The position numbers were made by a program, and so were the translations under genes. From positions 4,836,001-4,900,000 of the forward strand of contig JBANDB010000004.1 in the NCBI GenBank assembly GCA_037576215.1: DNA of 64,000 nt, written 5' to 3'. Shown one piece after another: positions 1-64,000 of this stretch (position 1 is the first letter of the stretch; every line of letters begins with the position of its first letter). The notes beneath the pieces were generated by a model. It was not told the origin of the DNA. It saw only the letters and a list, made by a program, of their open reading frames with translations, and searched no databases. Source of the stretch: Armillaria gallica. Lineage: Eukaryota; Basidiomycota; Agaricomycetes; Agaricales; Physalacriaceae.

Positions 1-365
1 CCATACACCTTACCGTCGGACCTATAAGTGCCATTCATGATCTCGATGATCCTTTTCCCAGCGTAATTAGCAAAAGATGTCAATGCACAGACTCTACAAC
101 ATACCTCGAACATAATTCATGCTTCATCCAAGCGATCCCAAGACATAGCCGAGCGACCACAGCTGACAAGGTGTCTACCTGGATGTTTGCCAAGTTCAAA
201 ACCGACGATGGCTGCCGCCAATTGGCTGGGACAGTCAGTAGGTCTGCCTCCAGTATGGGACCAGCTGTTCGTGAGCTTTAGCTGACATTCCGAAAGTCGC
301 ATACAGACACCTACTATTCAATAGAGGTCGTCCGGGCGAATTGCCGGCGACGAAGGCAGCCGGGG
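1..365. other. Gene-poor stretch, nothing recognised
   Basis: Only short open frames on the minus strand are present. None has a recognisable motif, and no RNA gene or repeat is seen. Confidence 0.5.
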
Positions 366-2580
366 CTACCAACGACATTGAAGAAAGAGAAAAACACCAT
401 TCCTGAAAACAGATTGACGACAAGGGAACGCGAGACCACCACTGTGTTCCATAGATCCTGGACAGATTTCTCCAGAAAGCAGGGGAGTTAGGATAAAAAA
501 CGTACCACGCACAGGACTAGCATCCACGTTGCAAACTGTGGTTTGCATGCTGAGGGAACGGTTAGCAGAGAATGCGTAGGTAGTTAACAACGCACCCCGT
601 AGAACCACACCCCGTTCCTCTGTATGGCATGCGAGAGGTTTCAGTGATATTGATTCGATCTGAGACGGTATCAGCCTCTAAAGACAACGACTCGAGTTGA
701 AAGCACACACCTCTCATGCTACCCGCCCAGCTCCATACCATTTTTGTTGACCCTCATCGATAGATTAGCATACGAAAGGCCCAACGTCGATCACCTCCGG
801 CTGGTACCCCGCGTACAATATTTTCCTTCACACCAGCCGTTCGACGACCTGTCGCCTCTGCTGTACAGTCTGTCGCCTGCCGCCCAGTGTGTGGATATCC
901 ACTGCCAGCTTGCTCATCGAGTCGATCGTATTTTGAATACCGAAAAATATAAACCCACGCGGATTTTGCTGCAAATTCGTAAACAGCCCATCTCATCAGT
1001 CAAAGGAACAACAATGCTAGATTGACTTCGCTAACAGGCTACCACTGATTGAGCTTCCTAGGCAGGAGGCAGATCTGCTGTGGGTGCGGATCTGTGAGCG
1101 AGCTTCAGCTGAGGTCCTGGCGTACGCATAATCTATAGTGGCACGTACTTTATAATATAGACGTTGTTCGGGTGACCCGTAGCATTGAAGACCAGGGAAA
1201 GAAGTAGAAGAGAGGTGGAGATCGTACTATTCCTGAGAAGTGGTTGAAGACACGAGAACATGGGAACACCATACGCCGTTCCTCTGTGAGGTTTTATTTC
1301 AAGCAAGAAATTGCGCACTGGTGTTGGTTTTGATCTGAAATAATGTCAGCTTAAAAAGACAACAGCTCAGATGCAGAGTACATACCTCTCATGCCAGAAA
1401 ACAAGACCTGCCATGCCCCGCAATTTCGCCAAACGCGTCTCCTCCATAACGCTCCTCCAGGGTCCTTTACGCCGTGGATCATCGATAGCTCAGCATAGTA
1501 GGCGGTGGTCAAGACGTTGGATGGGCAAGGTGCATTGAGAGTAAAAATATTTTCTCTCCTACAGCCCAGCGTCGTCCGTGTGCTTTCTTGACTGTCTGTT
1601 GACTCGACCCAAAAACCGCCTCAAAATATCGGTACCGGCTTGACGTCAATGAGCTGTATTACTGCTACGAGACGAAGAAAAGATAAGTCCTTGGAGAGTG
1701 GCGTTTAGCGCGCGGATTGACTGGAGAGTGAACGCCTTACGCGAAACCCACTTCTCATTCGTGCGTGTAGCAAATATCTACCCACAACTCCCGCATCTCA
1801 TGTTGGTACATTCCTGTCCAATATCGAAGCTGATACTGGGAAAGACGTGTGCGTTGTTAGAGAAGCGGAAGACGACGAGAAGTATCCCGTTCAAAACAGC
1901 CGAAACGACTAGATCGGCAGTCCTTTCCTTCTTCCTGAATAATAAACATGAGGAGCTTGCAGAGTGTAGATAGGAAGAATGTACCAAGCGGTGCCGCAGA
2001 TGATTTTCGCGGGAAACGCCATCCTGGCTTCAATATGAAAGTCCGGGCCGAAGTATCATAAAGGGCACGGCAACAAACCAACCTACCACGGATCCTATGA
2101 ATGTCCTCGACATCGCATGCTCGAGCTTGCGATATATCATGTTCGCCTAGCTCATCACAGCAACGCTTGGAGATTGACAAGAGTTGGTAGAGTCGACGGC
2201 TTTGTGCCTTCCCTGTTGATGGATGATTCACTTTGATTTCAAGATGTCGCCCTTGATGTCAGCACCCGTTTACAGCCGCCGTAGTGTCTGAATCCAAATT
2301 CCGTGTCTTCCTGCTCTGCCGACTCGATCCGAAAATTGCCTCAAAAATCTTGATGCTGGCTCGACGTGTTCGTGATGCAGCGTGGAGAAGGAAAGACAGG
2401 ATCTGGGAGAAGAGAAAGGCTCTTAGCTCGGGGATCGACTGAATGGTGAACGTCTTACCCAAAATTCATCATTCGACGCGACCACAGTCCGTCTCTCTGG
2501 GCACTCCCGCATCCATCATCTTGGCGTAGTCCTGGTTCCGTATTGAAGCTGTGGTTAGCGATTGCATAGAGGGAATCGGA
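366..2580 (-). repeat. Diverged local duplication, remnants of one unknown minus-strand gene
   Basis: Blocks at about 590-1010, 1260-1870 and 2090-2580 resemble each other piecewise. The first two share CGTTCCTCTGTR, then a run around AAAGACAAC and the splice-donor-like ACCTCTCATGC (at about 713 and 1384), then ATCGATAG followed by AGCATA. The second and third share ACTCGA followed by CCGCCTC or TTGCCTC, a GACTG-GTGAACG block, and on the reverse strand AGCTTCRATA followed by GATGCGGGAGT. The longest open frame (minus, 2259-2462, 67 aa) matches the eroded frame of the middle copy around 1600-1760. I do not recognise the protein. The pattern suggests a tandemly duplicated multi-exon gene that has decayed. 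An alternative is a dispersed repeat with several insertions here. Confidence 0.4.
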
Positions 2581-5500
2581 ACAGGATGCTGGCGGATCTA
2601 TGTAAAAGCACGTTAGCCACAGAGAATGAATGTGAGCATCGACAGCTCACCTAAATTTTATGCGAAGAAACTGTTCGTCACGTCGCTGAGACGATTGAGC
2701 GTGTCCTGAGCAGAATGTTAGAGTCGGTCATACTCGATCTCGTGGGCCGCAATTTCGTTTCGATACTTCTCGTTGGGTCACTTGTCACGGTCTCGTGTAT
2801 GAGTTCTGGAGAAGGTCGCACCGTTGACGCGACGCCATCGAGGATGATGAGAGTAAGAGTCGAAGAAACGTGAGAGTAGGATCGATCAACTTAAACTCCG
2901 CTTGAACGTCAACCGCTTTCTCGGGTCGTCTTCTCCACCAACACCGTCCCATCATCGTATCACACCGCAAGTGAGCACTCGGGCAACGGTGAGAGCGATA
3001 TGGATCCGAAAGCAAGATGATGATATTGCTAATACTACTACTTACGAAAAGTAAGACTAGTAAGGATGAAGTGAAAGAATACAAAGCTGTTGTTAAAAGT
3101 CCTGCAGAAACTCTTGCGCGTCCAGAATAACAGCACGCAAGACCGGCAGCCAAAGTAAAGCCTCTCCGTTCTCGTGCTCGAACGAGAGGGTGGGGTTTCC
3201 CATTCGTACTGTAGCCGACTGTAGTCTCTTGTTGAAGTAAAACCGAGGTTTGCTATTTTGCCAAAAAAAAAAAAAAGTCACAAGCCTCAAAGGCTCGCGC
3301 AAGCGAATAACCTAGAACGCACTTTTGGAAAGAAGACAACGTGCTAGAATAGAAGAACGTCAGTACGAGAAGAACCAGGAAGAGAACAGCGTACGATATG
3401 CGAAGTCCATTCAAACTCTCCCGAGACACAACGTCCTACACTGTACCCAAGACATCCTCCAGAGCGGCCATTTGCAAGTTACTCAGTACTAACAGCGTTT
3501 AGCCGCAAACAGTGGACGACGTCGAGTAGGGCCTTCTGTATCTTGAACGTCGACTGTCCGTATAGATCCTAAACCCGGTTTCAGCGGTAAAAGAAGGCGA
3601 ATTGAACGTAACGCAACCATAGATGCCGTTGACACCACAAATCAGGTTCACAAACTGAAGCCACGATTCGCCCATAACGGCAGCGGAAGGATTGCCTCCA
3701 CGTCAAGCAGCTGCATCCGGCTCGCCTTCTGAATCCCTCAGTTTCTTAATCGTCGTCAACCTCTTCTTGACGCCAAACCAGGGAGTCGCCGAAGCAGTTG
3801 TGGCTAGATTGGGAGTCAATACCATTCATCTGCTTCTTGACTTTCACAGAAAAGCATTTGCTCACGTGCCACTGAGAGGTCGCCGTCCTTGTAGTCTCTA
3901 TTACATTCTTTACATGTTGGTCTAGTATTTGATGGCCATCGCACTCAGGATCCGAATATCGAGACATGTCAGGGAGAGGATATCATAGGGCTCGGAGGGG
4001 GGGACACAGCACTGTAGAGGAGACGACGAACGATCTGTAGAGAACTTTGTCGCCGCAATAGACTTCCCAAGCACTTTATACCCGCACAAAGCAGAAAAGG
4101 CCGGTTGCATGATACGAATCTACTCGTTTGTATACCCGACCAAGACCCTACTCCCTATCATAAATTCATTTGTTTGAGGAACTCATGATGACAACGAGAT
4201 CCCCAATCTCGCCTGCCTCTGCCAATGGACACGTGCTTAACTTCTGGCGTGGTGGTGGGGGTGGGATATGAGACCTCCAGTATAGATATGCTCGAGAAGA
4301 ACGGTGATGTTGCAGATGCAGTGCCTCGGGTTGGGAGAGGAGAAAGCATTAGTAGGGGTTGAAGGGAGGTAGAGAGGTAGACGCTACCGAACGCAAGAAA
4401 TGTCCGGACGTGGACAATTTTCCAGACCATCTCATCACTCGGCGAAGAGGACCTCTGAAGGGCCCAGTGAAATCGACAAAGTAGTCCAGCAAGTTGTCAT
4501 GAGTCAACTCGCTTGTCAATTGCACGATCGTTCGACGGATGCAGCGAAAAGAGTCTTCTAGCACAACTTCTCCCTTGACTAAATCTTTAACTTGAGAAAA
4601 ATCCGGACTGTTTCCCCTGCAGCATCTCGAAAGGTTCGAGGTAGACGGTCTCTGTCATGCCTGACTTTGCTCCTGGTGACAAACCGAGGATCAATATGCG
4701 GTACAGCTGTATTGCCTTCAGACAACGTTGATCTGATGACTGCCGTCTCCTCGGCCTGAGCAGAACTGCATGACATCGAAAATGTCAGTCGACAATCGAG
4801 AGTGCATGGCTGTAGGGCTAGGCATACTATGTGGATCCGGTCCGGATTCCACCATATCGGATGATCGTAGGGGATAGCAGAGGGGAGCGGGAGAACTCTT
4901 TCTGCTCTCAGATGGCTGCTAGCTCGGGGACTGGGACTGGGACAGGCGAGCTGTCAGCCCAGATTCTCAAGACTGCATCTCGCGAGTACGCAAGATGCAG
5001 TCTTCAGCGGGGTTGAGGTCGGGCTTTCGGAATCGAAGTCCAGAGGTGTATGATAGGTATAACAGGGTCGAATGGGAGACAGACTAATGTCTATCTCCTA
5101 CTACTCGGAACTATATGATGATACGCTAAGAGATTCGAAAGACGTCTGATCCATGACTCTTCCAAACAAGTCCATCCCTCCATTATTAAGGAAGACGGCA
5201 ATTTATCCAGGGAGTCGAGGAATATAAGCCGAGGTGACGCTCCTGAAATGTAGGCAGGTGCGAAGTACAGCATCCCCGTCCTGTGTACGGAGATTAACCG
5301 CGTCGGCATGGAACGTATCTTCTCAATTTTCTAGGACCAATGTTGTTCGTCGTGTTCGTCGTTGTGAAACCACTATTCTTGAACAGATCCCAAAGTGCGT
5401 GTACACTCATCCGCGAATGGTGTTTTGACCGACTTGGATGAGACTGCGCCGGCCTGGGCTGAGCGGTGAATTCCGCCTTGACCACCGAGGCAGCAGGGGC

Positions 5501-8500
5501 TGTCAGATCTCAATGGCTGTCAGGAGGCTCTATCAGCTGTAATCTTTAGGTACAGACGAAGGACACGCACACATCTGTTTCCCGTACTGATTCACGAATG
5601 CTGTGAGAGCGTATGACGACCATATGTTCCTCCCTACGCCGTAATGTTGGTCATAACACTTGGAGCTCGCATGCTACAGGTCCGGAAGATGTTTCAACAA
5701 AGCTTCCATTGGCTAGAAGGCCTTCGACGCACTTGTCGGTACGGACAGTAGTTGAGAAGAGCTGACTGATGACGTAAGCGACTGCGCCACAGAAGAGGAG
5801 GTCGATATTTCCACCGTTATCAGTTTTATGGCGTCGGGACGCCTTTGCCGCAGTTCAGAGGAAGGAAAACTTTCAATACTGAGCAGCGAGTAGTCGCTGA
5901 ATGTGTGTCAGAGAGGGAGAAAATTTGATGTGAAGTACGCGTACCACAGTATCCGACAGATTTGAGAGGGCATCCGACGCAATGACTTGATGGTGCCATC
6001 GCCCGTATCAGATTTCATGCCTTCGATGACACGTCAATGCTGCGAGCTGCATCTCGCCCTATGTTGAAAGGTGAGATCCACTCAATCTCCTCCATTCTGA
6101 TGCTCTCCCTTCGTCTCCTGAACCCCTGACTTGAACAAAAAAGGACCTGTGTCGCAGCCAGAAGTAGACTTCATTGGTCTTTTCTCCGTGATCGCCGTCC
6201 AAACAAAGTCCGGGTTCATTTATTGGTGTATTCTGAGTAACAACACCGGTTGACTTTGATTCACCATCGTCGGCTTTAAAGAAGGTCGGATCGCGGAGAA
6301 CGCATGGACCGGATGAAATTAGAGCGACAACGGTCATTTGCCTATGTAGGGACCGCTGATCTGATAGTGATCGGCAAGGCCTCGAGGCGCTTTCTGGCAG
6401 ACCCTCCCGAATCTGAATAATATCAGCACCAGCAAAAGGGTCTATAGAAATGAACCGGTTTCAACGAATGCCAGTCTTACCGTAGCACTGTGCCAGTGGA
6501 CCTTCAAGCCGAAAACTCGTGGCTTGGGGGAGCTGATAGTTGGGGCGGTAAGTCTTCCCTGTTCTTGCAATTTCGATTCACCAGTACTCGAGACCTCCGG
6601 TGGTACAAATAAGACCTGTGAATGCGACAGTTGGGACTCCCTGCTATGGCGAATAACCGCTTTGACTTCGGCATTACACCTAAGAGCCTAAAATGTCAGT
6701 AAGAAATGACAGACCTCAGAAGGAAGTATACCCTTGCAGGTGATACCAAATCGTTTAAGACCTCGAGTGTTGCCACGACTTATTCACAACTCAGTCGAAC
6801 TGAATTCCAAGAAAAACTCTTCACTTCAACCTACACCGTTGACACATATTTCTAAAGACAAAGACGGAGTTAGCGACGAGTCCAGAAACTAGGAAAGATG
6901 ACGGGCACGGGCCTAAATTGTGAGGAAATCGCTGGGATGCTTGACACAGGAGTGAACAACAGAGTTCCTAGGGAGTGGATAGTAATCGAGAGAAAATAAA
7001 GATGCGAAAGGGTAGTACACGCACCAATAACCATGTTACGAGTCCGAGTTTACGAGGATTCGTTCTTTTACGGACCAGGACCCTTAATTTTAAGAGAGAG
7101 AATGACATCTGAATTCAACAGAGACAAGCAATCCCCGATTCTTTCCGAAGAATGAGGAAACGACAGAGGAGCCGTAACTGGTCGTGAGTAGTGCCAAACG
7201 GTCTGGACAGGGGCTATACTCCGGGCTGGCTTAGCTAATTTGCGGTGATTGGCAAGCATGCGACATGCTACGGCTGGCATGCCGGGTGGCTGAAAGCGAT
7301 TGCCGTTGTGGCTGAAAAACTCTGTCTTTCCGACTTCTCCCTATTGGTTTGCAGACATCGTTCGCTTTTGTTTATAAAACTTCGCTTGATGTCTTTTCTG
7401 TACCACAACTGACCAACTCCTCCTCACAAAATCCTCCTCATTCTGTTCCTTCTTTCATCTTTCCCAATAAGATGGTCTTCTATTACTGCGACGAACATTA
7501 GGCCAATGTCTACATCCACCCGGAACAAGCCACCAAGACACTGCCAGATCATCAAACAGCAAGTGTGCATACAGACAGAATGCCCATGCCGTACTCTTTG
7601 AAGCTTGAGTGCTTGAGCACTGCGCCACTTAGCGCGCCGGCATACATTGGAGAGCAAGGACACAGAAAATGTTCAACATCTGTTTGGTGCGAGTACTGTG
7701 GTGCTAGATCCACTTTCGAAAAGCCGGGCCTTGCCTTCGCCTTTAACTCTGGCCTTTCGGTGCTGGTATGTAGTCTGACACCATTAAAATTCCTCGTCGA
7801 ACATCAGGTACCTTAGATATTCACTGTCGGTTATGTGTCCGGCAAGCAAGGGTACAGTCGTTGGGAAGTGCTGGTTTGCAAGCACATGGTATGTCCTTGC
7901 CATGACTATAACCGCCTTTTTCGCTAATCATTAGCTGGGTACTGCATGAAGTGTCAAGATTTCAAGGTCCAGCTTCAAGTTCAAATAATTCAAGACTCGT
8001 AGTACACACATCGTCACTCCCTCTCTCCATAGGCGTGTATCGTCTGTCTGTCTACGAGAGACTAGAGCTGGTGGCAGCGCAGCTGCCGCCGAGTGAACTT
8101 TTTCCCCGCAACCAACCAGTGCTCTATATGTGTTAGATTCATGAATGTCATCCAGAATGCACAATTTTGATCTTGTCGAGTGCGTCTGAACTCTGTTAAG
8201 TGAGTAAATCCTGCGCCATGTAAGGTCAAGGTAACAGGCCTTCCTGAGTTACCTTTTGAAAATGAATCCGAAAAAGGGAAAGAATCGGGGACCCGGCTTC
8301 CGCCGCTACTGGATCGCCCTATTGCGTCCCACCACAGCCCGGACCGGGTTCGAACCTATTGAACCTCCAAGGTTCTTACCCGCTATGTCGCTGGGCATCA
8401 AGCTCAGCCGTGAGCTCCGTTTTTTCTTTTTCTTTTTGATTCTTTTCTGATTGTATATGCTAGCCTATCCGTCACTTTCAGCGCTAATCTCGATGGTGGT

Positions 8501-8960
8501 GGACGCGTCTCTTTTTCGATGCTGTGGGAGGGAATTAATAGAAGCTGGTTCCAATTTTTATTATGGGGTCCAAGGTGCGACTACTAAACCGTTGGCCTCT
8601 TTCCTCTGCTGATGTTCTTCCCTCTTTGCTAGATGCTCTACCTTTTACTAATTCCGTGAAACTCCTCGAATGGCGCAATTCCCCTCTCATGCCAGTGTTT
8701 TCTCTCTTGGAATCACACACTCCCCAATTCATGTACTATGGATTATCGCGGAATCTGTAAACCCAACCTAGACTCTCTGTGTGCGAGACGTCTGCATCGA
8801 TGAAAGGCGGTTTATGTCGGGGCTCATAGAATCTTACCATGAAGCGACTATGTAGAATTGGCTGGTATTCATAATGCTAATAAACGATAGTGAGTTTGTC
8901 AATCCAGTATCTTGCGGCACCATGGCTTACGACTTCAAATTCAGTAGCGCAGAAATATGA
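2581..8960. other. Long gene-poor stretch with only small unsupported ORFs
   Basis: Open frames up to about 120 aa exist on the minus strand (for example 2785-3153, 4158-4776 and 6059-6337), but none has a domain I recognise. The reverse strand around 2640-2790 reads a short acidic, coiled-coil-like segment with one stop, which may be part of the same decayed gene as the upstream duplication. A 14-base A run lies at about 3264. A TATA-like TTTATAAAAC at about 7371 precedes an ATG at 7471 by about 100 bp, but the frame stops after nine codons. I see no confident gene. Confidence 0.4.
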
Positions 8961-8989
8961 TGTGTATGGAGATGCGTTTACGGGTCCAA

Positions 8990-9545
8990 GGTCACACACC
9001 TCGCCAACCTTATTCAGTGCTGGGAGACCCCACCCTCAGCTCGCATCTGACTTCCTCGTCTGGGCATCTTAGACACCCTGAAGAGCTGCGCCATGATTAG
9101 TAAGACGGCTGGGGGTATTGGTCTCAGCATTCATAACATTCGTACTGGGTATAGACCTTGTCGCTCACGACTGTCTAGGCTAATGCGGTTTCCAGATCAT
9201 ATCGCGACCAATGGGTACTTTAATGGTATCAGTCCAATGCTGGCAGCATATGACGCTACTGTGCACTATATCGATCAAGGCGGTACCAAGCGTCCCGGAG
9301 CATTCGCCATCTATCTTGAACTTTGGCATTCTGACATCTTTGAGTTCCTCGATCTTAGAAAGAACCATGGTAAGGAAGAGAGTCGTGCCCGCGATCTTTT
9401 CTATGCACTCCGGATTCCTGACCTTTTTGTAAGTGATGAAGCCAACTTTGACCGTCTGTATACTGAGTATTTGGTAGCATGAAGCGGGTTGAGGCCAACG
9501 CTGAATGGTTATTTTTCTTCGAGACGATTCAGGGCATGTGTTCAT
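8990..9545 (+). pseudogene. RNR1: Ribonucleotide reductase large-subunit fragment
   Basis: Class I ribonucleotide reductase large subunit makes deoxynucleotides in the cytosol. Three consecutive pieces match it. Around 8990-9065 there is an ASPTLF-like block (HTSPTLFSAGRPHPQL). From 9093 comes the nucleotide-binding core, [16 protein letters not shown] then [20 protein letters not shown] and [20 protein letters not shown]. From 9480 there is [10 protein letters not shown]. About ten residues are missing between the first two pieces and the frame shifts. A 47-nt intron (9149-9195, GT-AG) and a second (9428-9477, GTAAGT to TAG) remain, with a one-base slip after the second. Only about 160 residues of a protein normally longer than 800 are present. 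This is a non-functional fragment that arose by DNA-level duplication because introns are kept. Confidence 0.85.
9149..9195 (+). other. Retained intron in RNR1 fragment
   Basis: GTATAG to TTTCCAG, 47 nt, sits exactly where the conserved reading NIR-TG jumps to TNGY. Two small deletions in the downstream exon break the frame. Confidence 0.6.
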
Positions 9546-10760
9546 AGTGCGTGTCTTGCCATACAGTCTCTTTGTTGTTTGACAACCAGCAGGTCCGTGC
9601 AAAGTTTGCGATATCCTCGATATGCTGCATCAAATACGTTGTGTTTGGAAGCACCGATCACTCGCCGATTCTGAAACGACCAACACGCTACGGAATCCTA
9701 TGGTGATCTGTACCCCACGATCCCTCTCTTGCCTACAGGTTCCAGGTTCCGCTCCCCATACCCCATCGTCGAGCGTTGTGCCATTATCTTTCCGTCCTCG
9801 TCACACAGTTGTCTAGGGGTATGACTAGGAGGACGGATTAGAAGCCGTTTGCAGGACAGGTCAATAGAATTCAATTGTCGACGGGAAAGCCAGGAACGCC
9901 TGTTAGAGAAGGCGAGTCTCTTTGCATTGCGTATGCATATTGATCTGATTTAGGTGCAGGCATAGCTATTCTTGGTGGTAGACTATCCGAGTCCTATATG
10001 TGTATGGCCAGGCACTTCGTGTTATGTTACAGGTCCTCTCTCTTTCGCCACCATCGTCCCCGTCCCACTCCAGCTTCCATTGCACCTTTACGCTCCAGCA
10101 CAAGATGCTCTATGATCGCCTGTCCAAAAATACGTTAGCGACGCTACGATGCTCCACCGTCAAGTTCATATACTAGATCCTCGATGTTTCCTCCCTTCCC
10201 AGTGCTCCGAACCGCCTACGCATCATCCTAGGAAAACAACGCAACGATAGCATTCTGGAGCCTGACTTTTAGATACCGATTAACTTGACATTGGTCAACG
10301 CGTACAAAGGACAGAGAATGTCAAAGTGTTCTAGAGCCCTGGAAGGCCGTCAAAGAGCATGTAATCCAGGTGGAATGATCTTCATTGGTGTACGCGCAAA
10401 GGGATCCTCCAGCGGAAGGCTGGTATTTCTAAGGGCCGGCAGTGGTGTGACAACGGAAGTTGCCAAAGCTTGGCAAAGCAGGGTCATGCGCTACCCATCG
10501 TTTATCATACGCCATCTTCCTTAGGAGCTCGTCGATATGGCCATCGTCTCTCGTCCTGGTCGCGAAACCTGGCACATGTCACTTCGATCTGTCTCACTGA
10601 GTTAGATTTTGGAGGAATGTGAAATCTGGCATGTGTGGGAACGGGGGAGGTTATGTAGATGAGGGTGCAGGAGGCGAGGGCGTGCGAGGTGGTCGATGAC
10701 AAGGCTGGTGGGATGTGCATGGTTGATAGGAGGATTAGTATCGCAGTCTGGTTCCCGAGA
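9546..10760. other. No recognisable gene
   Basis: This stretch lies between the RNR1 and P450 fragments. A plus-strand frame of 79 aa (10285-10524) has no recognisable motif. Further decayed exons of either fragment could lie here, but I could not confirm any. Confidence 0.4.
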
Positions 10761-10763
10761 CTG

Positions 10764-11256
10764 GAACCGAGCCTTCCATGCATTGACGCAGTCGTACACG
10801 AAACCCTACGGACGCACCCACCCGTGTCAGATGCCATAAGGGTCCTGCGTATCCTCCAATGTCCCTCGCTCCCTTCACGCTGGCAACGCAAGACGACGGC
10901 CTTCCTCTCGCTACACCGGTAGTGACCAAGACCTCCGTAGCCAAAGGGTCGATCCTCACCGCCCCACTTCAGAAGCCGACCATATCCGAAGAGCTCCGTG
11001 GCCCTGAAGCGAGGGGTTCAGACTAGATGGGTTACTGAAGGACTTTACACCGGGAGCGAAGCGTCAAGAGAAGCCGGTGACCTTAGCTTTTGTAGATGAA
11101 CCCAAGATGTGCCTTGGGAAGACCTTCGCTTTGACCGAGTTCCAGTTAAGTAAATCTTACAAGCAGAATACCCATTTTTCTGAGGATCCGGCTCTTTAGG
11201 TCACGTTCGTTGTTATCATACAGAACTTTGTTTACAGTTACCTGGTGGAATGGACA
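10764..11256 (+). pseudogene. Cytochrome P450 C-terminal fragment
   Basis: P450s are haem mono-oxygenases, usually on the endoplasmic reticulum in fungi. The K-helix is clear (IDAVVHETLRTHPPVSDAIR, ExxR signature). After a broken middle, the haem-binding loop reads FVDEPKMCLGKTFALTEFQ with the cysteine at about 11110-11112; the usual FxxGPRxCxG has lost its glycine and arginine. An intron-like gap follows: the expected donor after TTCCAG is TTAAGT instead of GTAAGT (about 11145), and the acceptor TTTAG ends at 11199. The next exon reads VTFVVIIQNFVY, the usual strand after the haem loop. The N-terminal two-thirds are not seen. The broken donor and frameshifts mark it as a pseudogene. The clan cannot be assigned. 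Confidence 0.8.
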
Positions 11257-12239
11257 CCGTTGCATTGCGTTGTTGGCAAGCATGATGGAGTAGTCACCAG
11301 CATCTGTCTGTTATAGTTTATTTACTGTTTATCTGCTTTCTTACCCTTAGGTTCTTTTACTTACCTTGCGCAACCTAGTCTCAGCAGAGGGTAGAGCCAC
11401 TAGTAGCACTTGCCACTAGACAAGAGCAATTTGATTTTTTGGCAGCTTCCAATTGATGACCAGCGAGTAACCGAATACGATGATCATATTCAGGTCTGAG
11501 CTGAACACTGCATCAAGTTTATACCATCTCAATCGATCTTCCCTTCTCTGGATATGAAGATGTTTCTTTGAATCTTGTTAGGTTATTTCTTCATGACTCG
11601 CTCATGATGCAGTGTTTATTCTCCAGGTCGGATGCCGCATCCAACGCGTTCATCAAGGCTCTGGGGCGAGCATCCTCAAGGCCAGGATTTTGAAGGCATC
11701 TGTTAGGGCTGTGGTTTCAATGGTATGTCTTGTTGATTATTCATAGACTCAGATTGATTGATTTTTTTTGATTTCAGATGACTTGTCACCCCTTCAGAAT
11801 CTCTGTCCTCTTCCCTCTTTCCCTTCACAAAATTTCCCTCCCTTCGCCTTCGCCTTCTCCCGATTATACTATACCCTTGTCCTTCATCTAGTCTGCACTT
11901 GTGAGGTTATAAAGGACCATGAATGTATGAACAACAAAACACCAGCAGTAGGTTACCGTTCTCCAAGTTACCGCCTCTTTGCTTAACTTACACCACGTGT
12001 AGATCCACAAAACAAAATTGGATACCCCTTCAAGCACGACGACTAGTCGTAAGAAATGGAGGCTATAGCCCGGCGTACTGACAACTATACAATCATTTCA
12101 GCTAGGTATGTATGAGTATGAAATCACGCTGAAGCTTTGAATTGTTTGGGTAATATAGCCTTACTTCGCGGCTGAAGAATTGAAATTTTTCGCTTGATTG
12201 AGGTTCACAAGGAAGATAATTGATGTGGCTGCCGTGTTT
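11257..12239. other. No recognisable gene
   Basis: Pyrimidine-rich tracts (11800-11850) and short open frames only. No RNA gene or repeat was recognised before the tandem array. Confidence 0.4.
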
Positions 12240-12240
12240 T

Positions 12241-12720
12241 TTGATGTGTGGCGATACAAGAATTGTTCAATCGCGATTGGCTGGGTCGTTCGTTATCAGG
12301 ACCTTGTGCCGGTAACAACACCAACATCAACACCTAGTGGAAGAAGTTTCCGTGCCAGCTACTATGTTCCAGAAATCTCGCAAAGAATCAATCATTGATG
12401 TGTGGCGATACAAGCATTGTTCAATCCTGATTGGCTGGGTTTCTGGTGGAAGAAGTTTGCGTACCGGCTGCTACTATGTTCCAGAAATCTCGCAAAGAAT
12501 CAATCATTGATGTGTGGCGATACAAGAATTGTTCAATCCTGATTGGCTGGGTTTCTGGTGGAAGAAGTTTGCGTACCGGCTGCTACTATGTTCCAGAAAT
12601 CTCGCAAAGAATCAATCATTGATGTGTGGCGATACAATAATTGTTCAATCCCGATTGGCTGGGTTCCTAGTGGAAGAAGTGCATGCCAGCTGTTCCAGAA
12701 ACCTCACAAAGAATTATTTG
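12241..12720 (+). repeat. 112-bp tandem repeat, about four copies
   Basis: The unit starts TTGATGTGTGGCGATACAAG and recurs at 12241, 12395, 12507 and 12619. Copies 2 and 3 are nearly identical and exactly 112 bp apart. Copy 4 is more diverged and fades out near 12720. Copy 1 is longer (154 bp) because it holds an extra intron-like block. The unit keeps a frame open over several repeats, which creates overlapping spurious ORFs. It lies just upstream of the viroplasmin-domain gene. Confidence 0.9.
12288..12337 (+). repeat. Introner-like insertion, copy 1
   Basis: This 50-nt segment starts GTTCGT and ends CACCTAG. It is present in repeat copy 1 and absent from the other three copies. Its core (12293-12329) matches the reverse complement of 34986-35022 at 35 of 37 positions. 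Size and GT-AG ends match real introns in this window. Confidence 0.55.
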
Positions 12721-12891
12721 CTGATGGGTGGCAATTTCAAAACAAGAATTATTCATTCGAGATCAGCTTGGCTTCGAGCTGGGCTAAACACGACTTCAAC
12801 GGATGATGTCATCGGTCGAATTAGAAAGTCACGCCGCACCACGGATTCTGCTATGTAAACCCTCGAGAATGCTCTCGGTCTCATCGCATCC

Positions 12892-13513
12892 ATGTCTTCT
12901 ACTCTCAGCCAAGGTGCCACCACGGATTCTGCAGCCAATGCGACCAGCGATGCTGACCGCAGATCAAATCATCTACTTCACCTGATCGCCCTCCTCCACG
13001 CCGAGCTTGGTGAGGACCAATCATCGATCCTGGCACTTGTGCTCACTAACCCACATTTTTTGTAGACGGAGTCGCCCCGGGTTTGTCCTGTCCTGCCGAC
13101 CTTCATAAATTATCTCAATCAATTGTTTCAGGTGTCCTTCCCCCAGGTGCCACCCTCAATGTCCCCAGTTCGCCGCTTCCTGTCCCAGATGAAGGTGAAG
13201 AGGCCAGGCCTACCTTTGCATGTTCTGCTTGCGGAATGTTAAACAACCCCGGAATCCACCACCCAATGCGGTTCTACGCCGTAACTCAGGGGTGGGCAGT
13301 AGGGGTCGTCCAAGGCAGGTCAGTCTTTTTTGCATCCCTTCTCACCCACGAATTTTTAATAAGACTATTATTCTTAGTACCAATGCACATGCTCTCACCA
13401 CCGGTGTCAGAGGCGGACTGAAATCAAAGGGTGCCTCTGAGTATGAGGCTGTCACTATCTTTAATAATGCTCTCGCCTGCAGTCAAGTGCACGTCGTGCC
13501 AAAAAGCTTGTAA
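12892..13513 (+). CDS. Small protein with a caulimovirus viroplasmin/RNase H N-terminal-type domain
   Basis: Three exons (12892-13009, 13066-13318, 13378-13513) splice to a 168-residue open frame. Introns are 13010-13065 (GTGAGG, branch-like CTAAC, TTGTAG) and 13319-13377 (GTCAGT, TTCTTAG). The last third reads RFYAVTQGWAVGVVQG, followed after the intron by an ALTTGVRGGLKS and EYEAVTIFNNAL block. This is the pattern of the small RNA:DNA-hybrid-binding domain at the N-terminus of eukaryotic RNase H1 and in caulimovirus viroplasmin. No RNase H catalytic domain follows. The first exon is helical (HLLHLIALLHAEL). The ATG at 12892 is the only one in frame after the tandem repeat. Agaricomycetes carry many such orphan domains, by my recollection. 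Function here is unknown. A downstream cysteine-rich frame (13431-13712) could be a further exon but is unsupported. Confidence 0.7.
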
Positions 13514-14249
13514 TTGTAGTGTATATACTATACAATGTCCTTGTAATGATGTCCACAATCTTAACATGAAGCAATGTTCTGCATATGCTACTAGTGGTGC
13601 CGGTGAGGGCCAGCCCATACGTGTGGCAATTCCAAGTCCTTTCTTTGCCAGGCAGGTCGATACATCTCTCTCAGCGACAACATTAGTATATGCACTGAGC
13701 TTCATACAGTAGGAGAGAAAAGAGTTACTCTCCATGAAGTCAGAGTAGGTACCAGAGCCCTTGAACCTAGGCATACCATCAGATTCAGGAGCACCATCGC
13801 TAATATGAAAAGGACCTACTTCAAGAACAGAACGGATGACTTGTCAACACCGCCGTTCGTGCCTTCACATTTGGCACCGTTTCCCTATCACCAAGATTGT
13901 AACGTTGAAGCAAAAAATGAAATTCCGCTCTCGTCGAACTAGTATCCAGATCCCAGCGCCATTGAATGTGACATAGTAATTCGTCGCCACCGATGGTGAA
14001 CAATGGACCGGTGCCTAGGATGAAATCAAGTCATATGACTATATATAAGAGGTACAGGTCTCAGGTGAAGGTAATGTCGCCGGCCAACTAATGTGTGAAC
14101 AGCGTTAGACTCGTTAGCTCGAAACAAGGTCCACAGCTATACACAGAGAGCGTCAGAGTGCCTAAGTTATAACTGTCAGCGAAAGTACGCTGAAGACAAA
14201 CGAGCTCACGACTTACTTCCGCTGGGAACACGTATACAAAAACAACAAA
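13514..14249. other. Intergenic, no supported gene
   Basis: A plus-strand frame overlapping the end of the previous gene (13431-13712) is cysteine-rich but has no known motif. The remainder up to the F-box stop codon holds nothing recognised. Confidence 0.4.
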
Positions 14250-16439
14250 TCACAACGTTAATAAATCTATGCCTAAGAGTTTTCCACGTAGCGTTCTCTA
14301 AATGATGCAAGATGATGCTTAGCGCCGAGTTAGTACCAAGAGACGAAGAAAATCTCACTTTCAATAGCAGGATTCGACAATCATCCATCATGACATCTGT
14401 CATATCGAAGGCTTGCCTGCTTACCACCTCGGTGTAAGGCAATGAGCTTTCGATGTTCTTTTTGAAGGCCCCGTCTACCTGTGTGATAGTTGTTTGGTTG
14501 ATCACTCGCCTCTGTCGCCAGCGCGGGTTCCCGGATTCATCCCAAAGAACCTTCCCTTTGTGTACAACAAAAGGGTTGAAATTCCGTATCCGTAGGTACC
14601 TGTGCATCGACGCAGCACTATCCCCAGGACCACTAGGAACCTTGATGTTGGCACCATAACGCTTTGCATCAATCGGATCCTCGTGATAATGTACTTCGGC
14701 CACTTCGGAATCATCCACCACATCCTCCTCCACGCTGCCGGCACCATTATCGTCCTCATCCTCTGCCATTTCTTCTAGGATTTCCGTAGTAGCCCTTGAC
14801 ATCCCATCATAGGCTTTTATCGAAATACTCTCTGCAGTGCGCATTCCGTGAAGCGCATGCTGCCAATCGGTGGCCAAACGTTCCCGGAACCATCGTGTGT
14901 TAGCTGGGCCCCATGCATCCCATTCGACATGACTCATATTGGTGGGCGTAGGTTTATAAGGCTGTGATGTTTCCGTAGACTTGGTCGAGTACGATGAGAA
15001 GAAGAACGTATCTGTAGTCTGACCTGGCATTCTAGGCGACTCCGATTTCTTGCACAGGCCTAGAATTGAATGGGGATTCTCCTCAAGGAAAATGTTGACA
15101 TGAAAGAAGAATACAAAAGAATGCACGCGATGCCGGGCAGGATCAGGGGTCGGTTCAAGGATGTAGATGCAACAGGCCAGAATACGATCTGCTAGTGATG
15201 GACGATAGACGCTGTTGATGACTTTGCTATTGACGCCAGGTTGGCTACAGGGAATGTATCCGGGAGATGGGTTTCCATTCAAAGAGCAATGCCAGAAGGA
15301 GAATCCTTCTGACAGCGGCGGGAACGAAAAGGATCCCAATAGAAACGGCGGAGGGGAAGAGCTCGTTGGAGTATGGAATTGGTAGACTTCCAAGTAGCCA
15401 AGTGGGCGAACGATCAGAAAGGATGTCTGAGAAAGAAACATGAAGTCGTCTATCCCCGACGGCAATACAAACGATGACTATCTTGACTGTGAGCTTAAAA
15501 AAGGAGGAGGAGGGACCGGACTTACACAGAATCCTGAAGCAAAATGCCAAACCTCAAGGGTGTCCATTTCTTTCATCAAAAAGCCAATCAGATCGTCAAA
15601 AATCTGAACACGAATGGCGCCTATGGAATCTGAAAGCGGCATTGAGACCAGATCTTTGGGGAAGCAAGACAGTATGGGTGCAGTAGCTTTCGGGTAAGGA
15701 TCATTTGCTGAAAGTGTGCGGAGATGAACCTCGAAGACGAACTTGGATCTGAGCCAAAATGGATGAGCTTTGTAAATGAGCGGTAAGGGCCATCAAACAC
15801 CTACTCGGCAGGCGCACGAGTGACCACAACCAAAAGATCTTGTGAGGGATCTATGGTGAAGTCCAGAATACAGATATTTTCAAACGCGTGAGTCCACATT
15901 CGATACTCTTCTCCTGGGTCGCATCCGGAGAAGGGCAGTTCAAAGAAGGAGATTGCCGGGATAGGCTCGCGTCTCCCATGCTCTCTTCCGGTCCCGTAAA
16001 TCCCGCCAGCGAACTCATAGATAGACGCTACAGAGGGCAGACCGAGACGGTAGTAGCGCTTCCAGGTGATACTTCGCCATGATTGTTCGCGGTCGCGAAG
16101 GGAACGCAGGCGCTTAACGAAAGGGTGCAAAGTTGAGTCGTCAAGGTCAGATTCCATGCGATACTTGGCCAATTCAATAGTGAATTGAAGTCGGGATGAC
16201 TGAATTATAATTCGATGAATATGGATGTTTATCTGAACATAATCATTCTAGGACGACCGGATACTAACGTTATGGCAACATACCAAGAAACACCTCAGCA
16301 GATTGTCAACATCCAGAAAACCCAGAATATGAGTAATGAGCTCGACAGGAATTGAGGGTAGAGTAGGCGTATTTTGTGAATATGAATCTGCTCTGAGCCT
16401 ACTTCGAAGCTCATGAGATCCCTTTACGACAGAGGACAT
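14250..16439 (-). CDS. F-box protein, intact five-exon gene
   Basis: Exons 16439-16284, 16232-15805, 15748-15526, 15477-14359 and 14297-14250 join to 1974 nt, a continuous 657-residue frame. Introns are 48-61 nt with GT-AG ends. Residues about 26-52 form the F-box (LPSIPVELITHILGFLDVDN then LLRCFL). F-box proteins recruit substrates to the Skp1-cullin ubiquitin ligase. The rest matches, from memory, a large Agaricomycete family of F-box proteins with a beta-rich body: WTHAFENICILDFTIDPSQD, KFVFEVHLRTL, FLIVRPLGYLEVYQF, WGPANTRWFRERLATDWQHA, FDMTDVMMDDCRILLLK. An acidic linker (EEMAEDEDD) lies before the last third. The intron-4 acceptor (AAGATAG, 15478) was chosen because the earlier CAG would give an in-frame stop. 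The intron-1 acceptor could alternatively be TCCTAG, adding a few residues. The substrate is unknown. Confidence 0.88.
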
Positions 16440-17531
16440 AACAGGTAGAAGACTGTGATGAGTGTGAGAGCGGAAACAAAGACAAAGACCTCGAAATCAA
16501 CAAAGATATTGGACAGGCGTTGGCAATTGGCTCAGACAGACCCGTGTTCATATAGGTACGTTCATACCTCAGAGGTTAGGGCGAATATGCGGCCCAATTT
16601 AAAAATTTGTCCGGACTTTTGGTTTTCCGTTCAATACGCTGGGTATCCCCATCCAAATTTGAACGAAAAAAAAATTCAAAAAAGGAAGGTTAGTCAGCGG
16701 TTCCCATACCATATTCGCCTTCACAGCCACAGCGTTTAGTGAAATTGTCGACTCGTCTATCTCGCAACAACAGCGAAATTTTGCCACCATTTTGAAGGAA
16801 ATAAAGTTCTTTTCAGTAGAAATTTAAATATTCATGCATAGATACTGCAATGTAAATTTACATCGAGCTGAAATTTAATCCCGGGACCAGTCAAGAACCT
16901 CCACCAGGAGGCACGGTGCATGCGCCGCACCCATGATACATTCTGCGGGCTAAAATACAGAGTGTTCGATGCTGTCCTGCATTTCATAATATTTTCAGGT
17001 GCCATAATCCGTCTGAGAGACTTAGGGACTATTGGAAGACCAATATTCAGATTTATGATGAGTACACTATCTTAATAATTGGAAGAGTTGGACCTATTCT
17101 CAAAAATACTTTCCCCTGAAACTGAAGACTTCAAATTCATGATCCTGGACCAATGGAAGCAGTGAATGCAGGCGGCTCTGAGGACTACTAGGGTGGTCAG
17201 ACATGAGCAAAATGAGAGCATTTATTAGAGGAAACTAATAAGAGACCATCCTAAGTATATCACTTATTTTTCTGTTAGTGTTGATGTAAACAGGGCAAGA
17301 GAGAGAACACAGCGAACATCGACGAGCCAAACGGCAGTTAACCGTCGGACCGGACCGGACCGGACCGATGGCAGTTAACTGCCCGATGTCTATTTCTCAC
17401 CAGCGAGGAAATAAATTCTGATGAGAAGACCTCTCAAGTATTATAATCATGTATTAGATATAAAGTACTGATTGTTGAGCCCCAAATCCACAAATTGAGC
17501 CCGGGAGCAGCTAACGAACTCGCATTCCCTA
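16440..17531. other. Intergenic with CGGAC repeat and GTTAAC palindromes
   Basis: No gene recognised. At 17346-17367 a 5-bp unit CGGAC is repeated about four times. It is flanked by CGGCAGTTAACCG (left) and GGCAGTTAACTGCC (right). The latter is palindromic and recurs at about 29769 on the other side of the DNA transposon. Confidence 0.6.
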
Positions 17532-17559
17532 TACTATCCTTTCCTGTATGGAAGCAACG
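17532..17559 (+). repeat. Left terminal inverted repeat
   Basis: Begins TACTATCCTTTCCTGTATGG. It matches the reverse complement of 29739-29766 with one A/G difference. Confidence 0.8.
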
Positions 17560-17587
17560 GCGGAGGACCCCTTACGCTTACAAATAC

Positions 17588-17603
17588 TTTGGGTACCGGC
17601 AAC
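17588..17603 (+). repeat. Subterminal inverted repeat, left
   Basis: TTTGGGTACCGGCAAC is exactly repeated in inverse orientation at 29533-29548, about 190 bp inside the right end. Confidence 0.75.
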
Positions 17604-19268
17604 GCCCGGTTCCAGAACGTGAGCTGACTAAGCCCATTTTCGGCTATTTTGACGGCAAATCAATGTTAATTGCTTCAATTCTCGTTGATAGACTGTCCTA
17701 CCTACTCATATAGCTCCATATGAGTTCAAGTATATAGTAGTACTAATTCACCTGGAATAAAACTCATCTTCACTGTCATCCTGCCCTTCAATATCAACAT
17801 CTATGATCTCTTCTTGGCTGCTTTCAACCCTGGTCTCTGCTCCTTCATGTTCAGCCTCTACTGCCAAATTCCCTGCTGCTTCGTACTTGGCTATAGCTGT
17901 CTGGAGATGTCTGTACCTAGATTCTCGATCACCTCTGCCTTTGGCACCCGATTTAGCCTTTGGAATCTCCAATCCTGAACCATTTTTACCATTCTTTATA
18001 TGCCAATCCAACTGCAAATCCAATGCCGCTACTGTGAGGTATCCATTTGCACCACGCTGTATCTTGTATGCTTCCTCAAGTGCCTGAGAAGTCCGATAAG
18101 GATCACATCCATCAATGGCTTCTTCTGCACGTGCAATCCTGGCAGCACGGGTACGATCTTTGTCAGCGTTCTGGGAAGCAACATCCTTCATATGCTGAGC
18201 CATGGTATGTTTGATAGCACGATTGTTCCCAGAGCTATCCTGGTCATGGACAAGTTTCCGCAATGCACTACGCTCCTCAGGTTTGAGGGACTTCATGTGA
18301 CTGGAAGCTCCATTTTTCTTATACATTTGAAGAGCATTGAAGTAATTTAAGGACATATTTGGCCGGATACGAGCTGCCTGCCACCAGTTGCCAAATGCAC
18401 CTTCATTTAAGTCATTTGTTGATTCCATCCAGGCACTTTCAATTTGCTCAGTAGTTGCAGTGTCAATTGCTCCTCCTGCCAAGAATTCAGAAGTGAATCT
18501 TTCCCAAGTTTCTAGTGCTCCTGTACAGAATGAAACCAGTAAAGGAGATAGGTGAGGTAGCTGGGGCTTGCGCTGGAGAACAGCATATATAGCCTCTGGC
18601 ATCTCCCATAGTTTCCCATCCAGCGAGCCTGTTTCATATGACATGTCTGGGCTGAGGAGCAGGTCGGGATCAGCAATGATTTTACGCAGGTGGGATTTTA
18701 CTTTTTCATGCAGAGGGCCTAATTTAAGCATATTTGTTTCACTTCGAAGAGGACCACGTATTTCACACATATAAGGAACCCCAATAGCCTGGTAGTAGAT
18801 TGTGATGACTGCAAATTCATGTTGGGTTGCATTATCCTCGCATCCATATTTAACATTGCACTCCATATGGTTCAACATTCGGCTTGCTTTGTTTTGTTCA
18901 ACATAGCTCAAGAATTGGAGGATAAGATCAAGATATGTGATAATTATTGCACATGCCTCGGCATGAGATTGAAAGTGGGTATTGCTTGTATCAGGGAAAC
19001 AGAGTGTAAAACCCATCTCGAGATCCCAAAAATACCGGAGTGTATCTTGCTGACCATGCTTTCAGTCCTTGTGGCGAAATACAGCACCAGCTAGACTTGA
19101 GACCTTAATTGCCCCACCCTGTGTACGATCTTCTGCACGTTTTGCAGCTGCAGTCCCTGCTCCAAGATCAGCAGCTGCTGCATTGTCCCAATTGTACATT
19201 TTGATTGGGCCAGAAATGCCATTCTCCTCCCACCATCTTGACATATGAGTACATCCTCCTTTGAATGC

Positions 19269-19273
19269 ATTCA
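19269..19273. repeat. 5-bp target site duplication, left
   Basis: ATTCA immediately precedes TGTTACG of the 5' LTR and is repeated at 27709-27713. Removing one copy plus the element restores the interrupted reading frame exactly. Confidence 0.92.
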
Positions 19274-19299
19274 TGTTACGATTTATTCACTTTTTTCCT

Positions 19300-19314
19300 T
19301 TATCTTATCTTATC
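19300..19314 (-). promoter_or_regulatory. GATA-motif array in LTR U3
   Basis: The reverse strand reads GATAAGATAAGATAA, three head-to-tail GATAA motifs of the kind bound by fungal GATA factors. Present identically in the 3' LTR at 27345-27359. Confidence 0.45.
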
Positions 19315-19475
19315 TCTTACTCTGGACCAATCAGGCCGACATCTACAGGAGAACGTTCCCATGTTATCTCCCAAGTCTCCACGCTCTCGCTTCTCTATTG
19401 CGTGTGACGGCTCCAAGTCCTTGTACTTCGTTATCCACCACTTGAGGACACTTTATTATTAACCTTCACTTTCAG

Positions 19476-19521
19476 TATTTAAGTAGCTACCCACAACTCC
19501 TGTACGCCAGCCTCGAACTAA
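19476..19521 (+). promoter_or_regulatory. LTR promoter: TATA box and predicted RNA start with self-primer
   Basis: TATTTAAG at 19476 lies 33 nt upstream of AGCCTCGAACTAA (19509-19521). That distance fits a TATA-dependent start. The 13-mer is the exact complement of the primer-binding region, so a transcript starting here could prime its own reverse transcription. The start site is inferred, not shown. Confidence 0.65.
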
Positions 19522-19618
19522 CTTTAATCTATACTGAATCTATCGCTTAGTTTCTCGCTGCACAACTAAAGACTTAGCCGGATCGCCTATAAGAGACAAC
19601 GTCGGTGACTGCCTGAAC

Positions 19619-20929
19619 GTGAGACAGCCGGTGTTTGTCATTGATAGGAGTTCAGGTCTAATAATTAGTTCGAGGCTTCACCCTCTGCTCCTTAACCGGA
19701 GCCAACAGATGTCGATGACTCTCAAAATTCTACTATCTGCAGTCTACTTTGGAGTCGGACTAGCATTTTTCTCAGCCATGCTTATATTGGCTATTATACA
19801 TTATCAAAGGACCACTCGCCGAAGGTGCAACAGAGGAATCCGATACCCCCCACCACCCATAAACTATGTCCTCCCACAGCAGCCACTGCCAGCACACTTC
19901 TACCCACCCGTACCACCTAGGTTCGCCACCGTCAACCAGCAGCCTGGCAACCACGGGCAAGACGAGGAAGACGTTCCTGGGGAGGTGGAAATCGGCGTTC
20001 AAGAGAGAGGCGATGGAGATGCTACCAGAGAAGGAACCCCTCGTATCGAGTTATCTACCAATCCCCCATCATCTCACAGCTCCACCGGTGCTACCCCCCA
20101 TCCAGCAGCACGAAACGTTGCCACTGCCGCAGACTTGGCAAGGTACCTCATCCGACTCGGAGTGGGGGAAGCACGTGCAGGAGCATCCCCGGCCACAGGA
20201 CAACCTGCCAACAATGTTGATGGGGGTAGCAGGGCATCAGATATCGCCCCCGACCCCTACAAGATTCGCGTTGGTTCCACTTCCGAGCTCGATCTCGTCT
20301 GGGACAACCTCAATCTCCCCTACATGGCTTTCATCGACTACCACCCAAACCCCTATGCCGCCCCTCACTACTGGGATACCCCAGTCCGAGTCGCGACACG
20401 ATCTCCCACTCCACCAGCCCAGTCAGGACAGCCTTCGTCGACCGAGTTCCCCCCTCGAGGGATCCCGGAGACCTCGAACAGACTCGCTGTTCCCAGACGA
20501 AGGCGGGAGCCGCGGAGATCCACGATCGACATCGCGCAAGAGCTCGATTCGCAGTATCAAGATGATGCACAGGGACTCTCTCAGTACGACAGAGAGCGAA
20601 GGGAACGAGAGCGCGAGCGGGCAAGTGGGTTCAGGAGAGTTGATGAAGAATCGAGAAGGATTTCCCAAACCAACAGCAGGGGAGGAACCGTTTACCACAC
20701 CCCCAGCAGCGACACCGCCACAGAAAGATTCCCCTCGGCAGAGCACATCAATGGCATCATCGGATACGAGAGCCCATCTCCCTCACCAATTCCCACACCA
20801 GTCAACCCGAACACTCCCCCAGCCGACCACCCTGATAACCATAGCTCAGGCGCTGTACCTTCTCTCAACAGGCAAGCTAGTCCAAGTCCCCGCCGTCCTC
20901 CTCGCCGCAACCCTGGAGGAGCTCTTTGA
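19619..20929 (+). other. Long ORF overlapping gag in another frame
   Basis: A 436-codon open frame (frame of pol) overlaps the gag frame for over 1 kb. It starts inside the 5' LTR. It contains a hydrophobic segment at about residues 33-60 (LLSAVYFGVGLAFFSAMLIL) followed by a basic stretch and a proline- and arginine-rich tail. No stop has appeared here although the gag frame downstream has collected several. It could be a by-product of GC-rich, proline-rich gag coding or a true extra protein. I favour gag because its frame connects to capsid. Confidence 0.35.
19665..19677 (+). promoter_or_regulatory. Primer-binding site for self-priming
   Basis: TTAGTTCGAGGCT begins one base after the 5' LTR. 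It does not start with the TGG expected for a tRNA 3' end. Its reverse complement occurs exactly at 19509-19521 in the LTR. Confidence 0.7.
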
Positions 20930-22415
20930 TCACTTTGGGAATGAACTACTAGAGGACCAAGATTGGGCCCTGACGCCGGCAGGAAGGGATTACGCGCACT
21001 ACGGATACAGATATATATTGAATGAAGAAGCCGCCCATTTCGCCTGCATCGCCTACAACATGATCCATACAGACCAGCACGCTGAGGTACCCGCCAGGTA
21101 CCAGTGACCCCAGTTGGACCTACCACCGGTAGCCGACTCACCAGAACCAATGGATGATGAACCACCGGTACCTCCCCAATGAGCCGCAGTGCCTGAACAC
21201 CCAAGATGGGAACCAGGCTATGCCGCCACCTAGCCAAGCTATGCCTATCCCCGTGGGTATGGACCACCAGGCACCCAGGGGACCTCCTGACTCTTCGCCG
21301 CTGCCATGACTGGTAACGGTAATAGCGCAGGACCGTCAAACACCCCCCGGGTACCTGACCAACCCCCCAAACCACAGCCACCAAGTGGACTGCCGCCGCC
21401 TGGACCACCCGGACCCGGACTTCCTCATCGATGGGCACCCCCGCGCTATCCTCCGCCGCCAGGACCTCCCGACCCCCCAGCTCCATAGATCCTCGACCCA
21501 GGCAACCAAGGGCCCTGGTCTTCGCTAAAACTGGAGATGGTCAGGGTGCCCGAGAACTTCAACAGAGACTCCAACGACATCGCCCGATTCTTCTCCCAGT
21601 GCGACATGTATTTCTTGGTGTTCAATCAACACTTCTACTACCACCCTCACAAGGTCATCTTCTGCGCATCACGATTCGGCAAAGACGCACAAGTATGGTG
21701 GAAGTTATGCACGCGCGGACTAGGGAGAGACAAACACGGCTTCCAACTCTATCTGCCATACAAAGAATTCATTGACAAAGTCAGAAGGAGGTTTTGGAAG
21801 GACGCCAATGCTGAAATCAAGTTCGCCCAGTGGGAGGCGCTCCGACAGAGCCACTTCCCAGACGGCGACCTGTTCTTCCAACAATTCGAGTCGCTAGCCT
21901 TTGAGGCAGGGGTCCTAGGAACCGATATGATGATGGTGGCTCAAATCAAAAAGGCATGCAGGTCGTCGACCAAAGACATTATCTATGCGTCAGACATGGA
22001 CATCCCAGGCACATACTATGAGTGGAAACGACGGATACTCCGCATTGACCATAATTGGAGGACAAGGAAGGCAGAGCAACGCGGAGGGAAGGTAACGGAG
22101 TGGAAGCAGCAGGCGAAGACGAACACGACCCCAGTAGCAAAGGGGAACCAGCAACAGAGCAGTGTCCCGGAAAAGACGATGGGAACTGGCACAACATTCA
22201 GAGGGCAGGGAAAGCCCATGGACATCGATGCGGTGTGCGCCAAAACCAAGTGTTTTGGGTGCGGCCAGCTCAGGCACTTCAAACGGGACTGCCCTAAATG
22301 ACCCAAGACAAAAGAGGAACACCTTCAACGCGTAGCCTACTACTGGGATCATGTAGCAATGAACGAAAAGACGGATTCGAAGATCGAGGAGGTAAAAGAC
22401 AGCGCCAAGCAGTAA
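19866..22415 (+). pseudogene. gag: Chromovirus gag
   Basis: One frame runs from 19866 to a natural-looking TAA at 22413-22415. The N-terminal third is serine/proline-rich. A folded-looking block follows near 20810-21090 (TIAQALYLLSTGKLVQVPAV, LLEDQDWALTPAGRDYAHYG). Then comes a proline-rich linker and the capsid domain from about 21537 (PENFNRDSNDIARFFSQCDM). A CCHC zinc knuckle ends it (CFGCGQLRHFKRDC, spacing 2-4-4). Stops interrupt at 21105, 21180, 21231, 21288, 21486 and 22299: four TGA and two TAG, each one C-to-T step from CGA or CAG. Gag packages the element RNA. It cannot be made full length now. Confidence 0.85.
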
Positions 22416-25400
22416 ATGATTCGACTGACTCGGCAAAAGACTTAGTTTCATCCGGTACGCCCTTATCGCCTGCTAGCAAGGCTCATTGTACTTCTGTAGT
22501 TGAACAAACGCATTTGAATATACCACTTCGCGACTTCGCTACCGAGACCAAGACTAAGAAAGAATCAGCACAGGATGTCGGTACCGATGCACCGACTAAA
22601 CATTCGGCAAGTAACTCATTACGAGCGAAAGCATCGAATGAAAAGGCACCCACTATAGTGCTACCCGTCATAACAGCGCCCAAACCGCGACTGGATGGGG
22701 CAAGGGAGAAAGTGCTTAGCGCTCCCCTTGGAGAAGCGGCCCCTGGCAAGGGGAACACCGCAAACGAAGAGCTGAAGACACTCAAGCGGTTGACAGTGCC
22801 GCCATTGGCCACGGCACAAGCGAAGGTGATGACCGTCACTGGGCTGAAGGAGGAAGGATCTCCGAACACCATGCGCAGCGGACTGATGGTGCGGTCTGAC
22901 GATCAGCAGCCTTGCAAGAGTCCCAGGAGCGCGATCCAGCATCAAGATGATGGCTGGAACCAGGTCGGCAGAGGCCCTAGGCGGGAGCCGAACGACTCGC
23001 TAAGTCCGGAGGGAGCCGACCGGGCCGGTAAGTCTGTTCATTCGGCACAGGTCGAGTCCGCTGTCGCCTCGAGTGACGGCCCCAACGTCCAGACGAGCTT
23101 GCGGCAGTCCAACATCCCTCTAGGCGATCCCGACGAAGACCAGCGAGTAGCAAGAACTGTTGGATGCGCAACAGCCCCGACCAAGGCAGCCGAAGGACAG
23201 GAAGCCGCTAGCGCCCAGGCAGTGAAAAGGGGGCCTAAGGTACAGATGGAGGAGGTTCTGGATGACAAAGATGACATGAGTTTCCAACGCAGCCAGAAAA
23301 CTAATCAAAAACCCCCTGTAGCACCTGAGGAGACCCAGTCAATGGTAGCCGAACCATCAGGTTCCAGTGCGAAGACTGAGAAGGTCCCACATATGTGGCT
23401 GAAGCCATTCGAAGCGGAATGGACGTTACGCAGTATCAAGGAGGCGAAGACCGAATCAGAAGCGAAGGCGATCCTAAAAAACTGGATCCATAAAACGAGA
23501 GTTGAGGAGGTAGTCGACGAGATGATTGACGGCTTGAGGAAGGTCGAGCGCATCAATGCACTGGAGTGGATGAACGAGCTCTGCCAACCCCGATGCTATG
23601 TCTGTTGAGTAAGTGGAGAAGGGAAGGCCCTAACCACCGATATCCAGGTCGAGACCCCAGGAGGCTCCACCCGTATTGCCTCGTCGGCCCTGATTGACAG
23701 TGGCTGCACTAGCAGCGCCATCAGCCGAGCCTTCGTCAAAAAGCATAATCTTCCCTCATGCACGACAGCGGCACCCATCACCGTATATAACGCGGACGGA
23801 TCAAAGAACAGTGCGGGGAGTATCACCGCCTTTGCCCAACTTCGCATTACTATCGGGGATCACTCTGAAAACATCGATTTGGCCATTACCGACCTAAAGG
23901 ATTGCGACGTCTTCCTGGGACATGATTGGTTAGTCAGGCATAACCTGCTGATCAACTGGCAGACTGGAAAAATGATCTTCACCCGATGCCAGTGCCGTCA
24001 TACCCCGATTCCATTACCAGATGCAGACCCGTATGACAAATGGGATGAAGAGCTGGAGGAGGGCGATACTATCCTTGCAATAAACTTCGAGGAAGCTATT
24101 CGCATCAGGGCGATGCGGCACATAGCCAATGATCTGGCAGCCAAAGCAAACGCAGATAAAAGGACCAAGATGTTCGAAGAAATGGTTCCTGAGTGGTGTA
24201 GGGACTTCAAAGACTTATTCGACAAAGAAAGCTTTGATGACCTCCCAGAACCGAAACCATGGGACCATGCCATCGAACTCATCCCGAACGCAAATGCTAA
24301 CCTAGACTGCAAAGTCTACCCACTGAATCGTGAAGAGCAGGAAGAGCTGGACAAATTCTTGGATGAGAACCTAGCCAGCGGAAGGATACGACCTTCCAAG
24401 TCGCCTATGGCATCCCCATTCTTCTTTGTCAAAAAGAAAGACGGGAAGCTGAGACCTGTTCAGGATTATTGAAAGCTTAACGAAATGACAATCAAAAATC
24501 GTTACCCGCTTCCTCTGATTTCGGAACTCATGGATAAATTACGCGGCACCAAGTACTTCTCCAAGCTGGACGTTCAATGGGGGTATAATAATGTTCGCAT
24601 CAAGACAGGGGATGAGTGGAAGGCAGCCTTCAGAACCAACCGTGGCCTGTACGAGCCAACGGTAATGTTCTTCGGACTCACCAACTCACCCGCCACCTTC
24701 CAATGGATGATGAATGACATCTTTAAAGACCTCATCGCATCCGGAAAGGTTACCATTTACCTCGACAATATCCTCATCATGTCGAAAACCAGAGAAGAGC
24801 ACCGCCAGATCACACAAGAAGTACTGATGACCCTACGAAAACACAAACTATTCCTTAAAGCTGAAAAGTGCGAATTCGAAGTCCTCGAAACGGAATATCT
24901 AGGCGTCATCATTAGCAAAGGCAGTATCCATATGGATCCAGTCAAAATCAAGGGCATCCTTGACTGGCCGGTACCGACCAAGAAGAAGGAACTACAGTCG
25001 TTTTTGGGCTTCACAAACTTCTATCGACACTTCATAAAGAACTATAGCAAGATCGTGAAACCCATGACGCAGCTGACGGGCAACGAGACATGGAAGTGGG
25101 GTAAAGCTCAGCAAGATGCGTTCGAACAGCTGAAGAAGCAACTAGCCGAAGACGTCGTACTTGCTATACCAACGAACGAGGGGAAATTCAGAGTGGAAGC
25201 AGATGCTAGCAAAGGGGCCATCAGTGCTGTACTCTCTCAAGAGCAGGATGGCAAGTGGAGACCAGTTTCATTCCTATCCAAGTCTCTTTCCATTACCGAG
25301 CATAACTACGAGATCTACGACAAGGAACTTCTGGCCATCATGCTCGCGCTAGAGGAGTGGAGGCACTACCTGATGGGTGCGCACCAGGATTTCGAGATCT

Positions 25401-27283
25401 GGACAGATCATCAGAATCTTCAATATTTCCAAAAACCCCAGAAGGTGAACTGCCACCAAGCCCGATGGATTACCGAGTTGGCAGAATATCATTTCACCCT
25501 TCATCATAAAGCTGGAACAGCCAACAAGAAGGCTGACCTTCTCTCCCACCGCACAGATCATGACCAGGGACAGGACGACAATGACCAAGTCATCATGTTA
25601 TCCCCCGAGCATTTCCGAGCAATGATCATGCCGACGCTCGAAGAAACTCACGAGAAGGTGCAAGCAGCAACCCAAAAGGCTCACCTCTGGGACCCCGCCG
25701 TTACCGGCTCCATCGACCATGACCATGGCATGAGAGTGAAGGATAGGCTAGTTTGGTATGACGGCAGGATCTACATTCCACGAGACCATGTGTTACGAGG
25801 AGAAGTCATTGCCTGATCCCATGATCACATCACCGCTGGGCATCCAGGTATCGAGAAAACCAAAGAACTTATGCTACGAGAGTTCTGGTGGCCAAAGATA
25901 AAGAAGGATGTCGAAGCCTATGTGCGAGGTTGCGAAACTTGCCAACGAACAAAAGGCAGCACTCAAGCAAAGGCAGCGCCCCTTCACCCCAACGAAATAC
26001 CCTCTCGCCCGTGGACTCACATCTCGGTAGACATGGTGACGGGGTTGCCCAAAAGCAATGGTCACGACGCCATCCTAGTAATCGTCGATCGCTTTTCAAA
26101 AGAAATCATCCCAGTTGCATGTTCCACTGAGTTATCATCGGAAGGATGGGCGAAGATTTTACATGACAAGGTGTACGCCAAACATGGCATGCCTCAAGTC
26201 GTCATCTCAGATCGAGGAACGGTGTTTGTTTCCAAATTCATGAAAGATCTCTATGACCTTCTTCAGATCAAAGGCAACCCCTCAACAGCCTATCACCCAC
26301 AGACGGATGGACAGACGGAGAGAGTTAATCAAGAAATTGAGAAATACCTCCGCATGTTCGTCAACCACCTCCAAACCGATTGGGCAGAATGGCTCTCACT
26401 CACCACATTCACTCATAACAATCGAGTACACTCCTCTACCGGCAAAAGTCCCTTCGAAGTCAACTACGGCTATAACCCTGATGTATTACCAGGAGCCAAA
26501 ACTACCGCGCCATTCCATACCCCCGCCTCAGGCACCTTCGTCTCGAAAATGCAGGAAATTCATGCAACCGCCAAGCAATCCCTCGAGAAGGCTGCATCGC
26601 AAATGAAAGCACAATATGACAAATCAAAGTGCCCAGCCATCGAGTATAAAGTAGGCGACAAGGTGTGGCTCGACACATCCAATCTACACCTTCCCCGGCC
26701 AAAAAAGAAACTCAACGATAGACGAACAGGCCCCTTTGAGATCAAAAACAAGAAGGGCGCCTCGGCATACACCCTTGCTTTACCAGCCAACTGGAAGATC
26801 CACCCGACCTTTAACAAATCGCTGCTCACTCCATACACTCCTCCCGGATTCCCTAATCAAGAACAACCGCCTCCTCCACCACCAGACCTTATAGATGGCG
26901 AAGAACTCTACGAAGTTGAAAAAGTCCTAGACATCAGACACCGACGAATATGAGGGAGAAGAGGGGAACCTCCAAGAACGGCGACAGACTATTTCGTCAA
27001 ATGGAAGGGCTATGGACCCGAATCCAACAGTTGAGTACGGGAAGGCGACATGGAAGCAGACGAACTTATCGAAGAGTTCCTTGCTGAACATGTCGACAAC
27101 GTCAGCACCGAACGATATCAACCCGACTGGCAATCCTACACTGACAAAGCAACAGGGGAAAAAGTGTGGTATGACCAGAACGAACTCTGGGATCTGCTGG
27201 GAGCACACGACGACCCATCCATGGACACAAGGGGGCTGAATGAACCGATCAAGATACCAAGACTTTGCCTAGGAGGGACTTAA
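22298..27283 (+). pseudogene. pol: Chromovirus pol: protease, RT, RNase H, integrase, chromodomain
   Basis: A single frame in -1 register to gag, overlapping its end by 118 nt. A ~430-residue low-complexity leader precedes an aspartic protease (DSG at 23696-23704). RT begins near 24300 (LPEPKPWDHAIELIPNA) and its catalytic box reads YLDN at 24758-24769 instead of YxDD. RNase H starts around FRVEADASKGAISAVLSQ. Integrase has the HHCC finger (HITAGHPG to CETCQRTKG) and the DDE residues SVDMVTG, VISDRGT and TERVNQEIE. A chromodomain follows the last stops (YFVKWKGYGPESN, EADELIEEFL). Five stops, all TGA (23606, 24470, 25814, 26951, 27032), break it. RT inactivation fits GAT to AAT at a CpG. The product would copy and insert the element. 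Confidence 0.93.
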
Positions 27284-27307
27284 CAGCAGTCGGGACACCT
27301 GCCTTAA

Positions 27308-27318
27308 TGAGGGGGTAA
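27308..27318 (+). other. Polypurine tract
   Basis: TGAGGGGGTAA abuts the 3' LTR start TGTTACG, the usual place for the plus-strand primer. Confidence 0.75.
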
Positions 27319-27708
27319 TGTTACGATTTATTCACTTTTTTCCTTTATCTTATCTTATCTCTTACTCCGGACCAATCGGGCCAACATCTACAGGAGAACG
27401 TTCCCATGTTATCTCCCAAGTCTCCACGCTCTCGCTTCTCTATTGCATGTGACGGCTCCAAGTCCTTGTACTTCGTTATCCACCACTTGAGGACACTTTA
27501 TTATTAACCTTCACTTTTGGTATTTAAGTAGCTACCCACGACTCCTGTACGCCAGCCTCGAACTAACTTTAATCTATACTGAATCTATCGCTTAATTTCT
27601 CGCTGCACAACTAAAGACTTAGCCAGATCGCCTATAAGAGACAACGTCGGTGACTGCCCGAACACGAGACAGCCGGTGTTTGTCATTGATAGGAGTTCAG
27701 GTCTAATA
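27319..27708 (+). repeat. 3' LTR (390 bp)
   Basis: Same length and ends as the 5' LTR, 97% identical, preceded by the purine tract. Confidence 0.95.
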
Positions 27709-27713
27709 ATTCA
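27709..27713. repeat. 5-bp target site duplication, right
   Basis: ATTCA directly follows the 3' LTR and equals 19269-19273. Confidence 0.92.
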
Positions 27714-29110
27714 TCTCTTTATGCATACAGCATCCAGCCCAGATCAAGAGATCAATATTCTTCTTTTGACTGTCATCTAATTTCGCAAATTCAGCTTCTC
27801 CCAGTTCAAAGGCAAATCTGTGAAAGGCTTCATCATGGTGTGTTTTCCTTTGATTCTGGGAAAGATTTTCCCAGTTTGCTATTCCACCTGCATTGATAAT
27901 AGCCTCCTGTGACACCTTGAATAGAATATCAAGAAGCTCATGTGGTGTTGACTTTAGAATCGTTTCCTCCCCATGCTTCTCACGTTTGCATCTCTGCTTC
28001 CATGTTTGCAAAAGCCGAAACAGCTTCTTCTGGTCCTCTGCATGATCTGTATGCATTCCAGTGACTGTGATCCAGAAATCTCTGGCATCTTCTCCACTTT
28101 GACAGCGAGGGCTATGCTTATAAATACTGTACAGATCATCAACTAGATCTACCCATCTCTCGAGCTGAGTTTTACTTGTATGATTGACTGCCATTTGAAT
28201 TCCAAGAAAAAACTGTATCTTGTGGTTATTCTCATCAATAACAGTTGCATGATGAGATTCCAAATTGTTGTTTTTGTGAGTGGTACCATCACCACTTATT
28301 GTTAGCCCTGGGATGAAAGATGAGTATAACTATTTATTGCATAGGCCATTAATATGATATACCTTTTGCATTTTTTATACATTGAACAACTTGCATCTTT
28401 GCTGCAGCCCCTCCCTCCTGTACAATCCGCTTCATACTCTGATCTGAAACACTCCCTTCAACAGGGACTCCAAGGTGATTGGCCATTCTATTCAGAACAC
28501 TAAGAATGCGCTCAGGATTGACTCCATCTTCAGCAATGAGATCATTGATTAATGAGCGTGTGTCATCAGGAATAATACCCTTGTTCTTCAAGTGGAGAGA
28601 AGGAACATCAACAATGGCAGTCTTTGTAGCATTCGCAATGCGATTCGGAACCCGTTTGATTTTTGCCTTTAGATTGTGAAGCTGCTTCCTATCCTCCACT
28701 CTCTCCTCTGCCTGAAGAGTCATCTTGGACATCATGACCTCAGATTCCTTCACTAGATGGGCAATCTCATCCTCCAAATCTCCAATGTATGTAGCCTTCT
28801 TGCCCAAATCTTCTGCTTGTGTCTCCACCCTTTTCTGACTGCGTTTGAGCTTCTTCTGAAGACCATATAGGCGCCATTGGTAATTCTCGGCACGTTTACA
28901 TGCCTGGGAAAGTTCTGTCAGGTCCAACGGACCTAGATTCTCCTGTCCCGATAGCATGGGTCCATCCACATGTGCTGATGTTTCATCACAAGTGTGATGG
29001 GCAGCATTGATCTTTCCAAATTGGGATTTTTGCTGTGCAGACCGACGTTTGGTGTTACCAGAGTATCTAAGGAAGTTAGGACGATGCCCCATGATGTGTT
29101 CCGTGTGCTT

Positions 29111-29150
29111 GAAAGGTGCGGAAAGGTGTGGAAAGGTGCAAAAAGGTGCA
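29111..29150 (+). repeat. Four 10-bp tandem repeats upstream of the transposase-like gene
   Basis: Units GAAAGGTGCG, GAAAGGTGTG, GAAAGGTGCA and AAAAGGTGCA follow one another exactly, 18-58 bp upstream of the putative ATG at 29092. They could be a promoter element or binding sites for the element's own protein. Confidence 0.75.
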
Positions 29151-29283
29151 AATAGCTGTGTGACGCGTTTGTTTGGTTATGTTTGCAAAGCCTTCGGACT
29201 GCTCATCCAAATGCACCTTGTACAGGCTTCCACAGCCCTTGTATCACTTCGAAAAAATTACAGTATATCATTTTAAAATAGAA

Positions 29284-29396
29284 TACATGTATTCTTCGAG
29301 GCACTTTTTGAAAAAAAGCATTTTTAATGCCATAAACGTGCTGAAACTATGGTAAAACGAGGTCTAAAAAATAATTTGCCTCGAAGAATACATGTA
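29284..29396. mobile_element. 113-bp MITE-like element
   Basis: A perfect 20-bp inverted repeat, TACATGTATTCTTCGAGGCA, bounds 73 bp of AT-rich DNA. The outermost TA on each side fits a TA target duplication as in Tc1/mariner-type MITEs. It is nested in the right arm of the DNA transposon, outside the coding exons. Confidence 0.7.
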
Positions 29397-29532
29397 AAAT
29401 AATGTCCTGAGTAAAATGTTCCTGCAAAAGTTTCCGTGAATCTTCTTCCTTCGACCTGCAGTAGGTGCATCCATAAAACTCCCATATTTCGGGCCGTGAT
29501 CGAGATCGCTCGGAGCGCGAATTTTGGCGGGG

Positions 29533-29548
29533 GTTGCCGGTACCCAAA
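29533..29548 (-). repeat. Subterminal inverted repeat, right
   Basis: Reverse complement TTTGGGTACCGGCAAC equals the left copy. Confidence 0.75.
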
Positions 29549-29738
29549 TACTTCCAGCATATGCAACGAGGGGTGCTTTAGGCCTTATGTTGCCTAAATC
29601 CCGCAACATTTTGCCCCGCAGGGAGCAAATTTTTACTACTTTTGGGCCTTATTTGATTCCTTCGTAAGCAACAACCCCCTCCTTATGCCTTACGAAGGTT
29701 CAAAATAGGCAACGCAACCGACCCCCCCTCACGCCTTA

Positions 29739-29766
29739 CGTTGCTTCCATACAGGAAAGGACAGTA
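29739..29766 (-). repeat. Right terminal inverted repeat
   Basis: On the reverse strand it begins TACTGTCCTTTCCTGTATGG, one base different from the left TIR. A palindromic CAGTTAACTG lies just outside. Confidence 0.8.
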
Positions 29767-31470
29767 GTGGCAGTTAACTGCTCGGCATGGGACGGCATGG
29801 AAGTTAACTGGCCGTGGGAACCCAGTGGATTGATTGGTAAACGGGCCTGAACGTTAGAACACCGACGCAATAGCACGGATTCCACGCTCGTTCACAGATT
29901 AAACAAGCTGAAGGAGCTTCTGCCGTAACCTTTCAAAACCGTTTAAAAAATCGCAGAAAATCATTAAAAATCGTGAAAGCATACAAATTACATGATGCAA
30001 TCTGTTACTGTGCTGCTTGTAATAATGCCGATGTTTCACGATGTTGTATAGAACGCCTTGGTAGCTGTGACCACAGCCAATCCATTCATTCTTGTTCTAG
30101 ACGTTGTCAAGCTCAATGGGCGTAATACGTATCGATAACCAATGTCGGTCATCTCATTATCCGTGCTTTCTCGGGTGTTTGCAGTGGATGAAGTCGTAAG
30201 GCATCGTTCGTACCCTCTTTACCTTCCTTCTCTTTTTACTGGTTTGTCGTCTTCCATCTCGAACTCTGGTTGATCTCGACGCACGTATCCAAGCATGGGG
30301 CGGCTTAGGAAACGTCTTCACCAATTGCCAGCGTGGGATACGAAACCTGGGTTTGGTGAGTAGTCTCATCCCGCTCTACTGTATAATGGGAGTAGGGGTG
30401 CATTTAGCTCTCGGTGCGCTCGCTTAGCGTCCTGCACGTTGTCTGCTGATGAAAGTCGTGGTAGGAGTGTAAATTTATAACCAAACGAGGATCTGGGATT
30501 CGGTACCAAAACAGGCTACAAGTCACCAGGGACGATATCTCGATCCGTTCCCAATGGAGGAGAGGCGCGTACAAGGATTATTTCACAAACACGAGTCTGG
30601 GTTGGCCGGTGCGTTGCGTCTTCTCAGTGCGCTACGTCCTTCATCTGACAGACGAACCAGATGCGAGATATTGATATGTTTATCTCATATGTGAACAATA
30701 TGCGGACGCAGGGACGGCAGTGGACGTAGGCAGCTGTTCCGAGTCCTGTGTACAGGCTCGGTCTTGTGCGTAGGTCCTGGGTGGCGATGCATTTTGGTAT
30801 CCCGGGCTTTGCCGATTTTTAGCCAGCGAACTTTACGTTGTTTTTCGGCTCGACTTTCGGCATTGGGTCGGCAAGCCCGTTTCCTGATTAGTTAGAATGG
30901 CCGACCACTCATTTTGCATACGAGAAAATGCCTATCGCGCTCTAGGCTTCGGCTAGTGGTGGGCGGCCGTCTCGAGTTCTTCCCTTATTACGGCGAATTC
31001 CCATCTCATTTCCTGCGCATTTCCTTGTCAATGTCCCAGCATTCATCATTATCTTCGCCTGGTCAGCCTGAGACCGATATGCTTCCCTGAGACATTGTCG
31101 ACGCTATGCCCTCCGTGTGGAGGAAAGTCAGTGGCTAGGAAGACATTCGTCGCTCGCGGTGATCATTCCACCAACTTTGAACTTGCAAGATGTCTCCGTC
31201 GCAGTCGTTTCAGCATAGAGAGGAATGGGTGGAGAGTCTCTAAGTCCTTCATTCACGGCGGAGCCCTCCGCGTATTGAGAGCCTTTGACATCGAGCAAAG
31301 CTAGGATTTCCTCTGGAGACAACCTCGACAGCCGCTATGATGTCACCGATCCTTGAAGAGACTAGACAGCCCCTCGTGGATCCAGCATCCCTCTCGCAGA
31401 TAGCTTCCCGATACACTTCGAGGGCTCGTCTACAACGTTATTCTTCAGTCAAAAGAGACATTCTAAATTT
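29767..31470. other. Gene-poor stretch
   Basis: It starts with CAGTTAACTG palindromes (29769 and 29811). A 70-aa basic minus-strand frame (30157-30369) has no recognised motif. Contains one copy of a dispersed repeat near 30735. Nothing else supported. Confidence 0.4.
30735..30805 (+). repeat. Dispersed repeat, copy 1
   Basis: TTCCGAGTCCTGTGTACAGG then CTCGGTCTT and GGTGGCGATGCATTTTGGT match 38964-39045 in order. The core is a hairpin (CCGAG-CCTGT / ACAGG-CTCGG). Confidence 0.6.
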
Positions 31471-31472
31471 TC

Positions 31473-33262
31473 GTGGAGGCAGCTCGTGATACGCCCCTAT
31501 ATCAGTATATCACATTGTCTTTGATCACTGCTCTCGGACGTGAGCGTATTTGGGGGACACGAAGCATGTTTCTTGCCTGGGAAGGTGAAGGGGCTTTGAC
31601 GAGCTCGGTTATGGATGCTCAGTGCGTTTTACCCTCTCTTTCGATGCCCTTCTCCGCTGACGCATAGCTTTTGCAGGTCTTATGAACCATCGCGCCAAGA
31701 GTGATATTTCGTGGCACAGTTGTACAAACTGACTTGAACAGCGTCATCCCCGACATTCTACCCCAGTGGAATGGCCTTTTAGATGTTTCGTCCAGCCATG
31801 CCGGACTTTTTCATTCCCCTCAAATGCTACCTTACCTCGTTCGTCTCAAGCACAGACCTCCCCCTCAAGCAAGAGCAATAGCTCTTCGCATGCCCACTTG
31901 GCCTCTGGATATTCAAAATCGACCGTCGACTCGGCGGGATAGGCTGTTCTGGTACCGGCTGACATCAATCGACAACAGTAATTGATGACGCAAACATAAT
32001 GCGTATGCGCTTTGCCAACGATGCCTCGACAATCTTGACCAGGTTGACGAAACGCCGTTTCGACAAGACTGCCATTCTTCGAGCTCTGTAAAGCGCTCGT
32101 CAAGCTACCTTGCACTTTCCTTCGACCAATACCTTCTGGTGCCATGGTCGCTTTCCTTTTGGTCTGATAGACGTCCCACACAGGACTCGGACCTGCCGCG
32201 GCCCGCGACGGCTCACCACTTCATTGCTTCGCTACGTCTGGCGATTGCGACACATATTTTGTAGCCTTGTCCACGATTTATCCGGAACTCCCGGCTTCTC
32301 CTATGTCGTTATACACGTCAACTCGACCAGGATGCAAGTAACTTGTGGACAACCTTCTGCCAACGTAGAAGCGTTTATCGTTGCAGCAGGGAGCAACGAT
32401 ACTTCTTCCGCCACAGCGTTCCACCCTAGTTCGCTCAACGGGACTACGGACATGTGGATCAGCGTCTTGATGAATTCGACGCCACCGTATTCCGACAGTG
32501 CGGTCAACCTTTCCACGTACTGGGACATACACAACAATCATTGTGCATACAGATATCTTGTCGGTTTTGGAGATAGCTGATTAGTTTCCTTTCCCAGTAA
32601 AGGTAGTGCTCTATCCATGGCCACTGAAAGAATGTCTTGGCTTCCCTTCACACCACTGGATACTCTTCGCATGGGCGACAGACGAGAGCGCCATCCTGTT
32701 GGACTACATACGACTTCACAGTTGGATATGTCCAGTTCCTGTTTGTTCCCTCACTCTAAATCACTCCATCGTAGGTGTTACTGAGATTCTGAAGCCCTCA
32801 GATAGCGATATACCTCTGTAAGTAGATAGGCATGAATACAGCGAGTTATATTGGAGGAATCGTCGCCAGAGAGGCCAGCCAACACACTTTCTTGACGGCG
32901 TTTAGCCCTATACCAGACCCGGGAGATGGGATGGAATGGCGAGATCTTGAACACACGGTAGCAGAGAAAGTTCTGGCGATGAGCTTGGTCAATACTACCA
33001 ATTTGAAGGCGAAGTATATATATGAGAGTGACTGACTGGGAAAAGTGGATCGAAGGTCTATTCGCGAGCTGGGTCTGGAGCATTTGCCAGCAAGGCTGTG
33101 ATTATCCGTATTTGTTGACGTCCGACTCGGGGGAGATATGCGGGAACTTCCACTCTTCATATGGCCATACAACAATGGCAGAAGACACCGGTGATACCCC
33201 GCAGTTGGTCAGTGCAGGATTCATGGGTACAATGGAAAAAGGAAGACTACAGATTTTCCGAT
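31473..33262 (+). pseudogene. Decayed multi-exon gene, unknown function
   Basis: Several plus-strand pieces look protein-coding. 31473-31618 opens with EAARDTPLYQYITLSLITAL and ends at an intron-like GTGCGT to TTTTGCAG (31621-31675). 32281-32577 has an extracellular-looking block with many Asn-X-Ser/Thr sites (GTTDMWISVLMNSTPPY). 32832-33033 holds TASYIGGIVAREASQHTFL and DLEHTVAEKVLAMSLVNTTN. 33040-33260 holds WEKWIEGLFASWVWSICQQG. Stops and frame changes separate them. The glycosylation sites and tryptophan-rich strands suggest a secreted or membrane protein, but I do not recognise the family. It may be a pseudogene or a gene whose introns I cannot place. Confidence 0.4.
32175..32222 (-). 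repeat. Dispersed repeat, copy 2
   Basis: CACACAGGACTCGGACCTGC and the following GGCCCGCGAYGGCYCACCAC-like run match 40988-41032. On the reverse strand GCAGGTCCGAGTCCTGT forms a tRNA T-arm-like 5-bp stem and 7-nt loop. Confidence 0.6.
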
Positions 33263-34574
33263 GACGGTCGGTTGTTGCCTTTGTGTGCTCCGCGGTGCTG
33301 TGCATGCTCTCCTTCTTGCTACTAGAACCTAAACCGACTTTTCAAGAGGCGCGCCGTTGAGAGAAGCTAGACTGGCGGAGGACGTGTATTTGATGGAGGA
33401 TTCCGATGTCCCAAGCACGGTCAAGAAGAATGGGATCGGAATACCTTGAAACACGGAGCCAAAGAAGGCGAGAGTCATTGGAAATTAGACGTTGGTAGCA
33501 CAAGAGTGAAGGGGCTCTGAGGATACATTCGTCGATTACATGGGTATATGGGTGGCGTATCTGCAAGAGGCGATATCCAGTAAACAAATGCTACCGATGT
33601 CGGACTTGACTTGTACGACAAGCCTAGATGGCGGCCGCATGAACCATCGCTTGGTCTATCGAACGAAGACGTTCCAGAAATTTGCACCGGTGGACAACGC
33701 TGTCCGCCTCTTCTAGTCATGCTCCTACACACATTTTGATGGCACGAGAGAACCTAAGTTTGAATTGCTGGGCAATCACGGCAATACTATGTATCGAGGA
33801 AGCAGAACATGGCAGGCTGAGCGCATCCAGATAGGCATTTGCAGCGCCCTCGAATGGACGATGATGATGGGAGAGGTGAGCTCCTAGTAGTAATATCAAA
33901 TAGTAGTGCATGTTTGGGGCAGACACGTGCACGTGTCCACTACACTCCAAAGACGCGTCGTAGGAAACTTTATTTCTTTGCATTGCGCTGCAGCAAGACC
34001 TAAACTCTTCGGAACTCATGTGCCCCATTCACGATGATCTCACTGTCGACGTCTATCGGGAAAACTACAAGAGTACGAGGTCCAGAGGCTCAACGGACGC
34101 TGCGTAATTGGAGCTAAGAAGGAAGATGTGGGCAGTTGCGAAGGAATTAAGTATTCGCAAGTGGATCGTATGTTGGGGTTTAGCGGTTAGGCAGTGAAAA
34201 TGATGTTGATTTGATCGCAGTTCTGATTAACGGATCACGTTTACTAGCATTGTGGTACCATAAATTATTCGTAGGCGACCAATGCTTGTTGAATGCAGCC
34301 ATGAAGAATAAGCCTGTTGAACGGGGCACCCGGACTATGAGTATAATCATCAACACGGTGTGCAGCGACTGATAAAGATCTCACAATTCTTAGATTAGGT
34401 CGTGCTCATATGATGCTTGATATTTTGGGAGTATTTCTGTCAGCTTGGGGACGACTGTCGTTCTGACGCGTCGCATCTTGGTCTGTAGATAAGCCATTTA
34501 CATATAGAAGACAGACATCTGGGTGAACTGTAGCGCAACCACGCACTGAACCAAACAATCAGAGATGATGGCTT
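33263..34574. other. No recognisable gene
   Basis: Minus-strand frames of 81-103 aa (33342-33587, 33475-33732, 33717-34028) are not recognised. No RNA gene or repeat seen. Confidence 0.4.
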
Positions 34575-36170
34575 TCAAATGAAACGATGACTATCGTATA
34601 AAAGATGAGTGGGAGGACTGCGACATTGTTGAGTATCCATAAGTACCAGCAAGAAGAAATGGAGGGCGCCATTGTGTTCCCTACTATCGAAAACAGGAGG
34701 TGGAGGTTTATCCACAGCCATACCCAGTCGAGGAGCAAAAGCTGTTAGTAATCGACGGTGAAGGGAAGATGTCCATTTGTGTCCATGGGTAGCCTGGCCA
34801 CTTCCGAAGGTGGTAGTAGCGGCGGGGGCATCGAAGTTTCCATCGTTTTGGGGGCATCTGTCATTCCCAGATTTAGATGACATGAAAAGGAAGAGCAAGA
34901 GAGGAATAGAATATAGGAAGAAAGCAAAGACAACATGCAAATAGAATTTGGAAGACGGTTGAGCGATATTCATCAAATCCTGTGATGATGTTGATGTTGT
35001 TATCGGCACAAGGTCCTGATAAGGAATGGACAATGGAAAGTTCCCACATAACCTTGGTGGTTTTGACATGAAAATAAGGATCAACACAATATGAAGAACA
35101 CACTCCATACAATCCAACAACAGATAGGAGAATTTCGGATTGTACCTTCTACTACCATATTTACACGAACTACAACCTATAATGTGTAAGGATGATTCTG
35201 GGATCCATCACCACCAGTTGGCACAGGGTTGTCGGTATGAATGGATCGTGCAATAGCAGAATTTGACATTTGAGTCTGGGGCAGCATAAGATGGGCTCGA
35301 TGAACCGTAGAACGTTGCGACCCAACAAAGATAACATCTTGAGCCTCCTATAAATCAGTGTCATATGGCAAATAAGATAAGAAGATCAAAATAGACACAC
35401 CAGGGGATTGTCAAGATTGATGATGGCAACACCATATCGACTTAGCCCATAAGGGCTCGAACGCTGCTCCTGGCGGCGACGACGGTCCCGACGTACATCC
35501 TCTGTCGAACCCTGTCGAGACCCGAGGTAGGTTATTTCTCCTTGAGTTCGACGACGATGTCGGGGGTGGAAAGATGTATGCGGGTGGGTACCAAGGTCAA
35601 CAGGCTGGTCTCCACTCAGTCCTGCAAGCATGTTCAACTGACTTATCAGTGCCTAAAATTTTATGTGAGATGTACACCAGCAGATATGGGACGATGACAG
35701 ACCAACCGGAGAGCGTTGGCAGATCCCATAGACTTGATGTCTTCAGGAAACTTCACACCCCATCTTTTTACCAATTTGTTGGTCATAGTATCCCTCTTCT
35801 TCGGTCGAGCAATGGCATACGCCTTTGCCATAACGGTCAACACCTCTGAGCGTTGCCCGTCATGCAAAAAAAGCCGGTTCTATGCCAAAACAAATTAGGG
35901 CAACATGCAGGGAAATGACAGAGGAATGGGACATACCTCTGCCATCAGTCTTGAACTGTCGCAGAACTACGAGAACGATCACAGCGAGTGAAAAAGGTGT
36001 GCGTACTCGCACTAGTATTGGCAAGCAGCCGTAGAAAAGTCCCGGAATCTTTCCAAACGTAGAGAGGAATAGAGGAATAGAGAGGGAATTGTCGTGCCTT
36101 CCGCGATCGTCTAAGAAAAGATGGAACGGAAATAGAAACGAACACACAGTAAACACGTGACAATATTCAG
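34575..36170 (-). pseudogene. Possible eroded multi-exon gene, unknown
   Basis: The minus strand has successive frames with hydrophobic stretches (VFAFFLYSIPLLLFLFMSSK near 34900; SLAVIVLVVLRQF near 35960) and a conserved-looking basic block (VMAKAYAIARPKKRD, KRWGVKFPEDIKSMGSANAL, 35700-35860) preceded by an intron-like GTATGT to GGCATAG (35881-35937). A polar segment rich in Arg and Ser follows at 35440-35637. The order would fit a small multi-pass membrane protein with a polar tail, but frames do not join cleanly and I recognise no family. Confidence 0.3.
34980..35031 (-). repeat. Introner-like segment, copy 2
   Basis: Read on the minus strand it begins GTCCATTCC and ends CATCACAG (52 nt, GT-AG). 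Its core 34986-35022 matches 12293-12329 at 35 of 37 bases. Confidence 0.5.
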
Positions 36171-36950
36171 ATCACTGCCACAATTGCGTAGTGCCAGATC
36201 CGGCGCCCACAAAGGCTGGTCTAGATCGTATATGTTAGGGCCCCCGCAACCTGGCCGAAGAAAGCGATGAACTATGCAAGGTGCCCACGCCTGAACGTCA
36301 ACGTTACCTAGGGTAAATTATCTGTTGGAACGTCTTTAGCAGTATTCTTTTATCGTCTTCTTAGAAAGGAGAAAGGTCTCGTTAGCGCACATAACGCCTG
36401 TGGGCCCTCTCGACGAACATAAGGAAGCCATGGCCAAATAGAAGCATGCAGTGATGAAGGAATCGCCAGTCCATCGATACTTTTGCGAATGACCTAGATG
36501 ATTATAGCGCCGTATCGCAGGAAGGGGGTTTTAATATGGAGTTCGACGTGCTCAGGCTGGAGTGAAGTACTGTTGCCGATGGGATGAAATGATGCTCCCA
36601 AAACGTAGCGTTCAGAAGGGTACCCAAGCTAGCTTCGTCTACGGCGATGTGTTCGCAATTGATGCGTCTGTATTTCTCCTTGTCATAATTCTGTAATTCT
36701 TATCAAGTCTAATTAGCTGCTTCCACCTTTCCGCATTCAGTAGTCGCCATCGACGCCATGTTCGTTCCTCCTGTTGGGTCCTCAGACACCACGATTATCG
36801 GCGTCGAAGCTGCCGCGCTGAGTGGTTTGCTAATAGTTAACATTGGCATGCTCAACGAGGCCGGTAACTCTGATCCTAGGAATGACGAAAGCTCGGGACG
36901 AGGCGTGTGAAGAGGACGACGAAGCAATTCTCTAGAGAGAGCCGATACTT
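36171..36950. other. No recognisable gene
   Basis: Sequence upstream of the TRA1 fragment. Short frames only. Confidence 0.4.
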
Positions 36951-36954
36951 CTGA

Positions 36955-38510
36955 AAACGACGGTTCCAGTTTCGCTCTGTCATGCTGAGTATTTTGACCC
37001 GTCTACCGACCAGCAAACATGCCAAAGCGCACGTGCAATCAATCTACAATTGCCTACTGTATATTATTCGACAGGACAACGAGGAGAATAGTGTCTCGGC
37101 TTGCAAGCACATCATCGAGTTTGTGTGGCGCATGCTCACCGAAGAGAACCTCCTTGACTCCACTTCCCCTCTTCAAGGACGTCTTAGCGAATATGAAGCC
37201 CGTGACGAACAATCGAGTTTCAAGGTTACAGCAGAATTGGGGCTGGCGATGGCAAAGTTATGGCGCCTGCACAGAAGAAGGCGAAGGAGGAGTTTGAGGC
37301 TGCGGGATTTTGGGTACGTATGGCGCCCACTATCACAAATCCGGGATCGTACAGGGATTTTGTGAATGCCCAGATCAAGGTGCGTTCGGCGTGTGTTTTG
37401 CTTCGGTTCGGTTGGTCTGATGTTTTGTAGATGCTGTCCTACCCTGCCTTCATTATGCGGTTCAATCCGGAATCTTCGGATGTTCAGGGGGAGACCCTGG
37501 TTCTGCATGTGTTATGTATTTTGCAAGATAGCCCAATGAAACGAATACAACAGAGACAGGTAAAGCTTACCCTGCACGACGACTTGTACTCGTGGAGATG
37601 GCCGGAACTTAGGGTCGTTTTCCGTCATTTAGTGGGTACTTACAGGAAGACACTTCTGCCGCAGATAGACAAGCTCTTTGATGAACGGGTTTTACTTGGG
37701 ACGTGTCTGGGGGCTAACGAGTTTCTCAGGTGCGCGAAAACTTAGCTTTCACCTGGAATTCAGTGCTAATCCCGTACAGGGACTGTATACACTGCATTCA
37801 TTGCCCTATTTCATCATGTTTGCAACGATTCAACATCAGCTCGGCTCAAACGCATAGTCCATGTCCATTCCTGACAGATTCACAATCCTGTGTTGAGCAT
37901 CAACCTTGTACGCTTGTCCCCGAAGATGATGTTTGGTACGTGTACACGATCATTGCGAAGGAAACGCCACAGGGTGCAGCACAGATACTAGAGTTGACGT
38001 TCAAAAGCTGTTTGGACAGACTCGACGTCCCGACTGTCGTGCACGAGAAGATTCTTGTGGCTTTGGAAAGAGGGAAGGCGGGGCAGGAAGTTGCTATAGA
38101 TGGCGCTTTCATTGAGAACGCTCGTCCCGTCGCTGGTGACGCGTATGCTTTCGAGAAGCAGGAGGATGTGTTCAGTGGTAAGTGTGGCGTTATGGTGCGT
38201 ATTAATCCTCAATACTATCTTTTCAGCGCTGCGTTCGTTCTTCAAAACGCTTCTCCATAGCTCCCGTGTCTGTCTGGCCGGTCTTCGGAAGTGCAAAGCC
38301 CTACACCTGATGGAACTTTTATTTTTCGGTCGTATGAAGGCTGTGTGCACTGTCTTGCAAATATGGACTCTGATAATCGCACCGACGTGGCGAACGACGC
38401 TATAGATGGGTGCTCACCCATCCTTTCAGAGTTAAACCTTCAAGCCTTCCAGGCCACGATGCTGTCGTTGCCCGGAAGTCCGTCGTTTACGAAGGTCTGG
38501 AAGTAGGTTG
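36955..38510 (+). pseudogene. TRA1: TRA1 N-terminal-region fragment (SAGA/NuA4 subunit)
   Basis: Tra1 is the giant PI3K-like scaffold that brings activators to the SAGA and NuA4 complexes in the nucleus. The fragment matches its N-terminal HEAT-repeat region in order: FRSVMLSILTRLPTS, SIYNCLLYIIRQDNEENSVS, EENLLDS, SFKVTAELGLAMA, PTITNPGSYRDFVNAQIK-like sequence, MLSYPAF, GETLVLHVL, VVFRHLVGTY, LLPQIDKLFDERVLLGTC, AKETPQGAAQILE, ENARPVAGDAYAFEKQEDVF and SSRVCLAGLRKC. Introns remain (37380-37430, GTGCGT to TTTGTAG; about 38179-38226, GTAAGT to TTTCAG). Frameshifts and an internal deletion of tens of residues occur. Only about 500 of the usual 3500 or more residues are represented, so this is a truncated DNA-level duplicate. 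Confidence 0.85.
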
Positions 38511-38963
38511 CCTCCTAACCAGGCCAGCGCATCGCCAGTACTGTCTGAGGCATCCTTCTCCTTTTTTTGCGCATTCATTAGGGCGCAGATACCTTACGTG
38601 ATAAATCCTGATACTAGCCGACTTCCTTACCACTTGTCAGATTACTGTACGGTACTCCATTCTAATAAAGACAACTTGTCGCTGTCGGCTATCTTCACGA
38701 CTTCCAACCCGAAATGACGATATCCTGGGCCTGGAATCTTAGCGATGAGGAAGAATAAAAGGTCCAAAGCCCATGCGATGCTTGCAAAGGCCTGCAATCC
38801 GTATCCGTCCTGCTCAGGTACCATCGCTGTGCGAGTGGGTTGTGAATTGTGCGGACCTTTAAGATTTGAAAACCGCCATTTTCTCCTGACATAAAAGTTC
38901 GCGTAGACAACCAAGTGGTGGGACCAAGTAACCTGGAGGGGATAATTAAATGGTGGTGGTCAT

Positions 38964-39045
38964 TCCGAGTCCTGTGTATACAGGCTCGGTCTTATGCGGT
39001 TTTTGGGGGTGGTCCTCGGTGGCGGTGCATTTTGGTTAAGTCGGT
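38964..39045 (+). repeat. Dispersed repeat, copy 3
   Basis: TTCCGAGTCCTGTGTATACA followed by GGCTCGGTCTT and GGTGGCGGTGCATTTTGGTT parallels 30735-30805. A shorter piece, CTCGGTGGCGGTGCAT, recurs at about 41404. Confidence 0.6.
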
Positions 39046-40987
39046 GTTTGCCGGTCCGGCTCTATTCTCGGCATCTTCTTCGGTTCGGCACGTGTCGGTG
39101 TGTGCTGTTTCTTTTAGCATTCAAGTTGTTCATTGCCTGGCGTATTTCGCCAGTTTCTATAGTAGAGTCATTCCAATAACAACTATACTGCTGGAGGCCG
39201 TTGTTGCCCTACTCCGGGATGGTTGGTAGGATTCCCGCCAAATTCGTGCTGCATTGGCCTGGTGCCATCGGGGTTTGAAATACAACTCTGGCGGCAATAT
39301 CATTTGACTCGCGTTTGCTCCTCGACATCCCTCATAACCATGGCAAACATTGGATCAGAAGAGCTCACCAAGCAAGCGGACTCCCAACTAGACCTCAAGA
39401 TGACAGAGCTCCCAGTCGAGTGAGCCCGCAACGGTTGAATGCAACGAGTAGGACTTCTGGACAAATGAGGTCTTGGCTAATCTTGAGAAAATGAATGCGA
39501 CTGTGCGTAAGAAGGAGGGTGAAGACTCTGGTACGTTGTCATATTCCTCTTACAAACTTACTACATTCGTCATGCTTCAGATGTGTATAAGAGGCGTCTC
39601 CGGAGTCCGACACGAGGAAAGATATCGTTTACTGCTCACCAGCATCACTTGACATCGCTTTTTCACTGCGCCTTTCCTGCTTGGCGGTAATTTCTGTCTC
39701 GTGTCTCGCCCATCCTTCTGGCACATAATCTCTGATCGTGTTTTCTGCGATCTGGTTCGCGTCTCGTTCAACTATTGGTATGTCTCATCTAAGTATGGCA
39801 GATGCTCAAGGGCTCATCAAATGATTAAATACATCTCAATACAGTGTATCTTTGGCTTCACCTCTCCGTCTTTTGCCCAAGAATCCTATATTTGTGCTGT
39901 ACTTCACATACCGCAAATTCATCGTGGAATCACTCTCTGTACATTCCGACTGATCTGTGCTCTCTAAGGTCACTCTGACTATAGACCGTCTTTGCAAAGC
40001 TCCAAGGTAGTCTAGCCGAAACATAATATGTAGCGGAAGATATATCTATACGAGAATTCCAGCGGCAACTTGCTATTAATTCGAGTTCGATGACTCATGC
40101 AGCGCCACTGAATTGGCCCATAGCACTCCATCGCTAGTCAGTCGGTTTATTCCGAATACTGAGAGACCAAGTACAAGTAGGACTAGCAAATTCTGGATCA
40201 TCGGTGACGGCACCATGGAGGCGACCGCCGACAATGCACTCCGATCTTCTTGCCGTCGTCGTGACCTCTCCGCTGCGATACAACACAGTCTTATGTGGGC
40301 GTGTATTTACCATGCTCTAGGGTACCCGCTTGTTTGTTGGTCAGAATGTACATGCCGCCATTGTTGCTTGCCAAGGCGACAAAGGTAGTCACGAGTTGGG
40401 TGAGGCTCAAGCTTGAAGCGGTGCCACGGGACTAAAGACAGTGAAGCGGTCGCAGAGGCTGGCAAATTCTTGGAAGTCGGAACGTTTACCGCCATCGGCC
40501 TCTTTAAATGTCTGGTGTAAGATTGTACTCTTTCTGGTCGTTTCTTGTTTTATCTTTCCGTAACATCTATTCGGTACCATTGTCTTCGTAGAGTCTACTC
40601 TAACATAGCTACTGTATGCCTTGTAGATTTATAGATGATCTTGTTTCATTGCTGCCGTTGTTCAGCGGGACGGCTTGTACATGTCGAACACTTGGCAGCT
40701 TCCCTATTTTCCTTTGCATACTTACAATGTACGCGCAAAGGGGTTCTTGATGGCTGTCCTTCACTCTGGTCAGCACTTTACCACTTCAATTGTGCTTAAA
40801 CTTAATAAACGTCATGATTTCTCTGTAGGTGTGAGTATTGTCGATCGAGTGATGCTTCAAATTCGAGCGAGTTCAAACCGCCACCTTGTCATCACGGAAC
40901 ACACTTCAGAGCAGAGTCTCGACTTGGTAGCTGAGTTCCCAAGACTATACTAGGAGTATTCATTTAGGATGTCTTTTCTCCTGGTCA

Positions 40988-41032
40988 CACAGGACTCGGA
41001 CCTGCCACGCCCCGCGATGGCCCACCACTTTC
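40988..41032 (-). repeat. Dispersed repeat, copy 4
   Basis: CACACAGGACTCGGACCTGC and the downstream CCCCGCGATGGCCCACCAC match 32175-32222. Confidence 0.6.
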
Positions 41033-41917
41033 CGATTTCGTAAGAAATTTTGTGAGAATGAGGACTGGTAAAGGATAAGATAAGATAAGCCACCCATCGG
41101 GCCAGATCAGAGGAAGAGTTCGAGAACATTGATGAAGAAGTCGTCTGATAGTATGATCCCAATTTCCACCACATGGATGTACAAGGCGCATCTGGCGCGT
41201 AGCGGCGGGGGAAGAATCACATGTTTTGTGTTTGGACGACTGACAATACCGTTGCTGTGAGTAGCAGGATATGCTTAACAGATGTGCTCCCGGCCTTTTA
41301 TCGATGCATTGGGCCTTATGGACTCGAGAATTAAGCAAATGGTAGGTTGCCGCCGCTTTTGGACTGGCAGCGGCACTCGGTGTCCGATCAATTTAACCTG
41401 AGCATCTCGGTGGCGGTGCATGAACAATTCGTGTTCTTTTTTGAGCACCGAGCTCTCCTCCCGCTGTCTTTCTGAAGATTAATGCTACAACACTGTGGTC
41501 CCGACTCTCGAAGTCCTTTCGCACGATATAAACCCTGCCGTGGGAAAGCGGCCTCGGTCTTATTCCCCATCTCATTGAACAACAATCCCATTAGACTGAA
41601 TTCTCAAATAGCACCCTAACAACCGACACTCACCAAACCCAGCGAAAATGCCTATCACACCCTCGCAGCTGCACAAAATGATACGTATTTCCTCCGAAGA
41701 TGCGGCTGATATTTGCCAGGCATAGTGGTTCAAGCGTGAGATGATGATGCGCACATGTCCGCCTCCTCAAACCCGTTTCATTGTTACGACAGACCATCCG
41801 GATGGTACGGGAATATAACATGAATTTTATAAAGTACAGGTCCTAGTAACTTCGCCAAAAAGTAAATCAGGCCGAATTGATACCAGTATAAACGTATCAC
41901 GAGCACCCACACTCAAA

Positions 41918-42900
41918 GGCCCTCAACTACCAAACTCAGAATATCAGATGCTTCCTTGGAAATCTTGAGTTCATCGATATGGTGCTTGGAGAGCTTCTCC
42001 AGCCATTCCTTGTTATACAAGGCTCTGGGCAAGCCATGAGGCGCCGAATTGCTCCCGGCTTCTGCAATGGGGATTCTAGGGCGCGCCTCAGGTCCCTTAG
42101 AACTCGACCGTATGCTTTCGTCCTCTTGGTCAAGTATCTTGAGGTACTCGGTGACCTCAAGGGCCCTCCATGTGCATAACCTAACAATGAATACTTGCCT
42201 CAGCTTGTTGTCGACCATACGGACACCAGACTCCTCAGGTGACATTCCATGGACTCCAAGTAGGTCCAAAATCTGCTTGATATGTTTCCAATATTCTAGA
42301 TCTGGGGCATCGGATTCAGTTTTGAGAGCAACGACGTTGGTGATGATGCCATCTCTCCGTTGCAATTTCTGTGGAGTTCTGAGCACTTAAAGTGTACGGT
42401 AGCATTAACAGAAGGCTCACTCTGGCTTTATGCTGTCGCATCCTCTTGCTGCTATATTCTTCATCCTCAGTAATCCCCACCCGGATGGCGACCTCCTCGA
42501 TTGTTTCATACCGATGCTCGGAAACTAGCCAACGAGGTCGTGCCATAGCATGAGATTCCTGGCTGTGATCCAGCTGACCCCGTAGTAACGCGTGAATGTA
42601 GTCGTCTGATACTGATGGAAAATTCCATTCCTGACGCTCGTCGCTTTTGGCCTTGAGCTTTTTCAATAGGTTTTTTGTGATGCAACGTTCCATCGGGAAT
42701 GGGTCCATCCCTTGCCAAAGTCCAGCGCAGTGTCTTCTCCAGGACCCTTAGCAGGGTCGACAGCAAAAACACTAACCCTATCAGAATCTACGGGTTCGTA
42801 GGTGACAAAGTCGCTGATTTTGTCTACACCGTATACATGTCTCCAGAAAGACCTTACTGCAGCCTACAAGATCCTGATTATAAATTCAACCGGATAAGAT
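41918..42900 (-). pseudogene. Uncharacterised multicopy Agaricomycete protein, fragment
   Basis: Two adjoining frames read KGMDPFPMERCITKNLLKKL, SDERQEWNFPSVSDDYIHAL, ARPRWLVSEHRYETIEEVAI and then QKLQRRDGIITNVVALKTES, DLEYWKHIKQILDLLGVHGM, LPRALYNKEWLEKLSKHHID. Between them lies an intron-like GTGAGC to CTCAG (about 42376-42419) whose phase is off by one. I recall similar proteins as repeated hypothetical genes of mushrooms, often near transposons. The upstream part continues as DPAKGPGEDTALDFGKG. No function is known to me. It directly abuts the hAT fragment on the same strand. Confidence 0.55.
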
Positions 42901-42929
42901 AAGCAATGACTCACCTTAGCACTGAGAAA

Positions 42930-44110
42930 ACGGAACATATGCATAAGACAGACGACGAGGGGTCACTCATTGCCATTCGGTACATATAGAAGTTATCAGT
43001 CTTCGAATGTTATTTGCAAAGAACAGCGCGAGCTCGCATCGCAGCTGCTCGTACATCAGTGAACAGTTTAGTATCAGTGATCATGCCTTCTAGGCTGATC
43101 ATCTCGTCGAACTTTATCACCTCGTGGATAACAAGGCACTCCCGACGGGACATTTGAAAAGTAGTCGACGCAAGCATCTGATCCGATATCAATAAAGTGG
43201 AACTAACGAAAGAAAAATACGTACGAGAAGTACTGGCTTAAGCTGAACGTGAAATGTTCATCATTGAGCTTGAACTTGCATACAGCTTTCTTGCGATCCT
43301 TGTTCCATTTATCAATATCGCAGAATGCATCAAGAGCGGAGCACGCAGTAAAACAGTTCCATGAGTAAGCCATCGAGTTACGACGGCACAAACCACCTCC
43401 TGAACCTCGACGTTGAAATGCCCACGCTGAGCAAAGGGAAATTTGCATGGCACCGTTGTTGAATATGCGCCGCACGAGTTTGAATATCTATAGCCATAAT
43501 TAGATAATATGAAATAAAAATAAACGAACATGAATCGTACCTTCAAAGCGGCTTTGCGTCCTAAATTGCCATCCTTAGCTTCAAGTTCGTCGAGATCATC
43601 CAATGCCGTGAGGAATTCGTCAAGCATCACCTCTTCATTTGCCTCTTGTTCACTGGGGCCTAGTTCTTCCAGCAATTCCTGCTCCCTCTGCGTCCAGTTC
43701 GGCATCATAATCATCGTCAGGCCAAGAATCGTCGTCGTCACCGAGGAGACCTCGGTTGGTGGGTTTGGCCTTCTTGACGAAGTAACGAAAGATAACCAAG
43801 ATAATAATTATAGGCAGCCGCGTCACAAGAAGATGAAACCGACCTTGTTTGCAAGGTCAAACAACTGTCCTGCGCAAAGCACACTGGTTGTCGGACCAGC
43901 GATGTGAGTACTCGAAAGCTTTCCGGGATCCTCCAGAGAGCGAGCTATGGTTGCGTTGTTTGATGCGTTATAACCTGGAAGCAACAAAAGCTTGTCGATG
44001 ATCCGGTAGTCGCGAAGTGTTTTACAGACGGCTTCCACAAGATTAGCCCCGGTGAGACGACGACGAGGAGAACCGTATGGATGGCGCCCCAGCACATATT
44101 GACTGCGATG
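42930..44110 (-). pseudogene. hAT-superfamily transposase fragment
   Basis: hAT transposases move DNA elements by cut and paste. Blocks in order from high to low coordinate: TGANLVEAVCKTLRDYRIID then LPGYNASNNATIARSLEDPG (the catalytic-region GDNASNN signature, with D to Y), a cysteine/histidine block lost to frameshift, an acidic linker near 43700, a block with ALDAFCDIDKWNKDRKKAV and KLNDEHF, ATFQMSRRECLVIHEV and TDVRAAAMRARAVLCK, and finally HSKTDNFYMYRMAMSDP near 42990. The C-terminal dimerisation domain and TIRs are absent. Several frameshifts and stops are present. Confidence 0.75.
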
Positions 44111-44214
44111 TTATTCGTCGTCGCTGTTAGAGGCTTGGAAGGAGTGTTGAGTAAGACGGAGGGGATGCTACGACAGGTCTCGTTCTAGACGACAAAGATG
44201 GCACGTATTGGGTT

Positions 44215-45165
44215 CTGACGGCTCGACATACAGAACATTGTATAGCTCAGTTAGACCACGGCGGGTCTGTCCCAAGACACCAAAAGAGTACAATTCTTCG
44301 AGGATTAGACAAAACTTGTATTTCAGTTTTAATTCGATCTAAGGGAGACTGTAAGTGCAACCAAAAGTACAGGAAGTAGAAACTCACTAGCTTTGGAACG
44401 TCCACCACGACACTATCCTTCTCAAATATTCCTTCTGTAACAATGAACCGTCTGGTGAGAGGGGCGCGTCTCTTCTTTCGCCCCTTCTCGATGCAGTACC
44501 TCCTCAAGACTCTTCAAGTCATTAAGGTCGCACCAGCGAACAGTGGAAAGGGAGATCTGAGGTCCCTTTTGGATAGAGAAATTAGCACCACGGTCGGCGA
44601 CGATAATGTCCCCACGTTTGGGAATGATCGATGTGATGATTGGAAACACCTGAGAATACAGAATAGCGGCCTCTGTATCCAGAAAATCTGCAATATCCCG
44701 GTCCAGACACGGACCACAAGGACCACAGCTTCCAACACCGTATTTCCTGAGCGCTTCCACACCCTTTTCCTTGATGACCAGTGATAGATAAGTTGAAGGC
44801 AACCTTGCCCGTCGATGCCTGTTTGGGCTTGGGGCCGTTCTGACCGACGGTGATCAGCGCGAAAGAGAGCTCGTGATCTTCCTGAGAGGTCAAAGGGCGT
44901 GAAAGATGCTCCGGAACCGTCCTGTAGGTCCGTGTTACCCCAGCCATCGGGTATATATATACCGCTCGCCTTTTCAGATAACTCGATGAAGTTTTTTCCA
45001 GTCCTGTCTACCCATGTTCGGGATTGGAAAAGGGTCCGTACGATCAACGCGACGAGGACGAGTTCCAGTAGAGTGCGACCGAGCGGGAGCTCCTGACATA
45101 CCACTCGATGACACCAGAGTCCGGTAGCTTATAAAGGCCTTTTAGAGCACCAGCAAGGATTCTGC
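44215..45165 (-). pseudogene. LCB1: Serine palmitoyltransferase subunit 1 (LCB1) N-terminal fragment
   Basis: Lcb1 pairs with Lcb2 in the endoplasmic reticulum membrane to start sphingolipid synthesis. The fragment gives the membrane-proximal N-terminus (ALKGLYKLPDSGVIEWYVRS, LLELVLVALIVRTLFQSRTW), then QNGPKPKQASTGKVAFNL, EALRKYGVGSCGPCGP, IADFLDTEAAILYSQ, PKRGDIIVADRGANFSIQKG, STVRWCDLNDLKSLEEVL, TRRFIVTEGIFEKDSVVVDV. After a retained 49-nt intron (44387-44339, GTGAGT to CCTTAG) it reads IELKLKYKF and [18 protein letters not shown]. It ends there, so the lysine-loop half and C-terminus are missing. Frameshifts occur near 44950 and 44480. Retained intron means DNA duplication. Confidence 0.88.
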
Positions 45166-45254
45166 AACGAAGGAGAATATTGGCTCAAGAGGAGTGGTCG
45201 TGCTCGTCATAGGGCATAATCTCAAATTACGATATCCATACCCGGTGCCGAACG

Positions 45255-45268
45255 ACCGGCTTCATTTT
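45255..45268. repeat. LINE target site duplication, 3' side
   Basis: ACCGGCTTCATTTT, identical to 49049-49062, directly next to the A-rich tail. Confidence 0.85.
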
Positions 45269-48200
45269 ATTTTTTTATTTTTTATTTTTAGTAGAGCGTG
45301 TACCTTGGTACTTAATGATCTAGCAATTAACCATGTTAATTCAAGCCATTCGCTTGGGGAGAGGGCGTGCCTCTGTGTGAGAGAAGTGGAGGTGTCCTAT
45401 GCGGGTTGCCGTACCGGGGGATCTACTTGGAGAAATGCGTTTACGCACAGCTACTCTAGCTCGTGTGGGACTCGGTGCCGTCCTCGTGGCCTCTTCCGGC
45501 TTGGCACAATACCCACTAAAACCCCGTCCTGGGCCGTCCAGTCCTCCGGTAAGGCTTTTTCATCCCATATCGCACCTTTCCAGGTATTTAGGACCGTCTT
45601 TTTCTTTAGAGCTTTGGAACCGTATTTCCATCTATTTGTAAGCAGTCGGTCCATTGTTAACCTTCGGTTCATAGCGTCTATCCACATATTGCGGACTTGT
45701 TCATTTGTGTGCCATTTGGTATGGTCATCATCTCCTCTCTGTATGCGTCGCTGACATCTTATTTTCCATATCAGGTGCGTTGTTTCTGTCATCATGATCC
45801 TGTAGAGCCTTGTAGCCCCCGTATCTATATCTCCCTTATCATTTTTGATTTGAATTAATGTAGCCCCGAGTGCAACCCCATAGGTCGGTGTTATCCAGGT
45901 GAGTCCTTTTCCTTCCCAAAGGCCTTGGGCGAGACTCCATAGTGTCGCTCTTCCCTCAATTTGGCAGTCGATTAGGATATGTTCCATTGTCTCAGGAATC
46001 TTGCAGTGCGGGCATTCACTTCGGTGTGCATAACGTGGTCCGAGTCGTTCCCAGTATTCACCTATCTTGAATGTGTTTTGTATGGCTTTCCATAGGAAAC
46101 CGCGTATCAGCCTTGATATATCTTTATGCCGGATCGATGTCCAAAGCTGTACTGCTAGCGGTTCCACCCCGTTTATCTCTTTGATTGTCACTAGGACTCG
46201 GCTTACAGACACCTTCGTCGATGCCCGTTCTGTCATAGTTACTCTGGCTCAAATGAGTCTATACGCTTGGCTTTGCGTTAGGCTCGACAACTTGGCCCCT
46301 ACGACATCAAATTCGTGGTCTATCTCTACATCGGCATGCGATGCTTCATCAATCCCGAGCATAGCTCCCTCGCCTGCCAGCGTATCGGCACCCTCATTTC
46401 CTACATTGCCACTGTGTCCTTTAATCCATTGGAAGTGGACAGGGGCTCCGTGCTGTCGTAGTATCGCCGCTGTAGCCTTCCATAGCTCACAGTTCTGCAC
46501 TCCTATCCATCCGCAATCCTCCCATCGTTTCAGATGGAAGCATAATCCTTCTATCACATACTTTGAGTCTGATATCGTTAGCATCTCTCCCGTTTGGATG
46601 GCCGCTAGCGCTCGTTCGAGAACGGCACAAATTTCTGCCACATTATTCGTTTGGTAGGGGTCTGGGAGTCTTATCATTATGTTTCGCTCGTCGTTTGGCC
46701 CAAACCAAACTCCCACGCCCGCTCGTGCTTCTGAAGTACCATTGTTAAATACACTTCCATCAGTGTACGCCACGGACATTCCTCCTGTATCCTCCAGGTC
46801 GTCGCTGTCGCTTGCTCGTTGGCGCCTTTCTGCTGGTCTACGACATGTGTCCCACACCGAGGAAAAAATCCGAAACCCTTCGAACAGTTGGCATTCATTA
46901 TCTATGTCGGGATCGAAGCGTATCCTTTCGTTGTTTTCCTTCGCTTCTCGATTCCGTGCGTGATCATCAGCCGTGAGTTTCAGACCATCATCTTGATCTC
47001 GTCTACGCAGATCCCATTTTTCAGACAGGCGGTCGAGTAGCTCCTTTGCCGCCACGGCACATTGGTGCAGGTTGTCGCACCCCCTTCTCGCTCTATCATC
47101 GCTACAATCGGCGCACTTGCAGTCTCGTCTCTTCTTATGAGCAGGGGACTCTGGCCTTACCGCGACGTCTTCAGCCTCTCCTGCCAGTTCCACCTCGTGA
47201 TTTTTCATCAGACATTGGTAGACTTTTGCTCCATACCGCTTCCGTTTGCTTAATGCGAACCCTGGGTGATGCCACAATGGAATCTCCCTCCTCACTTTCT
47301 TTGCTGGTGTCAGCATATCCAATCTTGTGTTGAAGGCCTTTGCCGTGCGCAGCATGTCTGCTATGTGTTTCGGGAGTTGGGTGTTGTGCTGGAGATTGAC
47401 ACTCCAACTCTGAAGGAAGGTGTTAGCCTGTGCTCGATCTCGTGGGGTTCCCCTCTGAACATGCTTGTTTATTATGGCGTCTTTAACATAACCTGCTAGG
47501 GGTCGGTCCTCCCCTATATGCAGGTAGGATTTCAACCTCATGACCTCAATGGCTTGATTTCGTAGTTTGATGTCCAGCACTTGCATACCGCCTGTGTCCA
47601 TCGTTGCTGACTGGATCATTTTATTCACTGGGATAGAGCCCTGGTTGTCCCATGCGAAGTCTCTTACTAACTTTTGGGTTTGATCCAAGACTGAGTCAGG
47701 CATCCCTTGAGCTCTAGTCAAGAATTGCGTGAATCCTCCCGCGTACATTTGGACCAGTAGCCTTCTACCTTCTATCGTAGGGTGCGTGTTCTCCCACGAG
47801 TCGAATGTCTCTTGCATTTTATCTAGTATTGGAGACCACGGGGCTGCAGAGTCGACTTTGTTGCCTATGAAGGCCCCCAATATTCGCACCGCTTCGCCGT
47901 CTTTAACGATGTGTATGTCTAGCGGGATCGGATCTTGGCTGGGGCTCATTCGTCGTGTTGCTAGGACCTCTTCTCGATAATCCGTTGCTCCTATTGGTAT
48001 TACTTTCGCCTTTTCTATGTTGAACTTGGCTCCGGATGCTAGACACCATCGATCAAGAATTTCCCGAAGTGTATGCCAGCTGTCACGGCGGGATAGGTAG
48101 ACTGTGGTGTCGTCTGCAAAAAGCATTGCTATCAGGCGGTCTCGAACATTCGGTATCTGATAGCCTTCTAAGTTGGAGTCGCGCAGCATCTGGGCTAGAG

Positions 48201-49048
48201 GCTCAATTGCTAGGTTGAAAAGGAGGCACGACAGTGGGTCTCCCTGTCGTACACCTCGCGTTACTCGGAATGGTGTGCTTTTTTCACCGTTTATTATCAC
48301 AATTGACTCGGCCTTATCATAAAGTGCTTGTATGGTCGAGATGTACCCTGGCGGCAGGCCTGTTCTGGCCATGACTTTCCAAAGATATTCATGTGAGATC
48401 TTGTCATAGGCCTTCTCCTGGTCTAGCGCTATTATCGCTCCATCTTGTTCCTCGGCCTCTGCATAGTGGACCATATCTTTCGCCAGGTCAATCTGGTCAA
48501 ATATACTTCGCCCTTTCACAAATCCAGCTTGGTCTCGATGTATTATGCTATCAGCTACATCTGCAAGCTTGTTAGCTAGGGCTTTTGTCATGATTTTATA
48601 GTCAGAATTTAAGAGTGTTATTGGTCTATAGTTCGCTATGTCCCTCTTGTCCTTCTTCTTAAAGAGTGGACAGATCCAGCCGTCACAGAATCCGGTCCCC
48701 GCTGCCACTCCGTGCTTTTCAATATCGTTGAACACAAGCCGGAATACTTCAACTATATCTGCTCGCTTTGAGTCGTCTTCACTGTTGATGAATCTGTTAT
48801 ACAGTAAAATCCAGAGTTCATACGGTAGGCCGTCTATACCCGCTGCCTTACCCTTTGCGGCAGTTTTTAACGCTTTTAGAATCTCATCGTATTGCAGTAG
48901 GGTTTTTAACACCTCCTCTCTATCGTCTGGGATTTGTAGACGAATGGTTTCCAGTACCTCTTCCGTTGCTCGCGTTTTTTCGTCCGCTGATGCGTCCGGG
49001 GGGGTTTCCATTTTTTGAAGATCGTCATAGAACCCCCGTGCCATTTCA
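45269..49048 (-). mobile_element. 5'-truncated non-LTR retrotransposon (LINE with RNase H)
   Basis: On the minus strand the element ends in an A-rich tail, TAAAAATAAAAAATAAAAAA-like (about 45292-45269), and is bounded by a 14-bp target duplication. It holds RT, RNase H and a C-terminal cysteine domain but no endonuclease domain, so reverse transcription stopped about 3.8 kb from the 3' end. Domain order fits RNase H-bearing fungal LINEs (Tad1/I-like). Confidence 0.92.
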
Positions 49049-49065
49049 ACCGGCTTCATTTTCAC
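45451..49065 (-). pseudogene. LINE ORF2: reverse transcriptase and RNase H
   Basis: One frame of about 1200 codons broken by a single TGA (46249-46251, plausibly once CGA). RT: NYRPITLLNSDYKIMTKALA, QAGFVKGRSIFDQIDLAKD, ALDQEKAYDKISHEYLWKVM, TRGVRQGDPLSCLLFNLAIE, and the catalytic FADD in AMLFADDTTVYLS (about residue 325). A Cys/His cluster follows (CKCADCSDD, about 640). RNase H shows VAYTDGSVFNNG, NNVAEICAVLERAL, TISDSKYVIEG and HSGNVGNEGADTLA with all acidic residues kept. After the TGA the tail has SECPHCKIPETMEHILIDC. The first codons (MKMKPVE) come from flanking and duplicated target DNA, not from the element. The intact RT and RNase H motifs suggest a fairly recent insertion. Confidence 0.92.
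49049..49062. repeat. LINE target site duplication, 5' side
   Basis: ACCGGCTTCATTTT, the same 14 bp as 45255-45268. On the minus strand it contains the ATG that starts the long LINE frame. Confidence 0.85.
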
Positions 49066-49311
49066 GTGGGCATCTTTTACGCTAAACCACTACAGCAGTA
49101 TCCAATACTACTACTACAAGGACCTTGGTAGGTGAGAATTCAAAGAAAGGGTGCTCGTCGTCATTAACACGTGGTCAGCTATCCTTGTCTCTCCCCGTCG
49201 ATGTTGACAACATTGAGGAAAACAGTTGTCCTCATAAGCAAGCCTTGACAGCCCCGGGCACAACACAGCACACGGCGTCGACGATTTCCCCTTTAGAATG
49301 AACTGCCACTA

Positions 49312-51420
49312 ATGACTCCAGCTCCGATATCATATCCTCCGTCGACGGGCAGGGTATCTACTGTCATTCCTGCGACGAGAATGGAAGAGGACGATGAAGT
49401 CCGTCCGTATGTTATTGTATCAGAGATTAGCAATGGGAGCTTTGAGATGGTGTACAAGGGATATCACGAGGTGCGTATCGTACTCTTTCGCAGTCGGCGA
49501 CTCTAACCTTGGAGAATGTAATACAGGAAACTAATGTTCAAGTTGCAATAAAGACCACTAAGAGAGACAATCTCTCTGCAAAGCTCCTCGACAACCTCCA
49601 GAGCGAAATACAGATTCTCAAATCGCTCTAAGACGGGCGGTCTGGACTAAATCGTCTGGCGAAGTTTCCTGCGGCACCATAATGCGATTCACAGAGACAT
49701 CAGACCTCAGGTTGGTGACACAATTCCGTCCTGCACAAGGCTACGCTCATGCACTGTAGAATCTACTCCGGAAACCTGCTACACCCGAAGAACTCGCTAA
49801 GGGCCATCCTCTAGGTGTTCCGATTCTCAAGGTGGCTGGCTTGAGGTTCGCTCGCTCGCTCTACAGTGCCATGATGGCGGAAACACTATCTGGTTCACCG
49901 TATGTTGTGCCTCATTGTCACAACATGGTATCTTATTGACACCTTGATAGATTTTACATGGTACCTGAGATACTCGGTTACAACAAGTACGATCGATGCC
50001 AAAGCCGATCTATGGTCTGTTGGTGCGGTTCTCTACGAGATGGCAGCCGGAAAGCCTCCCTTTCGTGCTCAAAACCACATCGAGCTTCTGAAGAAGATTG
50101 AACACTCGGAGAGCATCAAGTTCCCGGACGAACATCTTCAGTTGACAGCAGGAAAGAGTGGAGGTGGTGGCAGCGCCGACCTTCCTGTACCAAATGACAT
50201 CAAAAAACTTATCCGTGCCTTGCTTAAGTAGAAGCCGATTAAACGCGCGAATTTCGACGATTTCTTTAGCAGTCAAACTATGGCAAAATCAAAGTTCCCT
50301 AGAACACGGAAGCCTTCTCCCGAGCCGGAACCTACATATGACGACGGAAGGCCTTGGACAGGACGCTTGCCAACTCCCCTTTATCATAGAATCATCCCAC
50401 CGGAGGTATCCCTGGGGAGACTGAAGAAGATGGGATTATCCGTCGCGAGTATGTTTTGGTAGGGGACAGTCGCGCTTTGGAGTTCAATCGGGCAATAGAC
50501 GCTGAGTGCTTTTGTGTTGCAACCCAGACGTATCAGATAACTTACATTCTGTCCTAGAGCTGAGCTCCGTTCCCCGAAAACCGTTAAATGATAGGCGCGT
50601 GCCGCCTTCACCCTGAGCCCTCAGTCGAAAACTCGGTACTGGACATCACCTTCCCGCCTCCTCCACATCCGAATGCCCCACCGTTGTCACATCCGCCATC
50701 AAGCATAGCATCGAGAGCTGCTACGAATGCACCAAACAGAGCACTGAGTTTAGCCTCAAAGAAGCTGTTTGGCCACCGACCATCCCCATCGCGTGATTGC
50801 AGTGCCCCTTCTTCTCCCCGAAGACCACAGATCATAGCCTTGGATGGCGATGGTGAACAGGATCCTCTCGAGGACCAGCCTCCTCGCTGATTTAGAAGAT
50901 TTAGCGCAGAAAACCCATTGGGCTGACGAAATGTACGAGTACGTCCAGGCCATTCCGCAATTCCTTTCCCATCTAACTTCTAGCCACCGCCAGAACCTCT
51001 TGCCGATCTGAACAGGTTCGCCCAGCGGGATGCAGAGGTTAGTCGACAGGCTCGGAGACGGAAGAATGGCGAGATGGAAGCTGAATACAATGATGCTACG
51101 TGTGTCGTGGTGTATATGCTCCTCATGTCGTTTTCGCAGACGGGCATCAACAAGCTACGAAACCATCAAGAGCATATGAAGATGCGGTGTCCTGACGGGG
51201 ATCCGTCGTTAGTGAGGGGTTTGATGATGGTGTGTTTTTCGTATACTCTTCATGTGAAATCCGGATGGCTGATGGGTTGGTGATGATTATCGTGGTTCAA
51301 GAATCATTATCTGAAGTGTAAAGATAGAGCGATATCCGTCAAGATGTGGTTGCCGGCCAAGTACGACGGACCCAACTGGTCTATGACCGCGCGCTCATAT
51401 TACATTGATGCCTCATTCAC
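49312..51420 (+). pseudogene. ATG1: ATG1 autophagy kinase pseudogene
   Basis: Atg1/ULK1 is the Ser/Thr kinase that starts autophagosome formation. Matching blocks run in order: PYVIVSEISNGSFEMVYKGY (ATP loop; usual GKGSF is SNGSF), a retained intron (49471-49526, GTGCGT to TACAG), VQVAIKTTKRDNLSAKLLDN, QSEIQILKSL, then a gap of about 70 residues, NAIHRDIRPQ (catalytic loop, K to R), [11 protein letters not shown] with the DFG lost, [51 protein letters not shown], the linker SPEPEPTYDDG and DITFPPPPHPNAPPL, APSSPRRPQIIALDG, and C-terminal MEAEYNDATCVVVYMLLMSF. Many frameshifts and stops, loss of DFG and of subdomains IV-VI make it dead. Confidence 0.92.
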
Positions 51421-51916
51421 TTTGGTTCTTAGAGTATACTGGGTAGGAAGTAGATGATAATAGTAAGCAATAGAGAAAAGGACATGTACATACAATTGAA
51501 CGTAGGAATTCGCTGCTCTATACTTTGTGGGAACCGTGGATGACTTGTGCAGTGGACAAGGACGTAAACCTTTACCCGGTATGACTTTTGTGTGGAATGT
51601 CTATAGATATGTTTCTACATCGTTCTACACTGCAACTAGACAAGCTATAGAGTATTGAAGTCATTGCAGGCATTGATAAATTGTCCATGGAAAAAAAGAT
51701 ACGATGGGTGATCCTCTCCTTCCTGTTCTTTGGACAACAGCTCGGCGATTTCGAGAGATAAACAAACATTTGCGTAGCCTTGGCATGTATGGAAATCAAG
51801 CCTTAGATTATGCTGTCCAAGAAAAGATAAGCAGCAAAAATCAGACCATTAATAGGGATTACATACGGATGCACCGTCGAGAGGAAAAGAGCAAATAAAC
51901 TATGGGAGGCCAATGA
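51421..51916. other. Intergenic, nothing recognised
   Basis: Lies between the ATG1 relic and the 3' end of the next minus-strand gene. Short frames only. Confidence 0.5.
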
Positions 51917-54830
51917 TTAGTATATGAGAGCACAATTGGCTGTTAATCTAACTTTTAGGGTGTATTGGGGATCAGCAGGTGGACGCGGGAGCCCCCACAA
52001 AGCTGAAAGTGCCAAACTTCCACGGACAGTAGTGATGTCTCTCTCGCTTTTAAACCTGTCTTCGTCAACAAGACTTCCCTTAGACGTAGACGGATGTCCT
52101 TTTCCACGAAGATACGATTTTAAGCGAAGGGCGAAGAGATAGAAAAGGGCACGCTGAAAATCTGGGAGAGTATCAGGATCAGGTGGTGTACTCCTATTTT
52201 CAGGCGTAGGAAGCTCGAAGGATAGGTGGGAGATCAAGTCCTCCACGTCAACAAACGGTAGATAAAGCTGCCGGAGCAGGCGAAGTACAGGATAATCCTT
52301 GGTAATCTGTGGCACTGGTTACAGGCAAGGAAGAGGCTAACGAAGGAGCAGAAACGTACCTGGAGAAATTTTGCGTTTGCGTGCAAATGATGAAGTTGAA
52401 TATCAAATCCTCGTTTTAGGGCAAGGAAGTCAGGATGCTCCCAGTCGACAATACTGTCTAAAAGCATAGCAGCGCAGACACGACCCTTTAGAGATCGGTG
52501 TTCGGGTTGTGAGCGCTTATGCTTCAGGTCAACCATCTGAAAAACGTAAGTACAGATATCCCAAGACCACATATAGCAAATCACCAACATCAGCACCCAA
52601 AGTCACGCTGAAGACACGCTGTAGATCCTGGTAAATGGTATTATCCCCATTGGCCGAATTGTCATACACGATGGTAGAATCGGGCGTCAAAGCTAAGAAG
52701 CTCTGTAAAGGTTTGGCATCCGCCTCTTCAATAGCTGATATTTCTTCATAGGTGAGAGTGGAGAAGGCTTCTATCCCTGCTACCACTGCTAAAGTTACCC
52801 AGTGTGAAACAACGAAACCCTGACCAAGATGCAGCAGAGACCAAGCCAGCAGGTGTCCAGATGCTTCCATATACACTTCACGTCTAGGTTGCTCATATCC
52901 GGAAGCGCTGAGGTATAAGGTAAAAGTTCCGTCGGCTCTGCGACGCCAATAGTCAGTGTTTTGCACCATGTGATGCAGACAGGCCAATATGATGGCGCGT
53001 TCCAAACCAGGGCCCACAGAGGAGTTTCGGGATAACACTCCACGACTTGGAACCTAAGGGTCAGTCTTTAATTGAAATAGCCAAGGCAATTGACGCACAT
53101 GCGGTACTGCCTAAAGTGCTGTTGAAGTAAATTCTGCGTCTCAAAGAGAATGCTGCGAGGGGAAAACTTGGTAATGTCACCGAACTCCTCCATAGGGAAA
53201 TCCTCTGAAGGACTATTTATGGTGTGTTGGAACCACGCCCAAGTGATCTGTGCTAAACGCAAAACAGAAACGCCTTCCATTTCGATGCCGTGCGACGGAA
53301 ACCGCATCTTGACCTGAGAATATATATTTTTCCTCCAATGAAGCACAAGCTTCTCGTCAGATAATTCATACAGGGAACCAGCCAGGGAATGACTAGTGAG
53401 GCGAGGGGACGATAACGGTGAAGGAAACTGCACGGGCCCTGGAGAGGGTAGTAAAAGTGGCGACGAAGGTAAAACAGGAGATGATGAAGGGAACGGAGAT
53501 GACGACGGTACTGAGTTGGTCCTGGCACGACGAGCAAGTAAAGCAACCTCCAGAGAAGGTGGAGAAAAGCCTCCGGGACTCGGTGAGTCTAGGATCTCGA
53601 TGATATCTCTTGTAGGGGAGCTAGGGGAGTCCATTTCCATGTCAGTGTTTTCCTGCGGACATTGATCATCGCATGTAACGGGATTAGGCCAAGCCGCTAG
53701 AGGCTTATTGCCCTGAATCCTGTTGAATCTATAGAAAGGCTTGCCTGCCTCGTACAAGACCCTGTACGGCCAGCAGTTGTGGACTTCACTTACTTGGGGA
53801 GGCTCATCGTGACAGGTGAACCCAAGCAGGGACGATGTTATATGACCAAAACGAGGGGCTAATGTTATCATCAGTAGCAATACCGTAGCGAACGGTTCCG
53901 TGCTCACCAACAACAAGAAAAAAATCGTTTGAGGGTCCCAAAGGCAGAGGGTTAAAATCTTTACAGAGTTTCTGCAGAATTTCACGAGTTACTGTGTCGC
54001 CGGGACCGATACGTCCGGTAGGCTCAAAGGTGTATCTTCCTTCTCGGATTCTGTGTGACATAATGACATACGGGAAACTGTTTTCATACCGCAATACTTC
54101 GTTGTCTCTGGGATGGTTTGCCTTATACTTTTCCAGCCCAGGGACGACGTAATTGCCCCTCTCAGCGGCTTCCTTCAATCCATTGTACAGAATACGCATT
54201 GGGGAAGCGGAGGTCAGAGTTGTCGTAAAGGAGAGATGCCGACTCTTGAAGGCTGATTCGTACACAGGGGCAAGCTGGTCTGCCCGAAGCCTGAGAACTT
54301 GGTGGCCCAGGGGACTATCGTCAAAATTGTCATCTCCCTGGTCTTGAAGGTTAGAGATGAGATCAACTGAAGCCGTAGAATAGCACCTACACAGAGAGGG
54401 TAGATGAAGACAACCAAATTCATGTTTCCAGTCTTATCGGGGTTGAGACTGGAGGGTTTGTTGCCTTTCTTTTTTCGGTTTTGAGGTAGCGATGACAAAC
54501 GTGAGGCGTTCCTCAGAACTGTAGCACGATCGGAATCCGAAGTTTTTATCCCACTGAATGCAGCAATGGGAGGGGGGATATTGGCACGCAGCAAATTACG
54601 GTGAGTCTCGGACGCCACAGAAGACGCCGACGTTTGCCCACTCTGATGGCTATTTTGCAGCGAAGGGGTTTCACTTCCATCTCTAATTGTATAAACTAAG
54701 ATTGGAAATGTCCGAGAATAAAGAGGATACGCACGCCAGGTGTTGTGCAGAAGGGCTAGACGTAGGTGAAATTAGCAGGAATAGACCAGAATAATGGCTC
54801 TACTCACATCGTGGGTTGGGTAGGATATGA
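51917..54830 (-). CDS. Uncharacterised multi-exon protein
   Basis: Several minus-strand frames join through short introns. Well-supported joins are 52359-52307 (GTACGT to CACAG) and 52588-52537 (GTTGGT to TTTCAG). Upstream exon joins (near 53050, 53830 and 54400) are approximate, and the start is uncertain (about 54830). The N-terminal half has PMRILYNGLKEAAERGNYVV, YVIMSHRIREGRYTFEPTGR, VTREILQKLCKDFNPLPLGP and DFFLVVGEHGTVRYGIATDD. A long Ser/Pro linker follows (53411-53640, acidic MEMDSPSSPTRD). The C-terminal half has LHWRKNIYSQVKMRFPS, LERAIILACLHHMVQNTDYW, and ends LPDFQRALFYLFALRLKSYL. I recall related Agaricomycete hypotheticals but no function. Frames look selected rather than random. 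Confidence 0.5.
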
Positions 54831-56658
54831 ACTATGAAGGTCGATGAACCATGGCGATGCAGAGGATGTTTTGACTTGACTTACGGGACATCCTCATTCT
54901 GAGCGTGTTGCTGTTGACTGTGATCACTGTTGACACGTTTTGTTCCGCCGAAAGAAGTCAGAAACTTACTGATACGACTTGTGAGCGCGCCAAGGGCCCC
55001 CACAGATGCAAGGCGTATTAGTACTCCATGGGTGAGTGACAAGCGTCTGCAATGTCACAATACATGAGCTACGACAGACGGCATATGATTTGCTTTCAAC
55101 GCACAGAACGGTTTTCAGGATAGAACCCATTACATCGGTTAGCAGCTAGGCCACGCCTTCGATATTGATAGAGAGGGCTAGTCTCTAGTATATCAAGCGA
55201 GGCGTGCATGTGCCACGAGTGAGTGCATGCTGAGCAATGCAGATGGCGGAGACCAGCAGCTCCGGGAAGAGGAGTCTCATTCAAGACAAATTCCGCGCAA
55301 TCGCACGGAGGCAAGCATTCAAGACGAATGGGCACCAAGGCAGTCATCGAGGGATGCGAAATTCAACACTTCTTCCAGAGGTTTGATAGTGTTATGAGGG
55401 ATGGTAGCGATGCTGCAGTGGCCCTCCCAAGAAGCTAGATAATAGATCTATGGGACCCCGAAACCCCGTTGTTCTAGAAAAGAATTATGCCGTACGGTGG
55501 CGGAGTCGAGAGATGGTTGCCGCAACGGACGCATGCACAGCGCCCCGAGGCGACCGGGAAACATCAGGAAAGTGCAGGAAAAGCAGGAACCTACATGCAC
55601 AAGGATTTACATATCAAATGCCTAAAAAGGAAGGACAATCCTGGCATTTCCTGGCATTTCCCGGCATTTCCCGATGTTTCCCGACAATTCCTGATGTTTC
55701 CCGACAATTCCTGATGTTTCCTGACGTTTGCAGTCATTCAAGAAGAGAGAATTCAAAATTTGGGATTTTTGTCTTAAAACCGTCACCATAGTCAGCAGAT
55801 ACCAGACTCCGCCGCTGCGATCGTGCAGTCGCTCCAGTACCAATGTCAGTGGTCACGGGAGAGGCAGAGTCCGATAATGGACACTGTCAGTGGCTCAGGG
55901 AAGCATGCGCACAGCAGCGTATCCTGTATGAGGGCATTGCGTCAGTAGCTGACTTGGAAGCTCGCGCTTGAGCACTGAGTGGACATGATGGCATCCGAGT
56001 CCTGACTTGAAAAGTACGTCTCGCTGCTGCCTGTATGGGATTATGCAGCATGCCATAGGAGCAAATAATTGTACAGTCAATAAATGTCATTTATTTCGCC
56101 GAAAACAGGACACGGCGTTGTAGAATAGACAGCACTCTTGCGGGGCACGACTAAGTGGTGGTAAGAAATTGGGCCGGGGCCTTGGGATCCAAATACGACC
56201 ACATAGATTTTTCAAAACTGGATTCCACATAATTATGAAAACCGCTGTAACCGGAAAACTGAAGGAAGACTGGATTGATTGACTCTTGCTAACCGGAAAA
56301 CTGGACCGATCGGCCCAGCGACCCGAACCCGGACCGTAGGGACGTGAAAATCAACACAGCCACAAACACAAATCGGTGCTGCCGGAACCCTCCACCTGGT
56401 TGATTCTAGCCAGCTGTCTGGATACTTGTCCGAAAGACATTCAACGTAAGTTGGTTTCTTTGACTGTACACTCTTTGAGTTTATAATCCCCCCTTACGTT
56501 CTGTCCAGTGTGCACAGTCGGCAGTCACAAATTTTCACCGAGATTTTCCTTTTGACTTCGACTCCCTTTCGGGTCTTTAAGCTCGGATTGCTCGTTTACT
56601 GCAGCTTTCTGGTCGTTATACACCCGGAACACATTTCACAGACTGCCAATACGTGCGC
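54831..56658. other. Intergenic with a 10-bp minisatellite
   Basis: No gene recognised. Includes the minisatellite at 55641-55730. The last 200 bp before OXA1 is pyrimidine-rich and probably holds its promoter, but no TATA box stands out. Confidence 0.5.
55641..55730 (+). repeat. 10-bp minisatellite, about nine units
   Basis: CTGGCATTTC repeats with drift to CCGATGTTTC and CCGACAATTC at a fixed 10-bp spacing. Confidence 0.85.
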
Positions 56659-58025
56659 ATGCCCGTCGGGATGATTCGGTTTACTCGTGGTGCCGTCAAC
56701 GCTAGACTGTATGGCAAGAGGTATGTCAACACAATTTTGTACTTTCTCCTTTGACTCAATAATAACTCTAGAATACCACATACTCGTCTTCTCCCATCCT
56801 TGATACAGGTGAGCCTCAAGCTACCGTGATTATGCCAATTAAACACAATGCAGTCACCCAGCTTGAAATTCGAGCGTCAAGCTCGTCCCACCGGTCTTTC
56901 CAGTCGGAATTTCTCCCTATGGCCTTCCTTTTCATCGAAAACCCCAACATCACCACCACCTGAACCGCCTGTCATTGACACAGCCGGTACCAGCATCCCG
57001 GCGGAAGAGGTTCTCCCTTCAACGCCCCCAGAAATCTTTGCTTTCCCAGAAACAATTCCCTCTGACATCGTTGAAACCGCTACTGCGGCTATCGCACCTC
57101 TACAACCCGGCGACCTGGCATCCATGGGCCTCGCGGCATATACCCCCGTCGGCGCCTACCAGTCTTTCCTGGAATATATAAACTACACCACCGGCCTTCC
57201 ATGGCTCTGGACAATTGTCGCAGGAGCAGCCATAATGCGAACACTCGTTATACCTTTCACCATCGGCTCCATGAAGCAGACTGCACTAATGCCCATCGTG
57301 AACAAAGAAGTCACGCCTCTCCGCGACGAGATGCAGCTGGCCGCTGCCAGTGGAGACCGTCAGCGCCAGATGCAGGTCTACCAGGCGATGCGAGATGTTC
57401 AAAAAAAGCATGGCATCAGCTTGGGGAAAACCTTCTCTGGTATCTTCTCTCAGATGCTCGTGTCGATTAGCGCGTTCTTGGGGGTGAACGGGATGTGCAA
57501 GTTGCCTGTGCCTCAATTGACGCAGAGTGGAGTGTCATGGGTTACGGATCTGACGGCGCTGCCCCCGACTGCAATGTCCGTCGCGTTTGCGTCAACAGTT
57601 CTGCTCCAAACCCTGGTGCGTGTCGCAATTTGCGTTATCTGTCTGATTTTTGTGAATGGTGTTTGCTCCAGCTTGCCGCCCGAGAGCAAGACCCTAACGA
57701 TCCTAGAGCTATAACGATGAAAATATTTACGGGCCTCGCACCTGTCCTTTCATACTGGGGTATAACCCATTTCGAGATTTCAGCGGTAAGCAGGCGCTTT
57801 TATTCATTGAGTTCTGCTCAAATTTTATGTATTCTCCAGGGCACTGTTGTCTCCATGTTTGCCTTTTCTGCCGTACACATCACCCAGACGGTTATATTAC
57901 AAATAGCGCCTATCCGCGCGCTTGTTGGTCTCCCTCCACTACCAAGCCGAGCAAAACCCAAAGTTCTCGAGGAAATTCCCGTTGCCCCGCGAAAAGTACA
58001 GACGCCTCTGAAAAGCAGGCACTAG
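56659..58025 (+). CDS. OXA1: Oxa1, mitochondrial inner-membrane insertase
   Basis: Oxa1 inserts mitochondrially and nuclear-encoded proteins into the inner membrane (YidC/Oxa1/Alb3 family). Five exons, 56659-56720, 56772-56808, 56854-57615, 57672-57785 and 57840-58025, give a continuous 386-residue frame, the usual length. The N-terminus is Arg-rich and lacks acidic residues (MPVGMIRFTRGAVNARLYGK), a mitochondrial presequence. Conserved blocks: YTTGLPWLWTIVAGAAIMRT (first membrane span, about 145-165), QTALMPIVNKEV, the K/R-rich loop QVYQAMRDVQKKHGISLGKT, SQMLVSISAFLGVNGMCKLP, SGVSWVTDLTALPPTAMSVA, and a last span GTVVSMFAFSAVHITQTVIL. It ends in a basic tail for ribosome contact. All four introns (46-56 nt) have GT-AG ends and correct phase. 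An alternative start is the ATG at 56671. It appears functional. Confidence 0.93.
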
Positions 58026-59840
58026 TTAGAATATCTTATAATGATCGAACCCTCCTCATTCCGCTAGATTGGAGAATTTCCTGATCGCGTGTATATTGAA
58101 AACCTCACTGGAACACCAATAGCAACATTCTGAGGACAAAAGACGCACCCCGCAGTTAAAACTAGACGTCATTGTTCGAAGTTTTGCTCAGTATTATTTC
58201 TAGTTCGGTCTGCGCCGTGCATATAAGAACCGTGCGCCACTTTCACCATGTCGCCATCATCTTGTGTATCCAGCTGTCTTTGCCATACGAGCTGGGGTCC
58301 GTAACTCCCGTGTTCCCATTCTACGCGCCCTAGACACCTCCGTGGGCTACCATTCCATCCACTCTGCTCGATGTGCGACAAACTACCCGTTGACAATACC
58401 ATGGATTGCAATGGCGCCTTGTCAGGCTAATTGTGAGTCAACGCGGGTCAAATACTTAGCCGAAGTGGACCGCTGCGAGTGCGGCAGGGACGAGTCCGAA
58501 GCCTGGCAAGGTGTAGCAGACATTTGCCCTGACTCCCGACTCCCCAGGTGAAATCTTGGTATCGGGATTCGGCATAGCGAATCTTCACAATGTTCGCGCG
58601 ATAATGAATGCTCATTTATCTCTTTATCTCCGTCTCTGTATTGTAAATTGACGCTAGTACTGTGCAGAAAGTCTCGAAAGTCTTTCCCCCAGGAAATACA
58701 GGTCCTAGAAACCATGGAAGAAACATTCATGTAATCGACTAGGTTTCTGCATTTATTCGCTCAACTCCCAGAAATTTGAAGTACACGGATGCTTTGCTTC
58801 TACTTCTACGACCAACAAGCCACATCATGTATACGAAGCGAGTATTACCGACATCCCCGATGAGCCGAGAAGAACGACGCGGTTGACCAAAGTGCAGTAA
58901 CATCTTACGAGTGATGATGAGCAGAGGAAGAGCCTGGAACTCCCGCTTCCGCGCGTTTCGGAGTCCGCGCGAGCTAACGGTATGCCACAGCATACTATAC
59001 GTAGTGGGGAGTAGTCGGAGTCGAAGCCGCGGGAAGCAAACCTTACGGTCTAACGTGGGATAAGTATGATCCAGAAGTTGAAACGCACTTGAAGTAAAAA
59101 TGAAAGCACTACAGGCCGTTGAACAGTGTAACATCTGTGGAAGTCAACAGCCTTGAAACATCAGGTGAGCAGAGGATTCCCTTTCTTTCCTCGTAATTTA
59201 CGGATAATGTGCAGGGGCTCAACGGCATACCGCACGACACACAGGCAACCTAGTCAGCCTGGTCAAGGTAATCAAATTCGGGGGCAGTGGTAGTGGTTTA
59301 ACTCGTTGGAGTAGCCCCGCCACTTACGGTGCAGCGTGCGATAAGTTTCCCAGTCGTTCAACTGTTGAAACGAACTTTTTTGGAATGGAAAGAGCCACAA
59401 GCCACTGAATACTGCAGCGCCTGTGGGCAGCGATATGTTGCTTTTATTCCACGCCAACAGCTCCGAAACCGAGTGAGCGGCGGACAACGCTCCATTCAAC
59501 TTGCAACATACGCACGTATTAGGGTGCGCAGGCTGACGGCATAGGTGGTATGGGATCCAAGTCGTTGGAGTACAAGTCGGAGTCCCCTAGCAACTTACGG
59601 TTCTGACGAGAGATAAATATCTGAAACGTGATTCCGTAGGTTGAGCTTGCTGTTTTAATCCATCCTGCTCCTCGCTGAATTAATCATCCATATGCTCCTT
59701 GAATCCCCCATCTGTTTGATATCCTCCGCAGCACCTGGAGACTTCTCACGAAGGCGAGTGCTATGTTGGACGTAGTAGCAGTACGAGACGCACACGGACG
59801 ACGTATTTGGTTTTACTTTCCTTTTTCGTTTACAATGCAC
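58026..59840. other. Intergenic with three diverged repeat copies
   Basis: No gene recognised. Three related blocks lie at about 59010-59130, 59295-59425 and 59555-59645. Confidence 0.45.
59010..59645 (+). repeat. Diverged tandem repeat, about 280-bp period
   Basis: Each copy has GTYGGAGT, then CTTACGGT, then a GATAARTAT or GATAAGTTT run, then GTTGAAACG-like sequence. Copies 1 and 2 continue into a short frame with a C-x2-C-G motif (CNICG and CSACG). The third lacks it. Probably remnants of a duplicated small gene. Confidence 0.4.
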
Positions 59841-59852
59841 AGCCTCGCATCT

Positions 59853-59989
59853 CAGCTTTTACCAACCAGCTGAGATGTGAGTACCTCTATGTATATTTGT
59901 CCTAATGTCATACTTACCATATTATAGTAGTAATGCTATGCCGTTCCATTTAGGTATCTAATACACAGCTTTTACCAACCAGCTGAGAT
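59853..59989 (+). repeat. Direct repeat with hairpin before copia gag
   Basis: CAGCTTTTACCAACCAGCTG and the following AGAT occur at 59853-59876 and 59966-59989. The first copy is part of a 9-bp perfect hairpin (ATCTCAGCT / AGCTGAGAT). Each is followed or preceded by TATGCYGTTCYATTTAG. Probably leader or LTR sequence of the copia element. Confidence 0.6.
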
Positions 59990-60084
59990 TAACACTATGC
60001 TGTTCTATTTAGCGACACTCTTTTTCTTCCAAACCTACTTTCCGTTGCCATGTCCGAGCCATACCTCAATAACTCCAAGAGGTT

Positions 60085-61047
60085 ATGGGCCCTGCTACCA
60101 TGTCAGCGACAACTGCCATAAAGCTAGTCAGCACAACAAAGCTTGAAGACAATGGGTCAAACTGGGCAGCGTTCAAAGAAAAAATCACCAACAAGTTCCT
60201 GGACAAGGGTCTTGGCCGACACCTATGGGGAACTGCTCGTGCACCCCCTCATCCAGTTGAGCACAAAGGAAAATTCTACCGGTCTACCAATGCTGGATTT
60301 TCACACCCTCTCTCAGATGATGACCTGGAGAAGCTGGAGGATAAGTTTAAAGAGTATGAGCAGAAAGAGGCAAAGATGCGCACCATCATTTATGAACCCA
60401 TCTCTGACTCTACCTTCAACGAGATCAAAGGCAAAGCAACAGCTGCTCTCATCTGGAAAAAGCTCATTTCCATCATGACTGGCAAGGGCAACCTTGTACG
60501 TGAACACCTCCTTACTCAGCTTGGCAACATGTCCTGCTCTGATGAAGGCAACATGCAAGAGCACCTTGGCGAGATGAAGATCCTCTGTGAATGTATTGAG
60601 GGCATGGGCCTGAAAATCAAGGACAACCAGTACACGTTGATGATCCAAAAATCGCTCCCACCTTCTTATGACCACATCCGCCACACCCTCTCTGCTGCCA
60701 GAAAATTCACTGGAAAGCCCCTCACATCAGAAATCCTTGTTGTGGCACTGCATGAAGAATGGGATGAAGAAGTGGCATCAAAGGCCACAGCTGAAAATGT
60801 GGCGATGTCTGCTCAATGGCAGAACAAGGGAAAAGGTCAGAGCTCAGGGGGGAAGTCAAAGAAAAGGCCAGACAGATCCCACCTTGAATGCATGAACCCA
60901 GTATGCAGTAAAACCAGCCACCTCATCACAGATTGCTGGTGCGAGGGTGGTGGAAGGGTGGGTCAAGGCCCAGCTTCAAAAAAGAACAAGGCTAAAGGAA
61001 AAGGGAAGGTGAAGTGTAAGACCCGAACTTCAATCAAAGGTGAATAG
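60085..61047 (+). CDS. gag: Ty1/copia gag
   Basis: A 320-residue frame with the UBN2-type gag fold seen in plant and fungal copia elements: NGSNWAAFKEKITNKFLDKG, LWGTARAPPHPVE, a helical middle, and GNMQEHLGEMKILCECIEGM, SLPPSYDHIRHTLSAARKF. A zinc knuckle ends it (CMNPVCSKTSHLITDC; first spacing 4 instead of 2), then a Lys-rich tail. The stop TAG lies at the junction with an LTR-like insertion, so the natural gag-pol continuation is broken there. The first ATG may be 60085 or 60100. Confidence 0.8.
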   Translation: MGPATMSATTAIKLVSTTKLEDNGSNWAAFKEKITNKFLDKGLGRHLWGTARAPPHPVEHKGKFYRSTNAGFSHPLSDDDLEKLEDKFKEYEQKEAKMRTIIYEPISDSTFNEIKGKATAALIWKKLISIMTGKGNLVREHLLTQLGNMSCSDEGNMQEHLGEMKILCECIEGMGLKIKDNQYTLMIQKSLPPSYDHIRHTLSAARKFTGKPLTSEILVVALHEEWDEEVASKATAENVAMSAQWQNKGKGQSSGGKSKKRPDRSHLECMNPVCSKTSHLITDCWCEGGGRVGQGPASKKNKAKGKGKVKCKTRTSIKGE

Positions 61048-61483
61048 ATTGGCTGTATCGCGTTCGTACAGTCACCATCTAGCCCTTAGATGATTGATGC
61101 CCAAGACTCACTTTAGGAGCTCTTAGCAAGAAAGAGTGTGGTTCGGTATGAATAAACTTTAGCTCAAAGCTAGGGAAATACAGGCTTTGAGTAAGCTACT
61201 TATATACTAAAGTCAAGGTCTGTAAAAGGTACTAAGATGAGGCTACCGTGTTAGAAAGTGAATAAGCCAAGTACACGGTAGCTGAGAATAAGGCGTGCTC
61301 AGTACATGTTAAGTCGTGTTGAGTACGTGTCATGTACACATCGACCGAGTGTGACGTGTTAGCGATGTGAAGATTTATGAAGGCTCTCCGGGAGTCGCAG
61401 GTCTAAAGATTGTGGTGAGTAAGCATCTTATCTTATCTTCCAGAGATAAGATAAGATGCGGTGAAAACAAATAAATCGTAACA
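61045..61483 (-). mobile_element. LTR-like insertion (probable solo LTR) inside copia
   Basis: On the minus strand it starts TGTTACGATTTATT, the same 14 bases that open the chromovirus LTR, and soon reaches a GATA array. The other end, near TAGATTGGC, is less certain. TGAAT and TGAAG flank it, so a 5-bp target duplication is only 4 of 5. It interrupts the copia coding region. Confidence 0.55.
61423..61459. promoter_or_regulatory. Perfect 16-bp GATA hairpin
   Basis: GCATCTTATCTTATCT and its reverse complement flank a 5-nt loop. Both arms carry tandem GATA motifs. Confidence 0.6.
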
Positions 61484-64000
61484 TGAAGGAATTGGCATCA
61501 ACAGCCATTGACGAAAGTGATGATGAATATGTCATTGCAGTTGTAGCTGATGACAACGATGACTCAAATGTGGCCTTAATGTGGACATTGGACTACAAGG
61601 CCGAGGGCAATGCTCACATAGCAAGGGGAGAAGAAGTTACAGCAATCACTGATTGCAGAGCTTCGAAAACATACTCACCTGAATGTTGGAGAACAAAAAT
61701 TACACCAACATCAACCCGAAGCCCATTAAAGCCACGAATGGTGAAGTCTTTTATGCAGTAGGCAAAGGGGACCTTCAATTACCATTGCCTATGGGCAAAG
61801 ATGAAAAGCCCACCATCACAAGATTCCGAAATGCGTACCATGCACTGAAAATGGCATACACCCTCATATCCTTATCACATGTCAGCTGTGCTGGATTCCC
61901 CATTCATATTGAACCCACTGACCATACCATGTATATCCAAACACCATGACCTGATGCTAAGGTCATAGCCAAGATCCCTGAAGCTGGAGGCCTATATATC
62001 ATCTCAACCCCAGGTACATGCCAGACCACAGGAGCAAAACCAGATGTCACTATGGCAGCAGGTAAGCTCAAAGTGAACATCACTGAGCTACACAATATCT
62101 GTGCTCACCGAAGCCATGCCACTCTCTGTCACATGTACATTGATAGCCATATTGAGGAAATTGAGCTTGACCTGAATTCCAAACCAGAATTTTGCGAGAC
62201 CTGTGTGAAGGCCAAAGCGAAGCACAAACTGTTCCCCAAACAAGGCCAATACGAGTACATTGAGAACACTGGCAACAAGGTTGTTGGAGACTTGATGAGA
62301 CCGATGTCCATCGTATCACTCAGGGGAGCATGCTATGCCTGCACATACTGTGATTTACACACCCATGAATCAAAATCTGAATACTTATCAAAGAAATCGG
62401 GTACCTTTGGGTCATACAAGCACTACAAGATCTGGATCAAGGTCCAGCATGGTGTTGAGGTTATAAAGATCCTGGGTACGGATCAAGGGGGAGAATTCCT
62501 AAGTGACGAGTTCACTCAGCACCTCAAGGTGAAGGGGACAGAGCGGCACCTTACAGTACATGATTCTCCACAGTCAAACAGAATTGCCAAATGTTCCAAT
62601 GGATATCTGATGGACATGACAAGAGCATTCCTAATCAGTTCAGGATTACCAAAATATCTATGGGCTAAAGCTCACTGGCATGCCAAATGGGTCTACAACC
62701 GCACTCCAACGAAAGCAATACCATCAGGGAAAACCCCATTTGAGATGGCAACTGGCAGAAAGCCCAACATCTCTGGTCTTCGCCCATGGGGATGCCGTTG
62801 CTGGGTCCAAGTCAAGGCACTGGAAAAGCTTGGGGAACATGCTGTTGAGACATGTTTTGTGGGAATTGATACTGAAGCTAAAGGCTGGAGGATTTATTGG
62901 CCTGGAAAGTGAAGGGTCAGCATTGAATGCAATGTTTATTTCAATAAAGAAGACCTGACTCCAGAACCATTTGCCATCAAGGGGGAGGATGAAGATATCA
63001 ACTCTCCTCAGGCTCCAAAGTCATCTACAGCCTCTCAGCCCACTGAAAATCAGCCAGACGAACCACAAACACCCACAGAAACTCACCCAGAACATCCAGA
63101 ATCTCCACTCACAGACATAGAGTCTGATCATACTCCTCAGCCAAGCTGCCCCAAGCACTCTGCAGCTCTAAAACCAGGCCAACTCACACAACCAGACTTG
63201 CATAGATGTCTCACCACTGCTGGAATAGCAGTAACTGTGGCCAAAGATGAGTCAAATGATGATGAGGATGAAGAGCCATTGGGCTCCTTGCTGGTAGACT
63301 ATGCCACTGTGATAGCGGATGTTGAACCAGTGACCATGAAAGAGGCACTGAGTGGTCCTGATGAAGAGGAATAGCATGAGTTGATGCTTGCAGAAGTAAG
63401 GCAGTGTGAGAAGAAGAAAGTGTGGAAGGTGATGAAATGAGAAGATGTTCCCAGCCATGAATGCAAATATTGTGGACACAAGGTCTGTTTACCGGGTCAA
63501 ATGGAATGAAACTGGCGAGCCCAAAAAGGCTAAGTCACGTTTCATAGCTAAAGGATTCACACAAGTTCAAGGTGTTAATTATTTTGACACTTATGCCCTG
63601 GTTGTCCACCTTCCCACTCTTTGCATCCTACTATCCATGGCTGCATCTCATGATGCAATAATTGACCAAGCCAATATCAAAAATGTGTACCTGCATGCAA
63701 ATATCATTGAGGAGATCTATATCAAGTTCCCAAACAGATACAAAGAATTCTTTGAGATCCTGGAACACCTCAAGGGCCAGAATGTCTGTGCCAAGCTGCT
63801 CAAGTGTCTATATGGCACAAAGCAAGCAGGCTGAGGCTGGTACCAAACCCTAAAGTCAACAATGATCTCTCTCAGGTTCACAATTAGCAATGCGGACGAG
63901 GCCGTCTTCTATTGGATCAAGTCAGCAACAAAGTACACTATCATTGCAGTTGCCACAGATGACTTTACCATCATAGCAAACTCCCAAGAAGAGTCGAACT
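61484..64000 (+). pseudogene. pol: Ty1/copia pol: protease, integrase, RT (incomplete)
   Basis: Protease motif reads DCRAS (about 61651) where DSGAS is usual, so catalysis is lost. Integrase follows: GAG-pre-integrase ELHNICAHRSHATL, LDLNSKPEFCETCVKAKAKH, DQGGEFLSDEFTQH, LTVHDSPQSNRIAKCSNGYL (the catalytic E is K), YNRTPTKAIPSGKTPFEMAT, PNISGLRPWGCRCWVQVKAL. A stop at 62910 precedes an acidic, proline-rich linker and more stops (63372, 63437). RT starts after 63440: VYRVKWNETGEPKKAKSRFI, AKGFTQVQGVNYFDTYALVV, DQANIKNVYLHANIIEEIYI (the catalytic D of DVKxAYL is N), CAKLLKCLYGTKQAG then a TGA. The frame runs off the window at 64000. Confidence 0.88.

Follow-up and report, generated by a model that had tools for sequence, protein, structure and literature searches.

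A TGGG-ended transposon with 7-bp target duplications and a predicted Hermes-like transposase, nested in a MITE of Armillaria gallica

A 64,000-nucleotide stretch of the Armillaria gallica genome (the window, to which positions below refer) contains a gene enclosed by two pairs of inverted repeats, raising the questions of which pair bounds the element that carries the gene and to which group of transposases its protein might belong. The analysis indicates that the gene very probably encodes a transposase with a Hermes-like DDE core, and that the element it serves is a cut-and-paste transposon some 3.5 kb long with TGGG TIRs and 7-bp target duplications; the copy in the window lies in a MITE and was later broken.

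Boundaries of the transposon and the surrounding MITE

The outer inverted pair (17532-17559 and 29739-29766) is 28 nt long and identical at 27 of 28 positions, as reported in a first-pass annotation of the window, and the inner pair (17588-17608 and 29528-29548) matches at 20 of 21. The boundary features are as follows.

17532..17589, no strand: left part of the outer MITE, including the 28-nt TIR (17532-17559) and ending with one AATACTT copy
17583..17589, no strand: left copy of the 7-bp target duplication AATACTT
17590..29546, minus strand: protein-coding transposon, TGGG..CCCA, 11,957 bp here and about 3.5 kb minus the retrotransposon
17590..17608, no strand: true TIR, flanking the gene on its 3' side
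29528..29546, no strand: true TIR, flanking the gene on its 5' side
29547..29553, no strand: right copy of the target duplication AATACTT
29547..29766, no strand: right part of the outer MITE, starting with the other AATACTT copy and including the TIR at 29739-29766

The C-terminal half of the protein, used as a query, gave 29 matches across the genome (86 Mb, 28 contigs), and six gene loci (L068-L073) were extracted for comparison with the window copy. Alignments of L068-L072 span 29546 (29539 in L072) to 17590-17599 and stop there, homology being confined to the stretch between the inner repeats; L073 represents a diverged subfamily (51% identity), alignable in its coding parts alone. The 28-nt TIR yielded 33 genome matches against none for the reversed control. 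Examination of 30 of its loci (L038-L067) recovered 15 MITEs of 225-276 bp, too small for the gene, all with TA at both ends, either as a duplication or as part of the TIR. At the point where the window's MITE is split, 14 of the 15 are uninterrupted: nine carry the exact AAATACTTCCAG, and L042, L051, L060, L056 and L058 show base differences or a reversed alignment, while this region is deleted in L049. The window reads AATACTT - TGGG..CCCA - AATACTT at this point, and comparison of its split site with the uninterrupted MITEs therefore shows an empty site, a duplication of 7 bp and which of the two elements was inserted into the other.

The gene-bearing transposon is inserted into a small, unrelated MITE; the 28-nt TIR is a property of that MITE, and the inner repeat is the transposon's real TIR. 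The first-pass model, in which the 28-nt TIRs end the protein-coding transposon and a shorter repeat lies subterminally, retains next to no probability: the 28-nt pair does surround the gene and the shorter repeat does exist, but as the true TIR, and the outer boundary is rejected because other gene copies are unlike beyond the inner repeat and the 28-nt TIR recurs without the gene. No gene-bearing partner of the outer MITE was seen, as the TIR search returned short pairs and the window pair and no other gene-sized unit. Such nesting is a warning that TIRs around a gene may belong to something else.

The two-exon structure proposed in the first-pass annotation was borne out, with an ATG at 29092, a stop at 17748 and a retrotransposon inside the gene.

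28363..29092, minus strand: exon 1, encoding a coiled coil and an HTH-like domain
28308..28362, minus strand: intron, 55 bp, GT..AG
27709..28307, minus strand: start of exon 2 as far as the retrotransposon, with the first Asp (28288-28290), second Asp (28045-28047) and CxxH (27721-27732)
19274..27708, plus strand: Gypsy-type LTR retrotransposon inside the gene, classified by ORF content
19269..19273 and 27709..27713: target copies ATTCA of the retrotransposon
17748..19273, minus strand: exon 2, remainder, with the last Glu (18402-18404) and the stop (17748-17750)

Because of the retrotransposon insertion and a single in-frame TGA (19062-19064) in the remainder of exon 2, the window gene is not intact; in L072 both exons are open. 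The LTR repeat spans 394 bp with 12 mismatches, and the retrotransposon has at least 40 related matches in the genome (40 of 437 candidates scored). Its pol region (23609-26953) reads as three abutting open stretches, and this copy therefore looks decayed too. The history of the window copy would accordingly comprise a jump into the MITE, followed by the Gypsy-type insertion and the stop codon.

Ends, target duplications and subterminal repeats

With the inner repeats as ends, the interpretation as a TIR-bounded transposon holds: besides the empty site, TIRs and 7-bp duplications recur in many copies, their linkage having been assessed within one genome. The constant target duplication that this interpretation calls for is 7 bp, exact in seven of the 11 gene copies. 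Four of these are the window copy, L068, L071 and L072. A second search for ends (L073-L077), made without assuming the TIR sequence, added L077, L074 and L076, the last with a weak TIR match (9/14) that is one among several candidates. The duplication of L070 matches at 6 of 7 positions, and L069 has TTAAACA on both sides, its right copy offset by two extra bases. For L073 and L075 the TIR-independent search found no 7-bp duplication; L073 has TGGGAGG-type inverted ends with unlike flanks, and for L075 no ends were found. TGGG stands at the ends of all copies whose ends were located. The ends of L074 and L076, whose proteins share 35% and 37% identity with the window protein, start with TGGGGAGC.GCAA or similar. 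Twenty further end pairs gave 15 exact 7-bp duplications, one 6/7 match and four failures. The duplications vary in sequence, with A or T at position 2 in 21 and at position 6 in 20 of the 23 tallied, including the offset copy of L069.

Queries with the left and right ends gave 53 and 28 genome matches, respectively (controls, 0), many of the 53 left ends being without a partner at the mismatch limit. End pairing recovered units of about 3.5 kb that contain the gene and, lacking it, 16 units of 622-793 bp (760 bp exactly in six) as well as others of 1284 and 4626 bp. The gene-less units are what internally deleted derivatives should look like, and the transposase may also mobilise such short copies. 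With its ends and duplication length defined, the family can be counted and tested.

Two further features lie just inside the ends.

17623..17632, no strand: GCTGACTAAG box, 34-43 nt from the 3' end
29284..29396, no strand: leader inverted repeat, with 20-nt arms (29284-29303 and 29377-29396) that are perfect here

In all five copies compared (L071, L072, L073, L074 and L076) the distance from the box to the 3' end is 34 nt, and the box is retained down to 35% protein identity. The window and six close copies share the leader arms, which lie roughly 150 and 245 nt inside the left end; in several of these copies a change in one arm is matched by a change in the other. The leader repeat was tested against eight single-base shuffles per copy in five copies. 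L073 has arms of another sequence at about the same places (reverse strand, near 1434-1540), perfect at 18/18 (shuffles at most 14), and L074 reaches 15/18 (shuffles at most 13); the 15/18 of L072 was equalled by one shuffle and the 12/18 of L076 by several. Between subfamilies the position of the leader repeat is kept and its sequence replaced, as might be expected if each transposase and its site had evolved together. Judged by sequence, the leader repeat and the box look like candidate binding or regulatory sites.

Changes from the majority of the C>T and G>A type exceed the reverse at least 1.5-fold in five of eight aligned rows. The skewed rows are L068, L069, L070, L071 and L077, with changes partly at CpG; L077 has 96 such changes against 17 in reverse, 54 of the 96 at CpG. 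The counts are 36 versus 27 and 24 versus 22 for the two parts of the window copy, and 120 versus 132 for L072, which is unlike the skewed rows. The skew fits CpG-directed decay.

Searches for a known family and the predicted fold

Neither the window pieces nor the copies P0001 and P0002 gave a Pfam transposase domain at E<=10; the hAT dimerisation domain (PF05699), DUF659 and the KDZ transposase (PF18758) were all absent from them. A search with 54 members gave 58 families at E<=1 (best 0.0011), and among the 25 of these 58 listed there was no transposase catalytic family and none of PF05699, DUF659 and PF18758; one member matched a Mos1 HTH domain at 0.041. As a positive control, the same library detects hAT and KDZ copies of this genome even though they are decayed (KDZ E 2.5e-40). 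The genome has 169 KDZ and 86 hAT-dimerisation matches, indicating that several DNA transposon groups coexist in it; the 86 hAT matches, and the KDZ matches among those listed, lie elsewhere in the genome. Nothing relevant was found in NCBIfam with three proteins, no transposase match in the PDB by sequence, no relative in viral contigs with the C-terminal half as query, and no description of this transposon family among the results of the literature searches. Among the matches listed, all named homologues are hypothetical or uncharacterized, in agreement with the first-pass annotation, and lack Pfam domains; the closest listed are from Armillaria, at 74-92% identity, the 92% match covering a third of the query. 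Repeat annotation therefore probably misses the family, and mushroom gene counts include its copies. The family is widespread in mushrooms and appears to be nameless; the literature searches agree with the undescribed group suggested in the first-pass annotation.

The first-pass annotation had proposed looking for an RNase H-like DDE/D core, and such a core is present in the predicted model, with three conserved acidic residues; the model also has a large helical insertion, and a CxxH follows the second Asp. The conserved columns contain no Cys pair outside the CxxH. The protein sets A1, A2 and A4 took in 83 of 122 proteins, 54 of 239 and 26 of 120 listed, respectively. The best structural match in Foldseek is Hermes, with ISCth4 rows directly next and RAG1 in the list at E 0.49; the N-terminal domain had no significant Foldseek match. 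The model thus predicts a transposase of Hermes-like build, whose acidic residues would be catalytic and which would cut both ends, probably in a hAT-like manner, and join them to the target with a 7-bp stagger. The N-terminal coiled coil and HTH-like domain would probably serve dimerisation and end binding.

It is possible, if doubtful, that the family falls within the hAT superfamily itself, as a branch that has diverged far and makes 7-bp rather than 8-bp duplications. The Hermes match, the CxxH and the large helical insertion point in this direction, and profile comparison (hhalign) with 26 fungal hATs places both catalytic Asp in register; however, that comparison was not significant (probability 0.8%, E 0.069), and no Pfam hAT domain was seen, although the hAT copies of the genome were recognised. 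The preferred hAT target is nTnnnnAn, which A/T at duplication positions 2 and 6 resembles, whereas hAT ends follow YARNG rather than TGGG, and the hAT N terminus carries a BED finger where this family has a coiled coil and an HTH-like domain. Duplications are usually 8 bp in hAT, but hAT7 families in rusts have 7 bp (PMC12730594).

A different named superfamily beyond Pfam coverage, or a family already in Repbase under some name, is unlikely. Dada belongs to the CxxH/DxxH group, occurs in the mushroom Laccaria and makes 6-7-bp duplications; as described (PMC3706591), however, it has no TIRs, targets small RNA genes and carries CCCC and CCHC zinc fingers, with an inserted exonuclease in Laccaria, whereas the window family has TIRs, varied targets and no further conserved Cys pair. 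Kyakuja, as described by Kojima 2025 (PMC12730594), shares 7-bp duplications but has CA..TG ends without TIRs, as opposed to TGGG ends with TIRs.

That the protein is a passenger gene rather than the element's transposase is highly improbable: many short copies lack the gene and the transposase activity is a prediction, but the gene is the sole long one in the roughly 3.5-kb unit, its product has a transposase-like core in the model, and even subfamilies with 35-37% protein identity combine the gene with TGGG ends and 7-bp duplications.

Comparison with known superfamilies

Taken as the element's own transposase, the protein can be placed against the described groups. KDZ elements share Agaricomycete hosts with the window family, and Kyakuja its duplication length, but the Pfam model that detects KDZ copies of this genome gave no match in the window pieces, P0001 and P0002 or among the families listed for the 54 members; Dileera and Zisupton differ in making 8-bp rather than 7-bp duplications (PMC12730594). 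An RNase H core with a helical insertion and CxxH is common to hAT, P, Kolobok, MuDR and IS256 (PMC3706591). ISCth4, of the IS256 type, shares these three features with the predicted model, but is bacterial, moves by copy-out/paste-in and has a small insertion (PMC7780238), whereas the insertion modelled here is large; in CxxH transposases the helical insertion is thought to influence mechanism (PMC7780238).

The first-pass view that the protein belongs to no named transposase family stands insofar as no Pfam catalytic family was seen and features of hAT, KDZ and Dada fail, yet the protein is predicted to be built like the hAT transposase Hermes. We consider the chances even that the family is a lineage of superfamily rank, as yet without a name, among the CxxH-type DDE transposons and distributed across Agaricomycetes. 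Its marks would be TGGG..CCCA ends, A/T at positions 2 and 6 of the 7-bp duplications, an N terminus with a coiled coil and an HTH-like domain, the GCTGACTAAG box at its constant distance from the 3' end and a leader repeat kept in position. The CxxH transposases, with Hermes, P and IS256 among them, gain a branch in this family. From these comparisons of descriptions and profiles, the window element probably works like hAT, yet departs from hAT, KDZ and Dada in features that were tested.
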